From Sialis fuliginosa (Eukaryota > Arthropoda > Insecta > Megaloptera > Sialidae): DNA of 64,000 bases. Shown here piece after piece: positions 1-64,000 of this stretch (its first letter is position 1; each line of letters begins with the position of its first letter). The translations under genes and the position numbers were made by a program. Under the pieces are notes generated by a model. That model saw nothing but the letters and a program-made list of their open reading frames with translations. It was not told the DNA's origin and searched no databases. The DNA lies in the NCBI GenBank assembly GCA_961205875.1, contig OY540815.1, positions 23,249,638-23,313,637 on the forward strand, given 5' to 3'.

Positions 1-195
1 AATCTAGTTCATTTTGATTAATTAATTATACAGCTACACAAAAAAATCGGAACCAAAAAGCGACCTATAAAACATTGTAGTATTGATCGAGCATAATCGA
101 AATTCAAATTTTTGGAATTTTCTGCTTACCAGTTTTTTACTTTCTTATATATAAGTAAAGTATTGCTAAACCGAATTTTTCCAAATCCGGATTTT

Positions 196-302
196 GATGG
201 AATTATCCATTTTGACCTTCCCTGAATCCATTCTGACTATTTTCGCAATGATGTCTGTCGGTTTGTAAGCACTGTAACTCAAATACGACAAATCGTAGAA
301 GG
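196..302 (-). repeat. Relic of a dispersed repeat carrying a GTCT microsatellite
   Basis: This stretch matches the reverse complement of 53268-53420 closely: shared words include CTGAATCCATTCTGACTATT and the run TAACTCAAATA. The distant copy carries a long CAGA array at the matching position, while here only GATGTCTGTCGG remains. It is non-coding repeat sequence of unknown class. Confidence 0.7.
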
Positions 303-477
303 ATGAAATTTTATATTTAAGATTAATTTTTGTCTGGAGAGAAAAAAGTTTTTTAAAATGATTTTTGACCCCCCCCCCCCTTTCTATAGACTTTTTACTC
401 TCTCGAAGCTAAAAATAACCAAAAAAAGTTAGGTAAATAGGCTTTATTTTTTAACATATGAGATGAGTGTCACCCGG

Positions 478-514
478 GGTGGATTGCCCCCCTTCCCCCT
501 AAGTGACGCCACTG
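478..514 (-). repeat. hAT-like terminal motif (CAGTGGCGTCAC)
   Basis: Read on the minus strand, this begins CAGTGGCGTCACTTAGGGGG, a terminus typical of non-autonomous hAT-like elements in animals. The same CAGTGGCG word recurs at about 722, 1734, 7876, 8078, 29253, 31391, 32477 and 52694. The other end of this copy was not found, so only a terminus is claimed. Confidence 0.45.
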
Positions 515-520
515 TATACA

Positions 521-1480
521 TTCATTATAAATTACCTTTGAACGAAAGGAATGCAGAATATAGAAAACAAAAAATGTTGAAAGCACTTCGCATTATAGGA
601 TTTTAAACATTTAATTGAATTTCTGCAGTGATTTTAAATAGATTAAAGATAATAATGAAGTATTCAATCGGCTTATAAACAACAACAAAAACAAACTAAT
701 TATGTGTAGAGGAACTTAAACCAGTGGCGGCGGGAAATAAGCATATTACATTTTTTTTTACAGCATGATATGAATTTATATGAATTTTTTATCATAGATA
801 AAATCAAATACAAGTATATGCCCCAATGGGAATTTGGGTTTATATTTTTTTGTAAGATTATAAATTGTAGACAATATTTATTTTAGAAGAGTTACACACT
901 GATTTTTTGAAAGGTACGAAAGTTTTTTTTAGAAAGCCAATCATATGTCGTATGTCTACAGCTACAAAAGTTTCATCTGAAAAATAAATTAATAGTTTAT
1001 TTTGTATCTTACTCTTTTGGAAAATAAGAATTTTTAAAATTAATTTCTATTGACTTAGAATTTTGAAAAAATCATTTTTTTGCATTTTCTCAAAGTAGAT
1101 TATTTCAAAAGTATTCTCTGAAAATTTCAGACAAATGTCCTGTCCATATACGATTCAGTGTAAGTTCCAAAATAATTTTTTTATCTGCATGCAAATCGTA
1201 CTCAAAACTTTAAACGCGTTTTTCTCGAAACCATGTTTTCGAAGTCGGTGATCACTGTAACTTGAGAACGGCTTTGCCGATCGGTTTGAAATTTTTCTCA
1301 CTTATTTTATACATAATTGTCCTCCGGATGTGAGTGAAATTTTAGTCGAATAAAAAACTTTGACTTTCAACATCCGCCATTTTGTGAAAATTCAAAATTT
1401 TTCAAATCCCTTCGTCCATCCGGAGCATTATGTCATTAGCTAATGATCCCTTTTGTTTTTTTTTTATTTCAAATGATCTA
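521..1480. other. AT-rich stretch, no gene seen
   Basis: Frames on both strands are closed by frequent stops. A CAGTGGCGGCGGG motif near 722 may be another degraded hAT-like end. Near 1250-1300 the words CTGTAACTTGAGAACGGCTT and CGGTTTGAAATTTTTCTC resemble common insect interspersed repeats, but no ends could be placed. Confidence 0.5.
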
Positions 1481-1689
1481 GTGACGAGCAGCAGTGATTT
1501 TTTTTGGACCCCTCCCAAATTTGCTGTATTTCCCTTATTTTTCAATATTTTGCCATAAAAAAATAATAATATTTTCTGTAAATACATATCTTTCATGTGG
1601 AAAAACATTTGTTATTAATTATTTTAATATGTGGCCAAAAAAAAATCCTAAAAAAGAGATTTTTTGGAAGTCCCATTTGGGTCTGCCCC

Positions 1690-1734
1690 CTTAAAATATA
1701 TTTTTGTCCTGGCAAAAATAATTTGACGCCACTG
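1690..1734 (-). repeat. Second hAT-like terminal motif
   Basis: On the minus strand the segment starts CAGTGGCGTCAAATTATTTT and runs into a G-rich AAGGGGGCAGACCC. This resembles the terminus at 478-514. The partner terminus is not clear; CAGCAGTG near 1487 is a weak candidate. Confidence 0.4.
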
Positions 1735-1740
1735 TAAGCG

Positions 1741-4150
1741 ACCAGGACAAAGGTACACACTATATTTGTGTGTTTTATCGTCCGTCTTTGTCTGGGGCTG
1801 CGATATGAACGAAGATCTAGAAAACAAATTAATTTAATTAATTCTAAACGTAAACCGACATTCGACCAAAATAGCGTGAATAAACCGAAATAAGAGATAT
1901 TTAGATAAACTCCGCTCAACAAAACGATCTAGTCAACAAAGTGAGACGATCGGATATGATTTGCAGATAATCCGCATAGGTTATCTCGCTCTGATAAAGC
2001 CATTTAATACAAAGCCATTGAGTTGTGTTTTCCAGACGACTTGCTTGACAAAGATAATAATAAAATACAAGTAGGGTATTTAAAAGATAATTTATTTTGT
2101 TTTTGTAATAATTGAAAATTTATCATATTTGTGGATAACCGCAGTTATTGTAATGGAAAATAACAAGATAAAATAATAATATATAAATAAAACAAGTTTA
2201 TCTAAAGTTTCGAAAAATTTAACAAAGTTAAATTTAATTAAACAGATAATGTGGGTTTTATAGCAGAATTTAGATCGTTTTAGATAATCGGAAAAATTAT
2301 AGTCTCTGATCACATACAGGGCTAGCCAGAAGTCGTTTTATTTATACTTAAATAAAAAATTTAAGCGCTTTTTAGACAAGCTTAAATTTTGATGAAATTA
2401 AAAAATTATTTTTTCGATTTTTTTTTAAAACAGTTCAAATTATAAAAAAATTGTAAAGGATATTATTATCTATAATCCATGTTCATCCCCCCTACCATTT
2501 TTTAAAAGAAAATGATCGATTTTTTGAATTATATTTTAAATGAAAAATTGTAGATAATATTATTTTCTATAATTATTGCATTTGTTTTATCATTTGTAGT
2601 TAGAAATATAGAAAAACTGTTTTTCTCTGTATTACGTATAAGAAAGTCTTGAATTTGAATTGACGTTACATTTCATACAAAAAGGTTAGTTTGTATGTAT
2701 ATAATTTAAAAAAAAATAATCACATATTAAAATTTTATTTGCGATTTTCATCCACCCCATTTTTATTATAAAATAATAGTCGACAATTATATAGCTGTGG
2801 ATTTTATACCGTATAAGGGTAAACTACCACCTTGTAGGAACATAATTACCTTTACACTAAGAATTATCAAAACACAAATTATAGTTCATTTTAACAGCAC
2901 TTTAGTTAATAATAACACAGGAAATAAAATTATACTAAATTATTACACACCACTTAATTCGATACTAAAACTGAAACCGAACTTTTGATAGAATAAAGAT
3001 AACGTATTGGAAATCCATTACTCTGTCTTTCTCTGATTCAGACCTCATTATTTAAATTGGTAAATTGGCATCTTTGACCCGGCATCGGGCGTGTTAGTTA
3101 TTTTTTTCGGTAATTTTGTTGGTTAAACTCAATGTTAAAAAAATCTTCATAAAAACAGTCGATTTTTTTTATAAACATTTATATAATTTCTTCTTCATGG
3201 GTTTTATGTCAAGTGGATTTATATACTTTATAAAATCTAATATTGTTAGTCTGGAATGCATTTTAAAAAATTTCACTGACTACCTTAAAATTAAGAGAGA
3301 ACTCCACTGTGATGGGTTAAAAAAATGTCAATGTTGGGGAATTTTTTTCACATGTATTACTAATTATTTTAGAATCAGGTAAAGGACATTTTATTGTGTA
3401 TATATTCAACTTATTTAATACCAATTTTTATTGAAAAATATTAAAAATTTACAAAGTTTTGAACTTTGAAAATATTTTTCTCCATTGTCTATATTTTTTT
3501 TTAATTAATGTGGTCTTAAAAAAGTAGCTACGCACAGACTTAGCCACTGTAATTACGAAAATTTAGGAAAAAATATTTTTTTTAATCAGTCCATTAGTTT
3601 GAGACATCGCTGGAACCAGATGGAAAAAAGTCGTTTCGAGAAAAACGTATTCAATGTTTTCTGCTCTCACTAAATTGACTGTAATTCGAAATTTTAACAA
3701 TTTTTTTCAACATATTTTTTAATTTGTATATTTTAAAAAATCAAATTTTTTTCCGTAGTTTTTCTCTTTAATTCACTGGCACCAAATGGATCAGCTTATA
3801 AATATAATAATAATAATTTCGTTGAGCATACCCTGTCCCGGGTTAATCAACGTTAGTCGTAATTTGCAATCTGTAATTTCGATCTAGAATTAAATTATAT
3901 GCAGTAGCTAAATTTATGACAGTTTATGCGACGATTAAAGGAAATAAATATACGGCTTAATCTAACTCTGGGGGCTTTAAGATTTCTAATGTTCCTTACC
4001 AGTTTGTGTATATATATTTTATCATTAATGGCTTTTCGAGTTGTGTTATTTTTGATTTATAATGGTGATTTATACGAAAATTATGATTATAGTTAATTGA
4101 AAAATTTAGAATTTAAGTGAAATTTAGATTCATGTTTCAATTTAATCACT
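1741..4150. other. AT-rich stretch, no gene seen
   Basis: No supported coding region. The 88-codon frame at 3116-3382 is A/T-driven and lysine/phenylalanine-rich, with no recognisable domain. It contains TTCTTCATGGGTTTTATGTC (about 3190), which recurs at about 14928 in another repeat, so that part is repetitive. The rest shows homopolymer runs and no structure I can name. Confidence 0.5.
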
Positions 4151-4153
4151 CTG

Positions 4154-4417
4154 TTTATACAAGGTGAATAAAAAGTACTATAGCAACATAGAATGCCTAG
4201 AATTTTTTTTTTATCTTTGTATATTTTTATTAAGCCACTAAAATTTCACCTGTGTGGTTTTACTTCAAACTTAGGTAATCACTATGTTTATAAATGTTTA
4301 TACAAGGTGAATAAAAAGTGTTAAAGCAACATAAAGTGTCTAGAATTTTTTTTACAAATCTATATTTTTATTAAGCCACTAAAATTTCACCTGTGTGGTT
4401 TTACTTCAAACTTAGGT
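4154..4417. repeat. Tandem duplication, 143-bp unit
   Basis: Two adjacent copies begin TTTATACAAGGTGAATAAAA at 4154 and 4297 and share AAGCCACTAAAATTTCACCT followed by GTGTGGTTTTACTTC. The second copy stops at about 4417 (CTTAGGTA). They differ by scattered substitutions and a T-run length change, so the duplication is not very recent. Confidence 0.9.
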
Positions 4418-4419
4418 AC

Positions 4420-5605
4420 CCCCTCATATTTTTTTCAAAAAAATATCAATTGCAAATTTATCTTATTACGTATAAATATTACATTAAAAAAAATTAAAAA
4501 ATGTTGCCTATTCTGGGGTCTTACAACATTTTAAGTAACTTCTATATAAATATCAATTAATTAGAAATACGACTGAGTACTGATTTTTTTTGACACATCC
4601 TACTATACATAAATTATTCAAAGTTAAAATACACGTGATAATTTATCCCCCCCCCCTTAACAATCTTTAAAACACAACTAAAATAAATAACAACAGTTTA
4701 ATAATATTAAATGTTACTTTATCACATCGAATATTATCATGTTAAGCGAAATGTATACCAAACGTAAAACTGAAACTCTAAACTTTATCATACCCCCCTC
4801 CCCCCCAAAGAAACTAAAAACTAATCCAAACAAAACGAAATATAAAGTCGTAATGTAGAAAGGCAATATCAAGTTTATATGTATGATACACAATTTGCAT
4901 CAAGTTGGCTCTGAATTCTTCAAAGCGGCACGCAACGCATGCTAGATGTTGCAGAGTACCGTTTAGAGCAACCTTCCATGTAACCCTGGTGACTGTACTT
5001 GACACGTCTACCATGCTGATGATGCATATGTTGTAACATCAGTACAATATTTAAGCGTTTAAATCTAAAGAAGGTTGGATTGAAATTGGATGAAATTCGG
5101 AGTAAAAATTAATACATTTTTTATGTAATGTATTTACTGAAATATTTTGAATTTTTATATAAAATAAGTGTTTAAAATAATATGGGGTAAAAAAGTGACG
5201 CACGCAGTGTTTGTTGGATGTAAATTCTTGGAGAGTATTTGAGTTAAATAAAGCAGAGAGAAAATCTGAAAGTACCTAAAAATCTGCAAAAACCACTACC
5301 AGGAGTGGAATAAAAACTTCGTCCGTGATCATCGGGCCCCGGAACAACTCCGGTGGGAATAACTCACGAAATATATCTGCACCGGACTCGACGCTTCGAA
5401 GCTTATATGGCTTATTTCTGTTGCCATGAAAAATAGGGCTGGCAAGTTTAGTTAGTGAATGTAAAGAAATGTATCGATGTATTAAAGCAATGGTTTCCAA
5501 ACTTTATGTTACTACACCTCCCTTACACCTCTCTTACCCCCCCCTCAACCTTTATTTTATAAAAAAAATTAAGACGCGTTTTAATTGTTTATTACCAACA
5601 ATTTT
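4420..5605. other. No gene seen; two less AT-rich patches
   Basis: Patches at about 4880-5030 and 5290-5450 are noticeably less AT-rich than their surroundings. Each has an open frame on the minus strand (66 and 74 codons) that matches no family I recognise and lacks clear splice sites. C-runs occur at 4647 and 4796. CAATGGTTTCCAAACTTT near 5489 resembles a hAT-like end. Confidence 0.4.
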
Positions 5606-5990
5606 TCTAAACTATCGATGTAAAAAATCTGAAAAAATTAAAAATCTGAAAAAATTCCAGAATGTATCTTTTAATTAGTACTTTCACTGAAAATTATAAC
5701 GAACACTCTCAAACATTTTTTGGACCTCCCTACCATAAACTGAAAAGGTTACTCACATTTTTTTTTCACTTACCCCATTAAGTGTGGTGTTTTTAAATAG
5801 GTCTTCTAAAATGCAACAAAAAATGTCAAATGACCTTTTGATTTTAACCCTTTAGTCACGATATATTTGCTTTTCAATGTGGTTATCAAAAAAAAATCTG
5901 AGAAAATTTCAGAATATAGTTTTTGAAACATTTTGGAATAACTCGTGGTGAGAATGACTACAGAACCCTATCAAGTGCGTGCCCAACACG
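5606..5990 (+). repeat. Hairpin-ended repeat family, truncated copy
   Basis: The sequence shares long words with 57780-59061: AACGAACACTCTCAAA, GGTCTTCTAAAATGCAACAA and TTTTGATTTTAACCCTTTAG. It ends in the same terminal hairpin, AAGTGCGTGCCCAACACGC, at about 5970-5988. The opposite end, AGGTTTCC hairpin, is missing, so the copy is truncated on the left. It is non-coding. Confidence 0.8.
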
Positions 5991-5994
5991 CTTT

Positions 5995-6582
5995 TTTTCT
6001 TGTCAGTACGTTTAAGTTAAACAACCCTAATAACACTGACTACAAAAAGGGAGAATAACTATAAAATTTCATTCAGATCGTAAGTAAGTACACCCTCAAT
6101 GCAGCTCTGAATTGTTTCAAGGATATAAAGGATGCGTTATTTTCTTCCACTTTCCGTAACTTTAAAACGTTTTTCTTGCATGTGGTGGTAAGTTTGTTTT
6201 CAAAAAGAAATTGTGTTGACTATCGATAATATACGAAGCAATTTCGTAAATATTTTCATATTTTGAGGTGGAGAAAAAGTTAGTACTATCTATTTTTTAT
6301 ATGAGCCTAATTTTTTTTACCTAGTGAGTTGACTCCGGGAAGGAATTTGTAAAATTCCAAGAGGGTGAAATTTTAATAAATTATAAATAATTCGAAAGGA
6401 AGGAGATTATTATATTTCGACCGTGGAGAACGATTTTTAGTCGTTGGAGGGAATGTCTCCATCAGTATTAAATAATATTATTTTATTTAAATAAAATCAT
6501 TAAGTGAAAATAACTTTATGACTTTTTATATCTATAGATTTGAGGTTAGGTCAGATAGAATACATACATATTATAATTTACA
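5995..6582. other. No feature seen
   Basis: AT-rich sequence with no open frame of interest and no repeat partner recognised in the window. Confidence 0.5.
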
Positions 6583-7098
6583 CTTATCACCGTCGTCACT
6601 CGTCACCTTGCTCATATTTTGCCATATTCGAAATTAAAAGTAAAGTAAAATTATTTCACTATCACGATTAACTATTAACGATAAATATTAAATATGTACC
6701 AAGGTATATAACATTTTCAAAATCACAGAACGTATTGTCAACTTATGAATAGCAAAAATGACACTTCCCAAATAGACAAAATTGTCTGTGATAGTTACTC
6801 AATGGTGATAACTTTTTCATGATTTTGCAATGTCGAATTTGTACTTCTTTGATTGTATATGTTGTAAAAATATCAAAAAATACAAAGACAAGAATAAATA
6901 AAGGATTTCTTGTAATTGATATTCTATTATACATTTATAACATTTGAATACATCTTCGTGGTGACGTCAATTCCCGCGCCAACGCTGATTGGTCAAGGAT
7001 CTATACATAACTTGGTGGGAGCCCTCTCGACTTCGAATAAACGCGACTTCCTCGATTCAAAACGATTCAGAAAGCTTAGAATAAACGAGTCCCGACTG
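6583..7098 (-). mobile_element. Pogo-like non-autonomous transposon, one end missing
   Basis: Read from 7098 on the minus strand it starts CAGTCGGGACTCGTTTATT, next to a TA, and matches the complete copy at 10424-11131 through GACCAATCAGCGTTGGCGCG and the core CATGAAAAAG. It stops at 6583 (CACTTATCACCG), lacking about 148 bp that the complete copy carries up to its far end. The 63-codon frame inside (starting MYNRIS) is shared with the other copy only because the repeat is shared, and is not evidence of a protein. Confidence 0.85.
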
Positions 7099-7099
7099 T

Positions 7100-7756
7100 A
7101 ATATAGTTAAAATATGAACTTTCTGTAATCTATAAGCTTTCAAATGATCCTAGATTTGTGAAACTCTTTGCAACAGAAGTATTTTTATAAACTACATAAA
7201 ATACATTCCAGAAGTATAGGTCATTATTTAAAAAAAAAAACAAAGCAATTGGAAATCGTATTTCAAAGTTGTTCGATTATTAGCTGGATCTAATAGAATA
7301 CATCAGGATGTTTAACGGGATATGCCAGAAAAAGATATATTGAGAAAAATGGTCTTTTGAGGAGCTAAACCAAACAGCGCCAGACCACGTACGCGTCCGA
7401 CAAGAACAGAGCTATACAGACCGCACGCTACAAACGCGTTCCGTCTCACTCTGGCACGCACGTTGTTTACGTGTTTTGTTCGTAGGACATAGCGAGAGCT
7501 AGATTACTGAGATAGATGTGATGGGAGGAACTATAAATTTTCGTTAAGGAGCTATACACACCGCAAGAGAGATGCTGCAGAAGTACCTCAGTAAAGAAGC
7601 CGTTGTTCTTAACTCACGACGACACGTTTAATGTTTTCTTGAGACGGCTCGAGTACGGATTAATGATATTTTTATACAAAAAGTTTGTGTAATTGTAAAT
7701 GTATGGATATTTGATTACACAATGCAAATGGTTTAACTTGTAAAGGCGTTTCAATG
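7100..7756. other. No gene seen; short direct repeat in a GC-richer patch
   Basis: At 7409-7425 and 7549-7565 the word GAGCTATACA(G/C)ACCGCA occurs twice in the same direction, 140 bp apart. The stretch 7370-7640 is GC-richer and CpG-bearing compared with its flanks. No coding frame or splice sites support a gene. Confidence 0.4.
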
Positions 7757-8127
7757 CCTTTATTTTATTTTTTTACTAATTTAAACGTGCAGGAGAAGAG
7801 GGGGGGGTTATTTTATTAAAATGTAAAGAGAGTGGGTATTGGAGATTGTCCCTGTACTCCTCGGTGTGACGCCACTGCAGTTTTCTTAGTAAAAATAAAC
7901 TCATATCATTTTTAACTAATTGAAACCTTTATTTTATTTTTTTACTAATTTAAACATGCTGTACGTTATTTTAGGTTACGTTAGTAACGGCAGGAGAGGG
8001 GGGGGGGGTTATTTTATTAAAATGTTAAGGGAGTGGGTATTGGAGATTTTCCCCTGCACTCTTCGGTGTGACGCCACTGCAGTTTTATTAGTAAAAATAT
8101 ACTCATATCATTTTTAACTAATTGAAA
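7757..8127. repeat. Tandem duplication, 169-bp unit with an insertion in copy two
   Basis: Copy one (7757-7925) and copy two (7926-8127) share CCTTTATTTTATTTTTTTAC, a G-run, TTATTTTATTAAAATG, GAGTGGGTATTGGAGA and GTGTGACGCCACTGCAG. Copy two has about 32 extra bases (from CTGTACGTTATTTTAGG) between CATG and CAGGAGAG. Each copy carries the hAT-like end motif CAGTGGCGTCACAC on the minus strand. Confidence 0.9.
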
Positions 8128-9214
8128 ATCGATTTACTTATTGGTATTTAAATAAATAGTATTAACAGTTATGTTACAATTAAAAGATATGTTTTCCCAA
8201 TAGAATAAAAAAAACTACCTAGCAATTTAAGTAAGTAGAAATCAACGATCTAAAAACAGTGGTGATTGGTGTACACCTTAGAAATTATAAGCTTTACATT
8301 ATTATAAATTTATTACCACTTCTCTAAAATCAAGATAAAATTTTTAACGATTTAAAACCTCGTAGAAAGTATTTAGTTTGGTTAGGTTAGGGCATCTGTA
8401 GGAAGGGATAACTAGAAGAAAAAAAATGGAATTTTTACAAAAACAAAATTTGTTAAATATTAGTTACTAGTCTGGTAGTTCAAAAATTATCCGCTAAATT
8501 GATAAATATTATTTAATGTTATTTAAAATTACGAAAACCAAAAAAATAAACTTAATTACCCGTTGAATTTCGAAAATCTTCTGCGGACGCCTCTGATACT
8601 AGATATTACAAACCCTTATTGTATTTTTTAAATAACATAAAAAATACTTTTTCACTATATCATAAAAAATACTTTATAAAAAAAATCTAACGTAGCAAAA
8701 TTTCAATAAACAGCATCGATATAAAATTGGGTTCGAATGTAAATGACTCGATCGAGTAGGCGGGGAAATAATTCACGAACCAAAGCACGAAATCAAATTT
8801 TAATATTTCCATATTATTTCATTTCTTTTAAAAGCAATTCAAAATTGAGCTGGCGTACAATATATCACCCATATTTCTGACAAATCAAACCTTCACAAGA
8901 GAAAACTTCAATTTCTCGCCATATTGTGACGAATGGCCATCAATAGACTGATATTGCTCCTACAATATATATCTTATTCTTTGTATTACGGCCATTGTTC
9001 AGACAGGTACGTTCTAAACAGAGATGGATAGCTATTCCATGCAGCATTATTATATATGTGTCTCTTGTTTTTACTGCATGTATGAACATACATCAAAATA
9101 CTGTTTTCTGTAATATATTTTCAAAGTCGTCGACAATTTGCGAAACAATATTTTTGAGTTAGGAGAATATACACATTTTTGAATTGTATATGAAATACGT
9201 ATGTCCAATTATTA
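8128..9214. other. AT-rich stretch, no feature seen
   Basis: No supported gene or recognisable repeat. Frames are short on both strands. Confidence 0.5.
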
Positions 9215-9401
9215 TACTGCCGTGCTTATGTAAGGTGTAAAAAATAAAAACTCGAAAGGTTTTGATTTTTTTAAAACTGAATTAATTTTTTTTCATAAAA
9301 TTCAGTATAAGTCATTTAAGTGTAATTTTAGTTTACAATTCATCAAAATGCCTACATTAAAATAAAAGAATTTTACTGCCTTTTACATAAGCATGGCAGT
9401 A
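9215..9401. mobile_element. 187-bp miniature inverted-repeat element, TA-flanked
   Basis: The left end TACTGCCGTGCTTATGTAA is the reverse complement of the right end TTACATAAGCATGGCAGTA apart from one mismatch. TA lies on both sides (9213-9214 and 9402-9403), as for Tc1/mariner-type insertions. There is no open frame inside, so it is non-autonomous. Confidence 0.8.
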
Positions 9402-9634
9402 TATTTCTAGATATTTTTTTCAATTTAAATACTTGCGTGTAAACGATACGAAACAATAAAAATTATAATTTAAACAGATAAAACCTGTGGTTTAGATTTA
9501 ATATTAAATAATATACCAAAAACCACAAACGAGGGAAATAAAAATATTATACATGTTTAAATAATCCTCTTTGGAATTAATTTATTTCACTTTGAAGACT
9601 TTTCAAGCATGGGGTACTTTTTAATTCGTACGTT

Positions 9635-9909
9635 TTCGTGTGTTCTGGAATTGTTAAATCATTAATTTAACCCTCAGCTACCGAAACACGTCCAATAGAA
9701 ACGTTTTATTCTAAAATATGTTTTTCTTAATACGTGCCTGACCTAATTATCCGTTATTCATTTCAATACAGTAGTTAATTCGTGTGTTCTGGAATTGTTA
9801 AATCATTAATTTAACCCACAGCTACTAAAACACGTCCAATAGAATCGTTTTAATAATTTTTTTCTTAATACGTGCCCGACCTAATTATTTATTATTCATT
9901 TCAATACAG
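9635..9909. repeat. Tandem duplication, 144-bp unit
   Basis: Copies starting at 9635 and 9779 share TTCGTGTGTTCTGGAATTG, AAATCATTAATTTAACCC, ACACGTCCAATAGAA and CTTAATACGTGCC. They end at TTTCAATACAG (about 9771 and 9909). A few substitutions and one small deletion separate them. Confidence 0.9.
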
Positions 9910-9954
9910 AGGGTTAAATGTAAGTGAAATTATTTCCAAATTAAAATAATGAAT

Positions 9955-10050
9955 AGATCTTGGCTTCTGGGTCTAAGCTGCGTCGATTTGGTCGTGTTAT
10001 CGGTCAACGTTTCGTTACACATTGCAGTGGACACCTTCAGGGTTCTTCTA
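9955..10050 (-). repeat. Retroelement-like fragment, paralogue of 46761-46862
   Basis: The word CTTGGCTTCTGGGTCTAAGC and the following CGTTTCGTTACACATTGCAG match 46761-46862 over about 95 bases with scattered differences. On the minus strand it reads CCTGAAG...GACGAAACG-like, an arrangement seen in tails of Penelope-like elements. The class is inferred; only the paralogy is direct. The 61-codon frame over it is not supported. Confidence 0.6.
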
Positions 10051-10423
10051 AATAATGCTAAAAATTATTTCAAAATCCATGATTTAAAAAAAATGGAACG
10101 AACTATATGCATATGTTGGTGTGTATGTGTGTGAACATTTTCTCCCCTTCTCCCCCCTCCCTTCTAGCACACACACACTTTACGCCTGATTACACCACCG
10201 TCGCTATGAATCGCTAAGCGGGGAGTTATAACTCCGTAAGCAGTTCCGGGAAATGATCACTCTAAATTATGCGTACAGTTTAAACTGTTTCATTCCGCTA
10301 CGTGTCTGTCTGTTTCTGTGTCACTGTGTCTCTGCGTGTGTCTTAGATTATTATACATAATAGAATGGAGAAATCATTTTTCATAATGACAATACGTATA
10401 TATTAAATTATAGTTTATTAATA
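10051..10423. other. Simple-sequence patch, no gene seen
   Basis: Holds a GT-rich run near 10117-10133, a C-rich run near 10142-10165, ACACACACAC near 10170, and a GTGTCTGTC-type run near 10300-10340. The 10180-10270 part is less AT-rich and shows nothing recognisable. Confidence 0.5.
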
Positions 10424-11131
10424 CAGTCGGGACTCATTTATTTTAAACCTTCTGAATCATATGACTCGCGTTTATATTAAGTCGAGATGGGCTCCCACCA
10501 AGTTATGTGTAGATCCTTGACCAATCAGCGTTGGCGCGGGAATTGACATCACCACGAAGATGTATTCAAATGTTATAAATGTATAATAGAATATCAAATA
10601 CAAGAAATCCTTTATTTATTCTTGTCTTCGTATTTTTTGATATTTTAACAACATATGCATATATGTACAATCAAAGAAATACAAATTCGACATTGCAAAA
10701 TCATGAAAAAGCTATCACAGACAATTTTGTCTATTCGGGAAGTGTAATTTTTACTATTCCTAAGTTGGCAATACGTTTTGTGATGTCAAACATTTGAATA
10801 CGTCTTCGTGGTGATTTGAAATCCCGCGCCAACGCTGATTGGTCAAAGAGCTATAGAGACTATGTATGTAAACCTTGGTATTTAATATTTATCGTTAATA
10901 GTTAATCGTGATAGTGAAATAATTTTACTTTACCTTTAATTTGGAATATGAGCAAGGTGACGAGTGACGACGGTGATAAGTGTCTCTAATTAATTCTACA
11001 AAAATTTCAAAAATATGTTCGTTTACGCCATGACTCGAGAATGGTGGGAGGTGAAGGAGGAGAAAAAATTTACAATAAACGAAAGTCGGCATTTACGATA
11101 AACGAGAGTTACAATAAACGAGTCCCGACTG
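10424..11131 (+). mobile_element. Pogo-like non-autonomous transposon with both ends, 708 bp
   Basis: The ends are CAGTCGGGACTCATTTATT and, at the right, AATAAACGAGTCCCGACTG, inverted repeats of about 19 bp. TA dinucleotides flank both (10422-10423 and 11132-11133). This agrees with the pogo/Tigger branch of Tc1/mariner. Near the right end CGTTTATTGTAA-like words are repeated, a possible transposase-binding arrangement. There is no transposase. Compared with 6583-7098 it has an additional inverted copy of its own left subterminal region at about 10790-10850. Confidence 0.9.
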
Positions 11132-11364
11132 TACCTATTTTGAACGATACTTTAGTTAATATATCGAAGAAGAGTTGTAACTGTACTTAAGTATCTTTTT
11201 GAGTAATTGTACTTATGTATTTATGTACTTACTAGCGGCTCATTTGATGCTTTTACCGCGTTGTTTAATTTTTATTAACATTTATATAATTTATAAAATT
11301 TAATTCCATCTGTACTGTTAATTTGGAACAATTTTCTTATTCCTATTAGGGTAAAACGTATAGA

Positions 11365-11660
11365 ATTTAGGTTAGTGAAAACACCATGAAGTGAAGTTAG
11401 GTAATTAATACGGATTTTTGTTATGATAGTCGATAAAACAGGTTTTTAGTTTGCATTTGTACGCTAAATGTTACGCCAAGAAGTGGAACCTTCGTGCGTA
11501 CAAATACCACAAATTTTCGGGATACAAAGTAGCCTATGAACTTCCCCAGTATGCAAACTATCTCCTTGCCAAATTTCAACAAGATCGGTTCAGCCGTTTA
11601 GCCGTGAAAAGGTAAAAAACAGACAGATAGAGACACTTTCGAATTTATAATATTATAGTA
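11365..11660 (-). repeat. Interspersed repeat R1 (GAACCGATCTTGATGAAATT family)
   Basis: On the minus strand the copy runs ATAATATTATAAATTCGAAA, then a TGTCT-rich piece, CTTTTCACGGCTAAACGGCT, GAACCGATCTTGTTGAAATT and CCCGAAAATTTGTGG. Relatives lie at 14682-15000, 45134-45345 and 59522-60660. Such repeats are widespread in insects and are usually assigned to Helitron-like or retroelement tails. The class is an inference. Confidence 0.8.
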
Positions 11661-12547
11661 CAAGAAGCAAAAAAAAAAAAACTAAAGGAAAGAGAATTTA
11701 AATGACACTTTTAAAAGCTCACGTATTAATTTTATTACAACTCACAAAATAGCTGAGACGCGGATTGATTTCAAAAATTTTATATCGTCTAATTCTTTAA
11801 ATAACATTACGTTTCCAATTTGTCACCTAAGTACGCGTCCTCATAACTCCGCCGTAAAATCAACGTCGTTTGGCGCGAAATAAAACACGTTCTGGGGCCT
11901 TTGGAAATAAAAATTTCCAAACTTTAAATCTTTTATCTTCTCCCCCCGTTCCGCGCCCCCTCATTCCCATGACGGTGTCGCCTACTCGACCCTATTGACG
12001 GTAAACATTGATACCCGCTTGAACGAAGGTTATTTTGACAGGCCAGGCTTACAGAGTGTCTACTCGATTTATTAGGTCAAATATTAGTGCAGTTTTTTGT
12101 ACACTTTTAACTCTCAGAGTAAGAATCTTTATTTTACAAACGCACTGACTGATTTATTGATTTTATGGGGGACAGATCTAAATCTATGAAAAATATAATT
12201 ATTTTATTAATGTCAATTTGGTTAACTTCCCAACATATAGTATATTTATACTATTTTCAGAAAAATGTGTTTTTTACGTGCACGAAATCTTGCAAATAAA
12301 AAATTATATTGACTTCGTTGAGGTGCGAATAGAAGCATCTTGACGTGAATATGATCTGAAAGAAAGCATTTTTCGAAAGTCAACCCTTATGGTGGTAAAA
12401 GGGGATGTAAAAGTTTGTGTGAAAAAAAATATTTTTTTGGTCGAATTTACTTGACACTAAATTATTTTACAATACAAATAATGAAATATGTGTTTCAGTA
12501 TTTTTTTTGTTATACGTGCTTAAATTATTATATATTATTAATATTAA
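11661..12547. other. No gene seen; GC-richer patch
   Basis: From about 11825 to 12060 the sequence is GC-richer (CTCCGCCGTAAAATCAACG; CCCCCCGTTCCGCGCCCCC). It has no long open frame. It could be an old regulatory patch or a repeat not otherwise present in the window. Confidence 0.4.
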
Positions 12548-12606
12548 TTTTCATTTTTTTCAGGTAAGAAAATTGATTTAATAACCGAAAATGGACATTA
12601 GTAAGT
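12548..12606 (+). promoter_or_regulatory. Candidate recursive-splicing (ratchet) site with 37-nt exon
   Basis: A pyrimidine tract TTTTCATTTTTTTCAG ends at 12563 and is joined directly to a donor-like GTAAGA (12564-12569). A second, strong donor GTAAGT starts at 12601. The enclosed 37 bases (12564-12600) are open in one frame only, reading KKIDLITENGH with two bases left over at each side. Juxtaposed acceptor and donor followed by a further donor is the known layout of recursive splice sites in long introns. It might alternatively be a tiny ordinary exon or chance. No protein family is recognised. Confidence 0.4.
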
Positions 12607-13562
12607 TTTAATTAATATATTTATTATAAAATATTAAGTTTGATAAAATTATAAAAAACGATAAAATGAAAAAAAAAAATATTTTTGGAACTAATTGTAA
12701 GATGTGATATTTTATTCATGAAACTTTGAAATTTATTACATAAATTGTTGTTAGATTAAGAGCCTTTACCTTTGTTTAATTTGTTTCAATCATAATCTGT
12801 TTTTTTTTGCATGAAATTACGAAAAAAAATCGCATGGCATTTGTACATTAAATTAAAATTCTATTTAAAAGTTTGAATAAAAATAGCTGTAAATACAAAT
12901 CAAATGGATATTTTATTTTAAATTAGCCCGTGAGTACAGCGTTTTATATATAAGTATGTCCTAAATAATGTCGAAAAATATATTTTTTTAATTTAACAAA
13001 AAAATTTTTGCCTCGATTACATAATTAAATTTATATTTGTACCTAAATACCTAAGCAAAATAAGTAATTGTATAAAAACTGTCTGAAAGGGAGCTACAGA
13101 TCTCAAAAGACAAATATATTATAATTAATTATTATATTTTTACAAAAAAAAAAACAGTAGAATTGTTCGATATTATATTTTTATGAGGTATATTTGCTAA
13201 AGTGTTAATTAAAATTAAAAAAGTTTAAGATCGAATTATTAAAAATGTTTGAAATTATTTTATACTTTTTTTTAGTTGTATTATTTTGATGTCTACACTG
13301 TGAATATAATTATGAATTAATTAATAAATAATTACCAAGAATCGATGAAAATAACATACTTGAAAGTCATTATATATTTTTAATTGGAAAAATAAAAAAT
13401 GATTAAATTTTTTGTTTTTATAATATATTTTCTGTTTACAAGTATTTTTTAGTAGCAAAAAACTTGGACGGTTTAAATTAAGGGAAATATATCTTACATT
13501 CTTGTATATAACAACAATCTGTCTCTCTTTATATCATCTCTGATTGGTCAAAGACTCTAATA
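12607..13562. other. Very AT-rich stretch, no feature seen
   Basis: Almost wholly A/T with many homopolymer runs. It contains no plausible coding frame and no repeat partner that I could identify. Confidence 0.5.
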
Positions 13563-13938
13563 TACAGAATGAGTAAAAATTATGTAATATTGCTAATATT
13601 TTCTAGAATATTCATTATTTAAAAAATGTTTTTGTAAAAGTTTTTACAGAAACTATTCCCTATGTAATACTAATTGTATACAATTTAAAAAAAATAATAT
13701 TACACACTTTACAAAATGTATATATGTTGTATGAAAAAAATTAAGATCTTTTCATAAAATCAATAAAAAAGATATGTTAACATTTAAAAAAATAGAATTA
13801 GATGCTATAGTATCATAACTGATAGCAACATTTTTTTTTGAAGATAAGCATTACATAGAAAATAATTTCTCTAAAAAATTTTACTTTAAATAATGAATAT
13901 TTTAGAAAATATTTATTTATATTTTTACTCACCCTGTA
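13563..13938. mobile_element. 376-bp inverted-repeat element, TA-flanked
   Basis: The left end TACAGAATGAGTAAAAAT mirrors the right end ATTTTTACTCACCCTGTA. Inverted similarity continues inward (AATATTTTCTAGAATATTC; ATTCATTATTTAAA; CTATGTAATACTAAT against its partner). TA lies at both borders (13561-13562 and 13939-13940). Terminal TACAGGGTG is usual for mariner-like miniature elements. There is no internal protein frame. Confidence 0.8.
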
Positions 13939-14429
13939 TATATATTATTTGTGAAATTTACAATAAATTCTCCGTGTGTGGTGGGACGAAGGGGAGCGGG
14001 GGGGGGGGGGCAATGTTAATTAGGTTAGTATAAAAAAGCTACATTATTATATTATTCAATACTGTAAATTCTAAATGTAGTGATTACTCATCCCCCAGCT
14101 TTGAACTTCAAAATTATACTCCAGGTTCCAAAGAAATAGATTTACATACAACCGTTTTCATAAAAACCAAACAAAGACCTGAAGAAAGTAAATAGTTACA
14201 ACTTTCCAGTTTAATTCCGTTCCTTGATTGCACAGAGAGAGAGAGGAAGTACTTTCTTTATCTTCTTGTCGCACTCATTATAGTATCCATGCCCCTAAAC
14301 TCCCATACCATAACTACTAGCAATGAACTGATATTGATGAGTAATAAAAACACACTAACGCCGGCCCTGGAACGGATGTTAAGGTACGTTTACACGTACA
14401 TAATCCTCGATTTGTTAAAATTTTGCTGG
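13939..14429. other. No gene seen; G-run and GA run
   Basis: Contains a run of about 10 G near 14000 (GGGGGGGGGG) and a GAGAGAGAGAG run near 14236. Nothing else is recognisable. Confidence 0.5.
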
Positions 14430-14640
14430 TATGGTTTGTAATAAGGAAAATTTTGATATTGACATAAAACGTTTTTTGACCTGTTTTGAGAACAATGTCA
14501 GTCTGTCTGTCTGTTTGTATGTATATATGTCGTTTTTTTCCGAATTTTTTTCGTCTGAGAAGAATTTTTGAAAATAATCTTGCAACCGGAAACGGATGTT
14601 TAATTTAGGCAGTTTTTTCGAAATATTTTTTAATTTTTTA
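14430..14640 (+). repeat. GTCT-microsatellite-bearing repeat, degraded copy
   Basis: GTCAGTCTGTCTGTCTGTTT is followed by CTTGCAACCGGAAACGGATG, which parallels the CAACCGGATACGGATG order on the minus strand of 53210-53420. This suggests a member of the same dispersed family as 196-302 and 52918-53420. Confidence 0.6.
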
Positions 14641-14681
14641 TGAGAAAAAATAAATAAAATAAAAGTTATAGAGAAATTTAT

Positions 14682-15000
14682 CCATACTAATATTATAAAT
14701 GCGAATGTGTGTCTCTCTGTCTGTTTGTCTGTTTGTTACCTTTTCAGGGCTAAACCGCTGAACCGATCTTGATGAAATTTGGCAGGGGGATAGCTTGAAT
14801 TCTGAAGGGCATAGGTTACTTTGTATCCCGAAAAATTTATTAGATAAAAAAATGAGTGTGTGACATTTGCACGCGCGATCTATTTTATCGACTATCATAA
14901 TCGAAATTTGTATTACCTAATCTTCTTCTTCTTCATGGGTTTTATGTCTGACAGCTCCTACTGTAACCTTAATTTCACACGAACGAAGTTGCAGGTAACA
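14682..15000 (+). repeat. Interspersed repeat R1, fuller copy
   Basis: Starts CCATACTAATATTATAAATG, continues with a GTCTGTTT run, GGGCTAAACCGCTGAACCG, ATCTTGATGAAATTTGGCAG and TTTGTATCCCG, and ends near CACACGAACGAAGTTGCAGG. The order agrees with the reversed copy at 11365-11660 and the copy at 45134-45345. The two frames overlapping it are not conserved and are rejected as genes. Confidence 0.8.
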
Positions 15001-15351
15001 TCCATTACTTTTTTTAGAAATATATATTTTATATATTTGTACAGACGTATATACAATATTCTCTCAGTACCTACTGAGTATAAGAAAGTTACGTGACACG
15101 TTACGTGCCCAGCGTTACATATATGCAACAGAACGCTTTTGTTAAGATTTTGCGTTTGATGTAAGATTATTTTAATTCGAATGGGTTTGAAATCATACTT
15201 ATTTTCGAGTATTGGACTGAATACATCAACAATGCAATTACCAAGGTTCTGGAGTTTTCATATATGTACATAGATAGGTATGAATTGATGACAGAAAAAT
15301 CAGCAATATCGGTAACAAAAAAAAATTGATCGTTTTAGTTGCAACACGTTT

Positions 15352-15459
15352 AGATGTAAACAAACCTTGGCAATGAACTCCATCAATATCGATGGCTAAT
15401 AAAGTCATTCTAAGGCCGTCTCTGCACAGGACGTTATAACACGGCGAGGGTTCTTGCAT
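15352..15459 (-). other. Possible short exon or relic frame of unknown function
   Basis: On the minus strand an ATG at 15459 opens a frame beginning MQEPSPCYNVLCRDG and continuing RMTLLAIDIDGVHCQ, followed at about 15365 by a donor-like CAAG/GTTTGT. Base use here is much less A/T-biased than the flanks and codons look ordinary. Upstream the same frame is closed by TAA about 12 codons before the ATG, and no clear acceptor is present. The frame then runs on for 73 codons through a hydrophobic stretch. I recognise no family; it could be a first coding exon, a relic, or chance. Confidence 0.2.
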
Positions 15460-15941
15460 CTTTCCACTCGAATCGAACTTTTTTATGACTTTTTACGACC
15501 CTTGTCGAAAATATTTTAAGCGTATAAACCGACCGAAAAAATGTTTCAAAGTAGACTTTTCAACGATGTATAGGTCTCGATACCGTCAATGGAGTTTGTT
15601 CCCAAGTCAAATAAACGGTGTTTTTCAATTGCCGGAAATATATATTTTATATTTTTAAATATCCTATCAAAACGTACCACTTTAGATTACTTTGTTACAT
15701 TATTAACATGTTAAAAACTTATTTTTTTATTATTTAAATAATAGATAGTATGCGAAAAGTGGGTATTTTATACGCATGTGTTCCTTATAGTCATTCTAAT
15801 AAACTGGAGATTATGTATAATTGCTAACAATAAGATAAATTTATTTTTATTTATCAAATATTCATAATATCTACTTTGGTAAAATTAATAAACAAATTCA
15901 AAGAATAACATATTTTTGTTAGAAATCTATACGATTTACAG

Positions 15942-16143
15942 CAGCGGCTCTCAAACTAGGGTCCGCTGAACTTTTACTTTTACCGGGGGTCCGTGAAACA
16001 TGTTTGGCATAAATTAAAGTACTTTTGGATTTCTATTTACCAATGATTATTTAGTTATCTATCGACCTACTTTTCTGAGGGGGTCTCTGAAAAATAATTG
16101 TTCAAAACGGGGTCCTTAGGCCACATAAGTTTAAGAACCGCTG
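15942..16143. mobile_element. 202-bp hAT-like miniature element
   Basis: The ends CAGCGGCTCTCAAACTAGGG and, reversed, CAGCGGTTCTTAAACTTATG are inverted repeats. The flanks ATTTACAG (15934-15941) and TTCTACAG (16144-16151) match at 6 of 8 positions, as expected for an aged 8-bp hAT target duplication. Related copies are at 42539-42654 and, in part, 21684-21733. Confidence 0.85.
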
Positions 16144-16228
16144 TTCTACAGGATATTAAGTTCTCGTTTTCTAGAATAACGCCCATAATAGGGGCATACT
16201 AACCCTTCGACTTTTTGGCTTCTAAATC

Positions 16229-16628
16229 TTGTATATTCCTTAAAAAAATAAAATAAAGATAGTTATTTAAAAAAAATTTACAAAAAACATGTTTAAATGG
16301 GAACTTCATTTTTAACATTAGAACATTTTCGTCTATCTATACTTCTATAGCTATTATTCTAAATGGTTTGTTTAGTTGTATATTCCTAAAAAGAATAAAA
16401 TTGAGATAGTTATTTAATAAAATTAACAAAAAAATGGGGACTTCATTTTTAACATTAGAACATTTACATCCATCTATACTTCTATAGTTATTATTCTAAA
16501 TGGCTCGATTAGTTGTATATTCCTTAAAATAATAAAATTAAGATAGTTATTTAATAAAATTAACAAAAAAAATGGGAACTTCATTTTTAACATTAGAACA
16601 TTTTCGTCCATCTATAGCTATCATAAAG
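16229..16628. repeat. Three tandem copies, unit about 137-147 bp
   Basis: TTGTATATTCC starts units at 16229, 16376 and 16513. Each contains AAGATAGTTATTTAA or a close variant, GGGAACTTCATTTTTAACAT or a variant, and a CATCTATACTTCTATAG-like piece. The third copy is cut short near 16628. There is no coding potential. Confidence 0.9.
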
Positions 16629-16849
16629 TATTCTATTAAGCTAAAACCAACGGTTCGGTCCACCCCAATTACTCTGTAGTACATATATACGTCTCAACTG
16701 TATGACCGTTACTATAAAAGTAAAGAGGCGATTGAGTCGACCCTTCAAAGATTTCTAAAAAACAACTCACAGCAGTCACGGCCATCCTGTCTAATAATAC
16801 TTTGTTCAAATAATATTCAATGTTATTACACTTTTAACTTTAATGCATA

Positions 16850-17175
16850 TACAATGTATTCCAAGTTGATTAAGACATAGGAAATTTAACATGGAGGCAA
16901 TTAGAAGTGTTGTAGTAGCCTTTGGTTAAATTTAACGATGTGTGATTGGTGCATTTTAAAATGCCGCCATAAAATTTAATAAAATAGTCATTAGTATTTT
17001 GTTTTCAAATTTATATCTGCCAAAAAATATTATTATAATTTTATCTAGGATGCTTACTTTAATTTCTATTAAAGTTGAAAACAAAATACTGTTGATTAAT
17101 TTAAAATTTATCAGTTAGTTTCGAGGCGGCATTTCAAAATGCACCAATCACATTGTTAAATTTGACCATGTGTTT
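16850..17175. mobile_element. TA-flanked inverted-repeat element, right end decayed
   Basis: Starts TACAATGTATTCCAAGTTG after a TA (16848-16849). Long inverted arms face each other: GGTGCATTTTAAAATGCCGCC-type on the left and GGCGGCATTTCAAAATGCAC on the right. A second copy at 36354-36711 shows the better-preserved right end. The internal sequence ATCTAGGATGCTTACTTTAA is inverted between the two copies, as expected for opposite orientation. Confidence 0.8.
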
Positions 17176-17284
17176 CTAGTTTTACGATTTTAATTGAAAT
17201 TTCATTATTAGAGGCAAGGACGATTCCTGCAACGATTAATAGGGTGGCTGAATTTACATTTTTATGTTATATATATTTCCCTGA

Positions 17285-17405
17285 TTATCTTATAGAAAAT
17301 AACGTGATGAATTGAAATTTTTAAATCGCAGGTCTGTATCTCAAACCGTTTTTGAGATAGAGCATCTCAAAGTTTTATTTATTTTTTCAAAATTTTGAAA
17401 AATAA
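17285..17405 (-). repeat. Single arm of the 34238-34961 fold-back family
   Basis: GCAGGTCTGTATCTCAAACC and GATAGAGCATCTCAAAGTTT match the left arm of the near-palindrome at 34380-34430. Only one arm remains here and the match fades after about 17405. Confidence 0.7.
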
Positions 17406-17843
17406 AATTACAAATTCTTTAATAGGTTAATATAAAAATTCTGACCGTACAAGTAATTAGAAGTAATTACGTTATATATAACATAAATAAAACAAAGTGT
17501 ACAAATTTAAAAAAAATAATATAAATATCCATTATGGTCGAGAAGTAAAAAATATGGGCACGGAAGTTTGCACAAAATACTGTATACAGAATTTATGGTT
17601 TCCCGTTTTAGTGGCCATTCATATTCATATTTTCGTCTCACTTTTATGGTACATATAAAATGCATTCTGGTATATGTATTTTTAATGTCCCTCGCGCGAT
17701 AGAAGACCCAGTATTTTACATATGGTAAATATATATCAAATTTTCTAAAAGTAAATAAAATCGTTTTGTATGTGTTCGCATTTTACATTTTAACCTCTGG
17801 TTATTAAATTTCGGCTTGTGTTTTAATGCGTGCGACAGTAGTT
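17406..17843. other. No feature seen
   Basis: AT-rich, with no supported frame and no repeat partner recognised. Confidence 0.5.
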
Positions 17844-17910
17844 CCCAAACTTTTTCAACTCGCGGCGCCTTTTTTGAACTAAGGCTTTCCCATGGTGCCC
17901 TTCCTAAGTT
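17844..17910 (+). repeat. hAT-like element end
   Basis: CAGTAGTTCCCAAACTTTTT followed by CAACTCGCGGCGCC resembles the terminal region of short hAT-like elements such as that at 43386. No opposite end or target duplication was found. Confidence 0.4.
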
Positions 17911-17939
17911 AAAACATGATTAACTTGTAATGAGCAAGT

Positions 17940-18345
17940 AAAGGACGTATTAATTAATATTTAAAATTCAAATTTTGAGAGCGGTTTTCACCCCTTAAAT
18001 AGTTGTTTAGGCACGTACAAAAAATAAATATCCCTTAGGTTCAATTGAACTACAAATGTGCCAAGTCTTATCAAAATTAGTGAGATAATACTCGTAACGT
18101 TCACTCGAATATTTCCAAAACCGCTAATTCTATTAGGACCAAAATCAATAGATCTGGAGTACTCACTAAGACAAACATTTTCCCCAAAAATAATTCAGAT
18201 CGGTGCATTTTTATAGTAGTTATCGTGAACGAAAGAAAATTCTACATCCAGACACACGCACAGCCGTCATGCAGAAAATAACTTTTCTTTATGTTTTGAA
18301 GGTAGACACAATTTTTCGTCGGTATTACAATACTTTCTTTCAGAA
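17940..18345 (+). repeat. Dispersed repeat family C, copy 1
   Basis: Shares GAACTACAAATGTGCCAAGT, GAGATAATACTCGTAACGTT, CACCAAAATCAATAGATCTG-type words and TATTACAATACTT with 32860-33590 and 56905-57440. The three copies lie in the same direction. There is no open frame and I do not recognise a class. Confidence 0.8.
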
Positions 18346-18627
18346 AACCACCACTAGTTGAAACACTACAAAATGAATTAACCATTATAATAATTTTTAT
18401 GGAAGTTATCAATAGAAGTCAGGTTTAAAAAAAATACCATAAAATCGTAATTTAGATCAACCTTCAGAATATCACCTTTAACAACACACCATTGAAATTG
18501 ATGCAAAATGACGGTAACTTAGACATCGGTTACGTGATCTCCGTTATCAATAGAGCGATCGAACGGGGTGGTTGCGACGGTTATTGGTAAAAGTTTTCAA
18601 TAGAATTGTCTGCATTCTCTTAGACTG

Positions 18628-18666
18628 TATAAAAAGACACCGCAAGAATTCGAATTTCATTTTCAG
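18628..18666 (+). promoter_or_regulatory. Possible core promoter (TATA box and initiator)
   Basis: TATAAAAAG at 18628-18636 is followed by TTTCATTTTCAG, whose TCATT at 18657-18661 resembles an arthropod initiator. The A at 18659 is 31 bases from the first T of the TATA box, the usual spacing. Downstream, ATG at about 18727 opens only a 17-codon frame (MFAENFFLRVFADILFV). In AT-rich DNA a TATA match is weak evidence, so this stays a candidate. Confidence 0.25.
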
Positions 18667-18729
18667 CGTCTTCTTGGAGTGTTCAAGGTTATTACTGAAT
18701 TCCATACTCGATAGGTTTTTAATACATGT

Positions 18730-19182
18730 TTGCTGAAAATTTCTTTTTACGTGTTTTTGCAGATATTTTATTTGTTTGACGAATGACAGAGAAAAAGTAA
18801 AATTTGAAGATAAAAACGGACATATTTTCCTATTCTATTGCAGTCTTATTATGTACTGATCGACTTAGTTGCAAAATTAAGAAATGAATAGTCTATAAAA
18901 TTAGGTAGTCAGCAAATAGTAAAAGAAAAAAAAAAGAAAACATAAAATATACTAGAATAACGTAAAAAAAACAACAGAAATAAAAAATAAAAATAAACAA
19001 TAAAAAAATATATATATACAATACAGTTCAAGCTGAGGGGCTACGCCCGATGGCCAATAACTTAAATTAAAAAAAAAAGAAATGGATACTGAAAATAATT
19101 CAATCGAAAATAGATTAAATTTATAGTTACATATATATACATTTTCTAGTCTTCAGTAATTGGAGATTAAAAAAACGACCTC
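18730..19182. other. A-rich stretch, no gene seen
   Basis: Long A-rich tracts from 18920 to 19080. Near 19030 a less AT-rich island reads AAGCTGAGGGGCTACGCCCG. It has no repeat partner in the window and I cannot assign it. Confidence 0.45.
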
Positions 19183-19236
19183 TAGTGAATTTAGCACGAG
19201 GAAGCACTGTGCATTTACTTGCCAGATGTTTTTTTT
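19183..19236 (+). repeat. 50-bp duplicated segment (partner at 23301)
   Basis: TAGTGAATTTAGCACGAGGA and AGCACTGTGCATTTACTTG-CAGATG occur here and at 23301-23352 with one internal difference (C against G). The flanks are unrelated. It is either a shared fragment of a longer repeat or a small dispersed duplication. Confidence 0.85.
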
Positions 19237-19800
19237 TTTTATAAATTCGTAACAAATAATAATCAATTTAAAATAAATAAATTGTAAAAGAAAGAATCAA
19301 AACAATACTAGGAAAATTATATTTGGAAACAATCAAATCAGCTTACCTTTTTAAGGGGGAATGAAAAACAAAATCATACATAGAGATTTTTGTAGCAACA
19401 TACTGAAGAATCGACTTTTTTTTAACGAATAAATGTGAAATAAAACAGAAAATGAAGTGTTTTTCTTTTTAAGAAAAGCTTCTTTGCTTGGAAAAATTGA
19501 TTTAACCTTTCGTATAAAGCCATCATTAAGTTCATCATAATATGTTGATATTTTGTGATTTTGAATGAAATTTTATCTACATTATACGAAAATAGAATCG
19601 TATATATTCAAAGCTAAATATTTTTTTCATTAATTTTTATAAAAATAAAATCAGTGACTCGCAAACGTATGCCACGGATTTTATAAATGCCCCAACTCAA
19701 ATTTAATTTTAAGTTTTTTGTCTTTGTTTCATTGCAAGAAGAAAAAAAATCACCGATCTTATGTGTATTTTTATTTTATTTCAATAATTTTTATTTTAAA
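19237..19800. other. No feature seen
   Basis: AT-rich; the 60-codon frame at 19687 is low complexity and unsupported. Confidence 0.5.
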
Positions 19801-20220
19801 TTAGCGGACCCATCCTGGCTTCACACGGGGGTTAATATTTCATCCCCTGTCACGTATGGAGGGTTGTAATTGTTGTTTTAGCTGACCCGGCAAACGTTTT
19901 TCTACCCAAAAATAATTTATTTAAAAATCAGACCATACATACACATTTTCGTAAATATTTCGACTCCACGGTCCAAAAAAGAATAAACCTAACGAACATA
20001 TGGTGTGAATATGGCTTCGATACGTTAAGTGATTTAGACCTAATGATCTTAAATACAAAAAAAAAAAATTTTTTTTTAATAAAGAAAAAATACAATTTTT
20101 CGTAAATATCTCGACTCCAGCGCCACCTACCGGGTTAAAAAAATCTATGAACATATCGGAGCACCAATCAAACATATGTTGTGAATATGGTTTCGATACG
20201 TCCAGTGGCTTAGGCCTAAT
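19801..20220 (-). mobile_element. Helitron-like 3' end and repeat body with an internal duplication
   Basis: On the minus strand the terminus reads CCGTGTGAAGCCAGGATGGG then TCCGCTAA next to a T, consistent with a CTRR Helitron-type end. The body has two related units, beginning CGTAAATATTTCGACTCC at about 19949 and CGTAAATATCTCGACTCC at about 20101, each leading to a TTCGATACGT and CCTAATGA end. Similar words occur in the spacer of the inverted repeat at 23887-24585. Confidence 0.5.
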
Positions 20221-20324
20221 GAGAACAATTAATTAATTAAATAGATTTAAAAAAATCTTTATTATGATTTCGAGGTTTTTAGGTCATAAATAAAATAAAA
20301 TAGTTATATGAGATATAAAAGTAT

Positions 20325-20400
20325 TTATTTTGATAAACGTTTCGTCTTGTTGAAGACTTCATCAGTATCTATAAAACACATTCAAGTACATATATAACAT
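20325..20400 (-). repeat. Retroelement tail with a hammerhead-like motif
   Basis: On the minus strand 20365-20338 reads CTGATGAAGTCTTC then AACAAGACGAAACG. CTGATGA and GAAAC flank a 5-bp stem GTCTT/AAGAC with loop CAAC, as in hammerhead ribozymes carried by Penelope-like elements. One additional A precedes the stem, and I find no convincing stem I. It is therefore a relic or a look-alike. Confidence 0.35.
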
Positions 20401-21063
20401 TAATTAAAAAACTAAATAAGCTAAAAAACAATATTATTAAAATTTTGTGTATAAAAAAAAATCTTTATTTACTGATTGCTTACGTCCTTAAACGAAGAGT
20501 TGTGTGTTGATGAGTCAGTCACTCAGAACTTCTCTCTGTATATATTATAACACACACAACGGGTATGACTTTCTATATAATGAGAGAACCTATGCAGTGC
20601 TAGCACAATAAATATTCTAAACGTCTATAGTGTAAGTTCTGTAATAAATCAATGACTCGAAAGACAATTGCGTTTGATCAAACATTAAACACAGACAATG
20701 ACGATCGCTAATTCCCGCTCTATATCGGTGTTACCAACCTAACAAATCCACAAATGAATAAATCATAAACACGCGCACACCAAAACACAACACAACTTCT
20801 AATCTCTTCTACATCAACACCTTCGCACACACACCCGCCCGCATTTGCGAGTGTGTGTGTGGGTGTATGTACTTCGGTTCACGTACATTTTCTTACAGCT
20901 AATAATATAAACCTCACATATATTCAGAAACACATATACACATGCGTACGTCTTGTATTCATTGCTATGACATTCTCATAACAACCCGCCTACCCTAAAC
21001 GTACACGTGAGGGTGTGAGAGTTGGATTCAGGTGATTTTATAGCCCTTCAGTTATTTGGTAGA
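20401..21063. other. No gene seen; CA/GT-rich imperfect hairpin
   Basis: Near 20825-20872 a CACACACACCCGC run is followed by GCGAGTGTGTGTGTGGGTGT, which could fold back. The remainder (20500-20820, 20880-21060) is ordinary mixed sequence with no recognisable frame. Confidence 0.45.
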
Positions 21064-21065
21064 TA

Positions 21066-21105
21066 AGGTACCGGTACCAGTCTTGGACAATACGGATACA
21101 GGTGT
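21066..21105 (+). repeat. End fragment of the AGGTACTGGC family (family M)
   Basis: AGGTACCGGTACCAGTCTTG follows a TA (21064-21065), matching the inverted terminal repeat of the elements at 40088, 45751 and 48628. The match is lost after about 40 bases. Confidence 0.65.
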
Positions 21106-21190
21106 TATTTTATGAAAATTTTTCAATTGCATTTTTTTTGCACTACACTTTATAACTTCTTACATTTTTCAATTCAATTGCAATGACATT

Positions 21191-21645
21191 TTTCAGTGGC
21201 CGGTAAAGTGCTTGCTAGTATTTTTTAGGATGCATATGGTGTTATTTTCATTGACTACCTTCAACATGGTAGAATAATCAACAAAGAATATTACTGTGCA
21301 TTGCGGTAATATTCATTAAGGTAAATGACGAAGAAAAAATGCCGTTTCTTCAAGACAATGCACCATCTCACAAGGCTCACGTTACGACCGATAAATTGAA
21401 GGAATTGTGCTACCACCGTATTCTCCTGACCAGGCCCTCAGCGACTACTACCTTTTTCCGAAATTGAAAATGTGGCTCTCTGGCGAAAGATTTTACTCTA
21501 ATGAAGAAATCGAGCTGGAAACAAACGCCTATGTTGAGGGACTTGACGCGAACCACTATAACACCGATATTGAAATGTTAGAGGACCTTTGAAACAAGTG
21601 CATTACTCTAGATCGAAGAATAAACGAGTTTTTTCATTGTTAGGC
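21191..21645 (+). pseudogene. Mariner transposase pseudogene, C-terminal half
   Basis: The translation recalls mariner transposase, the DNA-cutting enzyme of these transposons. In order: AGKVLASIF-stop-DAYGVIFIDYL (about 21197), LQDNAPSHKAH (about 21348), LPPYSPDQALSDYYLFPKLK (from 21410), then FYSNEEIELETNAYVEGLD and MLEDL. The three catalytic-type aspartates, in IDYL, QDN and the SD of ALSDYY, are still visible. Stops replace two expected tryptophans (before DAYG at about 21230 and after EDL at 21590), the segment between IINKEYY and MPFLQDN is shortened and frameshifted, and there is another shift before LPPYSPD. The N-terminal DNA-binding half is missing. It is dead. Confidence 0.9.
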
Positions 21646-21683
21646 CTAAAACTTTTCAGTTCATGTAGTAAAAGAACTTTAAT

Positions 21684-21733
21684 ATATGCCAAACATGTTT
21701 CACGTTCAGCGGACCCTAGTTTAGGAACCACTG
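21684..21733 (-). repeat. End of a hAT-like miniature element
   Basis: On the minus strand it reads CAGTGGTTCCTAAACTAGGG then TCCGCTGAACGTGAAACATG, matching the left end of 15942-16143 including the following TTTGGCATA. Only this end remains. Confidence 0.75.
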
Positions 21734-22499
21734 ACATAGAGCAGTACTTTCCAATATTAGTGAAAAATCAAGGTACATAAGCTGATTTCTGTACCTTTGT
21801 AGCATTTTTGGAAAAAAATTAACAAACCCATTTTTTTTTAAGAATTTCGTTATTATAAACAACAGGCTCGTTCGTAGAAATGTTAATGGTAATATTTATG
21901 TTCTTTGTGATACTATGACTGTAAGCTCACGGCTTAGAGAATTTGAAGCAGTTGATTGTCAGCATACTCAGCATAATTGACTGCTGACTTTCAACCGCTG
22001 AGCTCGTTAAACGCACCCAATGTTATAATAAAAAATCTCTCAAGAGGGTATGTGCGTTTACCCTATATTTAACTCACCAATCTATATTTCAGGGGTCAAA
22101 ACTGGTCAGTAAAATCAGTAAAAGTCAGTTTTTTGGGTTAGCAACTCAAAGTTTTCACATCGGAACCCTATTTATCGTGAAAAAACTCACTATTTGACTT
22201 CAAAACGACACAATTACCGTGAAAAATATTTTCAAATTATAAATAATGTTTTATTTTGTTTACTTATTTGTATTGTTTATTACCAAATTTTAGAAGATAT
22301 TTTATGATATAATTGTAACGTATGTATATTTTATATACATTGTAATATATAAACAACATAATCTCACCCTAGCACTGGCTATGCCAAGTTCGGTGAGAAA
22401 AATTAATAAAAATTAACTGTAATATTTGTTACTTTTGTTATGACCATAATAAAAAGGTGGTAAGGGTTGGCTATGGGGATGGTGAAGACCAATAATTAT
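21734..22499. other. No feature seen
   Basis: Mixed AT-rich sequence. Short words such as CACCCTAGCACTGGCTATGC (about 22366) have no recognised partner in the window. Confidence 0.5.
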
Positions 22500-22870
22500 A
22501 AAAGTATTTTTTTAATACATAACATCTACATTTTGCTTCCTCGCAATATCGAAGATACGAGAAGCTATGTGATCGTTTCAGATTGAGACAAAAAAAAAGT
22601 TCTCCAATTTCAAAATTTTAAATTTATTTATCCGTTTCACGTCAAGACAAACACTTTTCGTTCCGTGTCTGTCTGTCTGTCCGTGTGTCCGTGTGTCCGT
22701 CCGTCCGTCTTTCCCCTGAATCCTTGTCACACGCATAACTCATGAACCACTGAACCGATATTATTGAAACTTGGTCGGATGGTTGGGTTTGGTTTGAGGA
22801 CGGTCCCATTTCAAAATCATCAAAATCGTGTGTAAGGGGGAGGGGTGACACCCCAAAATATTTCTTTTTT
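22500..22870 (+). repeat. GTCT/GTCC-bearing repeat, paralogue of 38560-38760 in reverse
   Basis: TTTCGTTCCGTGTCTGTCTG is followed by a GTCCGTCC run, CCTGAATCCTTGTCACACGC and ATAACTCATGAACCACTGAA. The reverse complement of 38560-38760 gives the same order (GTTCCATGTCTGTCTGTCCG, CCTGAATCCTTATCACACGC). The 69-codon frame on the minus strand is an artefact of this simple sequence. Confidence 0.8.
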
Positions 22871-22899
22871 CAAGATATCTCAAGAACGACACATGTTAC

Positions 22900-23000
22900 G
22901 AGAAAATTTTATAGAATATTTTTTGTAGAGAATTAAATTTCCTATAATATGGGTCTACTACGTTTGTTGTAAAATATTCCCTTACAAAGATTTATCTAAA
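22900..23000 (+). repeat. Dispersed repeat, paralogue of 35637-35740
   Basis: TTTTATAGAATATTTTTTGT, TACTACGTTTGTTGTAAAAT and ATTCCCTTACAAAGATTTAT occur in the same order at 35637-35740. About 95 bp are shared, with a short deletion in the second copy. Confidence 0.85.
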
Positions 23001-23060
23001 TTAATTTTAAAAATTCGTGTTTTGTTTTTCTAAATTGATATTTGATTGGATATATTAAGT

Positions 23061-23134
23061 GTCATTTTGACGTTTTAAATGTCACTTTGGCGTTTTAAAT
23101 GTCACTTTGACGTTTTAAATGTCATTTTGACATT
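23061..23134. repeat. Minisatellite, 20-bp unit, about 3.5 copies
   Basis: Units start at exactly 23061, 23081, 23101 and 23121. The consensus is GTCACTTTGACGTTTTAAAT with one or two substitutions per unit. The regular register shows slippage or unequal exchange rather than chance. Confidence 0.95.
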
Positions 23135-23300
23135 TGCATAAATTTAGATTTAGATTGAAATTGTCAAAAAATTAAAAATATATGAAAAAATATTCAGGTG
23201 CGTTTTAAGAAAAAATTCGAACTAAGATTTTTTAGTAAAATTTGTATAAAAATTAAATGGTTAACCAATGCCAGGCAATTTATCTGAACACTATCGGTTT

Positions 23301-23352
23301 TAGTGAATTTAGCACGAGGAAGCACTGTGCATTTACTTGGCAGATGTTTTTT
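23301..23352 (+). repeat. 50-bp duplicated segment (partner at 19183)
   Basis: Same sequence as 19183-19236 except GGCAG in place of GCCAG. See that entry. Confidence 0.85.
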
Positions 23353-23454
23353 AACTCGGTTCATATAGTAAGTATTTTTAGATTTCTGTGTCAGTAAAAT
23401 CAGTATTTTTGAACACTGATGATATTTGCTTGAGTTGTCTATAAAAACAACGCT

Positions 23455-23620
23455 CTATTATTCCGCGTTAGACACCTTCATCCGGTACTGTTGCGTAACC
23501 CCGGACTAATCCTCGCCCGCTCCGGGGATTAGCGCAACTTATGGTAGCTACAAGTCGTCTATTAATTGATACATTGTTTCTCCGCTACGTGCCGCCAGCG
23601 GCGCCGCCATGTTTTGTCTA
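23455..23620. other. GC-rich island of unknown nature
   Basis: This patch stands out: CCCCGGACTAATCC, CTCGCCCGCTCCGGGG and GCCGCCAGCGGCGCCGCCAT. CCCCGGA and TCCGGGG could pair as a 7-bp stem. An ATG at 23609 in the context GCCGCCATG opens a 118-codon frame, but its last third lies in the left arm of the inverted repeat at 23887, so I do not call it a gene. It could be an old promoter patch or 5' exon, or a captured fragment. Confidence 0.35.
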
Positions 23621-23886
23621 TCAAATTGCGCTTGTTCACAGTTTAGTTGTATGTTGAACGTGCTTTTATCTCACAGAACCCGCTATTTAAATGTCCCAAA
23701 TGAATTTCTGCGTTGTACAAAGATCTTGAATCATATTTCGATCAGGTCATCTATATATAGAACATGTTTAATAACTTACTGCGGTTCGCAAACGGTGGAT
23801 TTGGTTTCGGTACCCCTTATATGGCTGATTCTCAAAAAAAGTAGAAAAATGATTTTGTTATATTGTGTTTTTTTTTTTTTTAATAA

Positions 23887-24585
23887 CCCGGGAAAAAATT
23901 TCAGATCTGAAGTGATCTCGGTTGATCTTCATTTTGGAACAAATCAGATCTTTGTAGATAAATAAACTTTTGTCTACCTTAAATAACAAATTAATACACA
24001 TATACTATATAGAAACCTTGTTTATAATTTAATCAATTAAAAAAAAATTGTACAGAAACGTATTGAATGATATTTGAGGCCCATGTATTAAATTAATAAA
24101 TAAATTCACAACTCACCCCCTGTCACAAATGAAGGGTTGTAATTGGTCTCATTCGATTCAGCGGGAAAAATACTTCGGGATACTAGGTGAATTTTTCTCT
24201 GTTTCGCTACTTATGGTATTCATTATAGAAAATCGTAAATATATCGACTCCTGTGCAAGATAGAGGGTTGTTTTGCCCCCCACACCCCTAGTATCCCGAA
24301 GTATTTTTCCCGCTGGATCGAATGAGACATTACAACCCTTAATCTGTAACAGGGGGTAAGTTGTGAATTTATTTATTAATTTAATACACGGGCCTCAAAT
24401 ATCATTCAATACGTTTCTGTACAATTTTTTTTTAATTGATTAAATTATAAACAAGGTTTCTATATAGGTAGTATATGTGTATTTGTTATTTAAGGTAGAC
24501 AAAAGTTTATTTATTTACAAAGATCTGATTTGTTCCAAAATGAAGATCAACCGAGATCACTTCAGATCTGAAATTTTTTCCCGGG
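23887..24585. mobile_element. 699-bp inverted repeat (fold-back element)
   Basis: Left arm 23887-24187 and right arm 24287-24585 are reverse complements with few differences, around a 99-bp spacer. The outer ends are CCCGGGAAAAAATTTCAGAT and its complement ending in CCCGGG. Inner ends meet at GGGATACTAGG and CCTAGTATCCC. No transposase frame is present. The spacer shares CGTAAATATATCGACTCC with the repeat at 19949-20130. Confidence 0.9.
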
Positions 24586-25300
24586 AATGTACAATTTCTT
24601 TCGTAAATATAATAAAACATAGGGTAATTTTCTGAAGGGTTATAGTGGTCCCCAATATTTTTGACTTTAAAGGGGGTTAAAACAAAAATTCAAAAGTGAG
24701 GATATAATAGCTTAGTGTATTAGTGAGGGAAAGATCACTTTGTGAGGGAATGACGAGCGAAAATGTAAATTTGGATAATAATACTTTAAAACAATTTCAA
24801 CAATACACTTCAACACTCAGCCCTTTCGCCATATTTATTTTTTAATGTCAGTATTGCCACATTATAAAAACAATAACGCTGCGTTCAGATAGATTTAAAA
24901 TTACGGTCTAATTTCACTGTTACAGAAATTGTGAGGGAATGATTCGTTTTTTAAGGACATACTTGTAAATTTATTTTCTGTTTGTGTTTTACTTACTGTT
25001 GTACATTTTTAAATAGCGAATATTGTTATAAATGAATAAATAATAAGTTATTAAACACATTCTAGAAAACTTTTCGAAACAAATTAAATTTGGTGGTTGG
25101 GACACAGTGAGGGAATGATTTTTGAGGTATAAATTTTAATATATTTTTACAATTTATAATAACTGAAATAAAATTAATATACAATTTGGTACACCTAGTG
25201 ATGTAGATTCATAAGAGAATCTCCTTAACTTTAATTTTCGATCTCGTTTTATAGAAATCAGAAAGGACAACAATTTAGATTTTTTTTGAGAATCAGCCAT
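24586..25300. other. No gene seen; recurring GTGAGGGAATGA word
   Basis: TGTGAGGGAATGA or AGTGAGGGAATGA occurs at about 24741, 24930 and 25108, always in the same direction, with GTGAGGGAAAGATCAC at 24724. A related GCTGAGGGAATGATTC is at 53641. No element ends were placed. Confidence 0.5.
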
Positions 25301-25559
25301 ATATACTACAATTTTATTAACAAAGTGTTGGTGTGTATTTGTTACACATTAATACATAAAATATCAGCTTTCAAGTACTTTTATAAACGCGTCACGTACA
25401 AATAGAAAAGAAAAAAGTTTATCTTCACAAGATCGCAATTTCTTTCCAGACAGTTAAAATTTTATTATCACAAAGTTTTCATTTTTGTTTTAAAAATAGT
25501 GTTTGTGAATGTCGTTTATAGAAGCTTCGCAGAATAATAAAATTTATAAAAGGTGAAAT

Positions 25560-25965
25560 TTTATCTTTAAGATTAATTTTCAACCGGAAATCGATGTTTA
25601 CTCTTATTTTTAAAACAGTGCGAATTCGAAAAAAAAAAAAAAATTGTCGATTTTTGGTCAAAACTTTTTTGTCTGGTTTTGAAGTATTATAGGTATATGT
25701 CATTATATAGATTTTGACACTCTGGTTTCAAATTCGTCAACTAAAATCAATTCCAAAAGTTACTGCTATTTTTATCAAAAATTTTGATAAAACTGAAACT
25801 TTGAGAGGCCATATCTCGAAAACGGTTTGAGATACAGGCCTGCGGTTTGAAGTTTCAACCTTTCACATTATTTTCTATATAAAAAACATACTTTTAACGA
25901 AATCTAGAACTAAAAAATTTTTAGTCAACTTTCATGATTTTAATTTCCCTTTTCATAGAAATTTT
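25560..25965 (+). repeat. Single right arm of the 34238-34961 fold-back family
   Basis: TCATTATATAGATTTTGACA, CGTCAACTAAAATCAATTCC, AACTTTGAGAGGCCATATCT and GAGATACAGGCCTGCGGTTT match the right arm at 34660-34830 in order. The left arm is absent. At 25560-25600 GATTAATTTTCAACCGGAAA links it to the GTCT-bearing family instead, so two repeats abut here. Confidence 0.8.
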
Positions 25966-26156
25966 ATAGAAAAATTTCAACTTTTCATAGAAATATCAAC
26001 TCAAATACACACAAACGTTAATTTATAACATGATATATTACATTTTGTCACGAGCGTGATCGGACGTGAGAAAAAATTGTGTGAAATTATTTTTTATGTT
26101 ATTATTTATGTGCGGCCCTTGATTAATTTTAGGTTTTCTATGGGGCCAGGCCTGCA

Positions 26157-26272
26157 CTAGCCGATTGTCATCAAATTAATATATTTTACAGTTAAGTGTC
26201 CATAGATTATGAATTTGTCAAACAAGAGTCCAACACCGGGGTAGATATTGTCCGAGACTGGTGCCAGATCAT
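26157..26272 (-). repeat. End fragment of family M
   Basis: GCCGATTGTCATCAAATTAA and, at the right, GAGACTGGTGCCAG match the region between the core and right terminus of family M (compare 40370-40489). The final ACCTTA of the terminus is lost. Confidence 0.65.
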
Positions 26273-26439
26273 TATAATAATATTTATGTATAAAAAAACA
26301 AACCACTGTTTCTCCATTTGATCTCTCTCATCTGTTTATTATCCCTATTGGCTTTCGAACACCTCTCTCGATAATAAATTCATCTATACAAACCAATAAA
26401 ACTGGTATCGTTAACGTAAAATATCCAGACGCGCCTAAG

Positions 26440-26650
26440 TAAACATTGCAGCAGTTAAAATTAAAACACAAGACGTGTTTGCTTAGCAGTGAACAAATGA
26501 AGCGCGGCTAGTTGATCCTGTGACGTCATCACGGCTGACACGGGTCCAGCGACGGAGGCGACTTGACCGGGAACGTGTCGGCTGACCGCGACCAACCAAC
26601 TAATACAACCGTTTAGAGCCGGTATAACTGAATTATCGGACACAAGTGTT
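26440..26650. promoter_or_regulatory. GC-richer patch with a perfect CRE motif
   Basis: TGACGTCA at 26521-26528 is a perfect palindromic CRE (CREB/ATF-type binding site). It lies in about 200 bp of unusually GC-rich, CpG-bearing sequence (GACACGGGTCCAGCGACGG; CGACTTGACCGGGAACG). The minus strand is open for 60 codons (26461-26643) with no recognised domain. It could be an enhancer, an old promoter or an exon relic; no evidence decides. Confidence 0.35.
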
Positions 26651-26814
26651 TAGTAGATGTTCTTTATCTATGTTGTAACATGGCCGGACCTACAAATTAT
26701 TCAATGAGGGGACAGATACATACAGTGGGTCTCTTTTTATGCGATTTGAAGTTACGCGGTGCGATTTTTCATCCAAATTCAGGAACTCCCAAATATTGAA
26801 GACACTTTTGTAGA

Positions 26815-26925
26815 AATTATTATAATCATGAATCAGTAATACCAACTTTAGTACTAAATAATAATTTAAATGGGAAATGGGACCTCCCTTTGCGGCACCT
26901 CTTAAAATTGAACTTACAGGGTAGT
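26815..26925 (+). repeat. Dispersed repeat, paralogue of 51237-51350
   Basis: ATCAGTAATACCAACTTT, AAATGGGAAA and CCCTTTGCGGCACCTCT occur in the same order in both places, separated by small gaps. Class unknown. Confidence 0.8.
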
Positions 26926-28160
26926 GTCAACTGGGGTAAAAGTGAAACAAAATACAAATCTTTCATGTTTTTTGACAGTTAACGATACAAATTCATACTT
27001 TATTTTTTTCTACTAGATGCGCTTATGAATAACCATTTTAAATACTTACGTCATTTGAACTGTACGATACAACAGGGACTTTAAAAATGAAAAAAGTGTG
27101 TTTCATTTTTAACCTCTAATTTGGGTAAAAGTGAAACAGGCCTCTAATGGAAAATAAAAGAAAAGCTACTTTGGCAACTTTAATTTATCTTCTTTGTGGC
27201 ATATCAATGTGAAATTGTAACTTTAATTAATATCTGAGCTATACAGAAAGTTATGTGCAAAGAATTAAAATTTAATTCACACAGGGAAATATGTAGGGGT
27301 GACACATCACTTATATTTTCAGGTCGCTTTAACAAACCTTTAACGATGATGTCAGTTTTTATAATTCTCCTATAAACAAATTAGTTTTTTAGTTGCAAGC
27401 TTGTTTCACTTTTATATTTCATATTTATCCCGCTCGACCTTAATCCTTCGTAGAGGATTTATTTTAGGTCATAACCTAACTTATTTCGTATCAACAGACT
27501 CTAATAAACATATACTTTATCCTCAAATCGCAATTAACTGTCTGAAAACAACAAATCAACTTCATACAAACATAATTAAAAAGTATGAGAATTTCATCGA
27601 ATGGAACAGATAGAGAAATTCTGAGAAGAGTTTGAGAGGGGGTGCGGTTTATCGTTGGCGAGGGTGCCCCCCCCCCCTTCCCCCCTCCTCCCCCTTATCC
27701 ACACGCATTTGCATGTGTAGAATGCGTGCTGGATCATCAAGCGATGGAATTTCAAGAGAAATTACGAAATGAAATTGTCAGATTACGTTTGAAGTGAATG
27801 AAATAATGAAGTTCGTAACTTCTACATTTATACAGAGACACAGTCGCATACGTTATATAGAATAAAGGGAAGGAACGTTTATATTATGTGTGTCACTTTG
27901 CGTGTCTTTTAAGAAAATAGAGCTTATATGATATGCTTTTGATATGTTATATTATATGATATGATACAAATGATTATAAAATATAGGGTTAAGATGCAGA
28001 CCAGTTTTTGCATAGTTGGAGTTTGAACCCATATATTTTCAACCTGTTATATAAATATCAGTATCAAATGATTGTGCAGTAATTACTGACTAGTTTAAAT
28101 TGAATAGGACGCCAATTTTCTTTGTATATTTGCATTATGATAGGAAATTGTAAAAAATGT
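26926..28160. other. No gene seen; repeated GGGTAAAAGTGAAACA word and C-run
   Basis: GGGTAAAAGTGAAACA occurs at 26935 and 27123 in the same direction, which suggests one repeat. A run of about 10 C followed by C-rich sequence lies at 27668-27692. The 70-codon frame at 27401 is unsupported. Near 27930-27970 ATATGATATG-type words are repeated. Confidence 0.45.
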
Positions 28161-28162
28161 CA

Positions 28163-28452
28163 ACTACAGTGCACTTGCCCCATTTTCGGGGCAAGTGCAT
28201 TACCGGTAGTTAAAAACGCTTTGAAGCATTATTTCATATGCTATGGGGCAAGAGCAGAATTGTGAATACGCCTAGTATAAAATGCTTTTTACCGCATCAA
28301 GATACGTTGTTTAGTTTTGGAGTAGTGAATTTTTTAAACAATTATTTACTTTTAGTAGTTCACTACATATTAGCTATTACAATTTCACTCGTATTATAAT
28401 AAAAAAAACCCGTTAATGCACTTGCCCAGTTTCTCCACTTACCCCACTGCAC
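28163..28452. mobile_element. Probable inverted-repeat element with a terminal hairpin
   Basis: At 28170-28199 TGCACTTGCCCC pairs perfectly with GGGGCAAGTGCA around the loop ATTTTC (12-bp stem). About 220 bp on, CCCGTTAATGCACTTGCCC and CTTACCCCACTGCACC repeat the motif in inverse orientation to GGGGCAAGTGCATTACCGG. This suggests a miniature element spanning both. Target duplications could not be read. Confidence 0.5.
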
Positions 28453-29295
28453 CTTATGTGGTTTTATAAGGCCGGTTTTATATCTCAATTTAAAGGTACT
28501 ACAGTTAGATGGGCAATAATATTTCCAGCAATGTTATAATTTCCATGGATACACAAATATAATCGATGGGAAATTCAATTTTCTATAAATAATTATTCTT
28601 TTAAAATTGTCTAATTCTGCTTAGTTTTCGAGTTATACTAAAAACATTGAAAAGTGTCTAGTTTTACCCTCCCCCCCCCCTCCCTCCTCAAAAACGAAAG
28701 AAGAATATAGAACAATGATGAAGTTTCTTATATACAAAGAGAGTAAAAAATATTGATAATATAATAATTTTATATTAAAATTAGTAAGTAAATTTAAAAA
28801 AAAAAGAAGCTAATAAACAAATTAAAAATAATATTTGTTCCTAAATCAATTACGTACATAGCTAAGCACACAATTCCTGAAACTGCTACAGGCTATTTAA
28901 TTCCATTAACATTGTAGTTTTTATAAATGAAATATATATATGTATCGTAATACATTTTAATTTAAATATAGTTCGAACAAAAGTAATAATAATCTACCTA
29001 CGTTTTATTATACATACATATATAACTAAACGAGATATACCGAAGTTAATCGTTTTTTCTTCTGAAAGTTCACATAATTACCTTAATATTATTGTTACAA
29101 AATACTTCCTTCAGAAACTTTCATGAATAATAACAAACGGCTATATATTTTCGTTATAGAAGACGTAAAGTGAAATATATTATAATAATGTACAGCCAGA
29201 TTTACAATTAGTGATGTTTAGAACACACATTCATCATATCTGTTGAAACAGTGGCGTATCTTGACTCATCAACGAAAAAATAATTTAAAAAAAAA
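28453..29295. other. AT-rich stretch, C-run, no feature seen
   Basis: A C-rich run (CCCTCCCCCCCCCC) lies at about 28667-28681. The rest is AT-rich without recognised structure, apart from CAGTGGCGTATC near 29252, a possible hAT-like end. Confidence 0.45.
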
Positions 29296-30037
29296 TCTAT
29301 ATATATAAAAATGAATGTTCGTTTGTGTGTGGCTTATAGACTCGGGAATTACTGAACCGATTTCAATACGGTTTTCACCAATAGTTAGATAATTTTTACG
29401 AGCAGTATCGTGGCTAATAATATTTTATGAAAATCTAAGATTTAACATCAAAAGATTAAAAAGAAAATTTTGCATAGCGTCTTTTGTTTCTACGATGTTA
29501 TAGCGAAGAAATGTCATTTATAGAAAAACACAGTAGCTATGGAATATAAGACGCTGAAAACAATTACTATATGATGTCAGTTTGAATCATGATACCTACA
29601 AATATATATCTTTCCACCATGAGTTTGAATGAAAAATATGCATTTTACAATATAAATAAACGGATTTTTCTAAATTACAATAAAGAACTTCCAAGAAAGG
29701 TAACCTATTTATTTATTTTTGATTTTCATACGAATTCTAAGATAAGATCTGGTGTTTCCTGGGAGAAAATATAATTTTACACGATTTTTTCAATAACTAC
29801 TGAATGGATTTTATTCCGGTTTTCACTAATGGATAGGTTAAGTTTAGGTGTATAATTTGTGGATGTTTTGGGTAAATTTCATGAAGCCGGAAAGAACAAT
29901 TCGTGGTGAACCGTGTGTTGTTAGCATGTTGGGTGAGCATGTTGGGTGGGCATATTGGGTGGGCATATCGGGTGGGCATGATTACTTTATGTTTAATTAA
30001 ATTAATATCCCCGGGTAACACCGGGCCAATGCGCTAG
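29296..30037 (+). mobile_element. Helitron-like element with both ends, 742 bp, non-autonomous
   Basis: It begins TCTATATATATAAAAATG after an A (29295) and ends GCGCTAG before a T (30038). Just before the end, CCCGG and CCGGG form a short hairpin (30010-30025). TC at the 5' end, a hairpin plus CTAG at the 3' end, and insertion between A and T are the Helitron signature. No Rep/helicase frame is present. A further 5' fragment with the same start sequence lies at 30764-30955, and another at 54714-54774. Confidence 0.85.
29923..29979. repeat. 13-bp minisatellite inside the Helitron-like element
   Basis: Four units with consensus (A/G)GCAT(G/A)T(T/C)GGGTG follow each other at a 13-bp period, 30-110 bp before the 3' hairpin. 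Such internal arrays near the 3' end are common in insect Helitron-like elements. Confidence 0.85.
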
Positions 30038-30039
30038 TC

Positions 30040-30763
30040 TAACATAAAAATTTATTTACATATAATTATTTCAAATACCATATTTGAATAGTTTTATTTC
30101 GGATTTTTCATGCTCTTAAAAATCTACATTGTTTATTAGAAAATGTGAAAGGTACCCCCCCCCCACTATATTTTACTGATATCTGCCACTGTATTGAACT
30201 GTAAGAAACGAACGTGTCTTAAATTGAAATTGAATTAAGTTTTAAGCAGGGTGTAAACAAGTCTTTATAAATATCCATTATACATCTTAGTCGGGATGCT
30301 GTAAGTACATATGTACATATATACAGTTATACAGTCTACAATCTACAATTTTAGCGTACATACTATGTACTTTTAGTCTTAATGTACTATAATTTATTTT
30401 ATTTATAATATATTTTGAATTAAAATATGTTATAACAGATGTGTAACAGATTATCAAATATGTAGCTTTCAAATAACGTCACATGATAGAAAGAGAAACC
30501 CAAATTAATATAGTTGTCTAACTCTAATTATTTGGTGTTTGTGAAACCGTGATAAAACCTGTTCATTTTTTTATTTTTGCTGATTTAAAGATAAAATTTC
30601 AAATATGATACCCAGGTTTCTGATTAAAAACGATAAAAAAAACACTGTGTTATGTATCCATATAAACGTATCAACCACATGTAAACATACAAACTATATT
30701 GTGACGTCATGCGCAGAAAAGTTTCAAAATGAAATTCGAAAATGCCATATCTTCTCTACTTTA
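30040..30763. other. No feature seen
   Basis: AT-rich; a C-run at 30156 followed by TGATATCTGCCACTGTA may be another degraded hAT-like end. Frames at 30287 and 30605 are unsupported. Confidence 0.5.
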
Positions 30764-30955
30764 AAAAATGAATGTTCGTTTGTATGAGGCTTATAGACTC
30801 GGGAATTACTGAACCGATTTCAATGCGGTTTTCACCAAGAGTTAGATAATTTTTCTGTGCATGTTCGTGGTTATTAACATTTTTCGAAAATCTAATATTT
30901 AACATCAAAAGACTAAAAAAATCTTTATCTGATTCCATGATGTTTCAATATTTTA
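30764..30955 (+). repeat. 5' fragment of the Helitron-like family
   Basis: AAATGAATGTTCGTTTGT, TTATAGACTCGGGAATTACT and GGTTTTCACCAAGAGTTAGA match 29309-29400 almost exactly, followed by AACATCAAAAGACTAAAAA as at 29450. The 3' half and terminal hairpin are absent. Confidence 0.85.
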
Positions 30956-31908
30956 TTTTATTTAGGTCACAATTGGGTAATTTTTGAGACAATATAAAGA
31001 TACATTTCACTTTAATTATCTATTGGATCAACATGAAATTTTTACAGATTTAAAAAAATATTATACTACAAAAAAATGTAAAAACTAAATAATCGATTTT
31101 TTAACCTAACCCCTTAAAATAAAAATATAAATCATATACTAATCTTAAAACAAATTACACAAACGTAAATTGAGTTAAAATCGTTATCAAAACGGGCGGT
31201 AGGTAACATAATTAACGTGCAATGAGAGGTGTCAAATCGACAAAAGACATATGCATAACTGTATATAGCTATTAGGAGAGTCAAATTCTAATTCTGCCTC
31301 CTTAATTACATTGTCGCCAGCAATCCAGTTCCTTGAATTGAGTTACAAGTTGGTGGAAAGTCCCTAAAGTCCTGTCGGCCCAAACAGTCAGTGGCGTAGC
31401 GAAAGGGTTGACAGATGACATGAAATTGTTATTCAAAGTGTGGGTCGCGACCCATGACAAGATTTATTGTTTATAGGTTGCAGTTTGTACTAAATAAGGG
31501 ATGTACAAGCTAAAATTTAATTCAGGGTTAACCTGTTTCTGCAATAAGATTCAATACAATTTCAGTTCATATTGTATCATTTTTTTTTTATTATTAATCT
31601 ATAAGAATCATTATTATCACTTAAAAAAAGTTGTATTTGATCAAAATAAACATTTTTTGTTCTTTTACATTTTTTTTCTAAATTCTTGAAAATAAAAAAA
31701 ACTCTAATTAGTTGAGGTTGGGAAGTTACGTCAAACCAGTAGGAAGAAATTGAAATTTAAATGTTTGTTTAAAAATTAAAATCCAATTTTTATGATAATG
31801 TTTAAACGAACATATCTTTAAAAATATTCGATCTATGAATTGAGCACTTGGGATATGTTTTGTAAGAATTTTATCTCTCAACGAGATATTCACGCATAAG
31901 TAAATAAA
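30956..31908. other. No gene seen
   Basis: Mostly AT-rich. At 31389 CAGTGGCGTAGCGAAAGGG is a hAT-like terminal motif; AAGTGTGGGTCGCGACCCATG (about 31436) holds the palindrome GGGTCGCGACCC. No supported frame. Confidence 0.45.
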
Positions 31909-31910
31909 AA

Positions 31911-32263
31911 GGCCAAGTGCGTGTTGGGCACGCACATGATAGGTTTCCGGGGGGACGCTCTGATAACGACATTTAAATGCAAATATATCGTGACTGAAGG
32001 GTTAAAATCAAAATGTCATATTACATTTTAGGAGACCTATCTGAAGGCACCCTACTTAATGGATAAAGTGAAAAATTTAAAAAAAAAATACTTTTTAGAC
32101 TATGGAAAGGGGGTCCAAAAACTTTTTTTTTCAAAAATATTATCATTTCTGTTTTTGGGTTATCAGTCTTCGTCCGTATACCAAATTTCATCTTAATCGG
32201 CTTAAAAATTTTGAGGACGGACATGGCGAAACTATAAGGTTTCCTAGTTTTCTACGGAAACCT
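31911..32263 (-). repeat. Hairpin-ended repeat family A, complete short copy
   Basis: One end is GTGCGTG-TTGGG-CACGCAC (31917-31935, 7-bp stem). The other is AGGTTTCC-11 nt-GGAAACCT (32237-32263, 8-bp stem). Between them lie AAATATATCGTGACTGAAGG, TTAGGAGACCTATCTG and GACGGACATGGCGAAACTAT. The same parts in the same order, on the other strand, make up 57780-59061. No frame is conserved, so it is a non-autonomous repeat of unassigned class. Confidence 0.8.
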
Positions 32264-32589
32264 AAAAAGTAAATTTTCCCATTTTAATCAAATGGTTTGC
32301 GCCGTCCACAGGTTTGATCTATGAGTCCGAAATTTTGGGATAATTAACTCTTGATCCAAAGCTAAAACATAGGCCTGTGAAACCGAAAAAAAAAAACAAA
32401 AAAAAAACACCCTAATAAACATATATAAATTAGGGTACGTACTACAGTCCCCCTAAAACCTACTTGAGTTACGCCACTGTGCCAGATGGTGATGTATGTC
32501 GTTCTTTGGTTTATGGCGCACGTTGAACGAGGCGGTGTTTGTCTTGTAATGCACTCCACGCGCCCGTGGAGCGCCTTGCGCGCGTATTT

Positions 32590-32590
<1 letters not shown>

Positions 32591-32626
<36 letters not shown>

Positions 32627-32650
32627 TGTGAGTGTCTGTGTGTCTGTGTC
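32591..32650. repeat. GT microsatellite
   Basis: About 18 consecutive GT units degrade into GTGAGTGTGAGTGTCTGTGTG. The upstream region 32515-32590 is GC-rich (CACGCGCCCGTGGAGCGCC). The 96-codon minus-strand frame here is simple-sequence artefact. Confidence 0.95.
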
Positions 32651-32859
32651 ACGAAGGGTTAATGTAATAATAACACTGTAAATAACGGTTCGCTATTTTA
32701 ATAACTTAATTAATGTCATGTTCAAATGTAAGTTTTCTTTACTGATTGAGAGGGCGTTGTTTACGTATTGTTTACACTAGAGGTCATTTAAGGAAGTGGG
32801 CTACGTATAATATTGCGAGGTGGAGAAAAAGTATTTTTATTTAATTGTGAGAACGCCTA

Positions 32860-33590
32860 ACTGTTTTAATATTTTTTCAGAAATAAAACTCTTCTTTGTA
32901 TTATAAATATTAGTTTTCTAATGTCAAAAACGATGAATAAAAAAAGTGTCACAACTCAAAAATTTTCCTTTTTGAATTAAATAATATAAAATGTACATAA
33001 AGAGAAAAAACGACATAAGATAGTTCATAAAATACTCGATAGAGTATTGCCATTTTATAACTTCAAAATATACAATATTTTTAAATCGTTCAATGAGTAT
33101 TTTTAAGATGTGTCACTTTTCTTCTGACATTTTGAATTTAGTTGCATTTGTTTCCAAGGCAACATGAATTAATATAAAATTCAAATTATAAAAGTGGTTT
33201 TCAATCCTTCAATATCTGTCTAGACACGTACAAAAAATAAATGTCCCTTAGTTCAATAGAACTACAAATGTACCAAGTCTTATTAAAATTGGTGAGGTAA
33301 TACTCGTAACGTTCACTTTTTTAGACGATAATAGTTACAAAATTTTTCAAATATTTCCAAAACCGATTTGCACCAAAATCAATAGGTCTAGAGTACTCAC
33401 TGAGACAGACATTTTCCCCCAAAAATAATTCAAATCGGTTAATTTTTACAGTAGTTATCCTGAATGAAAGAAAATTCTACATCTTGCATTAATTAGGTAA
33501 TACAATCAAAATCTACTATTATCTCAGACACGATTTTTGGACAGTATTACAATACTTCCATTTCGTTCGGAACTTGGAAGTAAAATTATC
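32860..33590 (+). repeat. Dispersed repeat family C, copy 2 (longest)
   Basis: ATAAATATTAGTTTTCTAAT matches 56923 and GAACTACAAATGTACCAAGT, GTACTCACTGAGACAGACAT and ATTACAATACTTCCATTTCG match 57118-57420. The left part (32860-33140) is shared only with copy 3. No protein frame. Confidence 0.8.
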
Positions 33591-34237
33591 TAAAATTTAA
33601 ATTAACAACGCGCAGCAAAAAGGTAACACAAAAAAATACGAAAACGATTATCAACAAAGCACAAAAATTAAGTAGATAAATCCGTTAGGCGTTATATCAG
33701 AACACTGTTTTATCATCAGCTCGAGCGAAACCTAATTATAGTCGCCGAATCCCAAAGCAAATATTAAACTAATTCTGAAAATGCCAGCAAGAGTCGCAAG
33801 GGAAACGATAACGTTGCTCAGGTAAAGGGAATGTTATGCGTTTTCCAATTGTGTATGCTCGAAATTTGTGACATGAAATAAAAGTATATAGTAGTCGTCT
33901 CATGGGAGTTCCAGAACAACTTTATGTTTAACATAAATATGTGCGTACGCTTGGGCATGACTTTACTTTTTACTTTATTAACGATTATTAAATCTAACAA
34001 TAAATGTAAGTGTTCCTACTACATGGACATTTATAATTAAATTCTCAATAGTGTTTTTATTATACTTTATCGATTGTTTTATAGGTAACTACTTTCTTAA
34101 TCTGAGTTAGTAGTTATCTATTTCACTAATTGAATTCTGTCATAGCTTAAGGTTTTTGATCTAGCAGTATTTAACCAAAAGTCAAAAATAATATATAATA
34201 TTAATTTACACGTTCAATTATACAACTATCATACCTG
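33591..34237. other. No gene seen; weak splice-like site
   Basis: At about 34065-34090 CGATTGTTTTATAG is joined to GTAACT, a weaker version of the acceptor-donor pair at 12561. No other feature is visible. Confidence 0.4.
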
Positions 34238-34961
34238 TACGTCTTATTTTCTTGTATTTTAGTCGATATTTGTATGACGAGTTGTAGGAAATTTCACTAA
34301 AAAAATTAGAATTTTTGATTTCGTTAAAAGTATGTTTATTGTATAGAAAATGACGTGAAAAGTTGTTTGTTTCAAACCGCAGGTCTGTATCTTAAACCGT
34401 TCTCGAGATATAGCCTCTCAAAGTTTTAGTTTTTTCAAGTTTTTGGAGAAAAAAGGCCATAACTTTTGAACGAGTGGTCGGAATTGATTTTAGTTAACGG
34501 ATTTGGAATCAGCGTGTCAAAATCTATATAATGACATGTATAATACCTTAAAACTCGGAAAAAAAATTTTCGCGAAAAATCGAAAAAATTCAAAGGGGTA
34601 TACCTTAAAAAAATGTCGATTTTTGATGAAAATTTTTTTGTCGGATTTTAAAGTATTATACATGTCATTATATAGATTTTGACATGTTGATTCCAAATCC
34701 GTCAACTAAAATCAATTCCGACCACGCGTTCAAAAGTTATGGCCTTTTTTCTCCAAAAATTTGAAAAAACTAAAACTTTGAGAGGCTATATCTCGAGAAC
34801 GGTTTGAGATACAGACCTGCGGTTTGAACCAAACAACTTTTCACGTCATTTTCTATACAATAAACATACTTTTAACAAAATCAAAAATTCTAAATTTTTT
34901 AGTGAAATTTCCTGCAACTCGTCATACAAATATCGACTAAAATACAAGAAAATAAGACGTA
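34238..34961. mobile_element. 724-bp near-palindrome (fold-back element)
   Basis: The arms 34238-34571 and 34628-34961 are reverse complements over about 334 bp with few mismatches, around a spacer of about 56 bp. Outer ends are TACGTCTTATTTTCTTG and its complement CAAGAAAATAAGACGTA, with TA at each border as for Tc1/mariner-type insertions. Arms hold CAGGTCTGTATCTTAAACCG and CTCGAGATATAGCC. No protein frame is conserved. Relatives: 17285-17405, 25560-25965, 50850-50990, 54775-55202. Confidence 0.9.
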
Positions 34962-35636
34962 GAATCATCTAGTTACTATATAAATATATAAGAATTTATT
35001 TAAAAAAGTAAATGCTTGAATTTAAGGTGTTTCATAACTAGTTTTTTTGTTAATAGGTGGGGGAGGATTGAGAAAATATGCTTCACTTTTAAAAATTTCA
35101 CGCCTCACCACTGGGTGCCAGTACCTTAGTTACTAATCCGAAGTGGTAAACTTTTAACTAATTCATTAGTGAAAAACCACTATGAATTAGTGATTTCTCA
35201 CTATTTCTGTTTTAAATTGTGAAAACAGCGATCAATAAAAATTCAATTCATGTATTAGTTCCTATTATAAATCATTTTCAAGTAACTGGAATATTCAATT
35301 CTAGATATATGTTTCTATTTCAACACCTACATATATATCATTTTGAAATATGTAATCAATCAGTGAAAAAAATATATGCGTGTGCTGAATTGCCGTATTA
35401 TCGATAAAACTTTTCCTTGCATATAAAAATTCCCACTAAAATATTTTCACGCAATTTTACCAATTCACAATATACCTATGTATACTTAACATATATGTAT
35501 GTTATTTTCATTCAAAATATATTGTACCATTAATTGTATTTGAATTCGAATAATACATCAGTTTAAATTGCAATTTGTACGTTATTATTTTAAATAATAT
35601 TATTAAAAAATAATTTAATTTTACTTCCATGTTCTG
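34962..35636. other. No feature seen
   Basis: AT-rich. Near 35155-35210 AATTCATTAGTGAAAAACCAC is followed by TGAATTAGTGATTTCTCAC, a short internal repetition. No gene support. Confidence 0.5.
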
Positions 35637-35740
35637 AAGAAAGTTTTATAGAATATTTTTTGTAGAGCATTAAATTTCTTATAACTACTACGTTTGTTGT
35701 AAAATATTCCCTTACAAAGATTTATCTCAATTTTTTTTTT
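35637..35740 (+). repeat. Dispersed repeat, paralogue of 22900-23000
   Basis: See 22900-23000; GTTGTAAAATATTCCCTTAC is identical in both. The present copy ends in a T-run. Confidence 0.85.
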
Positions 35741-36353
35741 TTTTAATATTACAGAAGAATTCTTCATACCTTTATTATTATTGTAAATAATTTAAAAATG
35801 AGGTCAAAAGCGAATTGAGTTCAAACCAGTTACCGCATCTTACCGTACTATTAAAGTTCATGTCAATAATTATCCGGTACCTTTTAATTATCAAATTCCT
35901 TCATACATTTGCAATGAAATTTAAACGATGGACTGAATTTATTCTCGATCTATCCACAGTTCCATATAACATAACTTTACTCTGTAATTTGTGTGCACAA
36001 CAACTTTGTTCAAGAGTTATCTCACAAAGCAAGGGCTCTGAAAGACACTCGATACATTCACGTTGTGTTAATGAGAGAGATAGACATACATACACAGGGC
36101 TGGACAGTAATAATCATGATTGAAATTGAATTGGTGAGAAAAAGTACAAATCCAAATTCTGCCTTTTTTTGTACATGAATCGGTTCGATAAATGTAGATC
36201 TAAATATTAAGTGTAAGTGCAATATTAAATCAGCCTTTTTTCATTGGTTCCAAGCATGTTTTCAATTTGAGTGAGTGGAAGAACAGTCCTTGTCCAACAC
36301 TAGTTCTGTTTTTCCACTAGCTGCTAGGATGAGCTTGGGTCTGATTGACTGCT
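35741..36353. other. No gene seen
   Basis: Overlapping frames at 35815, 35901 and 35993 shadow one another and match nothing recognisable. Base composition at 35980-36110 is slightly less AT-rich. Confidence 0.4.
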
Positions 36354-36711
36354 TAAGACAACATGGGGACAATTAGAAATGTTGTAGTAGCCTTTGGTCA
36401 AATTTAACGATATATCATTGGTGCATTTTGAATTGCCGCCTCGAAACTAACTGATTTTTAAATAAATCAACAGTATTTTGTTCTCAACTTTAATTTCATT
36501 AATTTAAGCATCCTAGATAAAATTATAATAATATTTTTTGGCAGATATAAATTTGAAAACAAAATACTAATTATTATTTTATTAAATTTTGTGGCGGCAT
36601 TTCAAATTGCACCAATGACACATAGTTAAATTTGACCAAAGGTTACTACAACATTTCTAATTGCCCCCATGTTAAATTTCCTATATCTTAATCAACTTGA
36701 AATACACTGTA
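36354..36711. mobile_element. TA-flanked inverted-repeat element, left end trimmed
   Basis: Right end AAGTTGATTAAGATATAGGA (minus strand) starts with TACAGTGTATTTC next to TA (36712-36713). The left arm begins at GACAACATGGGGACAATT and lacks the outermost ~30 bases. Arms GGTGCATTTTGAATTGCCGCC-like and GGCGGCATTTCAAATTGCACC face each other. Same family as 16850-17175. Confidence 0.85.
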
Positions 36712-37859
36712 TAGTGTTTGACCGAAGTAATCTCGATAACTACTGGACCGATTTTGATGAAACCTGCACGAAAAAGCTAGATAGATAAATACCTACAGAA
36801 GCAATGGGTTTTTATCAAAATATCTATTCGTGGAAAACCACCAATGTGGAAAAGTTGGTTAATAAGTGTCTCACTTATTTTTTCAAATTTTTTAACTTGT
36901 AATGTTTGTATAATATTACTTTTTGTTGAATTAAAATGACTTTTGAGATAAAGTGCGAAGTTGAGAGGAATAACAGTACTTGTCCAATAATTGTATAAAT
37001 TTTTTTATACAAACCAAATATTTTTAATGACAAAGTTAATAAATTGTAACCTGCAAATTTTTGAAACTTAAAACTTGATTATTATACTACAATTTTATAA
37101 GAGAGCACTACTGTTAAAATCGAAAATAAGCCCATCAAAATTTCACAGCCCGGCCCTGTTTATACACACATACATTTCCATCTAAATATGTCAGCAGATA
37201 TGCAGAGAACTGTGGGTATATTTTATGTGTATTTATCATTACCGCATTACACTTTTAATGATGATGATAATATTAGGGGGGTCTCCCCGATAAATACTAA
37301 CCAAGCAAGATTTCATACTTGCAAATTAACTAATTCGTAGTTTAACTTACATTGATTCCAACGGTAGTAGGTAAATATGAAAAAATAGCATGGGTTAGCT
37401 ATAAAATGCACACCCCTTAATTTAAAAAAAATATATTTATTATTAAGGTTATCAACTTTATCAATTAATTTTTTAAAGGATGTTTTAAAAAAAGTTATTT
37501 TCATATATTTACTCATATTTTTTTGTTAAACCGTAAATACACCATTCTGCCATAAGAGCCCATGTTAATTAAAAAAAATAATAACTTTGAAACTATGTTG
37601 TAAAACCTTTTGAAATTTTGTGTGGGTACTTAAGATTTATAAAGGAGTAACTTCTCCAAATTTCAACTATTTCTCGTTGAAATTAGATACCTGCCATACA
37701 TCGTTAAAATAAACTAAATACAAAATTGATATATCTACGTACGATTTTTTTCTCGAAAAAAAAAAGCAGCGAATAAAATATTGATACGTATATGAAAATA
37801 ATTACCGAGTGTTACAGATTCTGACACGGATTGACATCAAATATTAACACGATACGTAT
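36712..37859. other. No gene seen
   Basis: AACTACTGGACCGATTTTGA (about 36735) is a word common in insect interspersed repeats. The remainder is AT-rich with no supported frame. Confidence 0.45.
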
Positions 37860-38110
37860 AAATGAATACGTTAGATAGCAAAGTTCAAACGTCACGACTG
37901 CGGGCTGCCAAGGTCGCGAGAATAAAGAATCGATCCGACCATTTTGTGTGGACGGGAGGAAGTGATTCCGTGTTCCAGCCCCGCCATTTCAGCCACTTCC
38001 TGTGTTTACAATGTGTCAGGGAATTCAAAACGAGCACCCCCCCTCCCCCTCCCACCCCCCACCACTCACCGCACTCCTCGATTTCATGCGCGTATGTGTG
38101 TTTGTAATAT
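37860..38110. other. GC-richer patch, no gene supported
   Basis: Composition is clearly less AT-rich (ACGACTGCGGGCTGCCAAGG; CAGCCCCGCCATTTCAGCC). Frames are open on both strands (81 and 78 codons), one being the shadow of the other. A C-rich run lies at 38037-38068. No domain is recognised. It may be a regulatory patch. Confidence 0.35.
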
Positions 38111-38121
38111 AAACTAACCAC

Positions 38122-38488
38122 ATTGTACGATAGGGTTGGAAAAAAATCTCAATGATTATAATTTTAGTTTGCTTATAACTTTTTTATTATAAGAGAAACG
38201 CCAAGAAGTTACTAATAAAAGTTGCAGAGAATTGGCATACCTACAAAAATGGCCTTTACAAAATTTTTGTCAGATTCGCAGTTACAGAGATACATAAAAA
38301 TGAATATTGTACGATAGGGTTGGAAAAAATCTCAATGATTATAATTTTAGTTTGCTCGTAACTTTTTTATTATAAGAGAAACGCCAAGAAGTTACTAATA
38401 AAAGTTGCAGAGAATTGGTATAGCTACAAAAATGCTCTTTATAAAATTTTTGTCAGACTTGCAGTTACGGAGATACACAAAAAACTAA
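38122..38488. repeat. Tandem duplication, 184-bp unit
   Basis: Units start ATTGTACGATAGGGTTGG at 38122 and 38306. Both contain ATAAGAGAAACGCCAAGAAG, TTACTAATAAAAGTTGCAGA and AAAATTTTTGTCAGA. They are about 95 per cent alike by eye, so this is one of the younger duplications here. Confidence 0.95.
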
Positions 38489-38559
38489 TTGAACACTTAT
38501 TTTCAAAATTGCGAAAAAAAGGTATCGTTCACAGTCCCGAAAATTCAATGTTAAAAAAC

Positions 38560-38760
38560 CAAGATTCATTAAAATCAGTTCAGTAGTTCAGGAGTTATGC
38601 GTGTGATAAGGATTCAGGGAACAGACAGATAGGTATACATATGTATATGCAGATAAACGGACAGACAGACATGGAACGAAAAATGAAAATTTTAAAATCG
38701 GAGAAATTTCAAAATTTTACATAGCTTCCTCTAATCTTTAGAGATTACGACGAAGCAAAA
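38560..38760 (-). repeat. GACA-bearing repeat, paralogue of 22500-22870
   Basis: GTTATGCGTGTGATAAGGAT, an ACAGACAG run, GACATGGAACGAAAAATG and GAGATTACGACGAAGCAAAA follow in the order expected from the reverse complement of 22500-22760. Confidence 0.8.
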
Positions 38761-39196
38761 TTTAAAAAAACGCCCCAGGCTTAGAAATAATTTTTTGTTG
38801 GAAAATTTCAATTTTTTTTTTTTTAGTTTTGTAGCTAACTTTATATGTTACACTCAATTATGTATTTTGTCAATTGTTAAATTTTATCAAATTACAGACA
38901 GACGTTTTTTTCTGTTAAAACTTTCAGAATTTCATAAAATACTTATCAATAAATTATATAACAATTATTGTAATTACACGAACTTGAAAAAAGTTTAAAA
39001 AAGTTTCGAACAGTACAAAAAATGTAATGTATGTAACAACGAAAAATATGTTCTTTTTTATTGTTTCTTAACATTTAAACTTCATTTATCAATAAAAGTA
39101 TTTTTTTCGCATTTCATAAAAAAAGAAAATTAATAAGTAAGTGAAGAAATGGTATAACTCAATGATGAAATTAAAAAAAACTTTCTAAAAAAAAAA

Positions 39197-39361
39197 TAAA
39201 ACCCTAAAAATTCTGAAAAGTATGTAATAATTAAATTGAACAGTTTTTGAAGTCGGTTTAATTTTTTTCTTTCTTAAAAAGTTTTTTTACTGGCTTGGAA
39301 CTGACTTCAAAAACTGTTGAATTTAATTATTATATACTTTTACAGAATTGTTAGGGTTTTT
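39197..39361. repeat. 165-bp inverted repeat
   Basis: Left arm (AAAACCCTAA, ATAATTAAATTGAACAG, TTTTTGAAGTCGG) and right arm (CTGACTTCAAAAACTGTTG, TTAGGGTTTT) are reverse complements over about 60 bp with a few differences, around a 45-bp T-rich spacer. It is probably a small fold-back element. Confidence 0.8.
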
Positions 39362-40085
39362 TTTTTCTTAAATTTTTTTTTTCTTTCGAGTAGCGTATCT
39401 TCGAAGACCATGGTCAGATTCTGATAAAATTTTTATGGGACCACCTCGGGAGTATACTCTTTCAAACAAACAAAACAGCATCCAAATCGGTCCATATTTG
39501 TCGAAGTTATAATATTTTTTCGAAACGAATACCTTTTATTTTTTTAAAGTCTGTTAAAAATCAATCAAAATATAAAGATGTATATTGAATATATTTGTAA
39601 AGATAATTCTGAAGTTAAATTGATTAATAGTTATTTTTCCGAATCGAGAAATTCCTCCTTTTTAAAAAATCTATCAAACTATGAATGTTCATATTGTAGA
39701 TATATATTTGAAAAGATATTTCTGAAGTTAATATGATTAATAGTTCCTATGTCATTAAATTATTCATATAAATAATTCTGTTTGCTTGTTAGTTGGGAAT
39801 GGACCCTGTTACACATATCTATACATTTCATTGATGTGTTTACATTTGTAGGTGTGTTTATGTGTAACCCACTGATGAATTAATTCAATTTTTAGCTACA
39901 TGTAAATATAATTTCGCCTGCATCGCTTGATAGCACACGGTACATATTAATAAACAGGTGTACAATGTTTATTTTTTAACATATGTGTCACATACCTATT
40001 ATTAAATCGATATATTGTGCCTCTAATTAAATAATGTTCTGAATTCTGGCATTTGTCTATATAGAACTATCGTGCTTAACTTGAA
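39362..40085. other. No gene seen; diverged local duplication
   Basis: At 39590-39740 the phrase AAAGATAATTCTGAAGTTAA and TTGATTAATAGTT recurs about 120 bp later as AAAGATATTTCTGAAGTTAA and ATGATTAATAGTT. ATCGGTCCATATTTGTCGAA near 39487 resembles common insect repeats. Confidence 0.5.
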
Positions 40086-40087
40086 TA

Positions 40088-40489
40088 AGGTACTGGCCCA
40101 ATCTTGGACACTTTAAGAGCAAGGTATACAGTTTTTTTTGGGATTGATAGGGTTCTTGTTTTAATTCTCATGAACTCAAATTTCATTTTGTTTATGTTTT
40201 TTCTCCAGTATTGAAGTAAAACCAATAATGGGTACTCAGTGATGGACACACAAGTTACAAAATTAAGAATCGTAAAATATGAAACAATGTAAAGCAGATG
40301 CTATGATAATATAATAATTAATAAATAGATTACACTAATAATTAATTTAAATGTCCACCATTTTAACCGATTGTCATTAAATTAAGCTATGTTACAGTAA
40401 GTAAATATCAACAAATATTTATAATTTAGTACATTTAATTCAACAAAACTTCAAGACTGGGGTATGATCTAAGACTGGTACCAGTATCT
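40088..40489 (-). mobile_element. Family M element, 402 bp, TA-flanked
   Basis: Left end AGGTACTGGCCCAATCTTGG and right end CTGGTACCAGTATCT, with TA on both sides (40086-40087 and 40490-40491). Core words AAACAATGTAAAGCAG and GCTATGATAATATAATAATT are shared with 41446, and inverted with 45751 and 48628. No transposase. It is a Tc1/mariner-type miniature element by target site, an inference. Confidence 0.85.
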
Positions 40490-41440
40490 TATTTTGGCTT
40501 CAAAATGACGCGACTGTAAAAATCATGATTTTCTGTATTTGATTAAAATTATGAAATTTCGATATTTTGCAGTAAAAATATATACCAGAGGTTCCCAAAA
40601 TGTGCCTACACTGCAAGCACATCAATCCTATTAATTGAATTATAATGAATAAATAATATATTTGTTTAATAATTCAGTTTTTTTACTTAGGAAAACCTTA
40701 ATTCAAAAAATTTTGTGTACCTCTGATATATACTATTTTCTGGTGTAATATATTAGTATAGTTAACTTCAAATTAAATGGACTAAATAATTTTAATTATT
40801 TTTTATATTTCTTTCCTTATTAATAATAGTAATTGCTTCTATTCTTTCAAAAAAATAATTTTTTGATCGTGAAAATAGCTCGCCTTTTGAGTATGGATTT
40901 GACCTTAAAACATCTACTCGATTACCAGAAAAAAAGTTAGTCACATTGGCAAGGGAGCAACACACCAGCAGAAAATAAATCAGTATTTGAAATAAGATAT
41001 TTACAATTTTACGAACACGCGAAAATAAAATCCAACACTTTATATTATCCAGGAAAGCAATGAGGTGTTTTCCAATAATCCATACACACTGTTATTTATT
41101 TTCTTCTAGTTCCAGCAATCCCATACCTGCTTAAGACATAAAACTTTAATCAAATCGCGGGTACGAACATATATAGGTGAACATTTTATTGGTATAATAA
41201 AGTCGGAAATTAGCCCATAATATCAAACACACGTTTACGATGCTATAAATTAATCATTTCTATATTGCCTTTAAAAGTAAAACGTTACTTACCCCGTTTA
41301 AACAAAGGCTATTGTGCTACAGGCTCGGTTATAACGAGGATATATGGTTACAACGTTAGCGAAAATAATATATGTATTATTAATTTTATTATGACTTTGT
41401 AGAGTAATTGTGGGTATATTTCAGATGTAAATCTATACTT
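40490..41440. other. No gene seen
   Basis: CAGAGGTTCCCAAAATGTGC near 40585 may be a degraded hAT-like end. The remainder is AT-rich with no supported feature. Confidence 0.45.
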
Positions 41441-41445
41441 ATATA

Positions 41446-41849
41446 AGGTAAAGGCAACAGTTCTCGCCGCTATGAGAGCAAGTTTTCGCTTTTTTGGATT
41501 AATGGGCTTGTTTTTTGTAATTCTCATGAACTCATGTTTTTTTTTTTAAATTATAACCTTTTATTTTGTTCATGTTTTTTTCTTCAGTAATGGATAAAGT
41601 TAAACCAGTAACGAGTACGCAGTGATGGACTTTTACTAATGATAAGTACTACGACACAAAAGATATCAAAGAAAGAATCGTCAAATTTGAAACAATGTAA
41701 AGCAGTTGCTATGATAATATAATAATTAATAAATAAATATACTAATAATGTCCACCATTTTGACACCTATTGGCCGATTGTCATCAAATCACGCTGTAAG
41801 ATAGTTAAATTTATATATATTAATATTCCGAAATGGTAGTAATCAATTC
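41446..41849 (-). mobile_element. Family M element, far end cut off
   Basis: Starts AGGTAAAGGCAACAGTTC after TA and continues in the same order as the reverse complement of 45751-46239 up to GAAATGGTAGTAATCA (41849). The last ~85 bases, including the second terminus, are missing; a different repeat (41860-41953) follows directly. Confidence 0.85.
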
Positions 41850-41859
41850 CGACGGAAAT

Positions 41860-41953
41860 TTTTTTCCGACTTGATTTACTATTATCGTCACTGCTTAGTT
41901 GTTATGTTACCTAACGTAACAAAATATAGCCTATAACCTGGCTAGAGAATGTA
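41860..41953 (-). repeat. Dispersed repeat, inverted partner of 63069-63168
   Basis: GACTTGATTTACTATTATCG, TCACTGCTTAGTTGTTATG and ACCTAACGTAACAAAATATA are the reverse complement of 63069-63168 with few differences. The two copies are 21 kb apart and face each other. Confidence 0.85.
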
Positions 41954-42204
41954 CCTATGAATTAAAATAGAAACCACGTAAATATGATAAGTGGTTCTCG
42001 AGTGATAAGCGCACTAACGGACAGACAGACAGAGAGAGAGGATGAAAAGTGTAATAACCGGGTGCGTTGATTCCGTTGACTCAACCACTACATTAAAACC
42101 CTTTGAAATATTAAAGTGGCAGCGCGTTATCAGTTTTTTACACGGGCTTTAGTATTTACTTACTCAAAACTGTGCATATAATAATATTATTGGGTCGATA
42201 AATA

Positions 42205-42296
42205 AAGACACATCGGATAAACAGTTAAGTCGTGAAAAGATTACAAACAGACAGACTGACAGACAGAGACTCGTTCGTATTAATAATATTAGTAAG
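42205..42296 (-). repeat. Interspersed repeat start, CAGA-bearing
   Basis: On the minus strand CCTTACTAATATTATTAATA is followed by a CTGTCTGTC run and TTTTCACGACTTAACTGTTT. This is the same layout as the start of repeat R1 (14682) with a different continuation. Another CAGA run lies at 42016. Confidence 0.6.
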
Positions 42297-42538
42297 GAGA
42301 CTTAATAAACATTGCACAGCACCTCCACCATTTTATATTTTTTATTTTTTTTTGAGGAGAGCTTTGTAAAACTAGTTCTTGATAATATACAAACATAAAA
42401 TATTGTAAAAAAATAACGCTGTTTATTTGAGTTGATTGATTTTTTCTTGTTCTTAGAATTAGGCTTTAATAAATTCAAAATAAAAAACATAATAAAACTT
42501 TTTAACTTCTTATTGATGAAAGATTAAGATATCTAGTG

Positions 42539-42654
42539 CAGTCGTTCTTAAACTAGGGTCCGTGAACATGTTTGGCATAAATTAAAGCACTAATTAAAGA
42601 TTAATTAATATCATAGGAGGGGGTTCCTAGACCATATAAGTTTACGAACCGCTG
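42539..42654. mobile_element. 116-bp hAT-like miniature element
   Basis: CAGTCGTTCTTAAACTAGGG and, reversed, CAGCGGTTCGTAAACTTATA form the ends. The interior AACATGTTTGGCATAAATTA matches 15942-16143. The flanking octamers ATCTAGTG and TTCTTGTG agree at 5 of 8 positions, an eroded target duplication. Confidence 0.75.
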
Positions 42655-43377
42655 TTCTTGTGAATATGTACTAAACACAGACACACAGACATACCCAAAT
42701 CTACCATCACATGTATGCATTTACTGGGATAGTACATCTTGTAGCTGACCGCTTTTCTACAACTTTAATGTGCTCATTTCGATGTGCCGATTCTGAACGT
42801 TCCCAAACGACCACATGAAACGTACCGTGTATTAGTACGTGCCCGCCCCATCCCCCCCTTACCCCACATACAACCCGTCCATGACTTATACCTAAACACT
42901 TAAACATTTATACATGCATAAATGTACTCTTTATGCAGTGAGGTTTTATTTTTCAAAATTTGTTTTATAGTTTTTTGTATAGAACAGGAAAAAAATCCGT
43001 TCAGTAGTTACTGATATAATCGTACACAGACAGACAGACAATATGTATATGTATATGTTACATTCAAAGTTTAAACGTAATAGAACCAAGTAATTTAAAT
43101 TCTTTAATTGCAGGAAAATTTTATCGGTAAAAAAATATTATTTCATATTAAATTGCCATTATATGAGACATTCGATAAAATGGAAATATAAAATTTGTAG
43201 TGCCTTGTTTTTGGGTAATAAAAATACAGATTTAAAAATAATGGATACTAAAAAAGATATAAATGTTATAGTATATTAATCGAAAAAATGATTGCTTTCT
43301 TTTATAATGTTTCTCACATAATTTCTTTTTATAATTGTTATGATTTAAAAAATTGCATCATTCAGTTAACGATATTG
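42655..43377. other. No gene seen
   Basis: CAGACAGACAGACA occurs near 43027 and a C-run near 42852. The 66-codon minus frame at 42707 is unsupported. Confidence 0.45.
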
Positions 43378-43385
43378 TTGTAAGG

Positions 43386-43862
43386 CAGCGTTTCCAACCT
43401 TTTAGTATTTGCTACCCAATTTTCAATCACAATTCTCACCCCCTCCCCCTCATACAATAATTTTCACTGAAAATCTCAACTAAATATAGAAAAAGAACTT
43501 AGAGTGTCAATTTCTAATATTAAACTTTATTTCGAAAAACTTTGTTCTGCAAGACAGGCCCAAGGGAGTCGCTAAGAATTATTAATCTTGTTTTTAATTT
43601 AATATTGATAAGTTAATTATTAAATACATTGTGTAGTAAGTACTGATACAATCCTATTTATAGGTGTATTATATCAGTGTAAATGTAAACGTATATTTTA
43701 TTTTTTATTATGTAAGAATTTATTTTATTGGTTTTCTTTTAGTAAATTAATTACATTTTTTAATAATCTTTTTTTCTCATTTTTTCTCGATATGCTCGCG
43801 CCCACAAATTTAGTTTTATCACGCCCCCTAGGGGGGCGCATCTCACTGGTTGAGAATCGCTG
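43386..43862. mobile_element. 477-bp hAT-like element with perfect 8-bp target duplication
   Basis: Ends CAGCGTTTCCAACCTTTTAG and, reversed, CAGCGATTCTCAACCAGTG. TTGTAAGG is present in full on both sides (43378-43385 and 43863-43870). CCCCCTAGGGGGG near 43824 is a palindrome inside. No transposase frame, so it depended on an enzyme supplied elsewhere. Confidence 0.92.
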
Positions 43863-43879
43863 TTGTAAGGAGTGAATTA

Positions 43880-44387
43880 GGCGGCTATTATACTATCAAA
43901 TAAATATGTCAAATATCTTTGACAAAGATTTGATCATACTTCTTTGATAAAATAGTAGATTTTGTTTTATTACACTACATAAAATATTTGATAATATTTT
44001 CTCAATATTATCTAGGGATATTTTCTTCTTTTTTGGTGCCTTTTGAATATCAGTGCGTGGATGTTCGTCAATTGACGCGATCGAGGTTTGATTTTACAAC
44101 CGTGTATTGTGGTTTTTATAATCAATAAGTAGATTATCATATAATACTGGATTTTGTTGATATTTATATATTAATAATTATATAACTGTAACTGTCAGTG
44201 ATAACTTGGTAGTCGCCTTTTTGTTTTTGACGTCAAAAAACTTTGATCAAATATAAGAGACTGTCATTAACTATGATCATAGAAATATTATGAAGGTAAA
44301 TATTATAAAAGTTGACTTATTACACTGTCATATTTCTTTAATCAAAGAAATTTTATCATATTTCTTTGATAGTGTAGAATAGTCGCC
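43880..44387. mobile_element. 508-bp inverted-repeat element, TTA-flanked
   Basis: The ends GGCGGCTATTATACTATCAA and, reversed, GGCGACTATTCTACACTATC are inverted repeats, with TTA on both sides (43877-43879 and 44388-44390). A 3-bp TTA duplication points to the PIF/Harbinger group, though TA is also possible. TTTGATA-type words recur inside both ends. It starts only 9 bp after the target duplication of the preceding hAT-like element. Confidence 0.8.
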
Positions 44388-44856
44388 TTAGACATAATAC
44401 CTTGAAATCACAATAAACTTAAAAATTAAGATTTTCCAATAAAAATAAACATATATTCCCCTCTCTGAAAAAATGGCAGCGCCCATGAGTATATGTAACA
44501 GTTAAAACAAAACTACCAACTCAACAAAATATAAAATCGATGTCACCAAACAACAAAACTTTGTTCAATAAAAATTCATATTAAGACAGATCGAAAAGGC
44601 AGATATAAAGTTGTACGGGTTTATACCTGCAGATAAGTTTTCCAATATTATTATGATATCAGAAGAGATAAAAAAGTCTCTCCATCGATTCGATGCGGTT
44701 TGCATGTGATATCTATTGTTTAGTATGCATAAGTAAAGTTCAAGTAAAGTCACCAGCGTGCGAACAGTCCTGCACTGCACAGGTCTGGACTAGGGGGGGG
44801 CAATTATATTTTTTATTAAAAACCAAGGTAAATAAAGAAAAGGTAGTCTCAGCAGC
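44388..44856. other. No gene seen
   Basis: AT-rich, with a G-run near 44793. The 71-codon minus frame at 44565 is unsupported. Confidence 0.45.
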
Positions 44857-45133
44857 TCCTTGACCAATAACGCGGGAATTGACGTCACCACGAAGACATA
44901 ATCAAATGTTAGAAATGTATAATAAAATAGAATATCAATTACAATAAATTCCTCTATTTATTCTTGTTTTCGAATTTTTTGATATTTTAACAATACATAC
45001 AATCAAAGAAGTACAAATTCGATATTGCGAAATCATGAAAAAGCTATCACAGACAATTTTGTCTATTCGGGAAGTGTCATTTTTACTATTCTTAAGTTGG
45101 CAATACGTTATGTGGTTTTGAAAATTGTATATA
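44857..45133 (+). mobile_element. Internal fragment of the pogo-like element
   Basis: CTTGACCAATAACGCGGGAA, CATGAAAAAGCTATCACAGA and CAATTTTGTCTATTCGGGAA match the core of 10424-11131. Both terminal repeats are lost. The fragment runs without a gap into repeat R1 at about 45134. Confidence 0.85.
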
Positions 45134-45345
45134 ACTTTTCACGGCTAAACTGCTGAACCGATCTTGATGAAATTTGGCAGAGAGTTAGCTTGCATCCTAA
45201 GGAAATCGAATAATTTATTAAATATAAAAATAGGTTTGTGACATTTGTATGCGCGATGTGCAAATGCGAAACTAAAAACCTGTTTTATCGACTATGTCAT
45301 ACAAAAATCTAACTTTATGTTGTTGTTTTCACTAATCTAAATTTC
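45134..45345 (+). repeat. Interspersed repeat R1, partial copy
   Basis: CTTTTCACGGCTAAACTGCT, GAACCGATCTTGATGAAATT, AAACTAAAAACCTGTTTTAT and CGACTAT follow as in 11365-11660 reversed. The start with ATATTATAAATGCG is missing because the pogo-like fragment abuts. Confidence 0.85.
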
Positions 45346-45748
45346 ACGCGAATAACTTTATAAAAACGCAAAAGAAATAAAATAAAAATAACAGATTTGA
45401 AAAAAAAAAATTCAAAATTTATATGAAAACAAAAAAATCAATTAGTTTTTGTTTTGCCTGAATCCACCCCAGTAAAAAAGTAGGTACCTATTACATTCCT
45501 GTTGTGATATGTTCATGCGAGCACTTGTAGACATTGAGATCCTGTTGGCAAAATATTTTTCTTCACTCCGCGCATCTCAAAGAACAATGTTGTATATGAA
45601 AACTTGCATGTGAAACTCCTTACTGCACGAGAGCAATTTTTATCAAAATGCTTCACTTATTATATAATATAAACTCACTCGAGCACAACTTTATAAATAT
45701 CTTTCTTGCTTCCATTTTTTTGTTAAAGGTTTTTGAATGTAATATTCA
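45346..45748. other. No feature seen
   Basis: AT-rich with no recognised frame, repeat or motif. Confidence 0.5.
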
Positions 45749-45750
45749 TA

Positions 45751-46239
45751 AGGTAGTGGCACCAGTCTTGGCAAGGACCCCAGTAATGGCAAATTTTTAA
45801 TTAAATATACTGAATTAGAAATATTTGTTGATATTTGATTACTACCATTTCTGAATATTAATCTATATACATTTAACTGTCTTTGATGACAATCGGCCAA
45901 TAGGTGTCAAAATGGTGGACATTTAAACTAATTATTAGTAAAATTTATTTATTAATTATTATATTATCATAGTAACTGCTTTACATTGTTTCAAATTTGA
46001 CGATTCTTTCTTTGATATCTTTTGTGTCGTGGTACTTATCATTTTGTAATCATTAGCAAGTGTTACCTTTGCCATTACTGGAGAAAAAACATGAACAAAA
46101 TAAAAGAGTATAATTTAAAAAACAAACTATATTTGCGGACTTTGGTAAATTAATGAGAATTACAAAAAACAAGCCCATTAATAAAAAAAAAACAAACGAA
46201 AACATGCTCTTATAGCGGCCATAACTGGTGCCTTTACCT
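45751..46239 (+). mobile_element. Family M element, 489 bp, TA-flanked
   Basis: Left end AGGTAGTGGCACCAGTCTTG and right end CTGGTGCCTTTACCT, with TA at 45749-45750 and 46240-46241. The core has GGCCAATAGGTGTCAAAATG and GTTTCAAATTTGACGATTC. A 69-codon frame at the left edge is not conserved in sister copies. Confidence 0.9.
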
Positions 46240-46760
46240 TAGATGCTTCTTGTGAAATATGATTATAGATAAAAACTGGCTAGAATTCAACAAGTTTTAA
46301 AATGATGATTTCTAAATACAAAATTGATTTGTGACGCTCCATTAATCTTTAAAATACTATTCCTATAAAAAAGTATTATATCAGATACTTAATCTTCTTT
46401 ATAAATAGACATTTTATTTAACCAATGTACCACATAAAATAAATAATATAAAGAAGAGAGAGACTAAATAAGTCATCCATAAATATCGATAAAGCTGACC
46501 TGGTTGTATTCACCGCCACATCTCGACATATACAATATTTACAAATCCAATTAGAAATAAAAGCCAAATGCATTAAGGTGGAGAGACACTGGCACACACT
46601 CACATATCAAGGAGGGGTTTTAAACTATATAGATACAGGGATATACAATAATATCTTACAATAAATGAGTACAAGAAATGTTTAGCAAACATATGTATGG
46701 CAGGTATCTAATTTCCAAGAGAAATAGTTGAAATTTTTTGATAAATCTTAAGTACCCATA
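46240..46760. other. No feature seen
   Basis: AT-rich, no supported frame. Confidence 0.5.
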
Positions 46761-46862
46761 CAGGATCTTGGCTTCTGGATGTAAGCCGCGTCGGTTTGGT
46801 CGTGTTATAGGCCAACGTTTCGTCACACATTGCAGTGGACATCTTCAGGGCTCTTCTAAAAG
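46761..46862 (-). repeat. Retroelement-like fragment, paralogue of 9955-10050
   Basis: CTTGGCTTCTGGATGTAAGC and CGTTTCGTCACACATTGCAG. On the minus strand CCTGAAGATGTCCACTGC precedes GTGTGACGAAACG; GTC/GAC and CAC/GTG could pair, a degraded version of the CTGATGA-stem-GAAAC order seen at 20338. The 98-codon minus-strand frame here (46708-47004) overlaps the repeat and is not taken as a gene. Confidence 0.6.
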
Positions 46863-48625
46863 TGCATATATTTTTTAAATCCAAAATAATAATTCCGTAG
46901 TCAGCTATTTGTATTATTGTGTGATCCCCTTGTTGATTTTTCAAGACCCGCCATTGCATATGTATATATTTTATTGGCGAACCCTGTACAAACACACAAC
47001 ACACAGGGCGTCCCGGTAAAGAGATAAATAAAGATTATCTAAAATTTATCATCGGCCGGGCGCGGGGGCACGGGGTCTATCCGTTCTCGCGGCTGCTAGC
47101 TTATTTATGCTGTACGAAATGGAAGTTATTCGGCAATAAAGTGAGGAATCAGTGTAAAATTACTTCCGTTTTGTATTTTCACGCACGCGTTTATCACGTA
47201 TTTGCATACGCAATACTTTCTCATCTTGGGCTTGAAAAGAATTTATGAATTCGGCGGTGGGTGTCTTAAAAATCGATATCTCCAAGTGGTACCGGTTGTA
47301 ATTAAAAGATCTGGGAGATAGGTGAGAGGTCATATCTGGGGGTAAGTTGTAGGAAGATTCAATGGGGTTACCTCTCCTCCCCCCCCCCACCAAACCCCTA
47401 CACCCCTGCGTATCTCTGAAATTAAGGAAGAATGAGAAAACTATTAAAATATTACCAAATGTATGAAAATTGACGAGGATGTTTTTATTAGTATTTTAAT
47501 GCAATAAAAAAAAATTATTTGATTTAATAATAATAAAACTAAATTCTAATTGATGGATTATAAACGATAACCTTTAAAAAAGCATATTATTCATATTATT
47601 TAGTACATTTAGACGACATATTTTCTGTAATAAAAAGGAACACATCATTTAAAAAACTACTGAATAGATTTTGATGAAACTTTCACTAGTACAAAGCCAA
47701 AGATCATATTATTAGTTTACGTCATTTGATAACTGTGCAGGCCCGTATCGATGAAAATTTGCATTGATATTTTTTAATCGTGAAAACGATTTGATTTTGA
47801 AACTGTGGAAAATTATATTCTCTTGAAAATTTATTTTTTAAATATAAATACATAGATTATTATCTTAAATTAATATAACATTCTTCTATATGGTATTTCT
47901 TTAAGAAAATATATTAAATTATAAAAATTGTGTTTTCTACATATTTTGTAATTTTTACAGCTTCGTAAAACTATTTGTATAGCTATAATTTCGTTAAATT
48001 ATTTGTATAGTACCGAATGTAATTACATTTTTAGTGTCAATAATAATAATATAATAGTAATGACGTTAAAATATATTCACTTTAAATCTACATCGTGAAT
48101 TCCGGGACACCTCTAAAAATTTTAGTTACCAAAAATTTTTTTTTTAATTTATTTCTTTATCTTCGAAGGAATCTACGAATCTCCATTGGGATACTATCAT
48201 CTGAGAAACCGACCGAGTATCCCACATACAGAAAAATCAATACCTGAAGTGGTAGCGCTATGTTTAACTATAATTAAAAGATCTCACGGATACCAGAAGG
48301 ATTAAATTATACTGATACATTATGAGATAATTCGACATTTAATTTTACCTCCTTCCAATTTTGTGACCATAAATCCATTCGTACCCATTACTTATCCAAA
48401 GCTTTTTTCGCATAGGAGATAACACATTTTATTTGCAATTAATTCTGTCTCGGCTGGATATTGTTTTCGTGAAATAAATGAAAGTAATTGTTGTATCTGA
48501 TAAGTGCAATATCATTTGCATAACTGCCTATAATAAAAATTAAATAAAACTATAGTTTTGATCGTCATCTTCTTTATAACCTCAAAAAATATATGTATCT
48601 ATCTATGTTATATTTATTTTATTTT
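46863..48625. other. No gene supported; GC-rich patch at 47040-47110
   Basis: CATCGGCCGGGCGCGGGGGC followed by CCGTTCTCGCGGCTGCTAG is markedly GC-rich. The minus strand is open for 77 codons at 47160-47393 with no recognised domain. AACTACTGAATAGATTTTGA near 47656 looks like an interspersed repeat. From 47800 to 48625 there is only AT-rich sequence. Confidence 0.4.
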
Positions 48626-48627
48626 TA

Positions 48628-49128
48628 AGGTACTGGCGCCAGTCTTGGATATGACCCCAGTAATGGCTATTTTTTTAAATTAAATGTACTGAATTATTTC
48701 TGAATATTAATCTAACTGTCTTACAGCGTGATTTGATGAAAATCGGCCAATAGTTGTCAAAATGGAGGACATTTACACTAATTATTAGTATAATTTATTT
48801 ATTAATTATTATATTATCATAGCAACTGCTTTATATTGTTTCAAATTTGACGATTCTTTCTTTTATATCTTTTGTGTCGTAGTACTTATCATTAGCAAGT
48901 GTCCATCACTGCGTGCTCATTACTGGTTTTACTTTATCCATTACTGGAAAAAAAACATAAACAAAATAAAAGGCTATAATTTAAAAAACAAACTATATTT
49001 GGGGACTTTGATAAATAAATTGATTAAATAAAGAGTTACTTGTTTTATTAATAATATGAGTTTATGAGAATTAATTAATTAAATAGTAAACCTTGCTCTT
49101 ATAGCGGCCATAACTGGTGCCAGTACCT
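48628..49128 (+). mobile_element. Family M element, 501 bp, best ends
   Basis: AGGTACTGGCGCCAGTCTTG at the left and CTGGTGCCAGTACCT at the right are near-perfect inverted repeats; ACTGG-NN-CCAGT inside each is itself palindromic. TA lies on both sides (48626-48627, 49129-49130). No transposase frame. Confidence 0.92.
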
Positions 49129-49130
49129 TA

Positions 49131-49405
49131 CCTACTTTTCAGTTTTTTTTAAGTCGGTTGTATTTTTTTTCTTAAATTTTTTTTTATTAAATGAATAAAG
49201 TAAATAAAAATCTATCTTTTTTTATATAATTGGTCGATTTGTCTTCTGGACAACTCAAGTTTACAAATGTATATTTTCTCGCCCATTTATTATAAACCCA
49301 TTCTTTATTTTGATGAGGGTATAATTATATAAGTAATATATGAATGTATGTATAATAATTATTAATAATAGATGATTTATTTAAATTTAATACGACTTAT
49401 TACAA
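49131..49405. other. AT-rich spacer
   Basis: TTTTTTTTAAGTCGGTTGTA near 49146 recalls the arms at 39241-39260. Nothing else is recognised. Confidence 0.4.
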
Positions 49406-49490
49406 TGTTATTTATCTTCGTTTCAGGTATGTGGAGAATTTACTTCAGTATAAAAACTCATTGTCAGAAATAACCAACCCATTTGTAAGT
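49406..49490 (+). promoter_or_regulatory. Candidate recursive-splicing site or 58-nt exon
   Basis: TTATTTATCTTCGTTTCAG (ending 49426) is joined directly to a donor-like GTATGT, and a strong donor GTAAGT starts at 49485. The 58 bases between (49427-49484) are open in one frame, giving YVENLLQYKNSLSEITNPF after one leftover base. If the candidate at 12564-12600 were spliced straight to this one, the joint would read TAG, so they cannot be consecutive coding exons in these frames. Either a ratchet site with its short exon or a real small exon is possible; the peptide matches no family I recognise. Confidence 0.45.
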
Positions 49491-50044
49491 ATATATTTAT
49501 TTATGTATAAATAATAATCAAAATTATAATAATGTACATATTATATTAATTATTTATTCTCGTTTCTTTGTTTGACTGTTCATATCCTTATTTAAGGACC
49601 CTAAGTTAAAAAATACTAGAGGCACTGTAAACTATAAGAACACAGATAATAATTATTATACATAGTAATAATTTTTATTTGGTTTTATTTAGGTAAAATG
49701 CAATATTATTTTTAATAGAATTTACTTCCATTCGGAAAGCTCATTAGTATTATCCGAGTTCTAGTTATTATGTACAATTAAATAGCAACATAAGAATGTA
49801 AAAATATGTACATACAATTTACTTCTTGCATTCTGATACATTTTGTCAAACAAAAAATAAATATTGTTTCATATTCAACAGAAATTAACATAACCTCATT
49901 CTTATACATACACATATACACATACATACAGGTGATTATAAAGTTAATAACTATACTCTTAAAATATATTTTATATTATTCAAAATATAAACTCAAAATT
50001 GGTTAAAATAGCAGTTACTTTAAACAATCTTATGAACTACCTTT
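49491..50044. other. AT-rich stretch, weaker splice-like site
   Basis: At about 49672-49698 TTTGGTTTTATTTAG is joined to GTAAAA, a weaker acceptor-donor pair. CATACACATATACACATACATACA-type simple sequence lies near 49908-49930. No gene. Confidence 0.4.
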
Positions 50045-50277
50045 GTAGGAAATGCCAGCCTTGACGATGGGCCCAATAGTGGGTTTTAAGTGTTGCTTTT
50101 TCGATATTAGTCCCAATCCAGGCCAACCTTCAGTGACCTATTCTTTACCCAAGATTGGGCCAACTCTAAGCCAGCCTTGGTCGAGTCTTGAACGAAGTTA
50201 TCATTTGTATCTTGACCCAGTGTTGGCTAGCATTGGTGCAAGTCTGGGGCAACCCTGACCCTTTTGTAATTTCCTAC
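50045..50277. mobile_element. 233-bp element with short terminal inverted repeats
   Basis: GTAGGAAAT at the left end and ATTTCCTAC at the right end enclose a less AT-rich body with recurring GCCAGCCTTG, GGGCCAA and TTGGC words (50054, 50156, 50170). The 68-codon frame inside (starting MPALTMGP) nearly fills the element but has the repetitive G/P/L composition expected from such words. Target duplication unclear. Confidence 0.6.
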
Positions 50278-50849
50278 ATGTTTATTTATATTATCAAAAT
50301 TTAATGATTTTTTAAAATTATTATTATAAACATTATGTTTGTCCTAGACATTTTTCATAAAGTTCACCATTTTAAATCCACCTGTATATATAACTCACAC
50401 ACACACACACGCACACTTAGCAGTGGCAGTTGCGAGTAAAAAAAAAGAATCAAACTCGAATATACGTGTAATCTTTCGGCAATTTTACGGTAGCAAAGGT
50501 AACGGCAGCGGCTATATCTATAATGGCAGCAGCCTACCGACGGGCGCAGAGGTGGGAGGGAAACAGGGGGGGGGTTAATGGTGCCGAGTAATTTCCATAC
50601 CACATTACCTGGCTCTGGCAACATTCGGATATGATTTATGGGCCGATATTTGCAGGAATAATGCAGCTAGAGAAGACGGTAATTGTTGCTTCTATACGTT
50701 CGCATTTTATAACCGTTATTTTGTGTGTTTTAGTGAAGGAAAAATTGAGATCACCCTCAGAGCTAAATCAAGGGTTCTAGTAGACATACTGTGTATTTTT
50801 AACCGCTCAAAATTTTTATTCGCAATTTAAGAAAATTAAAATCTGATTA
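50278..50849. other. CA run and a GC-richer unique patch
   Basis: A CA run lies at 50397-50416. From about 50420 to 50700 the sequence is less AT-rich (GGTAACGGCAGCGGC; GCAGCAGCCTACCGACGGGC) with a G-run near 50565. No coding frame with a known domain; possibly regulatory. Confidence 0.4.
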
Positions 50850-50990
50850 TCGATTCAAAAGTTACGGCCATTTTTCTCCGAAAATTTGGAAAATTTAAAA
50901 CTATAAAAGGTTATATCTCGAGAACGGTTTCAGATACAGACATGTGGTTTATAAAAACATCATTAACATATTTTTGACTAATGTAAAGTA
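50850..50990 (+). repeat. Single arm of the 34238-34961 fold-back family
   Basis: GTTACGGCCATTTTTCTCCG, TTATATCTCGAGAACGGTTT and CAGATACAGACATGTGGTTT match the right arm at 34735-34835. Confidence 0.75.
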
Positions 50991-51236
50991 AAATTCTGAG
51001 ATTGTATAAGTATATATTAAAAATGATATTTTATATATACATATAAAAAAACTTATAAGCGTTTTAAATATTTTTTTCCAGAAATCAGCATTTTAACATC
51101 AATTTTCTATAAATATCAATAAAATAGCAATATATAACCCTACTATTGAGCTATCGGAAAAAATGACCCAACCGACAACTGGCATTATTAGAAAATAATT
51201 TTATTCTCTACAAAATGACATCCTTAAATTTTTTTG

Positions 51237-51350
51237 TCAGTTATCAAGAATCAGTAATACCAACTTTGGTAGTTTAGAATAATGTTTCAATGTTTTCAAA
51301 TGGGAAACGAGACTCCCCTTTGCGGCACCTCTCAAAACTGAACTATCCCT
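51237..51350 (+). repeat. Dispersed repeat, paralogue of 26815-26925
   Basis: AATCAGTAATACCAACTTTG, AATGGGAAACGAGACTCCCC and TTTGCGGCACCTCTCAAAAC agree with the first copy. Confidence 0.8.
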
Positions 51351-51912
51351 CGGAAAGGATTTATTTATTATTTCGTAATGAGAGCAAAAAAAATTGCTTT
51401 TTTTTGACATATTATGCACGAGGATATGAAATGTTATTTTTTTGTAAATAAATAAAACAGTTTTGAATTTAAATTAAAAAAGATCAAAAAAAAAAAAATT
51501 ATATATATTCAAATACTACAAATACTGTTTTAATATTAATAGTCGGAAATGATTCTGGTATTTATTTCTATATGTATATCTGTAATCTATTTTCGTTTAA
51601 TATATAGTAGTAATGATAATTTCGCATGTATGTAGTTTCTATTTTATAAAATATTGGATACGATCAAATATAAAGCTTTTTGGTTTATTGAATTTAATAT
51701 ATTATTAGTTGCGAAGCTTTATTTTGTAATATTCGATCGACAACTATTAGAAATTATTTATAATAATTTAATCCTATTATCTGTTAATAAATTTCTTATA
51801 TGTATGTATAAACAAAATCGATTTATATATTACCTAGATAAAATATTATATTTTTTACTGAAAAGTATTATAACGTAGTAGATTTAACCTTGGGTTGCAT
51901 AAAGCAAAATTA
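51351..51912. other. AT-rich stretch, no feature seen
   Basis: Very AT-rich; the 74-codon frame at 51654 is low complexity and unsupported. Confidence 0.5.
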
Positions 51913-52099
51913 ATAATGATTAGTTAATCAGTTCTTTTCAAAACATTGTTACGTCAATTCTAAAAAACAATAATGGTTATTATAAATTTTACATATAAGG
52001 TTAAAAATTATCATATTTAGTGAATTGTTAATTTACTAATTAAGATTATGTTAAGAATTAGCATTAATCATAGTTTGAAAACAACTAATTAACTAATCG
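51913..52099. repeat. 187-bp inverted repeat
   Basis: AATGATTAGTTAATCAGTTC on the left faces AACTAATTAACTAATCGT on the right, and GTTCTTTTCAAAACATTG faces its approximate complement CATAGTTTGAAAACAAC. This is probably a small AT-rich transposon remnant with about 45-bp arms. Confidence 0.65.
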
Positions 52100-52780
52100 T
52101 AAATATATAATAAATTACATTTTAACAGTAACAAAAAATAATTTCAAACTTTTTGTACTTTTCATGAATAGATATATTTTTCTGTAAATAATTTAATAAT
52201 TATTGAAATGATTTGAAATTTTAATATGTCAAAATAGACTATATAACAAACATTTTAAAACCACCCCGAAGTTTTTGTGATTTATAGTTACAAAGTTCTA
52301 AGTCGCCAAAAAAGATAATATTATTTTTAAATTTATAAATCCTAAATTACACTTTAACAGTAACAAAAACGAATAAATATTAGATATGAAATAAAAATAC
52401 TGTGTATAAAATTTCTCACATTATCCGGTAATATGTAAGTAACGAACGAACAAAAATATACCACTAACAAAAAAGTTGTAATTCAATAATCAAAGCGAAA
52501 AACCGGCACCACTAATGCCCACGGGTAAAATAACCACGTTTGTTAATATTGCACAACGCAATTACTACGTTGGTGGAAAAAAATACCACGTTGTTTAAGG
52601 CTATGTTACTCTTGTACATGTGTGTTCGATATATGTTTCAAATATACTAATATATAATTAGTATAATCTGTGTCGGACGTTCATAAACCATGCCAGTGGC
52701 GTAGATAGCTTTTTGCGATGGGAGGGGGGGGGGGATAAATAAAAAAATATCTGCCTTGGGAACCACGGTACTTTCTTATA
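52100..52780. other. No gene seen
   Basis: CCAGTGGCGTAGATAGC near 52693 followed by a G-run is a hAT-like terminal motif. ACATTTTAACAGTAACAAAAA recurs within 52115-52370 in slightly altered form. Nothing else is clear. Confidence 0.45.
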
Positions 52781-52801
52781 CCTAACCTAACCTAACCTAA
52801 C
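52781..52801. repeat. Short interstitial telomere-type repeat, (CCTAA)4
   Basis: Four perfect CCTAA units (TTAGG on the other strand, the usual arthropod telomere unit) followed by CAGTG. It may derive from repair with telomere sequence or be chance simple sequence. Confidence 0.7.
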
Positions 52802-52917
52802 AGTGAATTGTATATGTGATTCTTTGTTTATTAAAACATTTCTAACAAACTAACAAGAAAGAACAAAATGAATAATTTTATATTTATATAACAAGTGATT
52901 TTTTTTAACGTAATAAC

Positions 52918-53420
52918 TGAAAAGGGATGTTTACTCTTGTAAACTTTTGGATTTTTGAATTATTTTTGAAATAAGAAAAAAATGTTTTAGATAAAAAATG
53001 TCGAGTATGTTATTATCTATAATTTATTCCCCATACATTTTTTTCTCTGTTATGAACCATTTGAATTATAATAATTTTTTTTCTTCAAAAATTCGTTTTT
53101 ACAAAAAAATTAATAGAACATAAATTATAGATATAGATATTACCTACATTTTTTAACTTGACCATTTTTCTCTATTTTGCACTGTTTCAGAGTAATTCGA
53201 AAAATTAAAAAATCGACGTAGGTAAACATCCGTATCCGGTTGAAAGATCGTTTTCAAAAATAGGACGTTTTCGTCCCAGATTTGTCATATTTGAGTTACA
53301 GCGCTTACAGACAGACAGACAAACAGACAGACAAACAGACAGACAGACAGACGGACATACAGACATCATGGCGAAAATAGTCAGAATGGATTCAGAGAAG
53401 GTCAAAATAGATAATTAAAA
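52918..53420 (-). repeat. Repeat with inverted arms and a CAGA microsatellite
   Basis: GGATGTTTACTC near 52926 faces GTAAACATCC near 53222, and TATTATCTATAATTTAT faces ATAAATTATAGATAT, so the left part folds back. The right part holds a CAGA/CAAA array (53308-53352) between CTTACAGACAGACAG and GACATCATGGCGAAAATAGT. The region 53268-53420 is the inverted partner of 196-302. The 66-codon frame over the array is artefact. Confidence 0.75.
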
Positions 53421-53424
53421 ATAA

Positions 53425-53822
53425 AAAAATTAAAAATATTTGGGTTCTGTTTACGTGGACTTATGACCTGCAAAACATTAATCCTTATCGGAATAAATGA
53501 TTTCATCGTCATAAGTACTTAATGTATAATTTGCCCTTTACAGCATCTAATTTGGTCTTTTGGTTTAGAAAATAACTTGAAATATATATACAGTAACATA
53601 TTATTCGTGACAATTCACGTAAGACGAAGTGTCGCGGGGCTGAGGGAATGATTCAGCGCTTGGCTGGCAGTTGTTTATTTTGTTTTCAATTATTAACTTT
53701 TAAATTTAAACAGAACAAAAATTATTAATTAATTATTAATTAATCGTGTTTGTACTTAATTCAACTATATTTTTTCAAAAATCCTAAACAATAATTCCGT
53801 AGTCCACGCGGGCACAGCTAGT
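53425..53822 (+). mobile_element. Helitron-like repeat, paralogue of 63340-63784
   Basis: Shared in order: AAAATATTTGGGTTCTGTTT, CTTATGACCTGCAAAACATT, TTGCCCTTTACAGCATCTAA, and at the far end TAATCGTGTTTGTACTTAAT and AATTCCGTAGTCCACGCGGG. It ends GGCACAGCTAG before T, which resembles a Helitron-type 3' end. The middle (about 53590-53700) differs fully between the two copies. Class inferred from the end only. Confidence 0.65.
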
Positions 53823-54650
53823 TTTATATATAAATAGGACAAACAAAATGTATAAAAATGAAAATTCTAGTTATTTTAATAGAGAAATTCTTTTAAACTG
53901 TAGTTGCATTTTATTATTCTAATGAAATGTTATTATGTATAAGAAAATATACATTTTAAGACAACCGTCCCATATAAGAATGTCTATATAGTTCCATACT
54001 TACACAATGTTAAGAACTGCTGTGATATAAAAAATTATATAAAAGAAAAGAAGACCTTTTTTAGTTCTTGAAATAATTTTGATGATGCTTTTTTGGATGA
54101 TATAGAAAGTAAAGCAAAAAAAGGTATCCACATATAATATGGTGACAATTTTCACAAAATTTACGCCTGTATCTTTCGTTTCATGCTACCGGAAATAAAT
54201 TGTAAAAAATATTTTTGATTTTTTCTTAAAATAGTGAAAATCGGAATACATAAAAACGGCTATTATTTGAAATGAAGTTTTGAAAAGTTTTTAAATTTCA
54301 TCATTTCTCTCTGAAATCATATTAAATAGCATTTGTTTGTATCAATAACCTCCCCTTTTCCTCACCCCCTCTTACCGCCGGCCCCTTATGATTCATGCAG
54401 TTCGAAGAGTAGCAGGTACACATACATATGGCCCCAGTATCGAACTGCAAATATTGCATGTTTAAAGGCAACAAACAACGTATCACGGGAAAACGTGAAG
54501 CGATGAACAGAATTTATTCCTTCCCTCAAAATATAGATACACATCCTATAATTTAGCCACGAAGTCGTTTAAACCGTTCGTGAATCCATCACACTGAAAA
54601 AATATACACTACCATAATATATTTCATGCTCTTGTGCATTTAATTCTTTG
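53823..54650. other. No gene seen
   Basis: AT-rich except about 54350-54440, a C-rich then mixed patch. No recognised frame or repeat. Confidence 0.45.
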
Positions 54651-54651
54651 A

Positions 54652-54713
54652 TGTACTGGCACCAGTCTTGAACAACACCCCAGTGATGAACATTATTCAA
54701 TTAAATGTACTAA
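54652..54713 (+). repeat. Left-end fragment of family M
   Basis: GTACTGGCACCAGTCTTGAA and AATTAAATGTACTAAA match 48630-48692. The element breaks off exactly where the Helitron-like start begins. Confidence 0.8.
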
Positions 54714-54774
54714 ATCCTATATACATATAAAAATGAATGTTCGTTTGTTGACTTATAGACTCGGGAATTACTGA
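54714..54774 (+). repeat. 5' fragment of the Helitron-like family
   Basis: TCCTATATACATATAAAAAT, GAATGTTCGTTTGTTGACTT and AGACTCGGGAATTACTGAAC match 29296-29360. It starts with TC after an A, as the complete copy does, and stops after about 60 bp. Confidence 0.8.
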
Positions 54775-55202
54775 ACTCAAAGTTTCAAATTTTCCAAAAT
54801 TTTGAAGAAAAATGGCCATAACATTTAAACGGGTCATCGGATTTGATTTTTGTCGACGGATTTGAAATCAGAGTGTCGAAATCTATATAATTACATGTAT
54901 AATACTTGAAAACTCGACAAAAAAATTTTCGCGAAAAATTGAAAAAAAATTCAAAAATGTCGATTATTGACCAAAAATTTTTTGTCGAGTTTTCGAGTGT
55001 TATACATGTAATTATATAGATTTTGACACTCTGATTTCAAATCTGTCGACAAAAATCAAATCCGATAACCCGTTCAAATGTTATGGCCATTTTTCTTCAA
55101 AATTTTGGAAAATCTGAAACTTTGAGAGGCCATATCTCGAGAACGATTTGAGATACAGACCTGTGGTTTGAAAAATTCTACTTTTTACGTCATTTTCTAT
55201 AT
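54775..55202. mobile_element. Fold-back element, second copy of the 34238 family
   Basis: Arms of about 150 bp run from CTCAAAGTTTCAAATTTTCC to AACTCGACAAAAAAATTTT and back from AAAAATTTTTTGTCGAGTTT to GAAACTTTGAGAG. The right side continues to 55202 (GAGATACAGACCTGTGGTTT, TTTACGTCATTTTCTATA), while the left is truncated at the Helitron-like fragment. Confidence 0.88.
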
Positions 55203-56880
55203 ATTAATTAATTATCATCTACATGAGGGAGAAATTTAATAAACTTATTGAAAAAAATATAGAATAATAAACCTTAACACGATATATTTTTTTATTTTAC
55301 ATAAAAGACTCTTTTTTTATTTACAAGTGGGGGAGAGGGAGGGCATTTAAAAAAACGTAATTTTATTTATTTTGTATAACTTTTAAAATAAATATATAAA
55401 CTATATAAGAAGTAGAAACTGAGAAATGTTATTATTTAATTTATTATATACTAGAATGTATAATTTTGAAAATTTATCAGAGACTTAAAGTGTTAATTTG
55501 ACAAGCAACACGGATCACTGATATAGTAACTTAACTTTAACTTTAAAAAAAAACTAATTTTAAAATAGGCTTGTCATATTAAAGTTCCATGAATAATATT
55601 TTTGAAATGTGTAACGTATTATACACAAACGTCTTATCAAGATTCGGCCACACGAAGGCAGTGAATATTAAATAATATATATCTACATAAAAAAAGTACA
55701 AAGAACTAAACATTTTTTTTCATTATTTGAAAATGTAACTATTTCCGTTGACAGGACAATTTAAAAAAAATTAAACTTGCCCAAAACCGTACGTATTTTT
55801 AACAAATTTTTATTTCAATTTTGGGAACCTCCATGGGCAATGATAATTTTTTTTTGATAAATCTAATTAATCACTTTTGTAGATTAGACTTTTCTTTTCA
55901 ATTTGTATTTTTTTGTATCGCTGTACGATCATTTTTGACTGAGTTATTTGCAATTAAAGCAAAAACCACATTTCATTTTTGAATGCTTAAAAAATTCAGC
56001 GTTTTTTTCATACTCGATACAAAAATAGTAATTGGTCCAAAAAATTATCACGACCCTGAGAGGCTCTCAAAATAGATATAAATGTACACAATTTGTTGTA
56101 AGTCAAAACAATATGGTTTATATAACAAAAACAAAAATAAATTAATAATTTAATACAAAATCAAAATCTCCGTAATCCCTGCTGTAATACATACTACCAA
56201 CATAAAGATCAATAAAAACAAAATCCCCAGCGCACATTAATCACGAAAAGTTTTGAAATGTTAAACAGCAATTAATATTATTAAAAAAAAGAACTTTTTT
56301 ATAATATATTTATACTGCGAATATGAAAAATGATGGCACAAGAGAGATATAGCAATAAAAACATCTGTTTTGTGTTTATCGTTAACATTATATTGTGTAT
56401 GAGTGGATGTTATGTATCATTATGTCCAACATTAACTGACATATTATACCCGTGTATGGATATAAGTGTAATTGCTTTCGTAGCAATTTATTCATTATTA
56501 TAATATGTTGGACTGTGCCTGCGCGATTATTTATAATTACCATTATATTATCACTGTTTGTGCTTGATACAAGTGATTTTAGCTATGTTCATTTCATTCT
56601 ATTCAGTTATTAGCAGTTTACCGCGGCTTCATTCGCGTGTATCTTCAAATCAATGTTACTTATTTTACCCCCCTCCCTCCCTCCACCCCTACGTATTATC
56701 TACTTGTCCATTTGTACCCCCCCCCTTTACAATGTATTTTTGAAATTGTCTTTTGATATAATGGGTTTTGATGATTTTTTTAATAACGATATGCCGTCCA
56801 AGGCTGCCATTTTGAATTTTATAACCCCCTTTAATTTGTAGACATTAAAGACGAACTCTTTTTAAATAATTTTTAATATA
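55203..56880. other. Long AT-rich stretch, no gene seen
   Basis: A G-rich patch at 55328 and C-runs at 56668 and 56718 are the only landmarks. Frames at 56558 and 56653 overlap one another in the C-rich part and are unsupported. Confidence 0.5.
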
Positions 56881-56904
56881 TGGAAAATTTCAATGGAATT
56901 TGTC

Positions 56905-57440
56905 AGAAATAAAACATTTGTGTTATAAATATTAGTTTTCTAATGTCCTAATGTCAAAAACATAATAGACATTCGTAGAATAACTAATTTGACAATTTGA
57001 ATTTAGTTGAAATAGTGACGTATTAATTAGTATTTGTAATTCAAATTTTGAGGGTGGTTTTTACCCCTTCAATAACTGTTCAGGCACGTACAAAAATCAA
57101 TGTCTCTTAGATTCATTTGAACTACAAATGTACCAGGTTTTATCAAAATTAGTGAGATAATACTCGCAACATTCACTTTTTAGACGAAAAAAGTTACAAA
57201 ATTTCAAATATTTCCAAAACCCCTAATCCGATTAGCACCAAAATCAATAGGTCTGGAGTACTCACTGAGACAAACATTTTCTCCAAAAATAATTCAGATC
57301 GGTGCATTTTTACAGTAGTATCGTAAATGAAAGAAAATTCTATCGACTTTCCTTTACGTTTTGATGGTAGTACAATCAGAATCTGCTCAACGGTATTACA
57401 ATACTTCTATTTCTTTCCGAACATGGAAGTAAAAATCACA
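56905..57440 (+). repeat. Dispersed repeat family C, copy 3
   Basis: GTTATAAATATTAGTTTTCT, GAACTACAAATGTACCAGGT, AATAGGTCTGGAGTACTCAC and TATTACAATACTTCTATTTC follow in the order of copy 2 (32860-33590). Confidence 0.8.
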
Positions 57441-57779
57441 AGTTTGTTTTTAAAACATGACGTTTGAAACGAGCGCTATAGAATATCAGCGAATGAAACA
57501 ATAGAAAGGTCAAGAGTATCGTAATATGTATGGTGAGAGACCATTCACGCACTTGCGGTCCACAGCCGTAACCGCGACCGCTCGCGTGTCGAACCGCACC
57601 TAATTATAATGTATTCCACAACATGATTAATACTCCAAAAAATGTTATATAACCTCTTACTTATTGCCAGTGTTACTTTTTGTGATATGTATGTTATTAT
57701 GCGCACTAGTACTTTTCATCATATTTTATTTTATTTTTTAATTCAATAACCGTTGTTCCCTTTTTCTAAATCATTTTTT
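57441..57779. other. No gene seen; small GC-rich patch
   Basis: CACTTGCGGTCCACAGCCGT and AACCGCGACCGCTCGCGTG at 57550-57590 are GC-rich. No frame or repeat partner. Confidence 0.4.
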
Positions 57780-59061
57780 AGGTTTCCGTAGAAAACTAGG
57801 AAACCTTATAGTTTCGCCATGTCCGTCCGTCCGTCCGTCCGTCCGTCCGTCCGTCCTCAAAAATTTTAAGCCGATTAAGATGAAATTTGGTATACATACG
57901 AACACTGATCACCCAAAAACAGAAATGATAATATTTTTGAAAAAAACATTTTTTTGGACCCCCTTTCCATAGACTAAAAAGTATTTTCAAAAAAATTTTT
58001 TCGCTTAATACATTAAGTGGGATGTCTTTAGATAGGTCTCCTAAAATGCAATAAAAAATGCAATATGACATTTTGATTTTAACCCTTCAGTCACGATATA
58101 TTTGCGTTCAAAGTCGTGATAAAAGCGTCCCCCCCCCTCTAATTTCTAAACTATCAATTTAAAAAATCTGAAAAAATTCATGAATGTAACCTTTAATTAG
58201 TACTTCCACTGAAAATTATAACGAACACTGTCAAAATTATTTTGGACCCCCCTCCCATAGACTGAAAAGTAAACTCACAATTTTTTTTTCACATATTCCA
58301 TTGATTGGGGGGTCATTGGATAGGTCTCCTAAAATGCAACAAATAATGTTAAATGACCTTTTGATTTTAACCCTTCAGTCACGATATATTTGCATTTAAA
58401 TGTCGTTATCAAAGCGTCTTCCCCCCTTAATTTCTAAACTATCTTTTCAAAAAATCTGAAAAAAATTTAAAATGTAGCTTTCAATTAGTACTTCCACTGA
58501 AAATTATATCGAACACTCTCAAAATTATTTTGGACCCCCCTCCCATAGACTGAAAAATGAACTCACATTTTTTTTTCACTTAACCCATTGAGTGAGTGGT
58601 CATTGGATAGGTCTCCTAAAATGCAACAAATAATGTTAAATGATCTTTTGATTTTAACCCTTCAGTCAAAATATATTTGCATTTAAATGTCGTTATCAAA
58701 GCGTCCCCCCCACCCTAATTTCTAAACTATCTATTCAAAAAATCTGAAAAAAATTCAGAATGTAGCTTTGAATTAGTACTTTCACTGAAAATTATAACGA
58801 ACACTATCAAAATTATTTTGGACCCCCTCCCATAGACTGAAAATTGTACTCAAATTTTTTTTCACTTACCCCATTGAGTGGGGTATCTTTAGATAGGTCT
58901 CCTAAAATACAACAAAAAATGTTATATGACATTTTGATTTTAACCCTTCAGTCACGATATATTTGCATTTAAATGTCGTTATCAGAGCGTCCGTTGAAAT
59001 AACTCTTGTTTATAAATCGTAATGACTACGGAAACCTATCATGTGCGTGCCCAACACGCAC
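57780..59061 (+). repeat. Hairpin-ended family A, copy enlarged by internal tandem repeats
   Basis: It starts with the hairpin AGGTTTCC-11 nt-GGAAACCT (57780-57806), then a GTCC microsatellite (57820-57855), and ends with GTGCGTG-CCCAA-CACGCAC (59043-59061). Internally TTTTGATTTTAACCCTTCAG recurs at 58071, 58359, 58646 and 58932, giving three tandem units of 288, 287 and 286 bp. The short copy at 31911-32263 has one such word. Frames on the minus strand are not conserved. Confidence 0.9.
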
Positions 59062-59521
59062 TTGGCCGTTTTATTTTTAATTAGTGCTAGAAGTTTCGAG
59101 AAGATGTTGACGAATGTTCGTTGTAATACACAATTTGAAAATAAGTCATATTCATTGTTTTAAAAATTTAAATAAAATATATTTAAAAACACTAGTATTC
59201 GGAGAAAGTTCTTATAAGTAATACAGTAATAGTAATAGTAAATACAGCATGAAACTTTTTTTTCTAATTAGCATTCACAATTCTTTATGAATATATAAAA
59301 TTTCACCCCGTTTTTGAGTTACAATGTCTACAGAAAGACATCATGGGAATTTTAAAATATAAATATTGACTGCTCAACTGTTTCGAGTGATAGCGTGATG
59401 TTATATACTCTATAGTAGTTATGAGATTTCATAGAACACTTTGGTGTAAGTTTCATTAAAATCGGTTCAGTAATTTTCGAGATAACTTCGTTCAAACACA
59501 CTTTCTCTTTTTAGAAAATAC
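59062..59521. repeat. Dispersed repeat (59385-59486), paralogue of 61434-61550
   Basis: TGATAGCGTGATGTTATATA and AAATCGGTTCAGTAATTTTC correspond to TGATAGCGTGATATCATATA and CAAATCGGTTCACTACTTTC at 61439-61530. The first part, 59062-59384, shows nothing recognisable. Confidence 0.6.
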
Positions 59522-60660
59522 TACCTGTTACCCGTGACGAATTTAGATTAGGTACTACAGATTTCTGTTGGTGCATTTGCACTTTAGATGTCTACGCCAA
59601 TAACCTAACAAATGTCACTTTTCGGAATACAAAGTAGCCTGTGTACTAGGGCATACAAAAACCCGAAAAATTTACAAAACCCGGTTTTCGGTTTTTCATA
59701 AAGTGAAAAACCGGTTAACCGGTTTTTAGTCGGGTTTTTCAATTATGTTTAAAAAATGTTTTAAACTATTCAAATAAAATAATAAATTAATATTAAAAAA
59801 ATAAAACTTATTTAACTATACCTTTTCAAGTTCAAATTGAGACTATTCAATTTTAAATTGGGAACAATCAATTTCAAAATTAAGACTATTCAATTTCAAA
59901 CTGTAAATAATCAATTTCAAATCAGCTCTAGCCTAAAAATAAAAGTCAGTGAATGGTATATTTACGTATTTAAATTATTAATTGAATGGCCGAAAAAAAG
60001 CCTGGTCAAGAAAAAATTTCTTATGGGGTCCGCCAACAATTCCAATCTGGGGGTTCGTGATAGTATGTGGAGGCCATAATTGCAGCTATAGCAAATATAT
60101 TTTGTATTATAATACATTATATTAAATTGAAATAAATTATTTATTTATTTTCATCTCAAATGTGGAATTAACAATTCCCAATCTGAAATTGATTAGTCTA
60201 AATTTGAACTTGAAATGGTATAATCTCCTTTATTAACATATTATTATACACTTCATGAATAACCCTCAAAATCTATTTACTTCGCTATAATATCTTTATG
60301 TACACATTACGCGTTAGTTTATAGATGTCATCCTTTTTTAATTTAAATAAATTCACAACATAAATACTTCATAAATAACAGTAAAAAAAATAAAATTATT
60401 TGTCATTTAAAGAAACAAAAAAATATATATGTATATAATTCACTTTCGATTTTTCGGGAAAAACCCGGTTTTACGGTTTTGGTAAATTTTAACAAAAAAC
60501 CGGTTAACCGGTTTCGGTTAAAACCGGTTTGTATGCCCTACTGTGTACTTCCCCAGGATACAAGTTATTTCTCTGCAAAATTTCATCATGATCGGCTTAG
60601 CAGTTTCGTCGCGAAAAGGTAACAAATAGACAGACTTTTGCATTTATAATATTAACAAGG
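59522..60660 (-). repeat. Interspersed repeat R1, split by a hAT-like insertion
   Basis: The left part (59522-59646) ends CGGAATACAAAGTAGCCTGT and the right part (60541-60660) resumes with ACTTCCCCAGGATAC, TTTCATCATGATCGGCTTAG and GCATTTATAATATTAACAAG. The uninterrupted copy at 11365-11660 has CAAAGTAGCCTATGAACTTC at the matching place, so the two halves were once continuous. Confidence 0.88.
59647..60540. mobile_element. 894-bp hAT-like element with perfect 8-bp target duplication
   Basis: Ends TAGGGCATACAAA and TTTGTATGCCCTA are perfect 13-bp inverted repeats. CTGTGTAC stands on both sides (59639-59646 and 60541-60548). AACCGGTT words are repeated near both ends, typical of hAT subterminal transposase sites. 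Deeper in, TTCAAGTTCAAATTGAGACT (59826) faces AGTCTAAATTTGAACTTGAA (60196), so the interior also folds back. The 80-codon frame inside is not a transposase. Non-autonomous. Confidence 0.95.
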
Positions 60661-61433
60661 ATTGTTTAATAATAATACATGTATTATACTGTACAAATGA
60701 TCAAATCACATTTTCATTGAAAATTAAATAATATAAATGCGCAATATAAAATATTAAAGTCTACTTAATACCAACTAAAAGTCCCACTGCGTCGAACATT
60801 TGAAAAAGAAAAATTTGCATACATATAAAAAGAGAAATATTTCCTGTAAATTGGGCCTTACACACGTTAGACTTCCACGTTATACATTTACTTTCATTTG
60901 TCGGGCCGAAGTCGCACATATATTAAATTAAGTTTTACATCAGCAATAATATTTTTCACAATCAAAAATATAAAAATTTCCACCGCGACTTTTTCGTTGA
61001 CAGGAAGCCGTCTTTTTTCAACACATAACTTTTTATTACGCTTACTGAGTAGACAGATATTTCACTTTTCCATCTGCCGCATTTATTTTAGTTAAGTGGC
61101 GGAGTGGGGGGATTGTGGGAGGGGGAAAGGGGAAGAAAGAACCACATAGTTTCTGGAAGAAATGTGTGCGAAGTTGGTTAATACAAGAAAACGGCGTGAT
61201 TGAAAATTAAATGATTGCGATAAATTTTACGTCTCTTGGTTTCATTAAATAATACTAACAACAACTGCGTTACCCAGAATAGATGTCGGAATGTCACCAA
61301 ATAGGTTTAAGAAGTATTATATTGCATGGAAGAGAGCAACTAAATAATAGAGTATCTCTTTGTCAATTCTTTCAGATTTAATCAAAAAATTTTCTCCGAT
61401 TTGCGTCATATTTTTATTTACTGCTTATCTCTT
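60661..61433. other. No gene seen
   Basis: GTGGCGGAGTGGGGGGATTG at about 61097 starts a G-rich run. Otherwise AT-rich. The 65-codon frame at 60898 is unsupported. Confidence 0.45.
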
Positions 61434-61550
61434 TAGCATGATAGCGTGATATCATATATTATATGTATGCTATTCATAAGATCATAAGGAACATTTTGAT
61501 GAAAGTTCCATCCAAATCGGTTCACTACTTTCTAAAATTAGCCTTGAGAA
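61434..61550 (+). repeat. Dispersed repeat, paralogue of 59385-59486
   Basis: See 59062-59521. Confidence 0.6.
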
Positions 61551-62170
61551 AAAAAAACACAAATGTATCATATTTTTTTATCTATATAAGGTAAGATAAA
61601 TTCTATATTGTAATTTTACACAAAAAAATAACCCTTATAATTAAAAAAATAAAACAAAAAGAAAATCACGTCTATTTTTGTCCCAGAAAACGACAAAATT
61701 AACAAACAACACCAACAAAAATAAGAAAAAGAAAAAAATAAACCGGAAGTGCGTGAATGCGGAACCCAACTTTCCGCACACACAAAAGTAACACGAGTGC
61801 ACTGTGGGTCAGAAATAAAAAAATCTTGGACTTAAATGAAATCGGTATTATTTTTAATATAAATAGGGAACAAAATTTGTTTCATAATTAGTTGAATTAA
61901 TACATAAACTTTTTTTTTCATAAGCAGGGATTTTTAAAAATAACTGAGTTATTCAGAATCCAAAATTATAGTAAATGTGAGATTTTTATTTTAATATACT
62001 AGCACTATAGGTTCGACTTATAGAGGTTCTACTGTAGTTTAGGTCAGCGTAGTAATTATATGTATATTTTCTTCTGATTTTTACAGCGAATTTTTTCACT
62101 GCTCAGTCACTTTGTGTGATAGCGTTCTACCAATCAAAAATATTTAAATCATTGATGAAAATTACAAAAA
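61551..62170. other. No feature seen
   Basis: A-rich tracts at 61620-61740; no supported frame. ACAGCGAATTTTTTCACTGC at 62085 follows a pyrimidine tract, but no donor follows within a plausible exon. Confidence 0.45.
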
Positions 62171-62228
62171 AGATCCCCATAAATCAGAAAACAGTATACC
62201 TTGCTATTAATGCGCCCAAGACTAGTAC
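62171..62228 (-). repeat. Terminal fragment of family M
   Basis: AACAGTATACCTTGCTATTA and GCCCAAGACTAGTAC match the reverse complement of 40090-40145 (GTATACCTTGCTCTTAAAG). Confidence 0.6.
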
Positions 62229-63068
62229 AATTATTTATGTTCATTTCGCTAAAAATATTATGAAACGTTTAAAAAAAATTTACGCATAATTACTAGAAAT
62301 CAAGAAAATTTATATCAAATACAAACAAAATTAACAGTTGTGGGTATAAAGGAGTATATTCTATAAAATAATTACCCTTAAAAAATTGAAATAAAGCATT
62401 TTCTTGGTATAAGATGCCATTATAGCATATAAATAATTTGTATAATTTAAATTGATTATTATATTTTTTTTTTCAACATCTGTAAAAAAATATGAAATCG
62501 TTTTTTTTTTTACTTTTGGCCAGTTTTTTTAAATTCAGGTCCACTGTGGCTTGCCGTAATAAGAAGAACAAGAAGTAACAGAAAGGTAACGCACGATTCT
62601 CTACGCACTACTCGATTTATACAACTTAGAAAGAATAGGACGACTGCGCTTTTTCTGTAATATATATGAATGGGGCTGGTTAAGACAGTATATATCTTTC
62701 TTTTCGTTTAAATATTGTTTTGGGTTACTCTTTCTCCAGTAATTCTCACAATAAATGTGCGGTGAAAATGAAAATGTCATGATTTATCTGCTCTAAAACT
62801 ACGCAAATGATTTTCTGTCGTTATAATCGAATTACTAATATTTTACTCATTAATCAAGTTTCTATTGAATTATTCATATTTGTATCTATTACAGAAGACT
62901 ACATACAAGATTTATATAAGTTTTTAGTCTCGTCTTGTTCTCTTCCCATGAAAATTAAAACCATCTTGTCTCTTGCATAAGATCGAGACCGAAAAAAAAT
63001 TTTTTTTCTATAATCTAACATTTTATATGATTTAAAAAATTCTAAATACAAATAAATTAGTCACTATA
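62229..63068. other. AT-rich stretch, no feature seen
   Basis: T-runs near 62462 and 62500; no supported frame or repeat partner. Confidence 0.5.
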
Positions 63069-63168
63069 GATATGTTCTCTGGCCAGGTTATAGGATATAT
63101 TTTGTTACGTTAGGCAACATAAGGAATAAGCAGTGACGATAATAGTAAATCAAGTCGGACAAATTTTG
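63069..63168 (+). repeat. Dispersed repeat, inverted partner of 41860-41953
   Basis: GGCCAGGTTATAGGATATAT, TTTGTTACGTTAGGCAACAT and CAGTGACGATAATAGTAAAT match the reverse complement of 41860-41953. Confidence 0.85.
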
Positions 63169-63339
63169 CCATCAGTGCACTCTTTTGCAATACGCTGCCT
63201 AAACCGTTAAATATTGAACAAAATAATGCGGTAAAGAATTGTGTAGAATTAAAAGATCTAAAATAAAGTCCGCGATACCATATGTCTAACTTTTATATTT
63301 AAGTCACAATGACTGCTTTTATGTTACAATGAAAATTAA

Positions 63340-63784
63340 AAATATTTGGGTTATGTTTACGTGAACTTATGACCTGCAAAACATTTATCCTTATAAAAAT
63401 AAATTAAGTACTTAATGTAGATATAATTTGCCCTTTACAGCATCTAATTTGGTCTTTCGGTTTAGAAAATAACTTTAAATAAGTTATATACGGTAAAATA
63501 TTATTAATAACGCGCGAACTGAAGAACAAGTGCCTCGCCAGAGTATCTCGACCGGCATTCGGAGTCTGTCGTTGTCTTTTGATCGTCAATTTTTTATTTT
63601 AACTTTTTTTAAAGAGAAACAAAAATATTTGTACTTTTTGTTCTGATTCGTTTTTGTTAGGTAATAGGTAATTTAGGTGTTGATATGTTATTATACAATA
63701 ATAACTAATCGTGTTTGTACTTAATTAATTCAACTATATTTTTCCAAAATCCTAAATATAATTCTGTAGTCCACGCGAGCGAAG
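63340..63784 (+). mobile_element. Helitron-like repeat, paralogue of 53425-53822
   Basis: CTTATGACCTGCAAAACATT, TTTGCCCTTTACAGCATCTA and TAATCGTGTTTGTACTTAAT agree with the first copy; it ends TAGTCCACGCGAGCGAAGTT then AGCTAC. The middle (about 63500-63680) is unrelated to the first copy. A 61-codon frame at the minus strand of that middle is unsupported. Confidence 0.65.
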
Positions 63785-64000
63785 TTAGCTACAAAAGTTT
63801 ATTGTGGTTAAATATTTCACGGAATCATACAGTTAGGTACATGTTATAGAAATATAGAAATTAAGGAAGTGAACAATAATGAAATGACAACATCCCCACT
63901 TGTTGTTGTAATACTGTGGTTTGTCAGTCACGAAAAATACTAGAGTTTGTATATCTTTTATATACCTATACAAAATTTGTATCAAACACTATAATTTTGT
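63785..64000. other. No feature seen
   Basis: AT-rich tail of the window with no recognised element. Confidence 0.5.

Follow-up and report, generated by a model that had tools for sequence, protein, structure and literature searches.

Does the point in the Sialis fuliginosa genome at which an acceptor CAG runs directly into a GTAAGA donor mark a site where a very long intron is removed in steps? We addressed this question in a window of 64,000 nucleotides of contig OY540815.1, the whole stretch of DNA that was analysed; positions are counted from its first letter. On the evidence set out below, the balance tips modestly towards 12563/12564 being a recursive-splicing site within a very long plus-strand intron that would be removed stepwise, with a probable second site at 49427. 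Recursive splice sites are well documented in fruit flies, and the candidate is therefore probably an ordinary further example of an established site type. If it is real, sequence alone will have sufficed to predict one recursive splice site and perhaps a second, and the cryptic-exon model known from Drosophila ratchet points will extend to another genome; otherwise, we are looking at ordinary long-intron biology, or at chance.

At 12563/12564 on the plus strand, the acceptor TTTTTTTCAG abuts GTAAGA, and the complete arrangement of fused site, short exon and exon donor (cassette 1) reads ...attaattttcatttttttcag/gtaagaaaattgatttaataaccgaaaatggacatta/gtaagtttt. A preliminary description of this DNA had reported a CAG ending at 12563 and fused to a GTAAGA from 12564, with a second donor, GTAAGT, 37 nt on at 12601, and the sequence bears out both points. 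It had also spoken of a long pyrimidine tract, which overstates the case: the tract directly before the CAG is short, consisting of seven T with TTTTCA ahead of them. The nearest other AG lies 63 nt upstream of the acceptor and the zone between them is free of AG; AG-to-AG gaps as long as this one make up about 6.8% within the window. The branch-point-like TTAAT would place its A at -17 or -23. Among the window's 2-kb steps, the one around the cassette (12001-14000) is the poorest in G+C (22.3%), and its GC skew is the most positive (+0.139). A 35-nt low-complexity tandem lies beyond the cassette at 12642-12676. RNA folding of 12500-12660 was no more stable than that of shuffled sequences (z 0.42). 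The features of this cassette, and of the second one described below, are collected in Table 1.

Table 1. Positions of the elements of the two candidate recursive-splicing cassettes in the window.
Feature	Positions	Strand	Basis or remark
3' splice-site region, cassette 1	12499..12563	+	branch-like TTAAT, pyrimidine tract, CAG
Putative ratchet-point donor GTAAGA, cassette 1, fused to acceptor	12564..12569	+	sequence, matrix scores
Candidate RS-exon A, 37 nt, 1 mod 3	12564..12600	+	one open frame
Putative own donor of RS-exon A, TTA/GTAAGT	12601..12606	+	sequence, donor scores
3' splice-site region, cassette 2	49372..49426	+	pyrimidine-rich TTATTTATCTTCGTTTCAG; other AG absent for 53 nt
Putative ratchet-point donor GTATGT, cassette 2, fused to acceptor	49427..49432	+	matrix scores
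Candidate RS-exon B, 58 nt, 1 mod 3	49427..49484	+	one open frame
Putative own donor of RS-exon B, TTT/GTAAGT	49485..49490	+	sequence, donor scores

Acceptors and donors were scored with matrices of Drosophila-like frequencies, which are approximations. By matrix score, 12563/12564 ranks first among the 172 AG/GTR sites of both strands (88 plus, 84 minus); 3' and 5' splice sites are juxtaposed here around AG/GT, and the 3' half is strong. We also computed, with our own matrix, a linear percent score patterned after that of PMC2773006; on it, the site reaches 83.4% and is the sole AG/GT above 80% among 327 (161 plus, 166 minus). Tract and core together (YYYYYNCAGGTAAG) were found once, against 0.01 expected. 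Equal or better fused sites appeared in 3/100, 5/100 and 2/100 strands simulated with Markov models of order 1, 2 and 3, respectively, and in 6/400 and 8/400 Markov strands of local composition.

The alternative that survives best is chance, namely that AT-rich intergenic or intronic DNA happens to contain a fused site with GTAAGT words close by, none of which acts in splicing. We think this unlikely, but it has to be taken seriously. By itself, the motif YAGGTRAG occurs about as often as chance predicts (3 times against 3.5 expected over both strands), and since bare motif counts showed no excess, matrix scores were preferred. By those scores, the first fused site is unusual, being matched in 1.5-5% of simulated 64-kb strands, a figure that applies to a site selected out of the whole window.

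If 12564 is read as a ratchet point, further ratchet points may sit on the plus strand. The layout is indeed repeated on that strand about 37 kb further on, where TTCGTTTCAG is joined to GTATGT at 49426/49427 and GTAAGT follows at 49485. This is the second-best fused site on either strand (15.6 bits), with a linear score of 73.3%, below the 80% mark. Taken alone, such a site is common by chance, as a fused site of at least 15.5 bits was present in 60/400 and 92/400 local-Markov strands; a role for cassette 2 as a second recursive-splicing site is plausible. The third-best fused site, at 39852 on the plus strand (TTTGTAG/GTGTGT, 14.1 bits), is a weaker candidate ratchet point; its downstream donors are moderate, and it was left out of the cassette tally. 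Acceptors of at least 9 bits are without strand bias (37 versus 34). GTAAGT occurs 23 times on the plus strand and 12 times on the minus strand of the window; for GTRAGT the counts are 30 and 30.

How much the pair of cassettes weighs against chance depends on how the second donor is scored. We defined the cassette score by adding to the value of the fused site that of the best donor lying 20-120 nt further on. When only the intronic half of that donor was counted, a choice adopted after the GTAAGT had been noticed, the two cassettes scored 27.7 and 25.0, and the next candidates 19.3 (minus strand) and 18.5 (plus strand). Simulation of 600 order-2 strands yielded, per strand, 0.0033 sites scoring at least 27.7 and 0.0217 scoring at least 24.9, and no strand with two cassettes; among 800 local-Markov strands, 24.9 was attained in 14 and 27.7 in none, and not one contained two cassettes. 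Two cassettes of at least 24.9 were therefore seen in 0/1,400 simulated strands, which speaks against chance; a reversed real strand, scored in the same way, reached 23.8. The exon sides TTA and TTT, however, are poor and are left out of the intronic-half score, so that the whole-donor control strips most of the statistical weight from the pair. With whole donors, the cassettes score 23.1 and 20.1 and are the window's top two (third 18.7 on the plus strand, best on the minus strand 17.5). Yet 23.1 was reached in 30/400 and 43/400 simulated strands, pairs of at least 20.1 occurred in 28/400 and 41/400, as the chance explanation would have it, and the two reversed real strands reached 21.9 and 22.2. 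The first fused site is thus unusual in itself, and the GTAAGT downstream adds rarity only if the poor exon side TTA is omitted. The same-strand pair is suggestive, not proof; what survives the whole-donor control is that the first fused site is rare, at the level given above, and that both cassettes contain a consensus GTAAGT.

Published counts also bear on chance. In Table 2 of PMC2773006, the density of ratchet sites in large introns is 2.196 per 100 kb in fly, 1.029 in mosquito, 0.484 in bee and 0.807 in beetle, several-fold more than on the complementary strands (0.101, 0, 0.122 and 0.101, respectively); in fly, such sites are 29.7-fold more frequent in these introns than in intergenic DNA. 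Given an insect host, this enrichment makes a genuine site likelier once a strong one has been seen. The first site shares its motif class with the ratchet sites of fly, mosquito, bee, beetle and sea urchin large introns in that table, and the density found here, one site above 80% per 64 kb with our own matrix, falls inside the range of 0.48-2.2 per 100 kb in PMC2773006. That study counted motifs, whereas the candidate sites here additionally carry a putative downstream exon donor.

A further alternative is that one or both of the short segments are expressed exons that start with GTAAG and are kept in the mRNA, be it as coding microexons or as a 5'-leader exon with the ATG at 12591, and be it constitutively or as included RS-exons in the manner of Ubx m1/m2. 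We consider this improbable. Each segment does have one open frame (KKIDLITENGH in exon A), each is followed by a consensus intronic donor half, and the ATG at 12591 stands in the context AAAATGG, which resembles an insect start context. Against this, a coding signal is absent from both. The log-odds of exon A (0.07 bits) were equalled by 24.6% of 4,000 random open stretches, and those of exon B (-3.84 bits) by 51.3% of 4,000. Neither the frame-preserving length nor the coding content of the Ubx m1/m2 type was found, as the two lengths are 37 and 58 nt and the coding scores are random-like. Joined to each other, A and B contain a stop in each of the three reading frames; in the one that is open in both exons, the stop is a TAG created where they meet. 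Lengths of 1 mod 3, random-like scores and joined stops together argue against ordinary coding microexons and agree with cryptic RS-exons.

Homology pointed the same way. The 20-aa reading of exon B had no match in a PDB search at E up to 10. A lead to the IQGAP1 CH domain, from a 51-aa frame through exon B (E 0.39-0.62), appeared only when the pyrimidine tract was included and was rejected; another frame of the same stretch was matchless, and neighbouring CH-like stretches, judged by pattern, were unconvincing. A literature search with the peptide letters returned no matching paper. A point against the ratchet reading is that neither cassette was listed in a search for ordinary exons from splice-site pairs with a 5-bit whole-donor limit; none of the 14 candidates per strand that such pairs gave was convincing.

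If the cassettes are recursive-splicing sites, the fate of the short exons would turn on competition between two donors. With CAG before them, the full ratchet donors score well above the exon donors (GTAAGA 11.8 versus 4.8 bits for exon A; GTATGT 11.2 versus 4.5 bits for exon B). By intronic halves only, the order is reversed, with 7.3 (A) and 6.8 (B) for the ratchet donors versus 9.4 for each exon donor. Because the two scores disagree, the outcome would depend on the end of the upstream exon, and since the intronic halves favour the exon donors, a poor upstream exon end could let inclusion win. The two downstream GTAAGT, at 37 and 58 nt, match the consensus in their intronic halves and are weak as whole donors; when whole donors are scored, chance produces comparable pairs fairly readily. 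Their weakness does not contradict the ratchet reading, because the published cryptic RS-exon model expects it: as the model is set out in PMC8605326, RS-exons are about 50 nt long, have their own downstream donor and are generally out of frame and skipped, and the ratchet donor is generally the stronger of the two.

We infer that, if the ratchet reading is correct, the window would be transcribed from the plus strand and lie inside a very long intron, perhaps being wholly one intron, that is removed stepwise via 12564 and probably then via 49427. A cryptic exon of 37 or 58 nt, bounded by the strong acceptor and the downstream GTAAGT, would first be recognised by exon definition. Joining of the upstream exon to the 5' end of this cryptic exon would recreate a donor (exon end/GTAAGA, and later exon end/GTATGT), and the recreated donor would usually beat the cryptic exon's own. 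The short exon would then leave with the next piece of intron, and the final mRNA would keep none of its sequence.

The cassettes resemble the cryptic RS-exons at Drosophila intronic ratchet points, as these are described in PMC8605326 and PMC6110457. The latter reports recursive sites in most fly introns longer than 40 kb, with several sites in 98 introns. Like the ratchet points of kuz, Bx and Ubx-RP (PMC8605326), the cassettes combine a fused acceptor-donor with a short, frame-breaking candidate exon that has its own putative donor, they sit in a long non-coding context, possibly several to a locus, and, given an upstream exon ending in CAG, the ratchet donor is predicted to be the stronger of their two donors. 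Unlike the RS-exons of about 50 nt in that paper, candidate exon A is shorter (37 nt); the putative ratchet donors also differ, being GTAAGA and GTATGT here and GTAAGT there. The likeness to Ubx m1 and m2 (Hatton et al. 1998, via PMC8605326) lies in two short donor-starting exons within one long region, but m1 and m2 are frame-preserving at 51 nt, whereas A and B, at 37 and 58 nt, are frame-breaking and carry no coding signal. For insects other than flies, literature searches turned up only PMC2773006 and an ELAV paper on the bee (PMC8553928), whose passage on recursive splicing names it just to exclude it for one exon.

A bolder idea is that the cassettes work together as one regulatory unit. 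The single frame in which each exon can be read differs between the two, and joint inclusion would give the junction TAG in the only frame still open, so that regulated donor choice at the two ratchet points might turn a gene with a long intron down in graded steps through nonsense-mediated decay, perhaps in an organism other than the fly models. We give this far-reaching proposal very little credence.

The surroundings were searched with Pfam in six frames, with stops as X, over both strands of 1-59,699 in 24 pieces, a search that single short exons can escape. Neither genes nor a flanking exon were found on either strand over these 59.7 kb beyond one mariner-type transposase fragment (Transposase_1, PF01359; 21199-21303, plus strand, E 1.7e-06), the sole accepted family there. 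Three sub-threshold matches on the minus strand (E 0.064, 0.24 and 0.14) were taken as noise. Rfam gave nothing at the gathering score and ARAGORN no tRNA in the window, a scan for bacterial promoters is meaningless for DNA of this kind, and an exact search for a 49-nt pattern in viral contigs found it absent. The window has the non-coding look to be expected of a giant intron, and intergenic DNA would fit the Pfam result equally well. The earlier proposal that the fused site is of the ratchet type, in a long plus-strand intron removed in steps, is supported in part: the layout is what one would expect of an intronic ratchet point that carries a cryptic RS-exon, and Pfam shows no gene over 1-59.7 kb. 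The support that cassette 2 adds by repeating the layout on the plus strand varies with the scoring.

That a mobile element brought in the splice cassette is scarcely credible, for although repeats within the window (E 1e-8 or better) cover 23.4% of it and a transposase fragment is present, none of these repeats falls in 11800-13400, comparison of 12300-12900 with the rest of the window gave matches of 14-34 nt only (best E 0.009), and the 35-nt tandem near cassette 1 lies outside it. Elsewhere in the window, a tandem array at 57948-58992 holds 3.6 copies of a 288-bp unit that also recurs singly elsewhere, at 5640-5890 and, in inverted orientation, at 31949-32268. A palindromic repeat family is represented at 34336-34863, with copies at about 25623-25936 and 54776-55207. 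An inverted repeat at 23887-24585, with arms of about 300 bp that are 94% alike and 99 bp apart, is likely a hairpin-type element.
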